Of a stretch of DNA of 39,582 bases, positions 1 to 39,582 are shown one piece after another. The stretch's first letter is position 1, and every line of letters begins with the position of its first letter. The notes below the pieces were generated by a model, which did not search any database, was not told the origin of the DNA, and worked only from the letters and a program-made list of their open reading frames with translations. A program made the position numbers and the translations under genes. The stretch comes from Solirubrobacteraceae bacterium. GTDB lineage: Bacteria > Actinomycetota > Thermoleophilia > Solirubrobacterales > Solirubrobacteraceae. The DNA lies in assembly GCA_017882445.1 (NCBI GenBank), contig JADGPK010000021.1:1-39582 (forward strand), given 5' to 3'.

Positions 1-1
1 G

Positions 2-271
2 CGCGAGCACAGCCAGGCCTCCGAGGTCAGCGTCTCGGTAACCGGACGCCCGATGAGCATCGAGCTGCAGATCACCGACAACGGCACCGGCTTCGACGTG
101 GAGAAGGCGCTGGTGCGAGCCGCCCGCGACGGGCGCTTCGGGCTCGTCGGCCTGCACGAGCGCGCACGCCTGTTGGGCGGCTCCTCAAACATCGACAGCC
201 GCCCCGGACATTCCACGACGATCTCCGTCACGCTCCCACGCTGGCGCCCGGTCGGCCCGGGCGGAGAGTAG
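2..271 (+). CDS. Sensor histidine kinase, C-terminal ATPase domain (5' truncated by window)
   Basis: Only the end of the protein is present; the frame is open to the window edge. The visible part is a GHKL ATP-binding domain. REHSQASEV matches the end of an N-box, DNGTGF is the G1 box, and GLVGLHERARLLGG is the G2 box with the spacing of the NarL/DegS (HisKA_3) class. This class phosphorylates NarL/LuxR-type response regulators in the cytoplasm. A regulator of that class lies at 12264-12941, on the far side of the tad genes, so the two could form a pair; this is inference from proximity. The gene converges on tadC with about 20 bp between the stops. The dimerisation and sensor domains lie outside the window, so the signal cannot be guessed. 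Confidence 0.85.
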   Translation, partial: REHSQASEVSVSVTGRPMSIELQITDNGTGFDVEKALVRAARDGRFGLVGLHERARLLGGSSNIDSRPGHSTTISVTLPRWRPVGPGGE

Positions 272-285
272 ACGCCGCCCCGGGC
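255..285. terminator. Hairpin between convergent genes, possible bidirectional terminator
   Basis: GCCCGGGCGG (255-264) pairs with CCGCCCCGGGC (275-285) with one bulged C and a 10-nt loop that includes the kinase stop codon. It sits between the convergent histidine kinase and tadC ends. There is no T-tract on either strand, so termination is only suggested. Confidence 0.35.
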
Positions 286-291
286 GCCGAT

Positions 292-1194
292 TCAGGAGAA
301 GGTGCTCTGCAGCGAGAAGATCGCCGGCAGCAGCAGCACGATGAACATCGTGGGGAAGATCAGGAAAACGAGCGGGAAGAGGATCTTGATGGGCGCCTTC
401 TGCGCGCGCTCTTCGGCCGCCTTGCGGCGGCGCTTGCGCATCTCCACGGCGATGTTGCGCATGATCGTGCCGGTCGACACGCCGAGGCTCTCGCCCTGGA
501 TGACCGAGCGCACGAACGAGCGCATGCTCGGCGTGTCGGCGCGACGCAGGAGATGCACGAGCGCGTCGCCCATCGTCAGGCCCATGGCCTGTTCCTGCAG
601 CGTGAGACGCAGCTCGTCGCTGAGCGGCCCGGCGAATTGGTCGGCGGCGACTCGCAGCGAGCCGCTGAAGCCGAGACCCGCCTCCACGGTCACCACCAGG
701 AGGTCGACGAGGTCCGGCAGCGCGCGATCTATCTGATCGATGCGCAGGCGCGCCCGACGACGGACGATTACGAGCGGCAGCGTCCATCCGAGCCCGATCA
801 TCACCAGCGCGAGCACGATCGTCAATCCGCTCCCCGAGCCGAGCAGCAGGATGAGCACGGGGAGCACGATCGCCGCGAGCACTCGGTAGCCGAGCAGCGT
901 TCGCGGTGACACCGTGTACATCCCTGCGGCCATCAGCTCGGCCCGCAGATCGGCCTCGCGCACGCCACCGAACCGCCGCACGACCAGGTCGCCGATCCGG
1001 CCCGCGATGTCGGTCAGCCCGCCGCTCTGGACCTCCACGCCAAGGCGGGCGCTCGCAAGCGCGGACGAAGAGCCGTACGCCTCGATCTCCGCGACTCTCT
1101 GGACGGCGTGAGCGCGCCGTGACGTGATCAACCGGATCAAGCCGGTGACGCAGACCCCCACGAAGAAGAGGCCGAATATGAGGAAACCGATCAC
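292..1194 (-). CDS. tadC: TadC-like inner-membrane platform protein of the Flp/Tad pilus
   Basis: This 300-residue protein has the T2SSF (type II secretion F) domain of TadC proteins. TadC and TadB form the inner-membrane platform on which the TadA ATPase drives Flp pilus assembly. There is an N-terminal membrane helix (about 1-20), a cytoplasmic stretch, two helices around 105-145, the T2SSF core beginning ALPDLVDLLVVTVEAG, and a C-terminal hydrophobic helix (about 272-292). The start is GTG at 1194, chosen because AAAGGAG lies 7 nt upstream and overlaps the stop of the preceding gene. It is the last gene of the leftward tad operon, 13 bp after the VWA-TadB gene. Length and composition are ordinary for TadC. 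Confidence 0.92.
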   Translation of the reverse strand: MIGFLIFGLFFVGVCVTGLIRLITSRRAHAVQRVAEIEAYGSSSALASARLGVEVQSGGLTDIAGRIGDLVVRRFGGVREADLRAELMAAGMYTVSPRTLLGYRVLAAIVLPVLILLLGSGSGLTIVLALVMIGLGWTLPLVIVRRRARLRIDQIDRALPDLVDLLVVTVEAGLGFSGSLRVAADQFAGPLSDELRLTLQEQAMGLTMGDALVHLLRRADTPSMRSFVRSVIQGESLGVSTGTIMRNIAVEMRKRRRKAAEERAQKAPIKILFPLVFLIFPTMFIVLLLPAIFSLQSTFS

Positions 1195-1207
1195 CTTGCC
1201 ACTCCTT

Positions 1208-3094
1208 TCAGGTCTCGATGTCCACGATCCGCCGGATCACCCAGAAGCCGGCGGCCAGCATCATCGCTCCCGTGCACAGGGCGATGACGCCCGCGGTGCG
1301 GTGAAACAGGGGATGGATGTACTGCGGATCGAGGAGCGAGATGAGGATGAGCAGCGCGACGGGCAGCGAGCTGACCACCCATCCGGCGAGGCGCCCCTGG
1401 GCCGTCAGGGTGCGCACGAGGCGGCGGATGTCCAAACGCTCGCGGATCGTCTCGGTGACGGTGTCGATCACCTCGGCCGTGTTGCCGCCCGTCTCGCGCT
1501 GTAGGGCGGCCACGAGCGCCACGTGCTCGAAGTCCCTGCTGTTCATCCGCTCGGTGACCCCGTTGAGGGCATCGACCAGGGGGACCCCCAGCTGCTCGTC
1601 GGCGAGCACGCGGCGAAGCTCCCGGCGCGAGGGTTCGGGGGCGTCCTCCGTCACGAGCGCCAGCGCGCCGACGAACGTGTGTCCCGCGCGCATCGCCGCC
1701 GCGACGACCTGGAGGTTGTCCGGCAGCTGCTCGTCGAACAAGCGGCGCTGCCGATCGACCAGCACGCGGATCACGATTCGCGTCCCGACGGGAACGCAGA
1801 GCGCGAGCACGCCGGCGAGCGGGCTCGCGGTCGCGCTCACTAGCAGCCAGCCCAGCAGAACGGTCCCGATCCCCGTGAGCGCGAGAATCTGCCCGAGGGA
1901 CATGCCCACCCGCGCGAGCTCCACCTCTTGGACGAAGCTCGCCCACCGGCGGCCATGGCGGAGGCCGGCTCGATCGTCGGCGAAAGCGCGCTCGAGCAGC
2001 GTCGCGGTCCACGACTTCGTCTTCTCCCGCGGCGCCGTGGAGACGAACCTGCCCACCCGGCCACGAACGCTGCGACGTGGTGTCAGCAGCGCCAGCGCCC
2101 CGAGCCCGATCAGCCCCGCGCAGAGGACGCAGGCCAGCACCGCGGCCGTCGTCGTCCGCCAGAAGGAGACGTGTGCCTTGACCGCCCGCCCGGTTGCGAG
2201 CGCCGGAGGCGACGCCGGCGCGGAGTAGTCGGCCACGGCCGCTCCCGGCGCTCCGGCGACACGCACGGTAACGTGCACCCTGCTGCCGAGCGTCGCCAGC
2301 GAGCGGTAGCGGATCAGATACTGGTTGGACAGTTCGGTGCCGAGCTCGCGCAGCAGCGACGGCAGACCGGCCGAGCTGACTTCCGTGTAGGTGCCGCCGG
2401 TGGAGGCCGCCAGGCTCTGCAGGGAGTGCGCGTGAAAGGCGGGGTCGTGTACGCCGATCGCATACACACGGACGTTCTCGGCGGCGGCGGTCGAGATCAC
2501 CTGCGCGTTGCGCTGCCGGCTGGCCTGTTCGCTGAGCCGCCCGGTGATCGCGCCATCCGACAGCAGGATGATCGCTCCGGCGGTCACGTTCGCTCGCGCG
2601 AGCATTGCCAACCCAGTGGACACGGCGTTGAGGATGTGCGCGCCGCTGCCCAGCGGCGGCGCTTCCGCGAGGGCGCGGCCGATGGCCGCCTGGTCGATGC
2701 TCAGCGGCAGCGCGATGCGGGCGACGGAGTCGAAGTACACGACGCCCAGCGGCTGGCGAGCGTCGCGCTGCGCGGCGAACGATCGTGCCGCCCCGACCGC
2801 TGCCTGAATCGCGTTACCGCGCATGAAGTCGCTCGCGTCGATGAGCAGCACGGCGCCGAAGTGGCCCTGGCCGAAAGCGCCCGCAGGCACGACGGAGAGC
2901 CCGCTCACGGGGGCGCCATTCTCGGCGACCGAGACCTGCCCGGGACTTAGCGAAGCCTTGACAGGCAGCGTGAGGAGGTAGCCGCGCTCGGGGAACGCGC
3001 CGGTCTTGGCGGGGGTGAGGCGAAGCCCCGAGGCCGCCGCGGGAACCGTGAGCAGACCGAAGGCGAGCATCGTGAGCGCGAACGCTCGTCTCAT
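1208..3094 (-). CDS. tadB: VWA-TadB fusion: secreted von Willebrand A domain joined to a T2SSF platform domain
   Basis: This 628-residue protein joins two modules. Residues 1-22 are a signal peptide. About 78-260 form a von Willebrand A domain predicted outside the membrane, with hydrophobic strand AVLLID and acidic loop LLSDG (178-181). A membrane helix lies at about 315-337. The rest is a TadB-like T2SSF domain with LPDNLQVVAAAMRAGH and C-terminal helices, facing the cytoplasm and membrane. The VWA metal site is imperfect: the first MIDAS loop reads D86-A-S-D-F90 where DxSxS is expected. The ATG at 3094 overlaps the tadA stop as ATGA and begins exactly at a signal peptide. The same frame stays open upstream inside tadA, but that stretch is out-of-frame tadA sequence. 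The VWA part could bind pilin or surface ligands; that is inference. Confidence 0.88.
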   Translation of the reverse strand: MRRAFALTMLAFGLLTVPAAASGLRLTPAKTGAFPERGYLLTLPVKASLSPGQVSVAENGAPVSGLSVVPAGAFGQGHFGAVLLIDASDFMRGNAIQAAVGAARSFAAQRDARQPLGVVYFDSVARIALPLSIDQAAIGRALAEAPPLGSGAHILNAVSTGLAMLARANVTAGAIILLSDGAITGRLSEQASRQRNAQVISTAAAENVRVYAIGVHDPAFHAHSLQSLAASTGGTYTEVSSAGLPSLLRELGTELSNQYLIRYRSLATLGSRVHVTVRVAGAPGAAVADYSAPASPPALATGRAVKAHVSFWRTTTAAVLACVLCAGLIGLGALALLTPRRSVRGRVGRFVSTAPREKTKSWTATLLERAFADDRAGLRHGRRWASFVQEVELARVGMSLGQILALTGIGTVLLGWLLVSATASPLAGVLALCVPVGTRIVIRVLVDRQRRLFDEQLPDNLQVVAAAMRAGHTFVGALALVTEDAPEPSRRELRRVLADEQLGVPLVDALNGVTERMNSRDFEHVALVAALQRETGGNTAEVIDTVTETIRERLDIRRLVRTLTAQGRLAGWVVSSLPVALLILISLLDPQYIHPLFHRTAGVIALCTGAMMLAAGFWVIRRIVDIET

Positions 3095-4455
3095 CGCGCC
3101 GACCTCCGCGGCTCGGAGCGGTTCGACGCCCCCGGCGGCGCGCCCGCGAGGCTGGGGAGCGACATCCAGGAGGGGAGCTTCACGGCGCGGCGATCGAACT
3201 TCGGGCTCGTCGGGCGCAGGCCTGTGGGCCGCAGCGTGCCGCTGCTCTCCCCGCGACCCTGGTCGAGCTGGTAGTCGAAGAGGTCCTGGAGTGTGATCAT
3301 GTCCGACTCCATCCGCTGGACCTCGGTGATGGACGTCACGCGGCGCGCACCGTCGCCGAAGCGCTCGATGTGGACGATCAGATCCAGCGCGGAGGAGAGC
3401 TGCTGGCGAACGGCGCGCATGGGTAACTCCAGGCCGGCCATCAGCACCATCGTCTCCACACGCCCAAGGGCATCGCGCGGGGAGTTGGCGTGGATCGTGC
3501 TCAGGGAACCGTCGTGGCCGGTGTTCATCGCCTGCAGCATGTCCAGCGCCTCCGCGCCGCGAACCTCGCCGACGATGATGCGGTCGGGTCGCATGCGCAG
3601 CGAGTTGCGCACCAGCTCGCGGATGGGGATCTCCCCCTGGCCCTCGACGTTCTTGGGACGAGACTCCAAGCGCAGCACGTGGCGCTGGTTGAGGCGGAGC
3701 TCGGCGGCGTCCTCGATGGTGACGATCCGCTCGTCGTCGGAGATCGCCGTTGACATCGCGTTCAGCAACGTCGTCTTGCCCGAGCCGGTGCCGCCGGAGA
3801 TGAGGACGTTGAGCTCCGCTTTGACCGCGGCCTCGAAGAAGTCGACGCTCTCCCGGGTGAGCGTGCCCAGCCGCAGCATGTCGTCGAGGTCCAGGCGCTG
3901 TTTGGAGAACTTCCTGATCGTGAGCAGCGGCCCGGAGAGCGACAGCGGGGGCAGCACGGCGTTGACGCGGCTGCCGTCGGGCAGGCGGGCGTCGACCATC
4001 GGCGAGGACTCGTCGACGCGGCGGCCCACCTGCCCCACGATCTTGTTGATTATCCGGCGGATGTGGTGCTCGTCGGCGAAGCGAACCGGCGTGCGATGGA
4101 GCCTGCCCTCCCGCTCGATCCATACGTCGTGGGGCCCGTTGACCATGATCTCCGACACGGTGTCGTCCGCGAGCAACGGCTCGATCGGGCCGTGACCGAG
4201 CGTGTCGTCGGCGATCTCCTTGGTGAGACGATCGCGGTCGGCGGCGGCGACGTTGCGCTCCTGGCCGAGCCGGCGGCGGATGTCGGCCAACACCAGGCGG
4301 TGCAGGTCGGCGTCGTTCACGTCGGCGTCATAGAGCTGTGGGCCGAGCTCGGAGATCACCGCGAGGTGGACGCGGTCCTTAAGCTCGGCGAACGCGTCGC
4401 GCGTCTCCTCCGAGGGCTCAGGACGGGCGTTGGCCAGGCGCTGGGCTAGCTCCAT
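3091..4455 (-). CDS. tadA: TadA/CpaF secretion ATPase
   Basis: Cytoplasmic hexameric ATPase of the type II/IV secretion family that powers Flp pilin polymerisation. In this 454-residue protein the Walker A motif GGTGSGKTT is at 221-229, followed by an Asp box (TIEDAAEL, about 246-253), Walker B region RIIVGEVRGAE (292-302) and His box SLSTIHAN (317-324). The N-terminal region (about 30-180) is the usual CpaF all-alpha plus PAS-like part, with PLLADDTVSEIMVNGP. All catalytic motifs are intact and the length is typical. The start overlaps the cpaE stop by one base (TAATG), and the stop overlaps the next gene as ATGA, so the operon is probably translationally coupled. Confidence 0.97.
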   Translation of the reverse strand: MELAQRLANARPEPSEETRDAFAELKDRVHLAVISELGPQLYDADVNDADLHRLVLADIRRRLGQERNVAAADRDRLTKEIADDTLGHGPIEPLLADDTVSEIMVNGPHDVWIEREGRLHRTPVRFADEHHIRRIINKIVGQVGRRVDESSPMVDARLPDGSRVNAVLPPLSLSGPLLTIRKFSKQRLDLDDMLRLGTLTRESVDFFEAAVKAELNVLISGGTGSGKTTLLNAMSTAISDDERIVTIEDAAELRLNQRHVLRLESRPKNVEGQGEIPIRELVRNSLRMRPDRIIVGEVRGAEALDMLQAMNTGHDGSLSTIHANSPRDALGRVETMVLMAGLELPMRAVRQQLSSALDLIVHIERFGDGARRVTSITEVQRMESDMITLQDLFDYQLDQGRGESSGTLRPTGLRPTSPKFDRRAVKLPSWMSLPSLAGAPPGASNRSEPRRSAR

Positions 4456-5660
4456 TACGCACCGCTCCTGGCGAGCAGGGAGCGCTTGGTGGGCTTGCCG
4501 GCCGCGCCGGTCCCCTCCGACGCGTAGCTCGTGGCCAGCGCGCGGAACGCCTTTGCCGCCTCGGAGCGCTTGTGGGAGGAGACGATCGGGGTTCCCTCGT
4601 TGACCGATCGGGTGATGTCGCGATGGCTGGGGACGAACACGTCGGGTGGGCGCCCGAGGATGGCGAGCACGTCGTTGTGGGTGATGCCCACACTCGAGTC
4701 AGCGCGGTTGAGCACGAGCCGCACGCGCTGGGAGTCGTAGCCCATCAGCTCGAGTGTCTCCAGGCCGAGCTTGGTGTTCTTCAGCGACAGGGCGTCGAGC
4801 ATCCCCACCATGCAGATGTGCGACGAGGCGTCGATCGAGGCGATCACCTCTGGGGTGAACCCGGGTGGCGTGTCCACGATCACATAGTCATAGGCGCCGC
4901 GGAGCACCGCGTAGACCTCGCGCAGGAAGTCGATCGTGATGGCTCCGGCCTGGTCCGGTCGCGTGGGCGCCATCAGCACCCGCATACCCGAGGAGTGAGC
5001 CGCCAGGTATGCGTCGATCTTGCCGGCGTCCAGCGATCCGCCGGCGGTGGCGAGGTCGTACACCGTTCCGTGTGGCGTGAGGCCGAGAGACAGGGCCAGG
5101 TCGCCGAACTGCAGGTCGAGGTCGACGAGCACGACGCTCTTTCCCATCTCGACCAGGGAGATCCCCAGGTTGCAAGAGGTCAGCGTCTTGCCGATCCCGC
5201 CCTTGGGACCGAGCACGCAGATCATCGCTCCCAGGCCGGCGCCGTTCTCCTCCGGCGTCGACCTGCGCGCGACCGCCTTCTGCAGCGCGAAGACGAGCTC
5301 CCGCGAGGCCTCTGTCGAGGCTTCGCCTCCCGGCTCGACCACCATCAGGTCGTCCGCGCCGGCCGAGAACGCGCGCCCCACGAACCCGTTGGGCGAGGCA
5401 TGGCAGAGCACCACCACCGGCCGCGCGGGCCGGTTTACCGCCCACCAGTGCACCAGCGCCAGGGCTGCTTCGGGCTCCTGCGCGCAGGCGACCACGAGCA
5501 CGTCGGCGTCCGACTGCAGGACCTCCTCGGGAGTCGGGGTCAAGTCGCCGACGATGCCCGCCACGACGATCCCGCAGCCGGCGGGCATCTGGTCCGCGAC
5601 CCAGCCGCCGGCGATGCCGGCGTCGTGGGCCACGAGCGCCCTGATCTCGGTGTCGCTCAT
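4455..5660 (-). CDS. tadZ: TadZ/CpaE-like pilus localisation ATPase (MinD/ParA family)
   Basis: This 401-residue protein has a degenerate receiver-like N-terminal half (about 1-125) and a MinD/ParA-type ATPase half. The deviant Walker A motif KGGIGKT is at 153-159, with VDLDLQFGD at 179-187 and VIVDTPPG near 250. TadZ/CpaE proteins place the Tad machinery in the cell and recruit TadA. The ATG at 5660 overlaps the stop of the upstream rcpC-like gene (TGATG) and gives a normal N-terminus; a longer in-frame start at 5738 would run 78 bp into that gene. The N-terminal domain appears to lack a clear phosphoacceptor aspartate. Confidence 0.94.
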   Translation of the reverse strand: MSDTEIRALVAHDAGIAGGWVADQMPAGCGIVVAGIVGDLTPTPEEVLQSDADVLVVACAQEPEAALALVHWWAVNRPARPVVVLCHASPNGFVGRAFSAGADDLMVVEPGGEASTEASRELVFALQKAVARRSTPEENGAGLGAMICVLGPKGGIGKTLTSCNLGISLVEMGKSVVLVDLDLQFGDLALSLGLTPHGTVYDLATAGGSLDAGKIDAYLAAHSSGMRVLMAPTRPDQAGAITIDFLREVYAVLRGAYDYVIVDTPPGFTPEVIASIDASSHICMVGMLDALSLKNTKLGLETLELMGYDSQRVRLVLNRADSSVGITHNDVLAILGRPPDVFVPSHRDITRSVNEGTPIVSSHKRSEAAKAFRALATSYASEGTGAAGKPTKRSLLARSGA

Positions 5661-6412
5661 CAGGGACCGCTCGGCGTGGTCGAGGTGCCCGAGGACGCCG
5701 CTTGGCTCGCGCCGAGCGGGGGTCGCATGACGATCCACACCTTGCCGTTGTCAGCGGCGTAGGCGAGGCCCGGGGCGTCGTGTTCACTGACTCTCAGCAC
5801 GATGTTGCTGGTGGTGCTGCCGATCCCGCCACTCGCGGCGCTCGGAGCGCTCAGCACGAGGACGTCCTGCAGCAGCCTGGTCACCGAGCCGCGGGCGGCG
5901 GCCGAGCCGCCGGTGTAGCTGGCCAGCACGTCCACGTATTCGCCCGTGTGCACGAGTCCGGTCAGCCCGTGCGAGGCGTCGACCGGGATCGACAGGGCGC
6001 GCTGGTCGGCGGTCAGCTGCGAGGCGATCGTCGCGGCGGGTGTGAAGTCGGCGGCGGTGATCTGCTGTCCCGGATAGATGTTCGTCGCCGCCACCTCGCC
6101 GTGCAGCACCGCGGGATCCGCGATCGCCCCCGCCTGTACCTGGCTGCCGCGGAGCGTCGTGCGCTGCAGCAGCTGCTCGGAGGCGACCACGTCGGCCGAG
6201 CTGCCTTGCGGGATCAGGCTGCGGGCCACGAACACGGGCGTGGCCGCGGACGAGGCGTTCTGGTTGGAGCGATAGCGCTGCACGAACGCGAACAGAAGGA
6301 TTCCGGCGAGAATCGCGGCGACCGTCGCTACCGCGAGCGCCCCGCCACGGGTCGAGAGGACGTCTCCCGGTGATCTCCTGCCGATTTTGCTACTTGGGGA
6401 TGCGACTTCCAT
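5660..6412 (-). CDS. cpaB: RcpC/CpaB-like Flp pilus assembly protein (SAF domain)
   Basis: This 250-residue protein has a short cytoplasmic N-terminus, one membrane helix (about 24-45) and an extracytoplasmic SAF domain at about 60-125. GEVAATNIYPGQQITAADF is typical of CpaB/RcpC, and an RcpC-like domain follows (SIPVDASHGLTGLVHTGEYV). These proteins support Flp pilus assembly at the cell envelope. The gene lies 9 bp after the tadG-like gene and its stop overlaps the start of the cpaE-like gene, which places it firmly in the operon. The last 20 or so residues are Ser/Thr/Gly-rich and look unstructured. Confidence 0.93.
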   Translation of the reverse strand: MEVASPSSKIGRRSPGDVLSTRGGALAVATVAAILAGILLFAFVQRYRSNQNASSAATPVFVARSLIPQGSSADVVASEQLLQRTTLRGSQVQAGAIADPAVLHGEVAATNIYPGQQITAADFTPAATIASQLTADQRALSIPVDASHGLTGLVHTGEYVDVLASYTGGSAAARGSVTRLLQDVLVLSAPSAASGGIGSTTSNIVLRVSEHDAPGLAYAADNGKVWIVMRPPLGASQAASSGTSTTPSGP

Positions 6413-6421
6413 TAGGTCTCC

Positions 6422-8587
6422 TTACTTGGTGAGGACTGCGACGCAGTCGCCCAGAGTTTCACTCGCCGTACAGCTGCCTTCGCCCGATCCGCTGCCTTCA
6501 CCCGGGGGTTCCACGTACTTGACGAAGTGGCCCAGAAGTTCGCCCGTCGCCGCAGAGTCGTCCGTCCGATAGGGCAGGCCGCTCGGGGGCGAGGTATTGG
6601 TCGTGGTACAGGGGCTGCCCTTCCACCCGGTTATGTAGAAGGTCGCGAAAATGCGGATCGGGACGTAGAACGTCCCCGTCCGGTTCGCGAACGAGCCGGA
6701 GTCGACGATGAACACGTGAACCAGCCGTGGATCACGGGGACTGGCCGAGAGGATCTGCGAGACCGTGTTCGGCGACGTCCAGTGATTCGGGTTCACACAG
6801 ATGCTTTCTGAGCAGCCCGCCGTGATTCCGTTGCAGTTTACGCGTGCGTTGATGCCCGGTTCTAGCTTCTTACCTTCGCCGGGGTTGGACTTTACGCACA
6901 CGACCGGATTCGACCCTGGACAGATCGATTCGTCACCGGTCGTCGTCCCGAACGGACCGGGTGGGTTCGGACAGCCAGTGGCGAGCATGGTGGTGAACGC
7001 CGATGCGCCGTTGTTGCCCGAGCAGTCCAGTGCCTGGTTGCCCTGATTTCCGGTCAGCCGCAGCGCGACCGGCGCCGCCGAAGGATTGATGGTCTCTTCG
7101 TTCTGAAAGCCCCGTACCGTGAGGGTGATGAGGAGGCTGGGCGTGCATTTCGTGAATACGAACCCCGTGGTGGCGCTGCAGCGCCGGAAGGAGTTTCCCT
7201 CCCCGCCGGTGCTCTGGTCGATGACCGTGGCGGAGCTGATCGGCCCCGAGCGGCTGGACGCTGCGCTTCCTGCGTCGGGTGCGCCGGCGAATGTCCGCTG
7301 GACGAGGCCGAAGCTGCCTTCGCAGGGCTTGTGGGTCGTGCAGAGGCTCGGCGTTGCGTTTGTCCCACCCGTGGCTCCGGCCGGCTTGGTTCCCGTCGCT
7401 TGGATCCAGCTGAGGCTGAAGGTCATCGGCCCGGAATTCGGGGGCAAACGCACGGTCGACGTCCACACACCGGTGGCCGAGCCGCTGGTCGGACAGTTGA
7501 TTGCGGGCGTCGAGGAGTTCCCCGAACCGTCGACGGCGGTGAGCGTCAGCGACGCTTGGGGCGATGACCCAGTGCAGGTGATGCCGCTGGCAAACGCCAT
7601 GGTCGCGCTGAGCTGCACTTCGCACGCGCTCGGTTCGGAAGCGAAGTATCCATCAGGGCAGGTCACCGGCGAGAGCGTCACGTCCTGAGCCTGTGGGCCG
7701 GCCGGCGCGGTCGCCGGTGGCAGCGGCACACCGGGGGTCCCGTCGCCGGACCAGCTCCTGATGAACAGGACGCCAGTCGTCGGGATGCCTTCTTTGTTGA
7801 GTGACCCCGAGTCGTAGCATTCCACGTACTTGCTTCCGCACGTCGTCGAGCTCGTGCCGCTGAGGGCGAACCGCACGCCTACGTCTCCGCTACTCGCACT
7901 ACTGAAGGTGACTGGAGTCGCGCCCGAGCTAGTCCATGTCAGGTGATCCGAACTGTGTGTCAGGTCGACCCCGCCCAGTTCGGAGTTGGTGGTCTCGTCG
8001 AAGAACGTGGCGTGCACAGCGTTGGGCGCGGGATTGGGTACGCCAAGCGGGAGCTGCCCTCCCGAGCTGGCCAGCGCCTCGATGCTCACCCGCGCCTGGG
8101 CGTTGATGTGGCTGACGTTGAGTAGCTGCAGGTACCAGGGCACGTTGGTCTCGGTGACCTTAACGTCAATCGCTCTTGCTGCGCACGGGGAGGACGGGAG
8201 GACGTCGCCGGGCGTCGACTGGCCGAAGAAGTTGGCGGCGTTGATAAGCGACACTACCTTGTGTTCGACATTGCCATGCGGCGATGGAGTGGCGACCTGC
8301 TGGTTGTAATTGCCTGGGCCGGTCTGCGTGCCGTCGTAGTGGTGGACGTCCGTCGTGATCTGTTCTTCCACGGTGGGCGTGCAAGGGAACTGAAAATCCT
8401 GGGCGGCCGCTAGGGCGGCAGCGTCGGCCTGCGTCTGCAGATGGCTATGGTGGGTAAACCAGTTCGCGCTGTCGATGGCCAACGCCGCGACGAGGATGAG
8501 CACCGGCACGAAGATGACGACGATCACGAGTGCGGCCCCTCGCTCGTCGGCGATGAATCGTGAACGCAGGATCGACCAAAGGGTCAT
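6422..8587 (-). CDS. tadG: Large TadG-like pseudopilin/pilus-associated protein
   Basis: This 721-residue protein begins with a TadE/TadG-type N-terminus: RSRFIADERGAALVIVVI, a hydrophobic helix (about 19-40), then DSANWFTHHSHLQTQADAAAL, the amphipathic part common to this family. The remaining roughly 650 residues are extracytoplasmic, rich in Ser, Thr, Gly, Pro and paired cysteines, with no domain I recognise. They end in a Gly/Ser/Glu-rich segment (EGSGSGEGSC) shortly before the C-terminus. ATG 8587 is preferred because it overlaps the tadE stop as ATGA; an in-frame start at 8605 is possible. TadG homologues with a von Willebrand domain exist, but I see no such motif here. Disulphide-stabilised adhesive or tip function is a guess from composition. 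Confidence 0.85.
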   Translation of the reverse strand: MTLWSILRSRFIADERGAALVIVVIFVPVLILVAALAIDSANWFTHHSHLQTQADAAALAAAQDFQFPCTPTVEEQITTDVHHYDGTQTGPGNYNQQVATPSPHGNVEHKVVSLINAANFFGQSTPGDVLPSSPCAARAIDVKVTETNVPWYLQLLNVSHINAQARVSIEALASSGGQLPLGVPNPAPNAVHATFFDETTNSELGGVDLTHSSDHLTWTSSGATPVTFSSASSGDVGVRFALSGTSSTTCGSKYVECYDSGSLNKEGIPTTGVLFIRSWSGDGTPGVPLPPATAPAGPQAQDVTLSPVTCPDGYFASEPSACEVQLSATMAFASGITCTGSSPQASLTLTAVDGSGNSSTPAINCPTSGSATGVWTSTVRLPPNSGPMTFSLSWIQATGTKPAGATGGTNATPSLCTTHKPCEGSFGLVQRTFAGAPDAGSAASSRSGPISSATVIDQSTGGEGNSFRRCSATTGFVFTKCTPSLLITLTVRGFQNEETINPSAAPVALRLTGNQGNQALDCSGNNGASAFTTMLATGCPNPPGPFGTTTGDESICPGSNPVVCVKSNPGEGKKLEPGINARVNCNGITAGCSESICVNPNHWTSPNTVSQILSASPRDPRLVHVFIVDSGSFANRTGTFYVPIRIFATFYITGWKGSPCTTTNTSPPSGLPYRTDDSAATGELLGHFVKYVEPPGEGSGSGEGSCTASETLGDCVAVLTK

Positions 8588-9096
8588 GGCGGAGGGATTT
8601 CGCACGTCATGTTCCCGTTGGTGGTGTTCTCTAGGCGCATGGTGGCTTCACCTGCGACGGCGCTCGTTGCGCTGATTCCGAGCGTACTCTTGAGGAACTT
8701 CAGCCAGTGATAGTTGTTCGTGACCTTGACGGTGACAGGGGACCCCACGGTCACTGAAGGCTCAGTAACGACCACACCGAGTTGGCTTTTGAGATCTGAG
8801 GGTGCGGCGGTGGAATCGATGTATTGGCACAGTGATGCGCTGCCGCTCGGAATTGTTCCGACCGCTGCGAAGCGTGCCCCGAGATTGGCGAGGTGGTTTG
8901 CGGTGTTCTTATCGTTGATTGCGCGGCCAAAGTCCAGAACGCCGAACAGGATGAGCAGCACCACAGGCAGGATAAGCGCAAGCTCGACCACGGCTTGACC
9001 ATCTTCGGAGCCGAGGGAGAGACGACGGACGCGTTCCGGTGCCCGTGATGTGGCCTGGCGCGAATGGCCTCGCCCGACTGCAAGAGTACTAGGCAT
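8584..9096 (-). CDS. tadE: TadE-like pseudopilin
   Basis: This 170-residue minor pseudopilin is the first gene of the leftward tad operon. After a basic N-terminus it has EDGQAVVELALILPVVLLIL, the TadE motif. The likely prepilin peptidase cut is after Gly33, leaving Gln34 at +1 and Glu38 at +5, the glutamate needed for processing. One membrane helix (about 35-57) precedes an extracytoplasmic domain with two separated cysteines. ATG 9096 is chosen because GGAG lies 9 nt upstream; the in-frame ATG at 9105 directly abuts that GGAG. The stop overlaps the tadG-like start (ATGA). Confidence 0.9.
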   Translation of the reverse strand: MPSTLAVGRGHSRQATSRAPERVRRLSLGSEDGQAVVELALILPVVLLILFGVLDFGRAINDKNTANHLANLGARFAAVGTIPSGSASLCQYIDSTAAPSDLKSQLGVVVTEPSVTVGSPVTVKVTNNYHWLKFLKSTLGISATSAVAGEATMRLENTTNGNMTCEIPPP

Positions 9097-9392
9097 CAGT
9101 ATCATCTCCGGCTCTGTATCGTCCTCTCACCTGGGTCCTCGGATCCCGGGTGCATAAGACTCCGTGGGAGCATCATCGATGGCTCTCCGACGCTCCGGAT
9201 CATAGGTTTCGGCGTCGGCAGATGAACGGTAGCTTGGTCTAGCGACACCTAGACGAACGTGCAGTCTCTGCGCGCTCCCAAGCCCCAGCGGAGAGGTCAC
9301 GACAGGCTCGCCGGATCCGAGCGCAGGCACGCGGGAATCCGGCGCCGCGTGCGCCGGCGCCCGAGGACGGCGCTCGGCTCGTACGCGCGCCG
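9097..9392. other. Intergenic region upstream of tadE
   Basis: Nearly 300 bp without a convincing gene; the open frame crossing it is out-of-frame sequence from the neighbouring membrane-protein gene. On the minus strand TATGAT (9199-9204) could be the -10 box for the tadE operon, with only a weak -35. The inverted repeat at 9236-9260 lies just upstream of that, where an activator would bind. Confidence 0.4.
9236..9260. promoter_or_regulatory. Shared tad-locus motif, copy 1 (GTCTAG/CTAGAC inverted repeat)
   Basis: GGTCTAG (9236-9242), six bases, then CTAGACGAACGT (9249-9260). It lies about 140 bp upstream of tadE and about 30 bp upstream of a candidate -10 (TATGAT on the minus strand). The 12-base right half recurs exactly at 11446-11457 and its first ten bases at 11001-11010. 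CTAG is generally rare in DNA this GC-rich. I infer a regulator-binding site; the protein is unknown. Confidence 0.55.
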
Positions 9393-10985
9393 TCACTGGG
9401 CCCCCGACCGGGTGGCCACCGCGACGCCGTGACCGCGCAGGATCGCGTGCGTCCTGGGCTGGTCGAGCAGCAGCCGGGAGGCGGCGTCGGTCGTTTCGAG
9501 CACCAGCAGACCGTATCCTGCGAGCGGGTCGCGAGCGCCTGGAGCGCGTATTTCGCTCAGGTCGGCTACTTCCCGCAGCTGTGTCGATGTGAGCAGTTCC
9601 AGGCGCGAGTCGTACGCGATGTGTCCCGCCAGGGACGGATCGTGCCACAGCAGCCAGTCTGCGAAGTGCCCGTCGGCATAGATGTGCACGCCTGGCCGAC
9701 GGTGCACTACGGCTGCCACTTGAGTTAGCGCCCGCGCGTCATAGCCGCTCTCAAACCACGAGCTGGGCTTGGTGGCGACGGTGATCAGGGAGACGAGCAG
9801 GAACGCGGCGCTCGCCCCGACGAGGGCGAGGTTAAGCCGGTGACGCCGGGGCGCCGGTGGGCGGGGAGCGGCGATCGTGCCAAGCGTCGAGGGCAAAAGC
9901 ATGATGGCGGCAAGCGCGAACCACGTGACGTTGCGAACGGCCGAGATAGCGGCCGCGATCAGCGCCAGCAGCGCCAGCGCCTCAAACAGACGGGCCCGGC
10001 CGCGGCTGAAACCAAGCGCCCACACCGTCGCGAAGGCGGCCACGAAAAACGGGACCGCGAGGAGATATATAGAGGTGATGGGCCGCCACTCGGTGACGAG
10101 CGCCTTGAACTCCGGGTTCATGAGCGTCTCGCGGTAGTAGGTCAATCCCGAGATCCCGTATGGCGTTGCCAGCAGACACAGTGGCGCCCCGATCATGAGC
10201 GCCACGCCCCGGCCACGCACGCGCCATGGCGGCCCGGCGCGAAGATCCTCGACGAGCAGAGTCACTCCGTAGAGCGCCACCAGCCCCGCACCCAGGCTTG
10301 CGGAACCGTGCAGATTGCCCCACAGGACGAGCAGCGGGAAGACCATGTACACGCGTCGCCGGCTGGGAGCGTGGATCTCCGCCGCCAGCAGCCACAGGAC
10401 TCCTACGAACAGCGGATAGGCGAAGCCCTGCGTGCGGATCTGGAAGGAGGCGGCGAGATACAGGAAGGCCGCCACCGGCAGCACCCAGACGACATGGGCC
10501 TCGCTGCCGCCCAGCCGGCGCGCCGCGACGATCGCCATGGCGAGAGCGCCCACCGTCAAGGCCACGTACACGACGCTGTACAGCGCCAGGCCGCCGAGCT
10601 GGTGCAGTCCGTAGATCGCCAGCTGGGCGAGCCACTGCTGGTCGATCCAGCGCGCGCCGTGTGTCATGACGGCGAGCATGTCGTTGTGCGGGATTCCGTG
10701 CTGGGCCACGTAGCGCCCGTCCACAAGAGCCAGCCACCCATCCTGGTTGAGATGTGTGGGTACCCTGCCGAGGATAACCCCGGCCACAGCCGCAAGAGCG
10801 GTTACAAACAACGCTTGCCGCTCGAGCCACGCGATTGCGCCGTACGCCCACCTGGGCGTCGGACGGCTTGCGCCCAGGGGAACGGGCAAGGCGCCCGAAG
10901 CCGCCGGGGCGTCGGCTGAAAGGATCTGCCTGGCTCCCATTGCCCTGGAAGTCTCGACCGGCGCGGCGTCCTGCGCACTGCACAT
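9393..10985 (-). CDS. Multispanning membrane protein of unknown function, GT-C-like topology
   Basis: A protein of up to 530 residues with about ten hydrophobic helices between residues 45 and 410, followed by a non-membrane C-terminal domain of roughly 120 residues. The first loop contains NQDGWLALVDGRYVAQHG and HGARWIDQQWLAQ, with acidic residues after the first helix as in polyprenyl-sugar-dependent GT-C glycosyltransferases. That resemblance is topological and does not prove function. It lies between tadE and flp, divergent from flp, so pilin or envelope glycosylation is a reasonable guess. ATG 10985 has no visible ribosome site and directly abuts the regulatory repeat; ATG 10940 (MGARQIL) is an alternative start. 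Confidence 0.75.
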   Translation of the reverse strand: MCSAQDAAPVETSRAMGARQILSADAPAASGALPVPLGASRPTPRWAYGAIAWLERQALFVTALAAVAGVILGRVPTHLNQDGWLALVDGRYVAQHGIPHNDMLAVMTHGARWIDQQWLAQLAIYGLHQLGGLALYSVVYVALTVGALAMAIVAARRLGGSEAHVVWVLPVAAFLYLAASFQIRTQGFAYPLFVGVLWLLAAEIHAPSRRRVYMVFPLLVLWGNLHGSASLGAGLVALYGVTLLVEDLRAGPPWRVRGRGVALMIGAPLCLLATPYGISGLTYYRETLMNPEFKALVTEWRPITSIYLLAVPFFVAAFATVWALGFSRGRARLFEALALLALIAAAISAVRNVTWFALAAIMLLPSTLGTIAAPRPPAPRRHRLNLALVGASAAFLLVSLITVATKPSSWFESGYDARALTQVAAVVHRRPGVHIYADGHFADWLLWHDPSLAGHIAYDSRLELLTSTQLREVADLSEIRAPGARDPLAGYGLLVLETTDAASRLLLDQPRTHAILRGHGVAVATRSGAQ

Positions 10986-10986
10986 T

Positions 10987-11010
10987 GGTCTAGGTCCGGA
11001 CTAGACGAAC
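10987..11010. promoter_or_regulatory. Shared tad-locus motif, copy 2, between divergent genes
   Basis: GGTCTAG (10987-10993), GTCCGGA, then CTAGACGAAC (11001-11010). Apart from one extra G the element is a perfect 18-bp palindrome centred on TCCGGA. It sits between the divergent membrane-protein gene and flp, so it could control both. Confidence 0.6.
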
Positions 11011-11148
11011 CTCCGTTCCTCGGCGAGATCGCCTCGCGTACGCTCCGCGAGGATGGCTGGAAAAGACTGTGATGCGGCCGCACGAGAAGCTTTGGGCTGC
11101 TCGAGGCTCGACAGCCGAGACCCACGAGCGAAGAGGGGGTGAAAACAC

Positions 11149-11352
11149 ATGCTCAACTTTCTAGTCGGCCTGCAGTGCAGTATGACCGGCCTGCAGAGCC
11201 GTATGATCGGCGCCCTTCGCCGTGAGGAGGGCCAGGGGATGACCGAGTACGCCATGCTCATTGCCTTCATTGCAGTGGTCGCGGTCGTCGCAGTGAAGTT
11301 CCTGGGGAGCCAAATCTCGACGCTGCTCAACAGTGTCGCCAGCTCACTCTGA
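11149..11352 (+). CDS. flp: Flp-type pilin precursor
   Basis: A 67-residue prepilin, the major subunit of the Tad pilus. The hallmark EEGQGMTEYAMLIAF is present: prepilin peptidase should cut after Gly28, leaving Gln29 at +1, Glu33 at +5 and Tyr34 at +6. The 39-residue mature pilin is a single hydrophobic helix with a short polar tail. A purine-rich ribosome site (GAGGGGGTG) precedes the ATG. The leader is long for an Flp pilin because GLQCSMT/GLQSRMI is a duplicated 7-residue block. The gene is monocistronic: a strong terminator follows at 11378. Confidence 0.95.
   Translation: MLNFLVGLQCSMTGLQSRMIGALRREEGQGMTEYAMLIAFIAVVAVVAVKFLGSQISTLLNSVASSL
11167..11208 (+). repeat. Tandem 21-bp duplication in the flp leader
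   Basis: Two adjacent 21-bp units (11167-11187 and 11188-11208) match at 18 of 21 positions and start with GGCCTGCAG. They encode GLQCSMT and GLQSRMI in the part of prepilin removed on processing. Confidence 0.8.
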
Positions 11353-11377
11353 TCTGAGCGGCCCAGCCGACTCGCCG

Positions 11378-11420
11378 AACGGCCCGCGCTGCGCTACGCA
11401 GGGCGGGCCGTTCGTCTTCT
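11378..11420 (+). terminator. Strong intrinsic terminator of flp
   Basis: AACGGCCCGC (11378-11387) pairs perfectly with GCGGGCCGTT (11403-11412). Inside, CTGCG pairs with CGCAG across a 3-nt loop after one G/G mismatch. The stem runs into CGTCTTCTT. It lies 25 bp after the flp stop and isolates flp from the peptidase gene. Confidence 0.85.
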
Positions 11421-11445
11421 TCAGACATCGAGTCCGGGGCTCAAA

Positions 11446-11457
11446 CTAGACGAACGT
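11446..11457. promoter_or_regulatory. Shared tad-locus motif, copy 3 (half site)
   Basis: CTAGACGAACGT is identical to copy 1 over 12 bases and lies 32 bp before the probable peptidase start. The left GTCTAG half is missing; GTCCGG occurs at 11432-11437 as in the centre of copy 2. Confidence 0.5.
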
Positions 11458-11489
11458 GGGTTACCTGGCCGCGTTCGAGCGGGGAGACT

Positions 11490-12164
11490 TTGCGTGGAAA
11501 TGAAAAGTTGGAGGGGCATCCTCGATGTCGCACCGGTGGTGAGCGCGAAGTGAGCACGCGGGCAGACTCGATCCCCGCGCACGTCGACGCCGTGACTGAC
11601 GCCCCGCCCGCCGGCGTGGACACGGACGCGAGCCGACCCCTGCTCGGGACGCCCGGGCTCGTCGTGCCGTTCGTCGTCGCCGCCGTCGCGCTGGCGCTCG
11701 GCGCCTATCCGCTCGGCGGCACGGCGCTGCTGGCCGCGTTCGTCGCCGCCGTGCTCGTGCTGCTCGCGGCGATCGACCTCGAGCATCGCATCATCCCCAA
11801 CCGCATCGTGCTGCCTGCGGCGGCGGTCGCGCTGCTCGGACGCATTGCGCTCACCCCCGGCCACGCCGCGCAGTACACGCTCGCCGCGCTGCTGGCGGCC
11901 CTCTTCCTGTTCCTGCCGAGGCTGCTCAACGCCGACGCGATGGGCATGGGCGACGTCAAGCTCGGCCTGCTGATCGGCGCGGCGCTCGGCTGGGGCGCCG
12001 CCTCGGCGCTGGCGCTGGGCCTCCTGTTCGTGTTCCCGGTGGCGCTCGTCATCGTGATCCGCCGCGGCGTCGCCACAGCGAGGCGCACGACGATCCCGAT
12101 GGGCCCCTTCCTGGTGCTGGGAGCGCTCGTCGTGCTGCTCGGCCCGGGGCTGGCCGGCAACTGA
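11490..12164 (+). CDS. tadV: Prepilin peptidase, A24 family (TadV/CpaA-like)
   Basis: Membrane aspartic protease that cleaves the Flp prepilin and the TadE/TadG pseudopilins. Up to 224 residues with about six hydrophobic helices from residue 55. The two catalytic aspartates are in AAIDLEHRIIPN and in the GxGD motif MGMGDVKLGLLIG. The N-terminal methylase domain of type IV pilus PilD enzymes is absent, as expected for Tad-type peptidases. The start is uncertain: TTG 11490 follows GGGGAG closely, while an in-frame GTG 20 codons later would remove a Pro/Asp-rich stretch. It is the only peptidase in the window and sits next to its substrate. Confidence 0.92.
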   Translation: MRGNEKLEGHPRCRTGGEREVSTRADSIPAHVDAVTDAPPAGVDTDASRPLLGTPGLVVPFVVAAVALALGAYPLGGTALLAAFVAAVLVLLAAIDLEHRIIPNRIVLPAAAVALLGRIALTPGHAAQYTLAALLAALFLFLPRLLNADAMGMGDVKLGLLIGAALGWGAASALALGLLFVFPVALVIVIRRGVATARRTTIPMGPFLVLGALVVLLGPGLAGN

Positions 12165-12179
12165 TCTTGCAGGAGAACC

Positions 12180-12208
12180 TGGACAAATCGGAGCTCTTGA
12201 CCTAGAAT
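12180..12208 (+). promoter_or_regulatory. Sigma70-type promoter of the response regulator gene
   Basis: TGGACA (12180-12185), a 17-bp spacer, then TAGAAT (12203-12208): five of six matches to each consensus box. The transcript would start near 12215, giving a leader of about 50 nt before GTG 12264. Confidence 0.7.
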
Positions 12209-12263
12209 TTATGAATCTCGCCGTAAGGAAACGGCTTCTGAATCGGGGCAAGGACGTAATCGC

Positions 12264-12941
12264 GTGGACACACTCATAGAGAAGCCCGGCATTGGGGGAG
12301 CGATCGAGGCGCCGGCGGTGCCGTTGAAGGTGCTGATCGCCGATGACCATCCGCTGGTACTGCTCGGCGTGCGCAGGACGCTCGAGAGCCACGAGGACAT
12401 CGAGATCGTCGGCGAGGCGCACTCGGGCGCCGAGCTTCTCGCGCTGGTCGAGCGGCGCCGTCCCGAAGTCGTGCTGATGGACCTGCGCATGCCGGATGTG
12501 GAAGGCGAGTCGTGCATCCGCGCAATCTCGCAGAGCCGGCCGGAGGTCAAGATCGTCGTGCTGTCGGCGTGCGACGACGACGCGTCGATCGACGGCGCGC
12601 TCGCCGCCGGCGCGAGCGCCTACGTGATCAAGAGCGTCAGCGCGGTCGACGTCGCCTCGGTGCTGCGCCAGGCGCGCTGCGGCGCCGTCCGCCACGCGCG
12701 CACCGACGGCGTGAAGCCCGCGGGGTGCGCGGCCGAGCGCGCGGTGCCGGGGCTCACCGAGCGCGAGACGGCGATCCTGCTCGCCGTCTCCAGGGGTTTG
12801 ACGACGAGGGCGATCAGCCATGAGCTGTGGGTGAGCGAGCACACCGTCAAGTTCCACCTCACGAACATCTATCGCAAGCTCGGCGTGTCGAACCGCAGCA
12901 GCGCGGTGCGCTACGCGATCGAGCACGGGCTCGCCACGTAG
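12264..12941 (+). CDS. NarL/LuxR-family response regulator
   Basis: A 225-residue two-domain transcription regulator. The receiver domain (about 21-140) has the acidic pair D27-D28, phosphoacceptor D73 in VLMDLRMP, S101 and K123 in YVIKS. The C-terminal LuxR helix-turn-helix (about 163-222) reads GLTERETAILLAVSRG with EHTVKFHLTNIYRKLG as recognition region. GTG 12264 is preceded by AAGGA at suitable spacing. The gene follows the tad cluster and has its own promoter, so it may regulate the pilus genes. The kinase fragment at the left edge is of the matching class; pairing is inference. Confidence 0.93.
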   Translation: MDTLIEKPGIGGAIEAPAVPLKVLIADDHPLVLLGVRRTLESHEDIEIVGEAHSGAELLALVERRRPEVVLMDLRMPDVEGESCIRAISQSRPEVKIVVLSACDDDASIDGALAAGASAYVIKSVSAVDVASVLRQARCGAVRHARTDGVKPAGCAAERAVPGLTERETAILLAVSRGLTTRAISHELWVSEHTVKFHLTNIYRKLGVSNRSSAVRYAIEHGLAT

Positions 12942-13072
12942 GCCAGCCTCGCCAATTCGAAACGGTGGTTGGTGAAACACCAACTTCGCCAGCAATCCGG
13001 GTGTTCGCGACCCCATCGCCAGCAAGCAAGGACGTGGGTCGAAAGGGTCATGCGGCCACGATAATCCTCGAC

Positions 13073-13825
13073 ATGGAGGACCCCGCCGCCCTCGTGCGCT
13101 TCTACGACGACGCCTACTCGCGCGAGCCGGCCGAGGCCGCCCTGTACTCGCGCTGGCGGGCGCTCGGCGCCGTCGGCAAGGCCGACCACGTGATCGCCCT
13201 GTGCACGCGCGCGGGTGTGTCGCCCGGCGGCACGTTCGACGTCGGCTGCGGCGACGGCGCGCTGCTGTCCGAGCTGCATCGCCGCGGCTTCGGCGGCCGC
13301 CTCGCAGGGGTGGAGATCACCGAATCGGCTGTCGAGATCGCGCGTGCGCGCCCTGAGATCGACTCGGTCGAGTGCTACGACGGCCTTCACCTGCCCGCAC
13401 CGGACCGCGCCTACGACCTCGGCGTCCTCTCGCACGTGCTCGAGCACGTTCCCGATCCGGCTGCCCTGCTGGCCGAGGTCGCCCGCGTCTGCCGGGCGGT
13501 GGTCGTCGAGGTGCCGCTCGAGGCCAACTGGTCGGCGCGGCGGACCGGCAAGCGAGAGCATGCCGCCGAGGTCGGCCACCTGCAGCGCCTCGACCTCTCC
13601 GGCGCCCAGGAGATCGTCGCGCGCGCCGGTCTGTCGATCGCTGTCGAGCTCGACGATCCGCTTCCGCTCGAGGTCCACCGCTTCTTCGCCGACAGCCGGC
13701 GAGCGCGGGTGTCGTCCACCGCCAAGTGGGCCGTGCGAGCGGCGGTCCACCGCCTCGCTCCGCGGCTCGCCCGGCGGGTGTTCACCGTCCACTATGCATG
13801 TCTGTGCGTGGCGCCGGCCGCGTAG
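13073..13825 (+). CDS. Class I SAM-dependent methyltransferase
   Basis: A 250-residue Rossmann-fold methyltransferase of the Methyltransf_11/25 type. Motif I is TFDVGCGDGALL (about 58-69), the acidic residue after strand 2 is in GVEITES, and motif IV is LGVLSHVLEHVPDP. No domain identifies the methyl acceptor. ATG 13073 is chosen because the domain starts just after it; the frame is open upstream through out-of-frame regulator sequence. It stands between the pilus regulator and the R2lox-like gene with its own flanking spaces, so no operon partner is evident. Confidence 0.85.
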   Translation: MEDPAALVRFYDDAYSREPAEAALYSRWRALGAVGKADHVIALCTRAGVSPGGTFDVGCGDGALLSELHRRGFGGRLAGVEITESAVEIARARPEIDSVECYDGLHLPAPDRAYDLGVLSHVLEHVPDPAALLAEVARVCRAVVVEVPLEANWSARRTGKREHAAEVGHLQRLDLSGAQEIVARAGLSIAVELDDPLPLEVHRFFADSRRARVSSTAKWAVRAAVHRLAPRLARRVFTVHYACLCVAPAA

Positions 13826-13947
13826 CGACGGAGCGCCGCCGAGACGGCAGCTCGTCGAGCTGGGATGCACCGTCGAGGAACAAGGGGGCTCCGTCGCCGT
13901 TTCGATACCGTCGCTCATAACGCAAACGAGTCAGGGGAGCGAGCACG

Positions 13948-15267
13948 ATGGCGACGGCACCGACCTCCACAGCCGCAGGCGCCACCGAGGGGCCGGGCCT
14001 CCCCGCTGACGCGATCTCCTACGAGGACCTGTACGCGCGCTGGGAGCGCGGCAACTGGTCCGCCACCGAGCTTGACTTCACCGAGGACGCCCGCCAGTGG
14101 CGCGAGGACTTCACCGACTTCGAGCGTCAGGCGGCGCTGTGGAACTACTGCCTGTTCTTCTGGGGCGAGGACGCGGTCGCAGACAACCTCTCGCCCTACA
14201 TCGACGCCGCGCCGCTCGAGGAGCAGAAGTACTTCCTCGCCACCCAGCAGGTCGACGAGGCCCGCCACGCCGTCTTCTTCAAGCGCTTCATGCAGGAGGT
14301 CTGCGAGATCGGCGACGGCTCGATGGCCAGCGGCCTTGAGGCGATCAAGCCGCAGCTGACCCCAGGCTTCCGCAAGATCTTCGACCGGCTCGATGAGATG
14401 GCCGACGAGCTGCGCGCCGACCGTTCTCCCGCCCAGCTCGCCGCCGCCGTCACGCTCTACCACATCGTCATCGAGGCAGCCCTCGCCCAACCGGGTCAGC
14501 ACTTCATCTGCAGCTACCTGGAGGAACGCGACCAGCTGCCGGCGTTCCGCGACGGCATGGCGAACATCGCCGCCGACGAGCAGCGCCACATCGGCTTCGG
14601 CGTCAAGCTCCTGTCCGACCTCAACCGCGAAGACCCCGTCGGCGTCCCCAGGGCCGTCGCCCGCATCCTCCGCGAGGTCACCCGCTTCACCTCCCAGGTG
14701 CTGATGCCGCCGGGTTGGGACGAACGCTATCTGACGGTCTTCAACTACACGTTCGACAAGGTCGGCGTCGAGGGCCTCGTCTCGATGACCACCAAGCTCC
14801 GCTCCGCCGGCCTCGCCGTCGAGACGCTCCCCGGGCCCGCGCTGCTGCCGGCGGGCCTCACGCCCCTTGAGATCTCCCAGCGCGGCCGGGCGCTCGCGAT
14901 GGCCGGCGTCATCGGGGTCCGCGAAGGACCCAGCGACCGCGACGACGCCACGCTCGCGCTCCTGTTCGACACGATCCGCCGTCAGGTCAACCCCGACCAC
15001 GGGCTCACGCGGGCGACGACCTTCCAGTGGGAGTTCACCGACCCCGACGTGCCGACCTGGCACCTGACCGTCGAGAACGGCTCCAGCGTGGTCGCGCAGG
15101 GCGAGGCGCCGAACGTCGATTTGCACCTGCGCCTGTCCTACCAGGATTGGGTGGACATCGTGGGCGAGCGACTCGACCCGCTTCGCGCCCTGGCCACCGG
15201 CAGGCTGCGCCCACGGGGCAACCTCCTCACCCTCGCGCGGCTGGGCAAGGTCTTCCCGAGAGGCTGA
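13948..15267 (+). CDS. R2lox-like dimetal oxidase fused to an SCP2 sterol/lipid-carrier domain
   Basis: This 439-residue protein has an N-terminal ferritin-like helical bundle of the ribonucleotide reductase R2 superfamily (about 40-290). Candidate metal ligands are E74, E104 and H107 (EARH), E176, E211 and H214 (EQRH). The arrangement fits R2-like ligand-binding oxidases (M. tuberculosis Rv0233 type): V77 is three residues after E74, Y171 five before E176, and E211 is 35 after E176, so the Val and Tyr that form the ether cross-link in R2lox both seem present. R2lox proteins carry Mn/Fe and bind a long-chain fatty acid. Residues about 330-435 look like an SCP2 domain (TFQWEFTD, WHLTVENG, LRLSYQDWVDI, LATGRL). 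R2lox proteins are usually near 310 residues, so this is an extended form. A lipid oxidation role is inference. Confidence 0.85.
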   Translation: MATAPTSTAAGATEGPGLPADAISYEDLYARWERGNWSATELDFTEDARQWREDFTDFERQAALWNYCLFFWGEDAVADNLSPYIDAAPLEEQKYFLATQQVDEARHAVFFKRFMQEVCEIGDGSMASGLEAIKPQLTPGFRKIFDRLDEMADELRADRSPAQLAAAVTLYHIVIEAALAQPGQHFICSYLEERDQLPAFRDGMANIAADEQRHIGFGVKLLSDLNREDPVGVPRAVARILREVTRFTSQVLMPPGWDERYLTVFNYTFDKVGVEGLVSMTTKLRSAGLAVETLPGPALLPAGLTPLEISQRGRALAMAGVIGVREGPSDRDDATLALLFDTIRRQVNPDHGLTRATTFQWEFTDPDVPTWHLTVENGSSVVAQGEAPNVDLHLRLSYQDWVDIVGERLDPLRALATGRLRPRGNLLTLARLGKVFPRG

Positions 15268-15273
15268 CCGCGG

Positions 15274-15699
15274 CTATGCGGACTGTCCGCCCGGCGCGAT
15301 AAGCGTAGCGCCGGGGATATAGATGGCCACCCGGCGCGGATCTCGTGTGAGCAGCGGACGGGCGGTGACGGCGGCGTGCGCGCCGATCAAGAAGTCGGGC
15401 AGGATCGCCTCGCGCGTGCATCCCGCACGACGGTAGTTGGCATGGGCATGACCGGCGAGGAACGCCGCCGCCGCGGGGATCTCCTCGACGACCGCCATCG
15501 AAGGCAGCGCGCGCCGGAGCGTCTCGATGCGCGAGAACCGTGGCGCGATCTCGGCCAGCACGACCGTGTTGACGATGATCGCGCCACGCTGGGCGGCTCG
15601 TGTGAGCTGTGCCAGCGACCAGTCCAGCCAAACGGGATCCTCAGTGAAGACGTCGAGCAAGACGCTGCTGTCGAGGACAGTCCCCGCGGCGGGATTCAA
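15274..15699 (-). CDS. vapC: VapC-like PIN-domain toxin
   Basis: This 141-residue PIN-domain protein is a predicted Mg-dependent RNase of a type II toxin-antitoxin pair. The acidic residues of the PIN active site are visible: D10 in VLDSSVLLD, E50 in VVLAEI, D102 in LPDFLIGAHA and D120 in LLTRDPRR. Translation starts at TTG 15699, which overlaps the antitoxin stop as TTGA; the uncommon start and overlap suggest coupling that keeps toxin below antitoxin. VapC toxins typically cut tRNA or rRNA, but the target here cannot be read from sequence. The stop lies 6 bp from the stop of the convergent R2lox-like gene. Confidence 0.9.
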   Translation of the reverse strand: MNPAAGTVLDSSVLLDVFTEDPVWLDWSLAQLTRAAQRGAIIVNTVVLAEIAPRFSRIETLRRALPSMAVVEEIPAAAAFLAGHAHANYRRAGCTREAILPDFLIGAHAAVTARPLLTRDPRRVAIYIPGATLIAPGGQSA

Positions 15700-15911
15700 C
15701 GGCGGGTCAGGGCAAGGATCTCATCGGTGCTCAGCTCGCCCTCGCCGGCGCCGCGCATGCGGGCGATCTCCCGAGCAGCGCGGTCGCGCTCGAGCCGCAT
15801 CCGCGCACCCTGCTCGTCGAGCTCGAACTCGACATCGCTGCCCGGCTGGATGCCAAGCGCCCGCCGAACCTCCAACGGGATCGTGACCTGACCCTTCTGC
15901 GTCACGCGCAT
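15696..15911 (-). CDS. vapB: VapB-like antitoxin, AbrB/SpoVT fold
   Basis: This 71-residue antitoxin begins MRVTQKGQVTIPLEVRRALG, the classic AbrB/MazE swapped-hairpin DNA-binding motif. The C-terminal tail (about 45-71), rich in Arg and Glu, is expected to wrap around VapC. The ATG at 15911 matches the usual first residue of the family. There is no ribosome site, and a -10-like TAGTAT ends 6 nt before the ATG, suggesting a leaderless mRNA. The pair probably represses itself through the repeats at 15914-15934. Confidence 0.92.
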   Translation of the reverse strand: MRVTQKGQVTIPLEVRRALGIQPGSDVEFELDEQGARMRLERDRAAREIARMRGAGEGELSTDEILALTRR

Positions 15912-15913
15912 GC

Positions 15914-15934
15914 AGTAATACTAGCAAGTAATAC
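15914..15934 (-). promoter_or_regulatory. vapBC promoter/operator with direct repeats
   Basis: AGTAATAC occurs at 15914-15921 and again at 15927-15934, a 13-bp period, immediately upstream of vapB. Read on the minus strand the region contains TAGTAT 6 nt before the ATG. Direct repeats overlapping a -10 suit autorepression by VapB-VapC. No clear -35 is visible. Confidence 0.55.
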
Positions 15935-15961
15935 CGACACTCGCTGCATTCCTCTCCCGCG

Positions 15962-17449
15962 CTACCCCGGTGAGAACTCGCGCGCGGCCTGGGCCGCGGC
16001 GGTGGAGGCGCTTGACGCACCCGAAGGCGCAGCGGTGCCCGCGAGCGATTCACCCGAGGAGGTCCCCGTGCTGTACCCGGATCCGGTGCCCGCGGACGCC
16101 GACCGTGCAACCGGCGTCGGGGTGCTGGCAATGGCGGTCGACCGAGACGCGCTCGCCGTCTGTCCGCTCTCGGGACCGAACTCCCGGCTCGCCGTCGCCG
16201 CCGGCGTGAGCGGCCCGGTCGAGGTGGTCGACCCGATCGTCGCGGCGAGAGCGGCCCCAGCGGCGCCACCGGGAGAGATCTGAAACCCCGGCGTGGAGCC
16301 GTGCGCACCCGCGTCGGCTCCCAACGCGCGTGAAGAACGATCGGGGTGAGCGTGCCGACGGGTATGTCCGCCACCCGCCTCGAGCGCGACGCAGGACGCA
16401 CCGACACCCAGCGCGACCAGGCATCCGACGACGAGCTTCGCTCCGACGGACCCACCGGCCAGGAGCCAGCTCCCACCGGCGCCGGCGCCCATGCCGGCGG
16501 CGCCCGGTGTCGCCAGCGCACCGCCGATCCCTCCCCCCACCGGCGCTCCCGCGCCCGCGCCGGCACTCGCGCCGCCGCCACCGGCGAGGCCCCCGCCGAG
16601 CGCGCCCGCACCCGCGCCGGCGCCCGCGTGGACGCCTTCGCCGACGTGCGCGAGCACACCCGCTCCGAGACCCCACGGCAGGAACACGGGCGGCAGCGCA
16701 GCAGCCAGACCCCGCAGAGACGCGACGTAGGCCCGACAGGCGGGACATTCGCTGCCGTGCATCAGCGCCAGGCGGTGACGCTCGCCGTCAGGGTCCAGGA
16801 TGCCGAAGGCCAACCCGCGCATCAGTGAGCCCTGCTCCTCGCACCAGCCACCGTTGCGGATCGTCTCGACGAGCGCGCCGACCTTCCCCGCCACCCCCGG
16901 CCGGCCGGGCCCGCCCCCCTCCATCAGCTTGCGCATCCTGCCCTCGCTCACACCGATCCGTTCCGCGGCCTGCGAGCGCGGAAGGCCCTGCAGGTAGCAG
17001 AGCACGGCCGCTTCCCGCTCGCGCGCGCTGAGTCGGCCGCACAGGCCCTCGAACAGCTGACGCAGCCTCATGCGATCGTCGAGCCGCGCCGCCAGGTCTC
17101 GCTCATCCGCCGCGCTTTCCACCGGCTCGGCGTCCATCAGCCGCTCGCCAACCTCGCCGCGAAGAAGGTCGCCGCCGCGTCGACGCGCGCGATGCTCTTC
17201 GATCCCGCGACGAAAGGTCACCAGCACCAGCCAGCCGGACGGGTTGGCGATCTCCTGGCCGTCGAGCATGGCCATGTAGAGCCCCTGCCACGCCTGGGCG
17301 TAGCACGCCTCCAGATCGCACGGGTCGAGCGTCACGCCGCCGGCCAGCAACCGCCGGCGCGCCGTCGCGATCACCCGCCCGCGCAGCGCCTCGAAGTCCC
17401 GGCGCAGGAGGCGCTCGGCACGGTAACGACGCACGTTCAGGGGGCTCAT
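15962..17449 (-). CDS. ECF-type sigma factor fused to a zinc anti-sigma-like motif, low-complexity linker and membrane helix
   Basis: A 495-residue protein. Residues about 15-95 resemble sigma region 2 (DLEACYAQAWQGLYMAM, then WLVLVTFRRGIEEHRARRR), and 135-178 are sigma region 4 with the helix-turn-helix LSAREREAAVLCYLQGL and SQAAERIGVSEGRMRKLM. At 231-238 H-G-S-E-C-P-A-C fits the HxxxCxxC zinc motif of ZAS anti-sigma factors. A Gly/Ala-rich stretch (about 270-335) leads to one hydrophobic helix (about 338-357), and the last 135 residues are Ser/Thr/Ala/Gly-rich, probably outside the cell. ECF groups with C-terminal anti-sigma-like and membrane extensions are known in Actinobacteria, so this is probably a membrane-tethered, self-inhibited sigma factor. 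No separate anti-sigma gene is adjacent. Confidence 0.85.
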   Translation of the reverse strand: MSPLNVRRYRAERLLRRDFEALRGRVIATARRRLLAGGVTLDPCDLEACYAQAWQGLYMAMLDGQEIANPSGWLVLVTFRRGIEEHRARRRGGDLLRGEVGERLMDAEPVESAADERDLAARLDDRMRLRQLFEGLCGRLSAREREAAVLCYLQGLPRSQAAERIGVSEGRMRKLMEGGGPGRPGVAGKVGALVETIRNGGWCEEQGSLMRGLAFGILDPDGERHRLALMHGSECPACRAYVASLRGLAAALPPVFLPWGLGAGVLAHVGEGVHAGAGAGAGALGGGLAGGGGASAGAGAGAPVGGGIGGALATPGAAGMGAGAGGSWLLAGGSVGAKLVVGCLVALGVGASCVALEAGGGHTRRHAHPDRSSRALGADAGAHGSTPGFQISPGGAAGAALAATIGSTTSTGPLTPAATASREFGPESGQTASASRSTAIASTPTPVARSASAGTGSGYSTGTSSGESLAGTAAPSGASSASTAAAQAAREFSPG

Positions 17450-17484
17450 ACGCCGGGAGCTTAGGCGCCTTCCCTGTATGGCGA

Positions 17485-17490
17485 ATTCTA
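17485..17490 (-). promoter_or_regulatory. Candidate -10 box for the sigma-fusion gene
   Basis: TAGAAT on the minus strand, about 36 bp before the start, just downstream of a small inverted repeat TCTCG-ATG-CGAGA. No convincing -35 is visible, so this is tentative. Confidence 0.3.
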
Positions 17491-17567
17491 CGATTCTCTC
17501 GCATCGAGAAATGGCTCAGGCAGTGGTGGATGGCCGTCGCGCGTCCGTTCAAATTGTCTCCAACCAC

Positions 17568-18665
17568 CTACGCGATGCGGCCGCCCGCCTGCGCGAAGCG
17601 CCCTATCTGGGCGAGGCTCACAGCTCGCATCTCCGCTCCCATCCGGTGAGCCCGGTGCCACTCCACCACCAGCCGGAGCGCATCCTGCAGATCCCATCTC
17701 GGGCGCCATTCGAGCTCCCGCGCCGCATCGCTCGAGTCGAGCGCCAGATGCGCGGCCTCCGGCGGGTTGGCGCTTGGGTCGAGCTCCCAGCGCAGCTCCC
17801 CTCCCCACAGCTCGCCCAGCCGCTCGACGATCCAGCTGACCGTTCGCGCGTCACCGGGCGCAGGCCCGAAGTTCCAAGCGCGCGCGGCGCCCGGCCCGCG
17901 ATACAGAGCCTGGGCGAGTCGCAGATAGCCGTTCAGCGGGTTGAGCACGTGCTGCCACGGACGCACGGCGTGCGGGTTGCGAACCATCAGCGACCCGTCG
18001 CTCTCGACCGCGCGCACGCTGTCGGCGATGAGCCTGTCCTCACCCCAGTCGCCGCCCCCGATCACGTTGCCCGCGCGGGCCGTCGCAAGCCGCGGTGAGC
18101 CCGTCAGCGAGAAGAACGAGCGCCTGTACGCGCAAGCGACCAGCTCCACGCACGCCTTCGAGCTCGAGTACGGATCGGCGCCGCCGAGTTGGTCGCTCTC
18201 CACGAACGGCCGCGAGCGCTCGCCCGGATTGAAGTAGCACTTGTCCGAGGTCACCACCACGACGGCACCCACTCGGCTGCCCTGCCGGCGGACGGCCTCC
18301 AGGACGTTCACGGTACCCATCACGTTGACCTCGTATGTCAACGCCGGCTCGCGCAGCGAGCGCCTGACCAGCGGCTGCGCTGCGAGGTGGAACACGATCT
18401 CTGGATCCGCCTCACCGAGCGCCTCGCGCACCCCGCCGGCGTCACGCACGTCGATCACATGCTCGAGCATGTGATCGCCGACCGCCGCGAGCTCATACAG
18501 GCACGGTCGGGCCGGCGAAGCGGGCGCCAGCCCGGTCACACGGGCGCCCAGGGATTGCAGCCAGAGCGACAGCCACGCGCCCTTGAAGCCGGTGTGACCG
18601 GTGACGAGTACCCGCCGGCCCATCCAGAAGTCTGCGTCGATCTCCACGAGGGCCGGTATCTTCAC
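17568..18665 (-). CDS. rfbG: CDP-glucose 4,6-dehydratase-like SDR
   Basis: This 365-residue extended SDR resembles CDP-glucose 4,6-dehydratase, which makes CDP-4-keto-6-deoxyglucose for 3,6-dideoxyhexoses and related sugars. The NAD motif is TGHTGFKG (22-29), typical of this subgroup in having FKG. S140-D-K starts the catalytic serine region and Y166-S-S-S-K170 is the catalytic YxxxK. GGGDW, MVRNPHAVRPWQHVL and PLNGYLRLAQAL are characteristic of RfbG. GTG 18665 is chosen because it gives the usual N-terminus (DADFWMGRRVLVTG) with GGAGG 12 nt upstream; ATG 18623 is an alternative. It is divergent from the WecG-like gene. No CDP-glucose pyrophosphorylase is visible here, so CDP-glucose must come from elsewhere. 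Confidence 0.9.
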   Translation of the reverse strand: MKIPALVEIDADFWMGRRVLVTGHTGFKGAWLSLWLQSLGARVTGLAPASPARPCLYELAAVGDHMLEHVIDVRDAGGVREALGEADPEIVFHLAAQPLVRRSLREPALTYEVNVMGTVNVLEAVRRQGSRVGAVVVVTSDKCYFNPGERSRPFVESDQLGGADPYSSSKACVELVACAYRRSFFSLTGSPRLATARAGNVIGGGDWGEDRLIADSVRAVESDGSLMVRNPHAVRPWQHVLNPLNGYLRLAQALYRGPGAARAWNFGPAPGDARTVSWIVERLGELWGGELRWELDPSANPPEAAHLALDSSDAARELEWRPRWDLQDALRLVVEWHRAHRMGAEMRAVSLAQIGRFAQAGGRIA

Positions 18666-18734
18666 GCAATCGCGACGCCTCCAGCCTGCACCCCATCGAC
18701 CTCGCCCCCTTCCGCCCCGCCCACCCGCGTCGAG

Positions 18735-19484
18735 GTGCTCGGCATCCCACTGGCGGTCTCCGACTACGAGGAGGTCATCGACTGGATGGAGTCGTTGATC
18801 GCCGGCGGGGGCCGCGGCTACGTGACCGCCGCGGCGGTCAACCTCGTGATGTCCGCACGCGAGGATCCCGAGGCGCTGGCCGCGGTGCTCGGCGCGACGC
18901 TCGCGGTTCCCGACGGTCAACCGCTCGTGTGGGCGCTGCGCGCGCTCGGGCACTCGCGCGCCACGCGGGTCTACGGCCCCGACCTGATGGCCCGCTTCTG
19001 CGAGCGCGCCGCGCGCAACGGCACACCCATGTACCTGTACGGCGGCCGTACGCCCGAGGCGCTTGCGCTGCTGGAAGGGCGCCTGCGCGAGCGCTTCCCA
19101 GGCCTTGAGATCGTGGGCGGCTTCTCGCCGCCCTTCCGCGAGGCGACCCCCGCGGAGGAGGAGAGCGTCATCGCCGCCATCAACTCCTCGGGCGCCGCCG
19201 TGGTGTGGGTGGGCACCGGTCAGCCAAAGCAGGAGAAGTGGATGCTGCGGATGCGTCCCCACCTCACCGCGCCACTGCTCGTGGGGGTGGGCGCGGCATT
19301 CGACTTCCACGCCGGCCTGGTCTCCCAGGCGCCGCGCTGGATGCAGCGCAGTGGCCTGGAGTGGACCTACCGGCTCTCACGCGAACCGCGACGCCTGTGG
19401 TGGCGCTACGCGCGTTACAACCCACTGTTCGTGGTCGGCTTCCTGCGCCAATACATGCATCACCTCGGCGATCGCCGCGCCTGA
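18735..19484 (+). CDS. WecG/TagA/CpsF-family glycosyltransferase
   Basis: Membrane-associated transferase of the GT26 family, which adds N-acetylmannosamine or its uronic acid, or other hexoses, to polyprenyl-diphospho-sugars. Family landmarks: YVTAAAVNLVMSARED, VPDGQPLVWALR (catalytic-site aspartate), GTGQPKQEKWM, GVGAAFDFHAG, and the C-terminal APRWMQRSGLEWTYRL, WWRYARYN membrane-docking part. The start is unclear. GTG 18735 falls just inside the first strand (RVEVLGIPL), has no ribosome site and may lose a few residues; the next in-frame start upstream (GTG near 18594) would overlap the divergent dehydratase. Likely adds the second sugar of the repeat unit. Confidence 0.88.
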   Translation: MLGIPLAVSDYEEVIDWMESLIAGGGRGYVTAAAVNLVMSAREDPEALAAVLGATLAVPDGQPLVWALRALGHSRATRVYGPDLMARFCERAARNGTPMYLYGGRTPEALALLEGRLRERFPGLEIVGGFSPPFREATPAEEESVIAAINSSGAAVVWVGTGQPKQEKWMLRMRPHLTAPLLVGVGAAFDFHAGLVSQAPRWMQRSGLEWTYRLSREPRRLWWRYARYNPLFVVGFLRQYMHHLGDRRA

Positions 19485-19550
19485 CGCTTTGGTGATCCGA
19501 GCAGACACAGCGGCCGGGGCCACCCGAACGCCGCTAACCTCTTGCCTTCG

Positions 19551-20825
19551 ATGACCCCCTCGCAGAGCACCGCCGACGTCGCCGTCGTCGGCCTCGGCCG
19601 CGTAGGGCTGCCACTGGCATTGTCGTTCGCCGATCGCGGCCTGAGCGTGATCGGGGTCGACAACGACCCCGTCCGCCTCGGAGCGGTGCGTGAAGGCAGG
19701 ATGCCGTTTGCGGAGACCGGTGCTCAGGAGCTGCTGGACAGGGTGCACGGCGCGGGAGGACTCTCGCTGTCCGAGCGCGTGGCCGACGCTGCCGGGGCGC
19801 GCCACATCGTGATCACGCTGGGAACGCCGTCGTTCTCGCACATCGAGATCGACATGCGCGACATCCGCTCGGCGCTCGACGATCTGCTGGGGGTGCTCAC
19901 GCCCGGCCATTCGCTGATCCTGCGCTCCACGGTCGCCCCGGGAACGACCGAATTCGTCGCCGGCTACCTGACCAAGCACCGCGGCTTCAACATCGGCGAG
20001 GAGGTGTTCGTGGCGCACGCGCCCGAGCGCATCGCCGCGGGACGGTTCCTGCAGGAGATCGACACGCTGCCGTGCATCATCGGCGGCGTGGGCGAGCGCT
20101 CGGGGGAGGTCGTGGCGGAGCTGTTCAGCGCGTTCCGCGCGCCGATCGTGCAGACGACCCCCGTCCAGGCCGAGCTGGCGAAGATATGGGCGAACATCAT
20201 CCGCTACACGCATTTCGCCCTGCCCAACCTGCTGATGATGGACTGCGAGCGCTACGAGGCGAACGTCTTCGAGGTCATCGACCTGATCAACCGCGACTAT
20301 CCCCGCGGCGGGATCGCCCAGCCGGGGCTGACGGCCGGAACGTGCCTGCGCAAGGACTTCGCCTTCTCGGAGGAGCGCTCCGCGGCGCCCGGAATGCTGC
20401 TCGCGGTCTCGCGCGTGAACGAGTCGGTGCCGCTGTTCCTGCTCGAGGGAGCCAGACGGCGCCTGGGGACGCTCGCCAACCGCAAGGTCGCCGTGCTCGG
20501 GCTGGCTTTCAAGGCCGACACAGACGATGAGCGGGACTCGCTCGCGCACAAGCTGATCCGCCTGCTCGAGCGCGAGCTCGCCGATGTGGTCGTGCACGAC
20601 CCGCACGTTCCCACCCCCACGCTGAGCTTCGAGGAGGCCGTCGATGAAGCGGAGATGGTCGTGGTGGCGACCAACCACTCGGAGTTCTGCGACCAGCGCG
20701 CGCTGGTCGAGATCGCCGCGCGCGCGGCCGGCGACTGCCTGGTGGTGGATCCATGGAACTGCTGGGGCGTCGCGCAGGTGTTCGCCTACGTCTCCGAGCT
20801 GGCAGCTCTGGGAGCCATCGGGTGA
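19551..20825 (+). CDS. Nucleotide-sugar dehydrogenase (UDP-glucose/UDP-ManNAc dehydrogenase family)
   Basis: This 424-residue NAD-dependent four-electron dehydrogenase oxidises a nucleotide sugar to its uronic acid. The N-terminal Rossmann motif is VVGLGRVGLPLALSFADRG, and the catalytic Cys265 lies in AGTCLRKDFAF, a variant of the usual GGxCxPKD. The C-terminal domain contains VAVLGLAFKADTDDERDS and VVHDPHVP. The substrate cannot be assigned from motifs. ATG 19551 fits the N-terminal strand. Its stop overlaps the next gene's GTG as GTGA, so the two are co-translated. Confidence 0.92.
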   Translation: MTPSQSTADVAVVGLGRVGLPLALSFADRGLSVIGVDNDPVRLGAVREGRMPFAETGAQELLDRVHGAGGLSLSERVADAAGARHIVITLGTPSFSHIEIDMRDIRSALDDLLGVLTPGHSLILRSTVAPGTTEFVAGYLTKHRGFNIGEEVFVAHAPERIAAGRFLQEIDTLPCIIGGVGERSGEVVAELFSAFRAPIVQTTPVQAELAKIWANIIRYTHFALPNLLMMDCERYEANVFEVIDLINRDYPRGGIAQPGLTAGTCLRKDFAFSEERSAAPGMLLAVSRVNESVPLFLLEGARRRLGTLANRKVAVLGLAFKADTDDERDSLAHKLIRLLERELADVVVHDPHVPTPTLSFEEAVDEAEMVVVATNHSEFCDQRALVEIAARAAGDCLVVDPWNCWGVAQVFAYVSELAALGAIG

Positions 20826-21808
20826 GCAGGGTTCTCGTCACCGGCGGCGCCGGGACCATCGGCGCCGCCGTGGTCAGACGCCTGCTCACCGACCCGGCCT
20901 ACGAGGTGCGGGTGTCAGACCAGCGCGCGGCGCCGCTGTGGATGCGCGAGGGCTGCGAGGTCCACACCGGCGACCTGCGCTCGCTCGAGCAGGCGCGCAC
21001 GGCCACCAAGGGTTGCACGCATGTCATCCACCTGGCGGCGATCGTCGGCGGGATCGCCAACTTCCACCGGCTCCCCCACACCCTCACCGAGGTCAACAAC
21101 GCGCTCTACAACGCCGTCATCCGCGCGGCTCTCGACCTGGAGGTCGAGCGGTTCGTGTACGTGTCGTCCTCGATGGTCTTCGAGCAGGCCGAGCTGTTCC
21201 CCACCCCCGAGGACTACCTGCCGCGATGCCCGGTGCCGGTATCCGCATACGGCTTTTCGAAGCTCACCGGTGAGGTCTACTGTCGCGCGGCGCACGACGA
21301 GCACGACCTCCCCTACACGATCTGCCGTCCGTTCAACGCATACGGCCCGGGAGAGCTGCCCGACGAGGAGCCCGGGATCGCCCACGCGGTCCCCGACCTG
21401 ATCAACAAGGTGCTCTCCGGACAGCGGCCGCTGAAGATCTTCGGCTCCGGCGAGCAGACCCGGACGCTCACCCATGTGGATGACATCGCCGACGGGGTGG
21501 TCACGGCCATGAGCTCGCCGGCGGGCCTGAACGAGGATTTCAACATCTCGGCCTCACGCGAGCTGACCGTGGCCGAGATCGCGCGCATCGTATGGACGGC
21601 CTGCGGCGAGGACGAGGAGACCTTCGAGCTCGAGCACCTGCCCACGTTCGCCGTCGACGTCCAGCGGCGCTGGCCCTCGGTGGAGAAGGCGCGGCGGCTG
21701 CTGGGCTGGGAGGCGCGGATCGAGGTGGAGGACGGGATCGCCGCGACCGTGCAATGGCTGCGCGAGCGGCGCGCCACAGCCGAGCCGGCCGCTTCAGCCT
21801 CCTCGTGA
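20822..21808 (+). CDS. NAD-dependent epimerase/dehydratase (extended SDR)
   Basis: This 328-residue sugar-nucleotide SDR has an N-terminal [21 protein letters not shown]-binding motif, the catalytic region [10 protein letters not shown] and YGFSK (YxxxK). [18 protein letters not shown] and FNAYGPGE recall UDP-glucose and GDP-mannose epimerases, but nothing fixes the substrate. The start is GTG 20822, overlapping the dehydrogenase stop by 4 bp and directly followed by the first strand. Possibly epimerises the product of the upstream dehydrogenase; that is inference from coupling. Confidence 0.9.
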
Positions 21809-21863
21809 CGATGCCGCCGACGGGCCGCCGGCACATCGCCCGCGGCCGATAGGCTCCCGCCCC

Positions 21864-23864
21864 ATGCCCGAACCCCGCAAAGCGCTGATCACCGGTGTGA
21901 CCGGCCAGGACGGCTCCTATCTGGCCGAGCTGCTGCTCGAGAAGGGGTACGAGGTCCACGGCATGGTGCGCCGCGCCTCGACCGAGAAGTTCGACCGCAT
22001 CGAGCACATTCGCGACCGCATCACATTCCACCAGGGCGACCTGCTCGACCAGCGCTCGCTCGTCGACGCGCTGCGCGCCTCGCGTCCCAGCGAGATCTAC
22101 AACCTCGCCGCCATGTCCTTCGTCGCCGTGTCCTGGATCCAGCCGACGCTGACCGCCGAGTTCACCGGCGTGGGCGTCACGCGGATGCTCGAGGCGATGC
22201 GCGAAGTCTGCCCCGACGCCCGCTTCTACCAGGCCTCCTCCAGCGAGATGTTCGGCAAGGTGCTCGAGGTCCCCCAGACCGAGACCACGCCGTTCTACCC
22301 GCGCTCGCCCTACGGCGTCGCCAAGGCCTACGGCCACTTCATCACGGTCAACTACCGCGAGTCCTACGACCTGCACGCGACGTCGGGGATACTTTTCAAC
22401 CACGAGTCCATCTGTTCGAACACCCCGCTTCTCGTCAGGGATGACGGGATCATCTCGGTCAAGACGCCGGTGGATCTCGTCCCGCTCTTGAGGAAGGGCG
22501 GATCGGTCCAGAACTTCATTCCCAAGTCGTTCCTCGAGATCTGGGACGGAGCGGATTGGACGCCGATAAACGCGATCACGGCGACGCGCCGGCGCCGAAC
22601 CGATCCCGATCATCAGCTGATCTCGATCCAGGCCCGGGCGGGAGTCGTCGAGGTGACGGCACATCACAACATGCTCGACTCAGAGCGCGAGAAGGTTCCT
22701 GCACGCGACGTCGAGCCGGGCGATCAACTCGCCCTCGCGGAAGAGATGCCGCAAGCGGCCGGGTGGACCGCCGCAACGGCTGAGATGGCCGAGTTCCTGG
22801 GCCTGCTCGCCGCTGACGGTTACGTACACCGAGACGGCACAGGCATCCGCTTCACCAACAACGATCCGATTCTTCGTCTTCGCGTCGCGACCCTGTGGTT
22901 ACAGCTTTTCCTTGGCAGCTCCCGAGAATGGACCGGAACATCCGGTTGGGACGACGACGCGGTGGTTGAGCACATCAATCTCACCGGTAGCAGCGGGACA
23001 GCCAGATGGCTGCGGGAGCAGCTGTACACCGCGACCGACCTCAAGCAGGTTCCGGCTCTCGTTCTCAACGCGAGCGCCGAGATCCAGCAGGCATTCATCA
23101 AGGGCTACTACGCGGGCGATGGGCTCAAGGCCGGCAATGGCGCGTCGATTACGACCAACAGCCCGGTCCTCGCTCAGGGCCTCTGCTGGATGTACCAGGT
23201 GAACGGGCAGCCTGCCTCCGTGTACGTCGAGCAACGTGGCACGAAGACCTACTACCACCTCAATCTTGCCTCGGCGGTGAGAGTGGGCGCCAAGGGTGAG
23301 CACCTGCGCAAGAACCCCGCCGAAGTCAGACGTGTAGCGGCCGCCGTCGTGCCCGACGACGAATGGACATTCGATGTGGCGACAGAGAGCGGAGCCTTCT
23401 GTGCGGGCGTAGGGCGCGTCGTCATCTCCAACTCTCCCCGCCGCGGCCTGGAGTTCGTGACGCGCAAGATCACCTGGCACGCGGCGGCGATCAAGCATGG
23501 CCTGGCCAAGGAGGTCCGTCTGGGCAACCTCGACGCCGAACGCGACTGGGGCTATGCCAAGGACTACGTCGAGGCCATGTGGCTGATGCTCCAGCGTGAC
23601 GATCCCCAGGACTACGTCATCGCCACCGGCCAGGCCCACTCGGTGCGCGAATGCTGCCAGGTCGCCTTCGACGAGGCGGGCCTCGGCGACTTCGAGCCCT
23701 ACGTCACGATCGATCCCTCGTTCGTGCGGCCGGCCGAGGTCGACCACCTGATCGGCAGCCCGGCCAAGGCCGAGCGCGACCTCGGTTGGAAGCCCGAGAC
23801 CACGTTTGAGGAGCTGATCAGGCTGATGACCCAGGCCGACCTGGCGTTGCTCGCGCGCCGCTGA
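21864..23864 (+). CDS. gmd: GDP-mannose 4,6-dehydratase interrupted by an in-frame intein
   Basis: A 666-residue precursor. The exteins (1-181 and 524-666, 324 residues together) form a normal-length GDP-mannose 4,6-dehydratase, which converts GDP-mannose to GDP-4-keto-6-deoxymannose. The NADP motif is [15 protein letters not shown], the catalytic residues are in [10 protein letters not shown] and Y150-G-V-A-K154, and the conserved [17 protein letters not shown] follows the insert. The intein (182-523) splits the invariant LFNHESPRRG loop that contacts cofactor and nucleotide, so the unspliced protein should be inactive. The stop lies 5 bp before the aminotransferase start. With the aminotransferase the product could be GDP-perosamine; with a reductase, GDP-rhamnose. 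Both pathways are inference. Confidence 0.95.
22407..23432 (+). other. Intein with LAGLIDADG homing endonuclease domain in gmd
   Basis: A 342-residue insertion, precursor residues 182-523, that keeps the host frame. Block A is [14 protein letters not shown] with Ser182 as first nucleophile. Block B is VTAHHNML (T265, H268), followed by [21 protein letters not shown] blocks are LGLLAADGY (312-320, catalytic D318) and [10 protein letters not shown] (411-420, D419). Block F is [15 protein letters not shown], and block G is VVISN with terminal Asn523, then Ser524 as the +1 nucleophile. The usual penultimate His is Ser522. Ser at both junctions and the uninterrupted NHES motif of the paralogue at 27007-27990 fix the boundaries. 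By eye the codons are somewhat less GC-rich than in the exteins, which suggests separate ancestry. Confidence 0.93.
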
Positions 23865-23869
23865 GCGCC

Positions 23870-24964
23870 ATGGGCGTCCCCCTGTTCGACACCTCGACGC
23901 CGCTGATCGCGCTGAGGGCCGAGCTGCGCGCCGCGATCGAGGAGGTGCTCGCCTCCGAGCGCTACATCCTCGGACCGCAGGTCAGCGCGTTCGAGGCCGA
24001 GTTCGCCGCCTACTGCGGCGCCTCCCACGCCGTCGGCGTCGCCAACGGCACCGACGCGATCACGATCGCGCTGCGGGCCATGGGCGTCGGTCCCGGCGAC
24101 GACGTAGTCGTGCCCTCCTTCACCTTCTACGCCTCCGTCGAGGCCATCGTGCCGACGGGCGCCCGGCCGGTCTTCTGCGACATCGACCCGGACACCTACT
24201 GCGTCACCGCCGACACAGTCCGCGCCGCGCTCACGCCCGCCACGAAGGCCGTCATCGCCGTGCACCTGTTCGGCAACGTCGCGCCCGTCGCCGAGATCGA
24301 GGCGCTCGGCGTTCCCGTGCTCGAGGACGCCGCCCAGGCGGCCGGGTCTACGGCCGGCGAGCGGCGGGCGGGCGCGCTCGGCGCCGCCGCCACGTTCTCG
24401 TTCTTCCCATCCAAGAACCTCGGCTGCTTCGGCGACGGCGGCGCCATCACCACCGACGACGCCGACATCGCCGAACGCGCTCGCACCCTGCGCTTCCACG
24501 GCTCCCACGACAAGGTCGGCTACGTGCAGATCGGCTACAACTCGCGCCTGGATGAGCTTCAGGCGGCGATCCTGCGCGTCCAGCTGCCGCACCTCGACGA
24601 GTGGGCCGACGGTCGCCGGCGGGCTGGGCGCCTCTACCGCGAGGCCGGTCTCGGCGAGCTCGTCGGGCTGCCGCAGGCCGCCGACGGCGCCTCGCCGGCC
24701 TGGCACCTCTACGTCGTGAGCGACCCGGAGGTCGATCGCCTGGAAGGCGCGCTCTCCGCCGCGGGAATCGGATTCAAGGCCTACTACCGCACGCCCGTGC
24801 ACCGCCAGGAGCCGATGCGCGAGTGGGGCGCCGGCGTCGAGCTCCCGGCGACCGAGCTGGCCGCGCGCCGCCACCTGGCGATCCCGATGAGCCCGGTGCT
24901 GGAGCGCGGGCAGGTCGATGAGGTCCTCGCAGCGGTCGCGACGATACGCGGCGCCGCCGTCTAG
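23870..24964 (+). CDS. DegT/DnrJ/EryC1/StrS-family sugar aminotransferase
   Basis: This 364-residue PLP enzyme aminates a keto-sugar nucleotide. PLP-site landmarks: ANGTDAITIALRAMG (phosphate-binding), VVVPSFTFYAS, LEDAAQAAGS (the aspartate that contacts PLP) and SFFPSK182NLGCFGDGGA with the Schiff-base lysine. NSRLDELQAAILRVQLPHL is typical of the family. It follows gmd by 5 bp, so GDP-4-keto-6-deoxymannose is a plausible substrate (perosamine synthase-like). The sequence also resembles WbpE-type 3-aminotransferases acting on UDP-3-keto-uronic acids, and the convergent acyltransferase and dehydrogenase would suit that route. Its stop shares the palindrome CTAG with the stop of the convergent gene. 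Confidence 0.93.
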   Translation: MGVPLFDTSTPLIALRAELRAAIEEVLASERYILGPQVSAFEAEFAAYCGASHAVGVANGTDAITIALRAMGVGPGDDVVVPSFTFYASVEAIVPTGARPVFCDIDPDTYCVTADTVRAALTPATKAVIAVHLFGNVAPVAEIEALGVPVLEDAAQAAGSTAGERRAGALGAAATFSFFPSKNLGCFGDGGAITTDDADIAERARTLRFHGSHDKVGYVQIGYNSRLDELQAAILRVQLPHLDEWADGRRRAGRLYREAGLGELVGLPQAADGASPAWHLYVVSDPEVDRLEGALSAAGIGFKAYYRTPVHRQEPMREWGAGVELPATELAARRHLAIPMSPVLERGQVDEVLAAVATIRGAAV

Positions 24965-25683
24965 CGCCAGCGCTCCAGCAGGTCCTCCTCGCCCACCTCG
25001 CGCACGATCCGCGCAGGCACGCCCATCACCACAGCGCGGGCGGGAACGTCGCGCGTCACCACCGCCCCGGCGGCCACGAACGCCTCCTCGCCGACCTCCA
25101 CTCCGGGGGTGAGCACCGCTCCGGCACCCACGCGACAGGCACGCCGCAGGATCGCGCCCCGCAGGAGCGTCTCGGGCGCGTGACGCGCCATCGTGTCGTC
25201 GTTGGTGGTGGTCACGCCCGGACCCACGAACACGTCGTCCTCCACGATCGTGAAAGCGGTCAGGTAGACGCCGCTCTGCACCCGCACCCGGGCGCCGACG
25301 CGGACGTCGTTGTCCACGACGCTGCCCCGCCCGATCACCGATCGCGCGCCGATCGAGGCCCGCTCCCGCACGAACGACTGGTCGCCGAGGATCGTCTCGG
25401 CGCCGATGCGCGCGCCGGCGAAGACGACCGCGCCGGCTCCCACGCTCACCCGCTCTGCGAGCTCCAACCCCACCACCTCGCCGCGCGCGCTGGAGTGGCG
25501 CGCAAGGCGCGGGCGCTTGCCGAGAACGGCGTGGTCCTCGATCGAGCAGCCATCGCCGATCAGCGTGCCGTCGTGCACGACCACATAGGCGCCGAAGGAC
25601 ACGCCCTCTCCCACCCGCACGCCGTCACCGAGGAGCAGACCTGGTGGGGGGGTCGCGCCGGCCTCTCCTCGCGGCCCGCTCAC
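24961..25683 (-). CDS. Hexapeptide-repeat acyltransferase (left-handed beta-helix)
   Basis: A 240-residue protein made largely of hexapeptide repeats (for example VGEGVSFGAYVVVHDGTLIG, IGARSVIGRGSVVDNDVRVG, VGAGAVLTPGVEVGEEAFV), ending GVPARIVR as in WbbJ/WlbB/WbpD-type sugar N- or O-acyltransferases. These trimeric enzymes transfer acetyl or other acyl groups from CoA to an amino-sugar nucleotide. The start is GTG 25683, overlapping the stop of the upstream dehydrogenase (GTGA). This coupling and the family match suggest a WbpA-WbpD-like pair making an acetamido-uronic acid, with the convergent DegT enzyme as possible aminotransferase. The expected WbpB-type oxidase is not in the window. Confidence 0.9.
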   Translation of the reverse strand: MSGPRGEAGATPPPGLLLGDGVRVGEGVSFGAYVVVHDGTLIGDGCSIEDHAVLGKRPRLARHSSARGEVVGLELAERVSVGAGAVVFAGARIGAETILGDQSFVRERASIGARSVIGRGSVVDNDVRVGARVRVQSGVYLTAFTIVEDDVFVGPGVTTTNDDTMARHAPETLLRGAILRRACRVGAGAVLTPGVEVGEEAFVAAGAVVTRDVPARAVVMGVPARIVREVGEEDLLERWR

Positions 25684-26930
25684 AAACGGACGATGTTGGC
25701 GGCGCTGGAGGTGCGCATCACGCCGCGCAGGTCGACGAGCAGGCGTGCGCGCCTGGCGACGAGCTCGTGGTCGACCTCGGGGTGCGCGGTGACGATCAGC
25801 GCCAGGTCGGCGTCCGCAAGCGCCTGCTCGAGCGCGGTGCTCGTGAGCGAGAACTCCGCGAGGCTCGGCACGTACGGATCGTGGTAGAGGACCTGCGCCC
25901 CCAGGTCTCCGAGCAGCGAGATGATCTTCAGCGCGGGCGACTCGCGCACGTCACCGACCCCCGGCTTGTAGCTGACGCCGATGACCGCCACACGAGCGCC
26001 TTTGACCGACAGGCCTCTGTCGTTGAGAGCTCGCTGAGCCTTGGCCACACAGTGATAGGGCATCTGCTGGTTGACCTTCCCGGCCAGCTCGATGAACTCG
26101 GTGGCCATGTCGAACTCGCGCGCCCGCCAGCTCAGATAGAACGGGTCGACGGGCAGGCAGTGCCCACCCATCCCCGGCCCCGGCTCGAAGCGCATGAAGC
26201 CGTAGGGCTTGGTCGCGGCCGCGTCGACCACCTCCCAGATGTCGATCCCCATGCGGTCGGTGAGCATCGCCAGCTCATTCACCAACGCGATGTTCACCGA
26301 GCGGAAGATGTTCTCCAGCAGCTTCGTCAGCTCCGCCGCCTCGGGACTGGAGACGCGCAGCACCTGGTCGCAGACCAGCCCATACAGCGCCTCGGCGCGG
26401 TCCGCGCACGCGTCCGTCAAGCCACCCATCACCTTGGGCGTGTTGCGCAGAGTGAAGTCCGTGCGGCCCGGGTCCACCCGCTCCGGGGAGAACGCCAGAT
26501 GAAAATCCCTTCCCGCCGCCAGCCCCGACTCCTCCAGCAGCGGCGCCACACGCTCGCGCGTCGTGCCCGGGTAGGTGGTCGACTCGAGCACCACCAGCTG
26601 ATTGGCCTGGAGCACCTCCGCCAGCGCACACGTGGCGTCGATCAACGGGCCAAGATCGGGCTCGCGGTTGCGCGTCAGCGGGGTCGGCACGCACACCAGC
26701 ACCGCATCCGCCTTGGCCAGCCGCGCGTAACGCGTCGTCGCGTGCATGCGCTCGGCGACCGCCTTCAACGCCTCGCAGGAGACATCCTCGATATAGGACT
26801 CCCCCGCCTGCACCGCCTCGACCTTGCGCGAATCCACATCGACCGCGATCACCTCGCAGCCCTCCTGCGCAAACGCCACCGCAAGCGGCAAGCCGACATA
26901 CCCCAGCCCAATGACGCCGACGGTGGTCAT
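25680..26930 (-). CDS. Nucleotide-sugar dehydrogenase, WbpA/WecC-like
   Basis: A 416-residue NAD-dependent dehydrogenase that oxidises a UDP-hexosamine to the uronic acid. The N-terminal motif is VGVIGLGYVGLPLAVAFAQEG, the middle contains PTPLTRNREPDL and SPERVDPG, the catalytic Cys258 is in GPGMGGHCLPVDPFYLSW, and the C-terminal domain has VAVIGVSYKPGVGDVRESPAL. This pattern is that of UDP-N-acetylglucosamine/mannosamine 6-dehydrogenases rather than plain UDP-glucose dehydrogenase. ATG 26930 places the first strand directly at the N-terminus. It is co-translated with the acyltransferase and follows the GMD-like gene by 76 bp. Confidence 0.93.
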   Translation of the reverse strand: MTTVGVIGLGYVGLPLAVAFAQEGCEVIAVDVDSRKVEAVQAGESYIEDVSCEALKAVAERMHATTRYARLAKADAVLVCVPTPLTRNREPDLGPLIDATCALAEVLQANQLVVLESTTYPGTTRERVAPLLEESGLAAGRDFHLAFSPERVDPGRTDFTLRNTPKVMGGLTDACADRAEALYGLVCDQVLRVSSPEAAELTKLLENIFRSVNIALVNELAMLTDRMGIDIWEVVDAAATKPYGFMRFEPGPGMGGHCLPVDPFYLSWRAREFDMATEFIELAGKVNQQMPYHCVAKAQRALNDRGLSVKGARVAVIGVSYKPGVGDVRESPALKIISLLGDLGAQVLYHDPYVPSLAEFSLTSTALEQALADADLALIVTAHPEVDHELVARRARLLVDLRGVMRTSSAANIVRL

Positions 26931-27006
26931 CCAGGCCGCCAGTATAGGGCCTGCCTCCGACGAGCCGCGCGTGCGCGCATCGCCGGCCGCCGCGCCGCGG
27001 AGCTGC

Positions 27007-27990
27007 TCAGGAGAGCGGCGGGCTCGCCCGCAGCGCTTGAAGGTCCGCCTGCACCATTCGCTCGACGAGCGCCTGGAAGTCCAGCCGCGGCCGCCAACCC
27101 AGCCGCTCGCGCGCCCTCGTGGGGTCGCCGACGCTCGGCGTGCTCTCCTGCACGCGAACCAGGGCGGGGTCGACGCGCAGATGGCGCTGCACGTCCAGGC
27201 CCACGCACTGAAAGGCCGTTCTCGCGAGCTCCGCCACGGTGTGCGCCACGCCGCTGGCCAGGACATAGTCATCGGGGCGATCCTGCTGGAGCATCAGCCA
27301 GGCGCCCTGCACGATGTCCCCGGCGAACGACCAGTCGCGGATCGCCTCCAGCGAGCCCAGCGTCAGCTCCTCCTGCAGGCCGAGCGAGATCGCGGCCGCG
27401 GCACGCGTGACCCTCCGCGTCACGAACCGCTCCGGTCGGCGCTCGGACTCGTGGTTGTAGACGATCCCCGAGCACGCAAACACCCCGTCGTTCCTCCGCA
27501 GGGCGCCCACCAGCTCGTGCGCGGCGAGCTTGGCGATCGCATACGGCGTCGCCGGGCGGCACGGCGTGTCCTCGCGCTGCGGGCTCTCGGGCGCCTCCCC
27601 GAACATCGCCCCGGACGCCGAGATGAACACCCGCGTCCCGCTGTCGGCCTCACGCACGGTCTCGAGGATCGCCGCACAGGAGCCCACGATCGATCGGATG
27701 GTCTCGCCCGGCCGCTGCCAGGACGCGGGCACGAACGAGGGTCCCGCGAGGTGGTAGATCTCCGTCGGACGCACCGCGACGATCGCGGCTTGCAGGGTCT
27801 CCGGTTCGAGCAGATCGCCCTGCACCAGCTCGATCTGTCCGCGCAGGTGCTCGCTGCAGCCGAGCGCCTCCGCGGACGCTTCCCTGACGAGGCCGGTCAC
27901 CGCGTAGCCCTTCTCCAGGAGCAGCTCCGCCAGGAACGAGCCGTCCTGGCCGGTGATGCCCGTTATCAGGGCGCTTGGGGCAAGGGACAC
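27007..27990 (-). CDS. GMD-like sugar-nucleotide SDR lacking the dehydratase glutamate
   Basis: A 327-residue paralogue of the GMD at 21864-23864, beginning [23 protein letters not shown]. The YxxxK motif is intact (PYAIAK), but the SSSEMFG of true dehydratases reads ASGAMFG, so the catalytic glutamate is alanine. That argues against 4,6-dehydration and fits a reductase or epimerase such as GDP-4-keto-6-deoxymannose reductase (RMD), which would turn the GMD product into GDP-rhamnose; inference. The NHES-ERRPERFVTR loop is uninterrupted, showing the empty form of the intein site. The gene lies 9 bp after the GT4 gene in the same leftward unit. Confidence 0.9.
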   Translation of the reverse strand: MSLAPSALITGITGQDGSFLAELLLEKGYAVTGLVREASAEALGCSEHLRGQIELVQGDLLEPETLQAAIVAVRPTEIYHLAGPSFVPASWQRPGETIRSIVGSCAAILETVREADSGTRVFISASGAMFGEAPESPQREDTPCRPATPYAIAKLAAHELVGALRRNDGVFACSGIVYNHESERRPERFVTRRVTRAAAAISLGLQEELTLGSLEAIRDWSFAGDIVQGAWLMLQQDRPDDYVLASGVAHTVAELARTAFQCVGLDVQRHLRVDPALVRVQESTPSVGDPTRARERLGWRPRLDFQALVERMVQADLQALRASPPLS

Positions 27991-27999
27991 GGCCGCAGC

Positions 28000-29136
28000 T
28001 TACGTGCTCGATGGCCGAGGCTCGCTACCGCCGTAGACCTCTGTGAGCGACCGCGCGAGCATCTCGGGCGCGCACAGCTCCGCTATCCGCAGCCGGCCCC
28101 GCTCCCCCGCCGCACGATCTCCTGCGAGTCTGGCGATCGCGCCGGCCAGCGCCTCGGCATCGCCTGCGGGCACGAGCGCATCGGGCGCCAGCAGCTCGGG
28201 GAGCGCCCCCACCCGGCTCCCGGCCACCGGCAGTCCGACAGCCATCGCCTCGGCCACCGCCGCTCCGAACGTCTCGGCCGAGCGCGACGGAGCGAGCGCG
28301 ATCGACGCCCCCGCGCGCAGCCGCGCCAGCTCGCCATCCTCCACACGCCCGACGAAACGGACCGCGCCGCCGCCCGCCCGCTCTCGCAGCGCCTCCTGTT
28401 CGGGCCCCTCGCCGGCCACCACAAGCGGGACTCCGGCGATCCGACAGGCGTCGATGGCGATGTCGATCCCCTTCTCGGCGGACAGGCGCGAGACGAGGAG
28501 CGCGTAGGTTCCGCCCGCCGCATCCACGGGCGCCGAAAGAAGCGCGCGCACCGGCGGAGCGATCACGCGAACCCGCTCCCAATCGAGCGGCGCACCGAGC
28601 GCGCGCAGCCGCTCCGAGGCGAAGCGGCTCGGGATGATCACGGCGTCCGCCTGCTCCACCAGGCGGCGCTGCCAGAGAGCTAGCGACGCGCCGTAGGCGG
28701 CAGCCTCCGCCAGGCTGCCACGGCATCTCAGCCGCACCCCGGGGAGGGTGTCACGACCGTGGCAGCGCGTGCACTCGGCCCCCTGCGTGAAACACACGCC
28801 GATCGCGCACACCAGCCGGTACTGGTGCAGGTGCAGGACGACCCGGGCGCCCGCCGATCGTGCTGCAGCCAGCGCCCGCCAGCCGAGCGACGGGTGGAGG
28901 TTGTGGGCGTGGAGGACCCGTGCTCCGCTCATGCGCACCGCGCGCGCCACCTCGCCGGGGTCCAGGCCGCCGCGAAGCAGCCCGGCCGCCGCGCGCGCCC
29001 GCCCCAGCCCGTCGGAGTCGCGCGTCATGAGCTCCGCGTCCTCGCCGAGATGCTCGCGCACCAGCCACAGCAGGTCCTCCACCACGCGCTCCTCCCCGCC
29101 GGTGGTGCGGTAGCGGTTGTGCAGGAACAGGACCAT
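28000..29136 (-). CDS. Glycosyltransferase family 4
   Basis: A 378-residue GT-B retaining glycosyltransferase. The N-terminal acceptor domain begins MVLFLHNRYRTTGGEERVV and includes the LHAHNLHPS motif and the cysteine-containing CTRCHGR segment seen in some polysaccharide GT4 enzymes. The C-terminal donor domain has LLVSRLSAEKGIDIAI, VVAGEGPE and the EX7E region PSRSAETFGAAVAEAMAVG. ATG 29136 was chosen because the upstream extension is out-of-frame sequence of the divergent GT2 gene. It heads a leftward unit of four genes. Donor and acceptor sugars are unknown. Confidence 0.92.
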   Translation of the reverse strand: MVLFLHNRYRTTGGEERVVEDLLWLVREHLGEDAELMTRDSDGLGRARAAAGLLRGGLDPGEVARAVRMSGARVLHAHNLHPSLGWRALAAARSAGARVVLHLHQYRLVCAIGVCFTQGAECTRCHGRDTLPGVRLRCRGSLAEAAAYGASLALWQRRLVEQADAVIIPSRFASERLRALGAPLDWERVRVIAPPVRALLSAPVDAAGGTYALLVSRLSAEKGIDIAIDACRIAGVPLVVAGEGPEQEALRERAGGGAVRFVGRVEDGELARLRAGASIALAPSRSAETFGAAVAEAMAVGLPVAGSRVGALPELLAPDALVPAGDAEALAGAIARLAGDRAAGERGRLRIAELCAPEMLARSLTEVYGGSEPRPSST

Positions 29137-29156
29137 CCTCCCGCCGCAGCCTATTG

Positions 29157-29169
29157 GCAGACTGTCTGC
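29157..29169. promoter_or_regulatory. Palindrome between divergent glycosyltransferase genes
   Basis: GCAGAC-T-GTCTGC is a perfect 6+1+6 inverted repeat in the 36-bp gap between the divergent GT4 (start 29136) and GT2 (start 29173) genes. It could be an operator controlling both directions. No regulator can be named. Confidence 0.4.
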
Positions 29170-29172
29170 GAC

Positions 29173-30843
29173 ATGACGCCCGCCTCGATCGTGATTCCCA
29201 CCCGGGCGCGCCTCCCCTACCTGGAGGTGGCGCTCGCGTCGATCTCGCCGGCCGCCGCCCGAGCCGGCGCGGAGGTGCTCGTGGTGGACGACGCCGGACC
29301 CTCCCCCGCGGCGCGCGCGATGGCAGCGCGCTTCGGTGCCCGCTACGAGCCCCACGCGAGCCCACGCGGCCTGAACGTCGCGCGCAACACCGGCGTGGAG
29401 CGCTCCGACGGAGAGCTCGTGGTGTTCATCGACGACGACGTCCGCGTGAGCGAGTCGTGGCTCGGAGCGCTGCTTCAAGCGGCGCGCGAGAACCCGGACG
29501 TGGACGTGTTCACCGGCCCGATCAGGGCTCGCCTGGATGGTCGCGCTCCGCGCTCCTGCGGACGGGAGCGACCGCCGATCACGACGCTCGAGCTTGGAGT
29601 CAGGGACACCGACGCGCCCTTTGCGTGGGGAGCGAACATGGCGATTCGCCGCAGCGCCCTGACACGCGTGGGCCCGTTCGACGTCTCACTCGAGCACGGC
29701 GGCGACGAGCAGGAGTGGCAGGAACGCCTGCGCGCACAGACGCCCGGCGCGCGGGTGCTGTATGTGGCGGGGGCGGCGGTCGAGCATCGTCGCGCCGGGC
29801 GCGATGCGCGCCTGCGCTCCCTCTCGCGGGCCGCATACGGGCGCGGCCGTGCCGCTCGCCGCTTGGACGTTCGCCGAGCGCAGGCCCCCTCTCTGCGAGG
29901 TGAGCTGCTCACGCTCGCGGGCTGCCTCGGCCACGTCGTTCGACGCCGCTGCCCCGCCGGACTCACGCTGGTCGCCCACAGCGCGGGACGCCTGCGCGAG
30001 GGTCTGCACGAACGCGGCGCAGCCACAGCGGAAGCGCAGGGTCATGACGATTTCCTGTCGGGTGCCAGCGGCACGGTCGGGGGCCTCGGCGCCGTGCGCC
30101 GCGGAGCGAGCGATGAGGCGATCAACGCCTGGGAGCTGTTCAGCGGCGGGCGGCTGCGGCTGGAGCGCGCCGCCCGTAAGGCGCCGCCCCGGCGCCGGGT
30201 GCTCGCGCTCGGCGTCGAGCGCCCCGAGCGGCGCGAGCTGGCCGCGGCGATCCGCCTGGAGCTCTCGCGCTCTCGCCACGACGTCGAGCTGCACACATGC
30301 CCGCCGCGGGGACGGGGCAAGTTCGAGAACCTCAACCTGCTGCTGGCTGAGCACCCGGCCCGGGATCACGACTGGCTGCTCATCGTCGACGACGACGTCG
30401 AGCTGCCGCGCGGCTTCCTCGACCGCTTCCTGTTCCTGTGCGAGCGCTTCTCGCTGGCGCTCGCACAGCCCGCCCACCGCCTGCGCTCCCACGCCGCGTG
30501 GGCGGTCACCCGGCGGCGCCCGGGGAGCGTTGCGCGCGAGACCAGCTTCGTGGAGATCGGTCCGGTGACGGCGTTCTCGCGCGTCACGTTCCCCGTCCTG
30601 CTGCCGTTCCCGCCGCTCAGCATGGGCTGGGGCCTGGATGTCCACTGGGCGGCACTCGCACGCGAGCACAGATGGCGCTGCGGCGTGATCGACGCCGTCT
30701 CGATCCGCCACCGCGCCGCTCCCGCCGCCGCCGCATACCCCCGCCAGGAGGCCGTCGCCGAGGCACGCTCGTTCCTCGCGCAGCGCCCCTACCTGAGGGC
30801 CGCGGAGGTAGAACGCACCCTGACGACCCATCGCCGCTGGTGA
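29173..30843 (+). CDS. Two-part GT2-type glycosyltransferase
   Basis: A 556-residue protein with two glycosyltransferase-like halves. The first (about 1-280) is a clear GT2: ASIVIPTRARLPYLEVAL, VVDDA (38-41), the DxD-type metal site FIDDDV (85-90), AWGANMAIRRSAL and the GGDEQEW catalytic region. The second half (about 335-556) has its own central strand and acid cluster WLLIVDDDVELP (401-412) followed by FLDRFLFLCERFSLALAQPA, resembling DUF707-like putative transferases; that assignment is tentative. Between them is an Arg/Ala-rich linker. ATG 29173 sits at the first strand. The next gene starts inside this stop (GTGA). Confidence 0.88.
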   Translation: MTPASIVIPTRARLPYLEVALASISPAAARAGAEVLVVDDAGPSPAARAMAARFGARYEPHASPRGLNVARNTGVERSDGELVVFIDDDVRVSESWLGALLQAARENPDVDVFTGPIRARLDGRAPRSCGRERPPITTLELGVRDTDAPFAWGANMAIRRSALTRVGPFDVSLEHGGDEQEWQERLRAQTPGARVLYVAGAAVEHRRAGRDARLRSLSRAAYGRGRAARRLDVRRAQAPSLRGELLTLAGCLGHVVRRRCPAGLTLVAHSAGRLREGLHERGAATAEAQGHDDFLSGASGTVGGLGAVRRGASDEAINAWELFSGGRLRLERAARKAPPRRRVLALGVERPERRELAAAIRLELSRSRHDVELHTCPPRGRGKFENLNLLLAEHPARDHDWLLIVDDDVELPRGFLDRFLFLCERFSLALAQPAHRLRSHAAWAVTRRRPGSVARETSFVEIGPVTAFSRVTFPVLLPFPPLSMGWGLDVHWAALAREHRWRCGVIDAVSIRHRAAPAAAAYPRQEAVAEARSFLAQRPYLRAAEVERTLTTHRRW

Positions 30844-32048
30844 GCGGGTCGCGCACCGGGCGCCCGCGCGTCGCGGTCGTCGCCGAGTTCTACCCGAGCC
30901 GCCGCGATCCGGTGCTGGGGATCTGGGCGCACCGCCAGGCGCTCGCTGCGCGCGACGCGGGCGCCGAGGTGCAGGTGCTCGTGTTGCACCGCCTCGTCCC
31001 TCCTCGCGCCTCGCTCGCAGCGGGCGCAGGCGGCGCGGCGGGTGCGCTCGCGGCGCTGGTGCGCCAGCCGCGCAGGCAGACGCTCGACGATTTGCCCGTC
31101 CACTACGTCCCCTACATCTCACCGCCACGCGATCGCTTCTATGCGAGCTGGGGGGCGTGGGCCGCCCCGCCGCTCGCCAGGGCGCTGCGCCGGCTGGCGC
31201 GCTCGTTCCCGTTCGAGCTGATCCACGCGCACAACGCGGTCCCGGCCGCCGACGCGGTCCGCCGGGCTCACCCGCGCACGCCCCTGATCGTCTCGGTGCA
31301 CGGCGGCGACGTGCTCTACACCGCCGGGCGCGATCGCGCGGGCGCGGAGGCCGTCGCACGCGGTCTCGGCGCGGCGCAGCTGGTGCTGGCCAACAGCGAG
31401 GGCATCGCAGAGCTCGCGCGCACACACGGCGCGGGGGAGACCCGCGTCGTGCACCTTGGCGCCGAGCTGCCCCCCGCTCAGCGTGCGGCCAGACGCGACG
31501 GGCCGCCCACGCTCGTGACGGTCGCGCACCTCATCGCCCGCAAGCGCCACGGCGACGTCCTGCGCGCGATGGCCGTGCTCGCCCAGCGCCACCCGACGCT
31601 GCGCTACGCGATCATCGGCGAGGGCCCTGAGCGAATCGCCCTGGAAGGACTCGCCGCACGGCTCGACGTGGCCGGCCGCGTCGACTTCCTCGGACAGCTG
31701 GAACCAGCCGAGGCGGTCGAGCGCGCCCAGCGGTGCACCCTGTTCGTGATGCCCTCGACCGACGAGGCGTTCGGCGTCGCCTACGTCGAGGCGATGGCCG
31801 GGGGCGTTCCCGCGATCGGCTGCCGAGGCGAGCCCGGCCCCGAGGAGATAGCGGCCGCGGGCGATGGCTTCCTGCTGGTGCCGCCCGGCGACATCGAGCG
31901 GCTGACCCAGCGGATCGACGAGCTCCTGTCCGACCCGCAGCGGCTGCGCGAGGCCGCCCAGCGCGCCCGCGCAACCGTCGCGGCGAACTTCACCTGGGAG
32001 CGCTGCGGCGAGCAGACGCTGGCGGCCTACGAGCACGTGCTCGGGTGA
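30840..32048 (+). CDS. Glycosyltransferase family 4
   Basis: A 402-residue GT-B enzyme. The N-terminal domain starts RVAVVAEFYPSRRDPVLGIWAHRQA and has IHAHNAVPAADAVRR and VSVHGGDVL. The donor domain has LVTVAHLIARKRHGDVL, AIIGEGPERIALEGLA and the EX7E region STDEAFGVAYVEAMAGG. The GTG start overlaps the GT2 stop (GTGA) and the stop overlaps the next GTG, so three transferases form one coupled set. Specificity is not visible. Confidence 0.93.
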   Translation: MSGSRTGRPRVAVVAEFYPSRRDPVLGIWAHRQALAARDAGAEVQVLVLHRLVPPRASLAAGAGGAAGALAALVRQPRRQTLDDLPVHYVPYISPPRDRFYASWGAWAAPPLARALRRLARSFPFELIHAHNAVPAADAVRRAHPRTPLIVSVHGGDVLYTAGRDRAGAEAVARGLGAAQLVLANSEGIAELARTHGAGETRVVHLGAELPPAQRAARRDGPPTLVTVAHLIARKRHGDVLRAMAVLAQRHPTLRYAIIGEGPERIALEGLAARLDVAGRVDFLGQLEPAEAVERAQRCTLFVMPSTDEAFGVAYVEAMAGGVPAIGCRGEPGPEEIAAAGDGFLLVPPGDIERLTQRIDELLSDPQRLREAAQRARATVAANFTWERCGEQTLAAYEHVLG

Positions 32049-33145
32049 AGCCCGTCCTGTTCGTCACCGGGCACGCCCCCGCCTATCGGGTGGGGGCGCT
32101 CGCGCGCCTGAACGAGCGCGAGGGTATCGAGCTCGCCCTGTTCGGCGGCCGATCCAAGCACGGCGGATCGGACTTCGCCGGAGAGCTGCCGTTTCCGTAT
32201 CGTCACGTGCGCCCGCATGAGCTGTACAGGCTGGCCGCCGGCGGGCGCTACCGCGCCGTGGTCTGCCCCACGGGCGGTCGCCTGGCGCCGCTTGCGAGCT
32301 GGGCCGGCGCACGCCGGGCGCGCGTTCCCGTGATCCTGTGGGCCTCGTTGTGGGCGCACCCGCGGACCCTCGCGCACGCCCTCAGCTACGTGGCGCTTCG
32401 GCGCCTGTACCGCTCGGCTGACGCCGTCGTCACCTACGGCCCGCATGTGAGCGCCTACGTGAGCGCGCGCGGAGCACGCAACGTCCATGTCGCGCCCCAG
32501 TCCGTCGACAACGACTTCTGGCGCTCACCTCCCCCCGCCCCCCCGAGCGACGAACGCTGGCCGAGCGAGGCGGCGATGAGATTCCTGTTCGTCGCGCGAC
32601 CCAGCCCGGAGAAGGGAGCACAGGTGCTCCTGGAGGCCTGGCGCGCTTCGGGCCTCGAGCCACCCGCGGCCGCACTCGTCCTCGTGGGCGCTGGCTCCGA
32701 CCATCATCCCGCGCAAGCGCGAGATGGTGGGAATGGCGCTGGCGGGGTGCTTCGTCTCGACGCTGTCGGCGCCGTGGAGCTGCGCAGCGTGTATCGGGCC
32801 TGCGACGTCCTCGTTGTGCCGTCGATCCCAACGCGAACGTTTCGCGAGCCCTGGGGCCTCGTGGTCAACGAGGCGATGAACAGTGGCCTCGCGGTGATCG
32901 CTTCCGACGCCGTGGGCGCCGTGGCGGGAGGTCTGGTGCGCGACGGCGAGAACGGGCTGGTGGTGCCGGCGGGCGACAGCCTCGCACTCGCCGGCGCGCT
33001 GACGCGGCTCGCGCGGGACGCCTCCCTGCGCGCACGGATGGGCGCCGTGGGCGCCACTGACGTCGAGCGCTTCAGCCACGACGCGTGGGCGGAGGGCTTC
33101 TCGCGCGCCCTATCAACCGTGGGCGTCTCCCGCGAGCGTTGGTAG
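32045..33145 (+). CDS. Glycosyltransferase family 4 (divergent)
   Basis: A 366-residue GT-B transferase beginning VKPVLFVTGHAPAYRVGALARLNE. The donor domain contains FLFVARPSPEKGAQVLLEAW, LVLVGAGSDHH and EPWGLVVNEAMNSGLAVIAS with the catalytic glutamates. A stretch around residues 225-245 (PAQARDGGNGAGG) is unusually polar for this fold. The start is GTG 32045 in a GTGA overlap with the previous stop. Third gene of the coupled glycosyltransferase set; donor and acceptor unknown. Confidence 0.9.
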   Translation: MKPVLFVTGHAPAYRVGALARLNEREGIELALFGGRSKHGGSDFAGELPFPYRHVRPHELYRLAAGGRYRAVVCPTGGRLAPLASWAGARRARVPVILWASLWAHPRTLAHALSYVALRRLYRSADAVVTYGPHVSAYVSARGARNVHVAPQSVDNDFWRSPPPAPPSDERWPSEAAMRFLFVARPSPEKGAQVLLEAWRASGLEPPAAALVLVGAGSDHHPAQARDGGNGAGGVLRLDAVGAVELRSVYRACDVLVVPSIPTRTFREPWGLVVNEAMNSGLAVIASDAVGAVAGGLVRDGENGLVVPAGDSLALAGALTRLARDASLRARMGAVGATDVERFSHDAWAEGFSRALSTVGVSRERW

Positions 33146-33162
33146 CGTTCGATGGTCCGCCT

Positions 33163-33699
33163 ATGAGAATCGCGCGCCTTGAGAGCAGACCGATCAGAGA
33201 TCGCCCGGCCCTTCTGGCCGCGCTGCTGGCCGTGACGGTGCTGAGCATCGCTCCGTCGGCGATGGCCGACATCGGCGAAACGATCATCCAGAGATGCACC
33301 CACGGCCAGTCGCTGAGCGGATTCAGCCAGAGCGCGTACAGCAGGGCGCTGAAAGAGCTGAGCGCCGACGCGGAAGAGTACACCGACTGCTCGCAGCTGA
33401 TCCGACAGGCTCAGGCCGCCGCCGCCGGCGGGCGGGGCGGCGCGACCCCCACTCCGGTCGCCCTCCTCGCCACGCCGTCCGAGCAGCGCGCGATCGCGCA
33501 TGCGGCGAGAGCCGGCTCCGAGCCGGTCCGGCTCGACGGCCAGGTGATCCATCCCGGCGTGGTGCACGCCAGCATCGCATCCGCATTGAGCTCCCTGCCC
33601 ACCCCCCTACTCGCGATCCTGGCGTTCCTGCTCACCGGCCTGCTGGCGGTCGCGGGCGGCGCCGTGCGCAATCGTGTCCGTGCCGGGCGCTCCGACTGA
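33163..33699 (+). CDS. Secreted, C-terminally membrane-anchored protein of unknown function
   Basis: A 178-residue protein not matching a family I know. It has a signal peptide (basic N-terminus, hydrophobic LLAALLAVTVLSIAP, cleavage likely after AMA at about residue 35), an extracytoplasmic domain with two cysteines (CTHGQSLSGFSQSAYSRAL and YTDCSQLIRQA) that may form a disulphide, a Gly/Ala/Pro linker, and a membrane helix (PLLAILAFLLTGLLAVAGG) with a basic cytoplasmic tail. It follows the glycosyltransferases and overlaps the Wzy-like gene by 26 bp, so a role in polymer export or anchoring is possible but unproved. Confidence 0.75.
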   Translation: MRIARLESRPIRDRPALLAALLAVTVLSIAPSAMADIGETIIQRCTHGQSLSGFSQSAYSRALKELSADAEEYTDCSQLIRQAQAAAAGGRGGATPTPVALLATPSEQRAIAHAARAGSEPVRLDGQVIHPGVVHASIASALSSLPTPLLAILAFLLTGLLAVAGGAVRNRVRAGRSD

Positions 33700-36061
33700 G
33701 CAGGCGCCCGCTCCGCGCGTGACGCGGGCGCCGGAGCAGGCGCCCGCGCTCGGCTCCTCGGCGCGCGCGTGGAGCGCGATCTCGCTCGGGGGCGAGCGGC
33801 GCGGGCTGTGGTGGGCGACGCTGCTGATCGCGGGCATCGTCTGCTGCATCACCTTCTACGCCAAGGGCGGCCTCAACCTCGAAGCGATGACCGCGACGGA
33901 GATGGCGCTCACGCTGGCCAGCGGCCTCGTGATCGCCGGCGCCGTCGCCCTCGGTCCCACGGCGGGACGCGTGTACGGCACGTGGTCTGTGGCGCTGCTG
34001 GTCGCGTTCACGTCGCTGACGGCTCTGTCGGTCGTGTGGTCGGTGCAGCCTGACAGCAGCTGGCACGACGCCGGGCGGATGCTCGCCTACAGCGCCGTGT
34101 TCGGCGCGGGGGTCGCGCTTGTGCGCCTCGCGCCCGAGCGCTGGCCGGCGGTCCTCGGCGGGCTCGCGCTGGCGGCGGTGACCGTGTGCGGCTACGCGCT
34201 GCTGACGAAGATCTTCCCGGGGAGCCTCGTCCCGGCGAACGCCTACGCGCGCCTGGAGGAACCCTACGGCTACTGGAACGCGATCGGGCTGACCGCGGCG
34301 ATGGGCGCGATCTGCTGCATGTGGCTGGGCGCGCGCCGCACCGGCCACTCGCTGCTGAGCGCGCTGGCCTACCCCGCGATGGGCCTGCTGCTGCTGACGC
34401 TCGTGCTCGCGTACTCGCGCGGCGCACTGGCCGCGTTCGCCCTCGGCGCGGTGCTGTGGTTCTGCCTGGTTCCACTGCGCCTGCGCGGCGCCGCGGTGCT
34501 CATCATCGGCGGCGCCGGCGCCGGCGCGGTCGGCGCGTGGGACTTCTCCACGCACGCGCTCAGCGCCGAAAAGGTGGGGCTCGCCGCGCGCACGACCGCG
34601 GACCATCAGCTCGGTGCGCTGCTCCTCGCGATGCTGCTCGCGCTCGCGCTGGCGGGCATCGCCATCGGGTTCCTCACCGCCCGGCGGGCACCGTCGCTCA
34701 CCGCGCGGCGCTCGGCCGGGACGGTGCTGCTCGCGCTGATCGTGCTCGCGATCCTCGCCGTCGGCGGAGCGCTCGCGCACAGCCATCGCGGGCTGACAGG
34801 GAGCGTCTCGCACGCCTTCAACGCGCTGACCGACCCGAACGCGAAACCGCCGTCGAACACGCCCGACCGCCTGACGGCGGTGGCGAGCGTGCGGGCGCGC
34901 TACTGGAAGGAGGCGCTCCAGGTCTTCGACGCCCACCCCGCGCTCGGCGCCGGCGGGGAAGGGTACGCTACGGCCCACCTGCGCTACCGCACCGAGACGC
35001 TCAGCGTCAGGCACGCCCACGGCTTCATCGTGCAGACGCTCGCCGATCTCGGCCTGGTCGGTCTGCTCGTCGCGCTCGCGCTGCTCTTCGCCTGGATCAC
35101 AGCCGCCGGACGGACGGCCAATCCGTTCAACCGCCGGTGGGCGAGCTGGCGTGCTTGGCGAGGAATGCGCGCGGGCGAGCGGCCGGGCTGGCGGCGCCGG
35201 CCGGAGCCGTACACCGCCGAGCGCGTCGCGATGCTGAGCATGCTCTGCCTCGTCGTCGTCTTCGGCGCGCACTCGCTCGTCGATTGGACCTGGTACGTGC
35301 CGGGCAACGCCTGCGTGGCGCTGCTGTGCGCGGGCTGGCTTGCCGGCCGCGGGCCGCTGGGGGCGGGCGCAGCGGAGAAGCGCACGCCCAGGCGATCGAT
35401 CGAGCCGGAGCACGCTCGTGGGACCGCGGCGCGCGGGTGGGCGTGGCGGCCCGCACGGCCGAGCCGGCTGCGCGGCGTCGTTGCGGGCGCCGTGATCATC
35501 GGGGCCCTGCTCGCGGCCTGGTCTGAGTGGCAACCCCAGCGCTCCGAAGAAGCCCGCGACGAAGCGCTCGCGCTGCTCGCGCGCGACCCCCACCGCGCGC
35601 ACGCCGCCGCGGAGCGGGCCATCTCGCTCGACCCGCTCTCCGCCGAAGCTCTGTTCACGCTCGCCACCGTGCAGAACGTGGCCGGTCAGACGGGGCTCGC
35701 GCGAGTGACTCTCGAGCGGGCCGCGCGTCTGCAGCCGTCCAACCCGCAGACGTGGCTGGAACTGGGGCGCTTCGATCTGTCGAACAGCCCCAAAGCGGCC
35801 CTCGCCGAGCTGCAGGCGGCCATCTATCTCAACCCCGAGTCGATCGCTCCCGAAGAGATCGGGCCGCCCAACCCGCAGCGCGAAGCAGTCGAAATCTACA
35901 ACGACTACATCCAGGCGCTGCGCGCCGCCGCAAGGCCCTCAACCGCCCTCAATAGCGCGAACGGATCGCCCGCAGGAGGGCCAGCCGTCTCGCCCACGGG
36001 AACCCGCCGACGCTCCGGACCTCCAGGCGCTCGAAGCCGAAGTCCCCTATCAGCCGGGTGA
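33674..36061 (+). CDS. Wzy/O-antigen-ligase-like polymerase with C-terminal TPR-like region
   Basis: A 795-residue membrane protein with about twelve hydrophobic helices. The long extracytoplasmic loop after residue 380 and GGEGYATAHLRYRTETLSVRHAHGFI, with its conserved His and Arg, fit the Wzy_C (O-antigen ligase/polymerase) domain. After the last helix (about 600-615) comes a TPR-like helical region (DEALALLARDPHRAHAAAERAISLDPLSAEALFTLATVQ, in part) as in several actinobacterial Wzy-like proteins. It probably joins polyprenyl-linked repeat units into polymer or transfers them. The start is GTG 33674 or GTG 33680. The last 37 codons overlap the convergent methyltransferase gene and look like antisense sequence, so the functional end may lie near 35950. 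Confidence 0.85.
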   Translation: MSVPGAPTEQAPAPRVTRAPEQAPALGSSARAWSAISLGGERRGLWWATLLIAGIVCCITFYAKGGLNLEAMTATEMALTLASGLVIAGAVALGPTAGRVYGTWSVALLVAFTSLTALSVVWSVQPDSSWHDAGRMLAYSAVFGAGVALVRLAPERWPAVLGGLALAAVTVCGYALLTKIFPGSLVPANAYARLEEPYGYWNAIGLTAAMGAICCMWLGARRTGHSLLSALAYPAMGLLLLTLVLAYSRGALAAFALGAVLWFCLVPLRLRGAAVLIIGGAGAGAVGAWDFSTHALSAEKVGLAARTTADHQLGALLLAMLLALALAGIAIGFLTARRAPSLTARRSAGTVLLALIVLAILAVGGALAHSHRGLTGSVSHAFNALTDPNAKPPSNTPDRLTAVASVRARYWKEALQVFDAHPALGAGGEGYATAHLRYRTETLSVRHAHGFIVQTLADLGLVGLLVALALLFAWITAAGRTANPFNRRWASWRAWRGMRAGERPGWRRRPEPYTAERVAMLSMLCLVVVFGAHSLVDWTWYVPGNACVALLCAGWLAGRGPLGAGAAEKRTPRRSIEPEHARGTAARGWAWRPARPSRLRGVVAGAVIIGALLAAWSEWQPQRSEEARDEALALLARDPHRAHAAAERAISLDPLSAEALFTLATVQNVAGQTGLARVTLERAARLQPSNPQTWLELGRFDLSNSPKAALAELQAAIYLNPESIAPEEIGPPNPQREAVEIYNDYIQALRAAARPSTALNSANGSPAGGPAVSPTGTRRRSGPPGARSRSPLSAG

Positions 36062-36575
36062 GTGTCTCGCGGCTGTAGAAGCGCAGATGATCCCCCAGCG
36101 GGTCGAAGTGGAGCGCAAAGGCCCGCCTGGACAGCGCCAGGCCGAGCAGCCTCACGCGCCCATGGGCCGGAGTGCTCAACAGGAGGCTCCCTCCTGAGCG
36201 CAGAACGCGGCGCACCTCAGACAGCCACGCGGCGGTGTCGAGGACATGCTCGATCACCTCGCCGGCCCAGACCACGTCGAAGCTCGCATCCGCGAGCTCC
36301 CACGGTCCTTCGCCGTCGACGAGCCGCAGGTCGAGCCCAGGATCGAGCTCGCGCGCGCGGTCGAGGGGCTCCTCGGCGACGTCGATCCCCACCACGCTCG
36401 CCCCGGCCCGCGCGAGCTCCGCGGTGAATCTCCCCTCGCCGCAGCCCACGTCCAGCACGCGATCGCCGGCCCGCACGTGTTCAAGCAGGAAGCGGCTGCG
36501 CACGGCGAAGTCTGAGGGCTCGAGCCCGCGGGGCACGGCCTGCCAGATGGTCTCGTGACGCTCGCGCGCGGACAT
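35949..36575 (-). CDS. Class I SAM-dependent methyltransferase
   Basis: This 208-residue UbiE/UbiG-like methyltransferase has motif I RVLDVGCGEGRFTAEL, the acidic ribose-binding position in VVGIDVAEEPL and motif IV VVWAGEVIEHVLD. C-terminal HFDPLGDHLRFYSRETLTRLI is typical of sugar or lipid-sugar methyltransferases in polysaccharide loci. ATG 36575 (MSARERHETIWQAV) is preferred to TTG 36638, whose extra 21 residues show no homology signal. Its 3' end overlaps the Wzy-like gene by 113 bp. Likely methylates the glycan; inference from context. Confidence 0.87.
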   Translation of the reverse strand: MSARERHETIWQAVPRGLEPSDFAVRSRFLLEHVRAGDRVLDVGCGEGRFTAELARAGASVVGIDVAEEPLDRARELDPGLDLRLVDGEGPWELADASFDVVWAGEVIEHVLDTAAWLSEVRRVLRSGGSLLLSTPAHGRVRLLGLALSRRAFALHFDPLGDHLRFYSRETLTRLIGDFGFERLEVRSVGGFPWARRLALLRAIRSRY

Positions 36576-36654
36576 CGCCCCGTAGGCTAGAGCGGAAGTC
36601 CGCAGCGAGCGTGCAGCGAAGCTGCCAAATCTACCCAATGCTTCGCAAAATGAA

Positions 36655-36660
36655 TATGTT
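36655..36660 (+). promoter_or_regulatory. Candidate -10 box for the GT4 gene at 36706
   Basis: TATGTT lies in a short AT-rich island (about 36625-36660) that stands out in this GC-rich DNA, within the divergent gap. No good -35 is visible. Confidence 0.3.
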
Positions 36661-36705
36661 GGTGCGGTGCACGGTCTGGGGCTGACGGAGGGGAGCGGGC
36701 GAGGA

Positions 36706-37707
36706 GTGAAGGTGGCCTTCGACAGCCGCCCGACGTCCGATCCGAACGGTGTGGGGCGCTACTCGAGATGCCTGCTGAAGGCTCTGCGCGAGACGAGTTC
36801 CGAGGGCGACGAGATCCTCGAGACGGCGCATCCCTCGGCGACGGTGCGCGCGAAGAGCCCTGACGTCTTTCACTCGCCCTGGATGGGTGGGGCGATGCTG
36901 CACAGCCCGTGCCCGATGGTCGTCACCATTCACGACCTGGCGGCGCTGAAGCGCCGTAGCGAGCGTCTCCGGACGAGCCTTCGCCTGCGCCACCTCGCTG
37001 TGCAGCGCGCCGTCAGCGTGATCGTCCCAACCGAGGCCGTGGCCGTCGACGCCGTCGCGCACCTGCGGGTGGAGCGCGAGCGCGTCACCGTAATCGGAGA
37101 GGCCGCCGACGCGTCGATGTACCGCCGAGAGCAGCGCGAGGTCGCAGCTGTGGCGGAGCGCTTTGAGCTGCCCGATCGGTACCTCGTCTGGGTCGGCGGG
37201 CTTCAGCACCCCAGTGGGTGCATCGCCAAGCTCGCCGCCACTCCTCACGAGCTGCCGCTGGTGCTGGTCGGGCCCACCCGGCCCTGGGCGCACGAGCTCC
37301 CCGACGTGATCCTCACCGGCCAGGTCTCAGACGATGAGCTAGCCGCCATCTACAGCGGCGCGCAAGCGCTCGTCCTGCCCTGCGAGGACGCCGGGTTCGG
37401 CCTGACCGCGGTCGAGGCGCTGGCGTGCGGCACGTCTGTGGTGGCGTGCGACGTGCCGGCCCTGCGCGAGGTCCTCGGCGAGCGGGCCACGTTCGTCGGA
37501 CCGGGCGACGTGGGAGCGCTGATCGAGGTCGCCCAGGCGGTGCGGCGCCCTGCGCCCTCGCCACCGCCGTGGAGCTGGCAGGACGCAGGACGCGCGACAT
37601 GGAACGTGTACGCCCAGGCAATCGCCTCGGTCGCTGAACAGCGCGTGGGCGGGAGGGCGCTGCGCCGGCGCACGGCGGACGCAGTGGACGGCCTCGAGGC
37701 TCAGTAG
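36706..37707 (+). CDS. Glycosyltransferase family 4 (mannosyltransferase-like)
   Basis: A 333-residue GT-B enzyme beginning VKVAFDSRPTSDPNGVGRYS, the usual start of the mannosyl/rhamnosyl GT4 subgroup. DVFHSPWMGGAML and VVTIHDLAAL belong to the acceptor domain; YLVWVGGL, LVLVGPT and PCEDAGFGLTAVEALACG (EX7E) to the donor domain. It lacks the usual helical insert around the donor site and is somewhat short. GTG 36706 is chosen for its first strand and the GGAGGGGAG ribosome site 10 nt upstream; GTG 36667 would add 13 residues. Its stop overlaps the convergent phosphotransferase gene by 7 bp. Confidence 0.9.
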   Translation: MKVAFDSRPTSDPNGVGRYSRCLLKALRETSSEGDEILETAHPSATVRAKSPDVFHSPWMGGAMLHSPCPMVVTIHDLAALKRRSERLRTSLRLRHLAVQRAVSVIVPTEAVAVDAVAHLRVERERVTVIGEAADASMYRREQREVAAVAERFELPDRYLVWVGGLQHPSGCIAKLAATPHELPLVLVGPTRPWAHELPDVILTGQVSDDELAAIYSGAQALVLPCEDAGFGLTAVEALACGTSVVACDVPALREVLGERATFVGPGDVGALIEVAQAVRRPAPSPPPWSWQDAGRATWNVYAQAIASVAEQRVGGRALRRRTADAVDGLEAQ

Positions 37708-39290
37708 GCGCCCCGGCGAGAGAAGACCGCCGGGATCGTCTTCAGCAGGATCGTCAGGTCGAGCGCCAGCGACCAGCGCTCGAGATAGATGAAGTCCAGG
37801 TGCACGAGGTCGTCGAAGTCGAGCTCCGAGCGGCCTGATACCTGCCACAGCCCGGTTATCCCGGGGAGCACCAGATAGCGCTTGCGGTGCCAGTCCTCGA
37901 GCATCTCGTAGTCGCGCTCGGGCAGCGGGCGCGGGCCGACCAGGGACATGTCTCCGCGGAGCACGTTCACCAGCTGCGGCAGCTCGTCCAGCGAGAAGCG
38001 CCGCAGCCGCCGACCGACCGTGGTCAGGCGTGGATCGTCGCGGATCTTGAACAGGGCCCCGGAGGCCTCGTTGAGCTCTTCCAGGTCGGCCTGGCTCTCC
38101 TCGGCATCGGTGCGCATCGTGCGGAACTTCAGGCACGCGAACGGACGCTGGCCGATCCCGCGGCGGATCGAGCTGTACAGGACCGGCCCGCGCGATGTCA
38201 CGCGCACGGCGAGCGTGATCGCCAGCAGCAGCGGGCTGAGCAGCACCAGCAAGAGCGTCGAGCCGACGACGTCGAAGGTGCGCTTGAGGGCGAAGTCGAC
38301 GCCCTCGAAGACCGGTGGACCGAGTTCGAACAGCGGCACCGACTGCCCAGGGATGAACTCGGCGCGGTGGATGAGGATCTCCATCGTGGACGGCGCGAGC
38401 CTCACCCTGATCCCGCGCCGATGGCACTGATCGACGAGCTCGACCGCATCGTCCTTGGGAAAGTCGGGGTCGGCGATGATCACCTCGTCGATCCGCGCCG
38501 AGTCGAGCACCCCCTCCAGGTCCTCCAGCGAGCCGAGGGGAAGCACGCCGTTGGCGGGCAGCGGAGTCGGCGAGAGGAACCCGACGACTTCGATAGGGGA
38601 GTGCGGGGCGTCGCTGAGCGCGTGGGCGACCTCGCCGATGTGCTTGCCCCTGCCCACGAGCACCGCCCTGCGCTGAAGGCCGGCGGCCCGCAACAGGACG
38701 GCCGTGATCTGCTCGTACAGCGCCCGCCACGAGGAGATGTAGAAGATCGCGAAGGCGAGCGAGCCGTAGAAGAGGTAGTAGCTGGAGAAGTGTTCGCCGT
38801 TGACGACCGCGAAGAGGAGCGCCACGAACGCCACCTGGAACAGCGACCCGACGATCCGCGAGAGCCCGGGACGCAGTGTGCGCTCGGCGTACAGCCCCGA
38901 GCGCGCGAACAACAGCGCAGTGAGCAGGTAGACGAAGGGCAGGATGCGTTCGGTTTCGTGCAGGGCCGGGCGCGCCTGCACCTCACCCAGCACAGCCGCC
39001 TTGAGCACGAGGGCCGTGAAGATCGCCAGCGCCAAGCCGGCGAAGTCGAGCGCCAGCAGCGAGATCACCCTTGCAAGGCGCCTGAGGGTCGCCATGCGCA
39101 GCAGGAACGCCAGGGCCGGCGGGCGCTTGCGTCGGATGTCCCGATCAGCCAGCTCCAGGCGCTGCATCGCATCCGAGAGCGCTGGCCTGGCCAGGACCGG
39201 CCTCGCCCGCACCGAGGCCGCCGAGGCGCGTGCACCCGCGGCGGGCGAAGTGGACGTTCCCGACTGACGTGGTCCCATTTCTCTGCTCAC
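37701..39290 (-). CDS. Polyprenyl-phosphate glycosylphosphotransferase (WbaP/CpsE-like initiator)
   Basis: A 529-residue membrane enzyme that starts glycan synthesis by moving a sugar-1-phosphate to undecaprenyl phosphate. Four hydrophobic segments (about 75-190) and a degenerate Rossmann-like domain (about 205-300, VLVGRGKHIGEVAHAL) precede the catalytic domain. That domain begins K336-R-T-F-D340, has a long re-entrant hydrophobic segment, then LKFRTMRTDAEE, RRFSLDELPQLVNVLRGDMS (D435, E436) and LVGPRPLPERDYE, and ends PGITGLWQVSGRS. This is the full Bac_transf signature. GTG 39290 is the likely start; ATG 39278 is possible. It gives the locus its first committed step; the transferred sugar is unknown. 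Confidence 0.95.
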   Translation of the reverse strand: MSREMGPRQSGTSTSPAAGARASAASVRARPVLARPALSDAMQRLELADRDIRRKRPPALAFLLRMATLRRLARVISLLALDFAGLALAIFTALVLKAAVLGEVQARPALHETERILPFVYLLTALLFARSGLYAERTLRPGLSRIVGSLFQVAFVALLFAVVNGEHFSSYYLFYGSLAFAIFYISSWRALYEQITAVLLRAAGLQRRAVLVGRGKHIGEVAHALSDAPHSPIEVVGFLSPTPLPANGVLPLGSLEDLEGVLDSARIDEVIIADPDFPKDDAVELVDQCHRRGIRVRLAPSTMEILIHRAEFIPGQSVPLFELGPPVFEGVDFALKRTFDVVGSTLLLVLLSPLLLAITLAVRVTSRGPVLYSSIRRGIGQRPFACLKFRTMRTDAEESQADLEELNEASGALFKIRDDPRLTTVGRRLRRFSLDELPQLVNVLRGDMSLVGPRPLPERDYEMLEDWHRKRYLVLPGITGLWQVSGRSELDFDDLVHLDFIYLERWSLALDLTILLKTIPAVFSRRGAY

Positions 39291-39360
39291 AACACCTCAG
39301 ACTTGCATAGGGAGTGGTAGCTCAGCCGCCGGCCGAGACCGCCGAGTCGGGGACGGCCAG

Positions 39361-39582
39361 CTAGCCGCCACCGATAAGGATCTCGACGCCCGACTCCTCG
39401 ATCGTCCGCTGTAGCCCGTCACGCAGCGACACCTCCGGCGACCAGTCGAGCAGCTCGCGTGCCAGCGTGATGTCCGGCTTGCGCTGCTTGGGATCGTCGA
39501 CGGGCAGCGCCTCGTACACGATCTCCGAGTTCGAGCCCGTGAGCTCCTTGACGGTCTCAGCCAGTTCGAGCAGCGTGAACTC
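39361..39582 (-). CDS. UDP-glucuronate decarboxylase-like SDR, C-terminal end (truncated by window)
   Basis: The last 73 residues of an extended SDR; the frame runs off the window's right edge. [37 protein letters not shown] and [18 protein letters not shown] match the C-terminus of UDP-xylose synthases (UDP-glucuronate decarboxylase), notably the [10 protein letters not shown] stretch. The substrate would come from a UDP-glucose dehydrogenase such as the one at 19551-20825. dTDP-glucose dehydratases share part of this pattern, so the assignment is probable, not certain. It precedes the glycosylphosphotransferase by 70 bp in the same direction. Confidence 0.85.

What the first reader, a model, noticed from the sequence alone, without database searches (positions are those of the whole stretch)
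22407..23432. LAGLIDADG-bearing intein inside GDP-mannose 4,6-dehydratase
The frame of gmd is preserved across a 342-residue insert with intein blocks A, B, F and G and two LAGLIDADG motifs. It sits in the conserved LFNHE-SPRRG loop, the kind of invariant site inteins favour. GMD is not among the intein hosts I can recall (polymerases, helicases, RecA, gyrase, ribonucleotide reductase, a UDP-glucose dehydrogenase). If functional, GDP-deoxysugar production depends on protein splicing.
Basis: partly seen in the sequence, partly recalled or inferred. Interest (0 to 1): 0.9.

Follow-up and report, generated by a model that had tools for sequence, protein, structure and literature searches.

The report
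Mobile intein in sugar-nucleotide gene gmd
A bacterium related to the Solirubrobacterales carries, in its gene for making GDP-deoxysugars, a protein insert that should splice itself out and looks mobile (an intein); kin of this insert sit at the same spot in gmd genes of other bacterial phyla and of viruses, so it is real but not the first of its kind.

Summary
It is a LAGLIDADG homing intein: the model (pLDDT 90.5) matches solved VMA inteins, and Ser1, T84, H87, D323, N342 and Ser+1 are in place. It is no assembly artefact: 12 of 101 relatives, own included, carry it in gmd, one a single-contig genome, while 16 of 21 assessable same-genus gmd genes are empty. Kin occupy this site in gmd of seven bacterial phyla and of 13 viral contigs. 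Intein and extein trees conflict, and two AU tests, with groups named after seeing the trees, reject congruence: the intein moves apart from the gene. It is the only convincing gmd in this assembly. Novelty is limited: a gmd intein is in print for Thermosynechococcus (PMC9403480), and a pithovirus GMD tops the viral fold search. This copy has Ser1 and a penultimate Ser where most cellular kin have Cys and His; splicing itself is untested.

The parts
21864..23864 (+). gmd precursor (GDP-mannose 4,6-dehydratase with intein), 666 aa
21864..22406 (+). N-extein, 181 aa, ends ...GILFNHE
22407..23432 (+). intein, 342 aa, Ser1 ... Asn342
22407..22445 (+). block [14 protein letters not shown]; Ser1 nucleophile (Cys in 24 of 28 cellular rows with this end)
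22656..22667 (+). block B TAHH; Thr84 (B:7) and His87 (B:10), kept in 41 of 41 rows
22794..22820 (+). first LAGLIDADG motif, FLGLLAADG, acidic Asp137
23094..23123 (+). second LAGLIDADG motif, [10 protein letters not shown], acidic Asp238
23364..23405 (+). block [15 protein letters not shown]; Asp323 (F:4)
23412..23435 (+). block G GRVVISN plus Ser+1; penultimate Ser341, C-terminal Asn342
23433..23864 (+). C-extein, 143 aa and stop, starts SPRRGLEF
27007..27990 (-). gmd paralogue without intein at the matching site (YNHESERRP), 47% identical; lacks the Glu of the SSSEMFG motif

Best explanation
A class 1 homing intein of the LAGLIDADG type lies in gmd at the NHE|SPRRG site. The gene is translated as a 666-residue precursor; Ser1 attacks the preceding peptide bond (Glu181-Ser1), the N-extein passes to Ser+1, Asn342 cyclises, and a 324-residue GMD and a free 342-residue intein result. 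The free intein is a site-specific endonuclease that would cut intein-free gmd at the codons of NHE-SPRRG and be copied in by recombination. Shown here: the insert, its predicted fold, its motifs, empty and filled alleles, and tree conflict between intein and host gene. Inferred: splicing and cutting by this copy.
For: Model pLDDT 90.5, pTM 0.90; best PDB fold matches are inteins with endonuclease (7qsu E 2.6e-21, 7qss, 7qst, 2cw7, 1dq3); a family profile finds 7qsu by sequence (E 2.8e-18). Positions listed for class 1 inteins in PMC4031507 (passages) are filled: Ser1, T84, H87, D323, N342, Ser+1. In gmd and in frame in 12 of 101 relatives including own, one of them (G031) a single contig; empty in 16 of 21 assessable same-genus gmd genes, read letter by letter in 15 of those 16. 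dN/dS 0.13 against the sister copy (NG86, dS 1.2, near saturation). The intein clade L012+L014+L015 (100/99) is rejected for the exteins (AU p 0.00067), and window+L010+L012+L015 is rejected for the inteins (p 0.00064). Presence and absence need 13 and 12 changes on two extein trees. Both endonuclease acids are kept.
Against: No splicing or cleavage assay. Ser1 is unusual: 24 of 28 cellular rows with this end have Cys, and the penultimate His, present in 26 of 29 cellular rows, is Ser here. Pfam's splicing-domain model does not hit this copy. The AU groups were named after seeing the trees. The window comes from a 234-contig assembly, so a single-base error at codon 1 cannot be excluded.
Confidence: 0.93

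Rival explanations
1. The intein of this particular genome has lost or slowed splicing (Cys1 to Ser1 plus penultimate His to Ser), so gmd here is inactive or nearly so and the element is at the start of decay.
For: Ser1 is found in no other member of the 16-row Solirubrobacterales/Thermoleophilia intein clade whose N-end is held (L019 is cut). Recalled: Cys1-to-Ser changes often slow Cys1 inteins. A frayed relative exists: the Thermomicrobiales copy L037 has an in-frame stop.
Against: No stop or frame break in the window; dN/dS 0.13 to the sister copy; window end branch (0.14) is not longer than its sister's (0.18). Another gmd intein, L229 of G421, has Ser1, and so have the kin in an RMD-like gene (L230) and in Loki PolB (L045). 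The ISN ending is shared with L010 and L012, which have Cys1, and 5 of 11 viral copies with this end lack the penultimate His. PMC4031507 lists Ser1 as a class 1 nucleophile.
Confidence: 0.12
2. The intein is a conditional switch: it splices only under certain conditions and so gates synthesis of GDP-6-deoxy sugars and of a surface polysaccharide.
For: It sits in the only convincing gmd of the assembly, with a sugar aminotransferase gene starting 5 bases behind it. Conditional splicing is described for other inteins (PMC10663303: passages; abstracts in the listing).
Against: The intein is absent from 16 of 21 assessable same-genus gmd genes, and its spread fits a selfish element. Nothing here tests regulation.
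Confidence: 0.08
3. The segment is an ordinary domain of GMD or an assembly artefact.
For: Only that the window is from a fragmented assembly of 234 contigs.
Against: Empty orthologues of up to 92% identity, the same junctions in single-contig genomes G031 and G384 and in Thiospirillum jenense DSM 216, and an intein fold.
Confidence: 0.01

Closest known systems
gmd intein of Thermosynechococcus (PMC9403480, 2022)
   Same: A type II intein (with homing endonuclease domain) in the gene for GDP-D-mannose dehydratase, inferred as gained by an ancestor of some strains (section 17 read; passages).
   Different: Insertion site and sequence could not be compared here; a cyanobacterium. That section names the insertion in passing and says origin and function are unclear.
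GDP-mannose 4,6-dehydratase of Pithovirus LCPAC304 (UniProt A0A481Z7I5)
   Same: Top viral fold match of the intein model, TM-score 0.85 by query, inside a 791-residue GMD.
   Different: 21% identity in the structural alignment; giant virus; its sequence and site were not read.
V-ATPase (VMA) inteins TliVMA and PhoVMA, PDB 7qss, 7qst, 7qsu
   Same: Intein with LAGLIDADG endonuclease; best solved-structure matches.
   Different: 17-20% identity in the structural alignment; other host protein.
DNA polymerase B inteins of large DNA viruses and of a Lokiarchaeon
   Same: Same fold; the Lokiarchaeal PolB intein is 25% identical over residues 1-342.
   Different: Other host gene and site (Loki: LYGD before, TDS after).

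Membership tests
Class 1 intein | In-frame insert absent from orthologues, precise junctions | tested here: met
Class 1 intein | Cys or Ser at position 1; Cys/Ser/Thr at +1; C-terminal Asn | tested here: met
   Ser1, Ser+1, Asn342; allowed residues from PMC4031507 (passages)
Class 1 intein | Block B Thr/His and block F Asp | tested here: met
   T84, H87 in 41 of 41 rows, D323 in 40 of 41, the gap being row L101, which is cut
Class 1 intein | Penultimate His (usual, not required) | tested here: not met
   Ser341; 26 of 29 cellular rows have His
Class 1 intein | Hint fold | tested here: met
   Model matches whole intein structures, TM-score by query 0.66 to 7qsu; Pfam Intein_splicing model not hit for this copy, 5 of 21 members weakly
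Class 1 intein | Protein splicing | not testable with these tools
   needs expression
LAGLIDADG homing endonuclease | Two LAGLIDADG motifs with acidic residues | tested here: met
   D137, D238; PF14528 at or over its cut-off of 22.5 twice, 27.9 and 22.5 bits
LAGLIDADG homing endonuclease | Site-specific cutting and homing | not testable with these tools
   Indirect only: intein and extein trees conflict
GDP-mannose 4,6-dehydratase (TIGR01472) | Equivalog score over cut-off once the insert is left out | tested here: met
   428.4 against 415; precursor 409.7
Class 3 intein | Cys at F:4 with non-nucleophilic residue 1 | tested here: not met
   F:4 is Asp323 and residue 1 is Ser; definition from PMC4031507

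The most novel reading that the evidence does not exclude
A single gmd-resident homing intein lineage circulates between viruses and bacteria of at least seven phyla, with gmd genes carried by phages and other viruses as its vehicle, because surface-sugar genes are exchanged so often; in each new host the maturation of GMD, and so the making of GDP-6-deoxy sugars, is put under the control of protein splicing. The window's lineage has moved to a Ser1 mechanism without the penultimate His.
Probability: 0.35. Interest if true: 0.62.

Novelty: new member of a known kind. Interest (0 to 1): 0.42.

Why it matters
Inteins are best known from genes of replication, repair and nucleotide metabolism (recalled; said also in the passages). 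A family set on one site of a surface-sugar gene, in seven bacterial phyla and in viral contigs, points to a second kind of crossroads for intein spread: nucleotide-sugar genes carried by viruses. It also shows how a gmd gene can be missed in annotation: this precursor falls under the curated cut-off of the gmd model. The natural Ser1/no-His copy beside Cys1/His relatives at the same site offers a clean test of how a splicing centre changes its nucleophile.

Tried and rejected
Close kin in named phages and plasmids: none at E 1e-5 by tblastn with the window intein, nor with two viral inteins in phages. The first viral scan, with the window protein alone, found none; the scan with the alignment found two, and the N-junction DNA pattern found 13 (L102 is the contig of L059). 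Class 3 mechanism rejected (Asp at F:4). The idea that the neighbouring paralogue is a spare GMD was weakened by its missing Glu. A rare ATA codon six codons before the site is enriched in carriers (8 of 14 Ile codons there, against 4 of 183 elsewhere in the gene; 15 carriers used), but 6 of 27 intein-free alleles have it too (against 9 of 351 elsewhere), so co-conversion or past carriage is only a hint; the sequences are related and not independent. YN00 failed in every pair and NG86 gave no dS for L040-L041; the other NG86 values are used. Whether the Thermosynechococcus intein is at the same site could not be tested: no record was reachable. Papers whose passages held no gmd intein: PMC7765530, PMC6293099, PMC5371798, PMC11467894.

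Full report
Observation. ORF 21864-23864 (+) encodes 666 residues. Residues 1-181 and 524-666 form one GDP-mannose 4,6-dehydratase; residues 182-523 (22407-23432) are an insert between LFNHE and SPRRG. Leaving the insert out lifts the TIGR01472 score from 409.7, under the curated 415, to 428.4 over residues 6-319 in one stretch. The nearest solved GMD by sequence is 1rpn (E 1.3e-126). The insert has a lower third-position G+C (78%) than its flanks (94%, 92%).

What it is. The AlphaFold2 model, from 21 homologues, has pLDDT 90.5 and pTM 0.90. Its best Foldseek matches among solved structures are inteins with endonuclease: 7qsu (E 2.6e-21), 7qss, 7qst, PI-PkoII 2cw7, PI-PfuI 1dq3, then PI-SceI. 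A profile of the family finds the VMA inteins, PI-PkoII and a TFIIB entry by sequence. Pfam's LAGLIDADG_3 hits 21 of 21 members; Intein_splicing hits 5 of 21, weakly, and not the window copy. Across 41 aligned inteins (29 cellular, 12 viral), Thr84 and His87 (block B) are kept in 41; Asp323 (block F) and Asn342 in 40, the gap being L101, which is cut; the acids of the two LAGLIDADG motifs are Asp or Glu in 39 and in 39. PMC4031507 (passages) names these splicing positions for class 1 inteins and allows Cys or Ser at position 1.

Same site in relatives, empty in others. Among 101 relatives 13 match the intein at E 0.001; one of them, G012, matches only through a GyrB intein, so 12 of 101, own included, have it. 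In the 11 others it lies in gmd, in frame and at the same place, with L019 seen only at its C-junction because the contig ends. G031 is a single contig. In the window's genus (24 genomes) I read the rows as: full-length gmd without intein in 16, with intein in 5, not assessable in 3 (G001, G007, G010). The empty site was read directly in 15 of the 16; G018 was not fetched. Six of those 15 differ from NHESPRRG at one residue (four SERRG, one THES, one GPRRG). In 399 genomes of the class 12 match, one of them (G279) through a GyrB intein, so 11. In 396 genomes of the phylum 5 match: own, G031, two further gmd inteins (G441, G421), and one in an RMD-like gene of G478, at AFNH|TGPRRG. Host names are my reading of the translations.

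Other phyla and viruses. The one scan of named genomes gave 24 loci, about ten of them the named records of genomes already met under G handles. 23 of 24 are gmd at this site; L031 and L032 are identical in sequence, L029 and L044 are cut before the N-junction, and L037 has a stop inside the intein. They are labelled Actinomycetota, Planctomycetota, Acidobacteriota, Myxococcota, Thermomicrobiota, Chloroflexota, Pseudomonadota (including Thiospirillum jenense DSM 216, a named strain) and one unplaced bacterium; most are metagenome assemblies and single contigs may be misbinned. The 24th is a Lokiarchaeal DNA polymerase B intein at 25% identity. In viral contigs an exact DNA pattern for the N-junction GILFNHEC gave 13 contigs, and 13 of 13 hold, by my reading, gmd with a homologue of this intein (HMM E 1e-133 to 6e-12, for a set of 13); L100 and L101 run off before the C-junction. 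The pattern demands Cys1, so it says nothing on Ser1 in viruses. So among viral contigs with this exact motif the filled site is the minority. One 117-kb contig carries the gene among glycosyltransferase-like and lysozyme-like genes (my reading).

Mobility. In the intein tree (28 rows) L012, L014 and L015 form one clade (100/99), and the window pairs with L010 (100/100); many deeper forks are weak. In the extein tree L014 lies with intein-free genes of another clade (96/93), while L012, L015, L010 and the window lie with intein-free neighbours (99/97) (47 rows, after dropping 3 short carriers and 8 of 30 free loci that my pattern missed). With 50 rows (27 of 30 free loci; L037 and L059 also dropped) an AU test rejects the inteins' grouping for the exteins (p 0.00067), and on the 28 inteins it rejects the grouping window+L010+L012+L015 (p 0.00064); the groups were chosen after seeing the trees. 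Presence and absence need 13 and 12 changes on those two extein trees. In the larger intein tree (41 rows; L044, L059, L060 and L100 not used, L059 being represented by L102) viral and cellular rows need 4 changes, with long branches and no direction resolved. Synonymous distance from window to L012 is 0.51 in the extein but 1.77 in the intein. All this fits arrival of the intein apart from its gene.

The window's own copy. Its first residue is Ser; 24 of 28 cellular rows with this end have Cys, and the other Ser rows are L229 (gmd of G421), L230 and the Loki PolB intein. Its penultimate residue is Ser, as in L010 and L012; 26 of 29 cellular rows have His, while of 11 viral rows 6 have His, 2 Gly, 2 Ala and 1 Ser. 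There is no sign of decay: no stops, dN/dS 0.13 to the sister (dS 1.2), end branch no longer than the sister's. A read error at codon 1 remains possible.

Dependence on splicing. At E 1e-60 the genome (94.9% complete by the tool) shows two gmd-like genes: this one and a 47% paralogue at 27007-27990, intein-free at YNHESERRP. The paralogue scores 281.6 on the gmd model, under 415, though its nearest solved kin are GMDs, and its SASGAMFG lacks the Glu of SSSEMFG; that this Glu is catalytic is recalled. So, if the assembly holds every gmd gene, GDP-4-keto-6-deoxymannose would come from the spliced product. The next gene, 5 bases on, is a DegT-type sugar aminotransferase; perosamine synthetases are among its solved kin but are not the best match.

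Prior art. The papers held were searched. PMC9403480 (section 17 read; passages) reports type II intein insertion in gmd, placed in the ancestor of the Taiwanese and Indian Thermosynechococcus strains. I saw no other paper on a gmd intein in those listings; two surveys by Novikova and colleagues are not held, and subscription journals are mostly missing. BFVD's top fold match is a pithovirus GMD of 791 residues. So the host gene is not new; a description of the family across phyla and viruses did not turn up in those searches.

Verdict. Ordinary in kind (class 1 LAGLIDADG intein, host gene already reported), well supported, and of moderate interest for the breadth of the family, the viral carriers and the natural Ser1 copy.

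Noticed in passing
G000 C219 near 3781 (L091): The same genome has an intein in a GyrA-like gene (AAAMRY|C...HN|TEARL), host name my reading.
   Followed up: partly
G000 C133 near 15109 (L093): The same genome has an intein in a ThyX-like gene (...F|C...SGN|THELIRHRAG), so at least three inteins in one genome of 3.3 Mb.
   Followed up: partly
L098 (viral contig IMGVR_UViG_3300005663_000033): A viral gmd seems to carry a second intein at another site, just before STSELFGE, besides the one at NHE|SERRG.
   Followed up: no
L230 (G478): A related intein with Ser1 sits in an RMD-like SDR gene one residue off the matching site (AFNH|TGPRRG), hinting at a jump between paralogous genes.
   Followed up: partly
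L064, L065, L066, L069 (SERRG), L067 (THES), L072 (GPRRG): Six of 15 empty same-genus gmd alleles read here differ from NHESPRRG by one residue at the insertion site; four of them also have the rare ATA codon. Perhaps sites that escape the endonuclease, or scars of past carriage.
   Followed up: partly
L037: Thermomicrobiales gmd intein has an in-frame stop near its start: decaying copy or sequence error.
   Followed up: no
L042, L034: Intein size variants: 402 aa with an extra segment of about 60 aa before the endonuclease part, and 316 aa with a piece of the endonuclease part missing.
   Followed up: no
window 22389-22391 and relatives: Rare ATA Ile codon six codons before the insertion site in 8 of 14 carriers with Ile there and 6 of 27 empty alleles, rare elsewhere in the gene; possible co-conversion trace.
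   Followed up: partly
L057 (G279), L021 (G012), L022 (G023), L058 (G084): Inteins in GyrB-like genes of three relatives and one in a radical-SAM-like gene, met as weak matches (names my reading).
   Followed up: no
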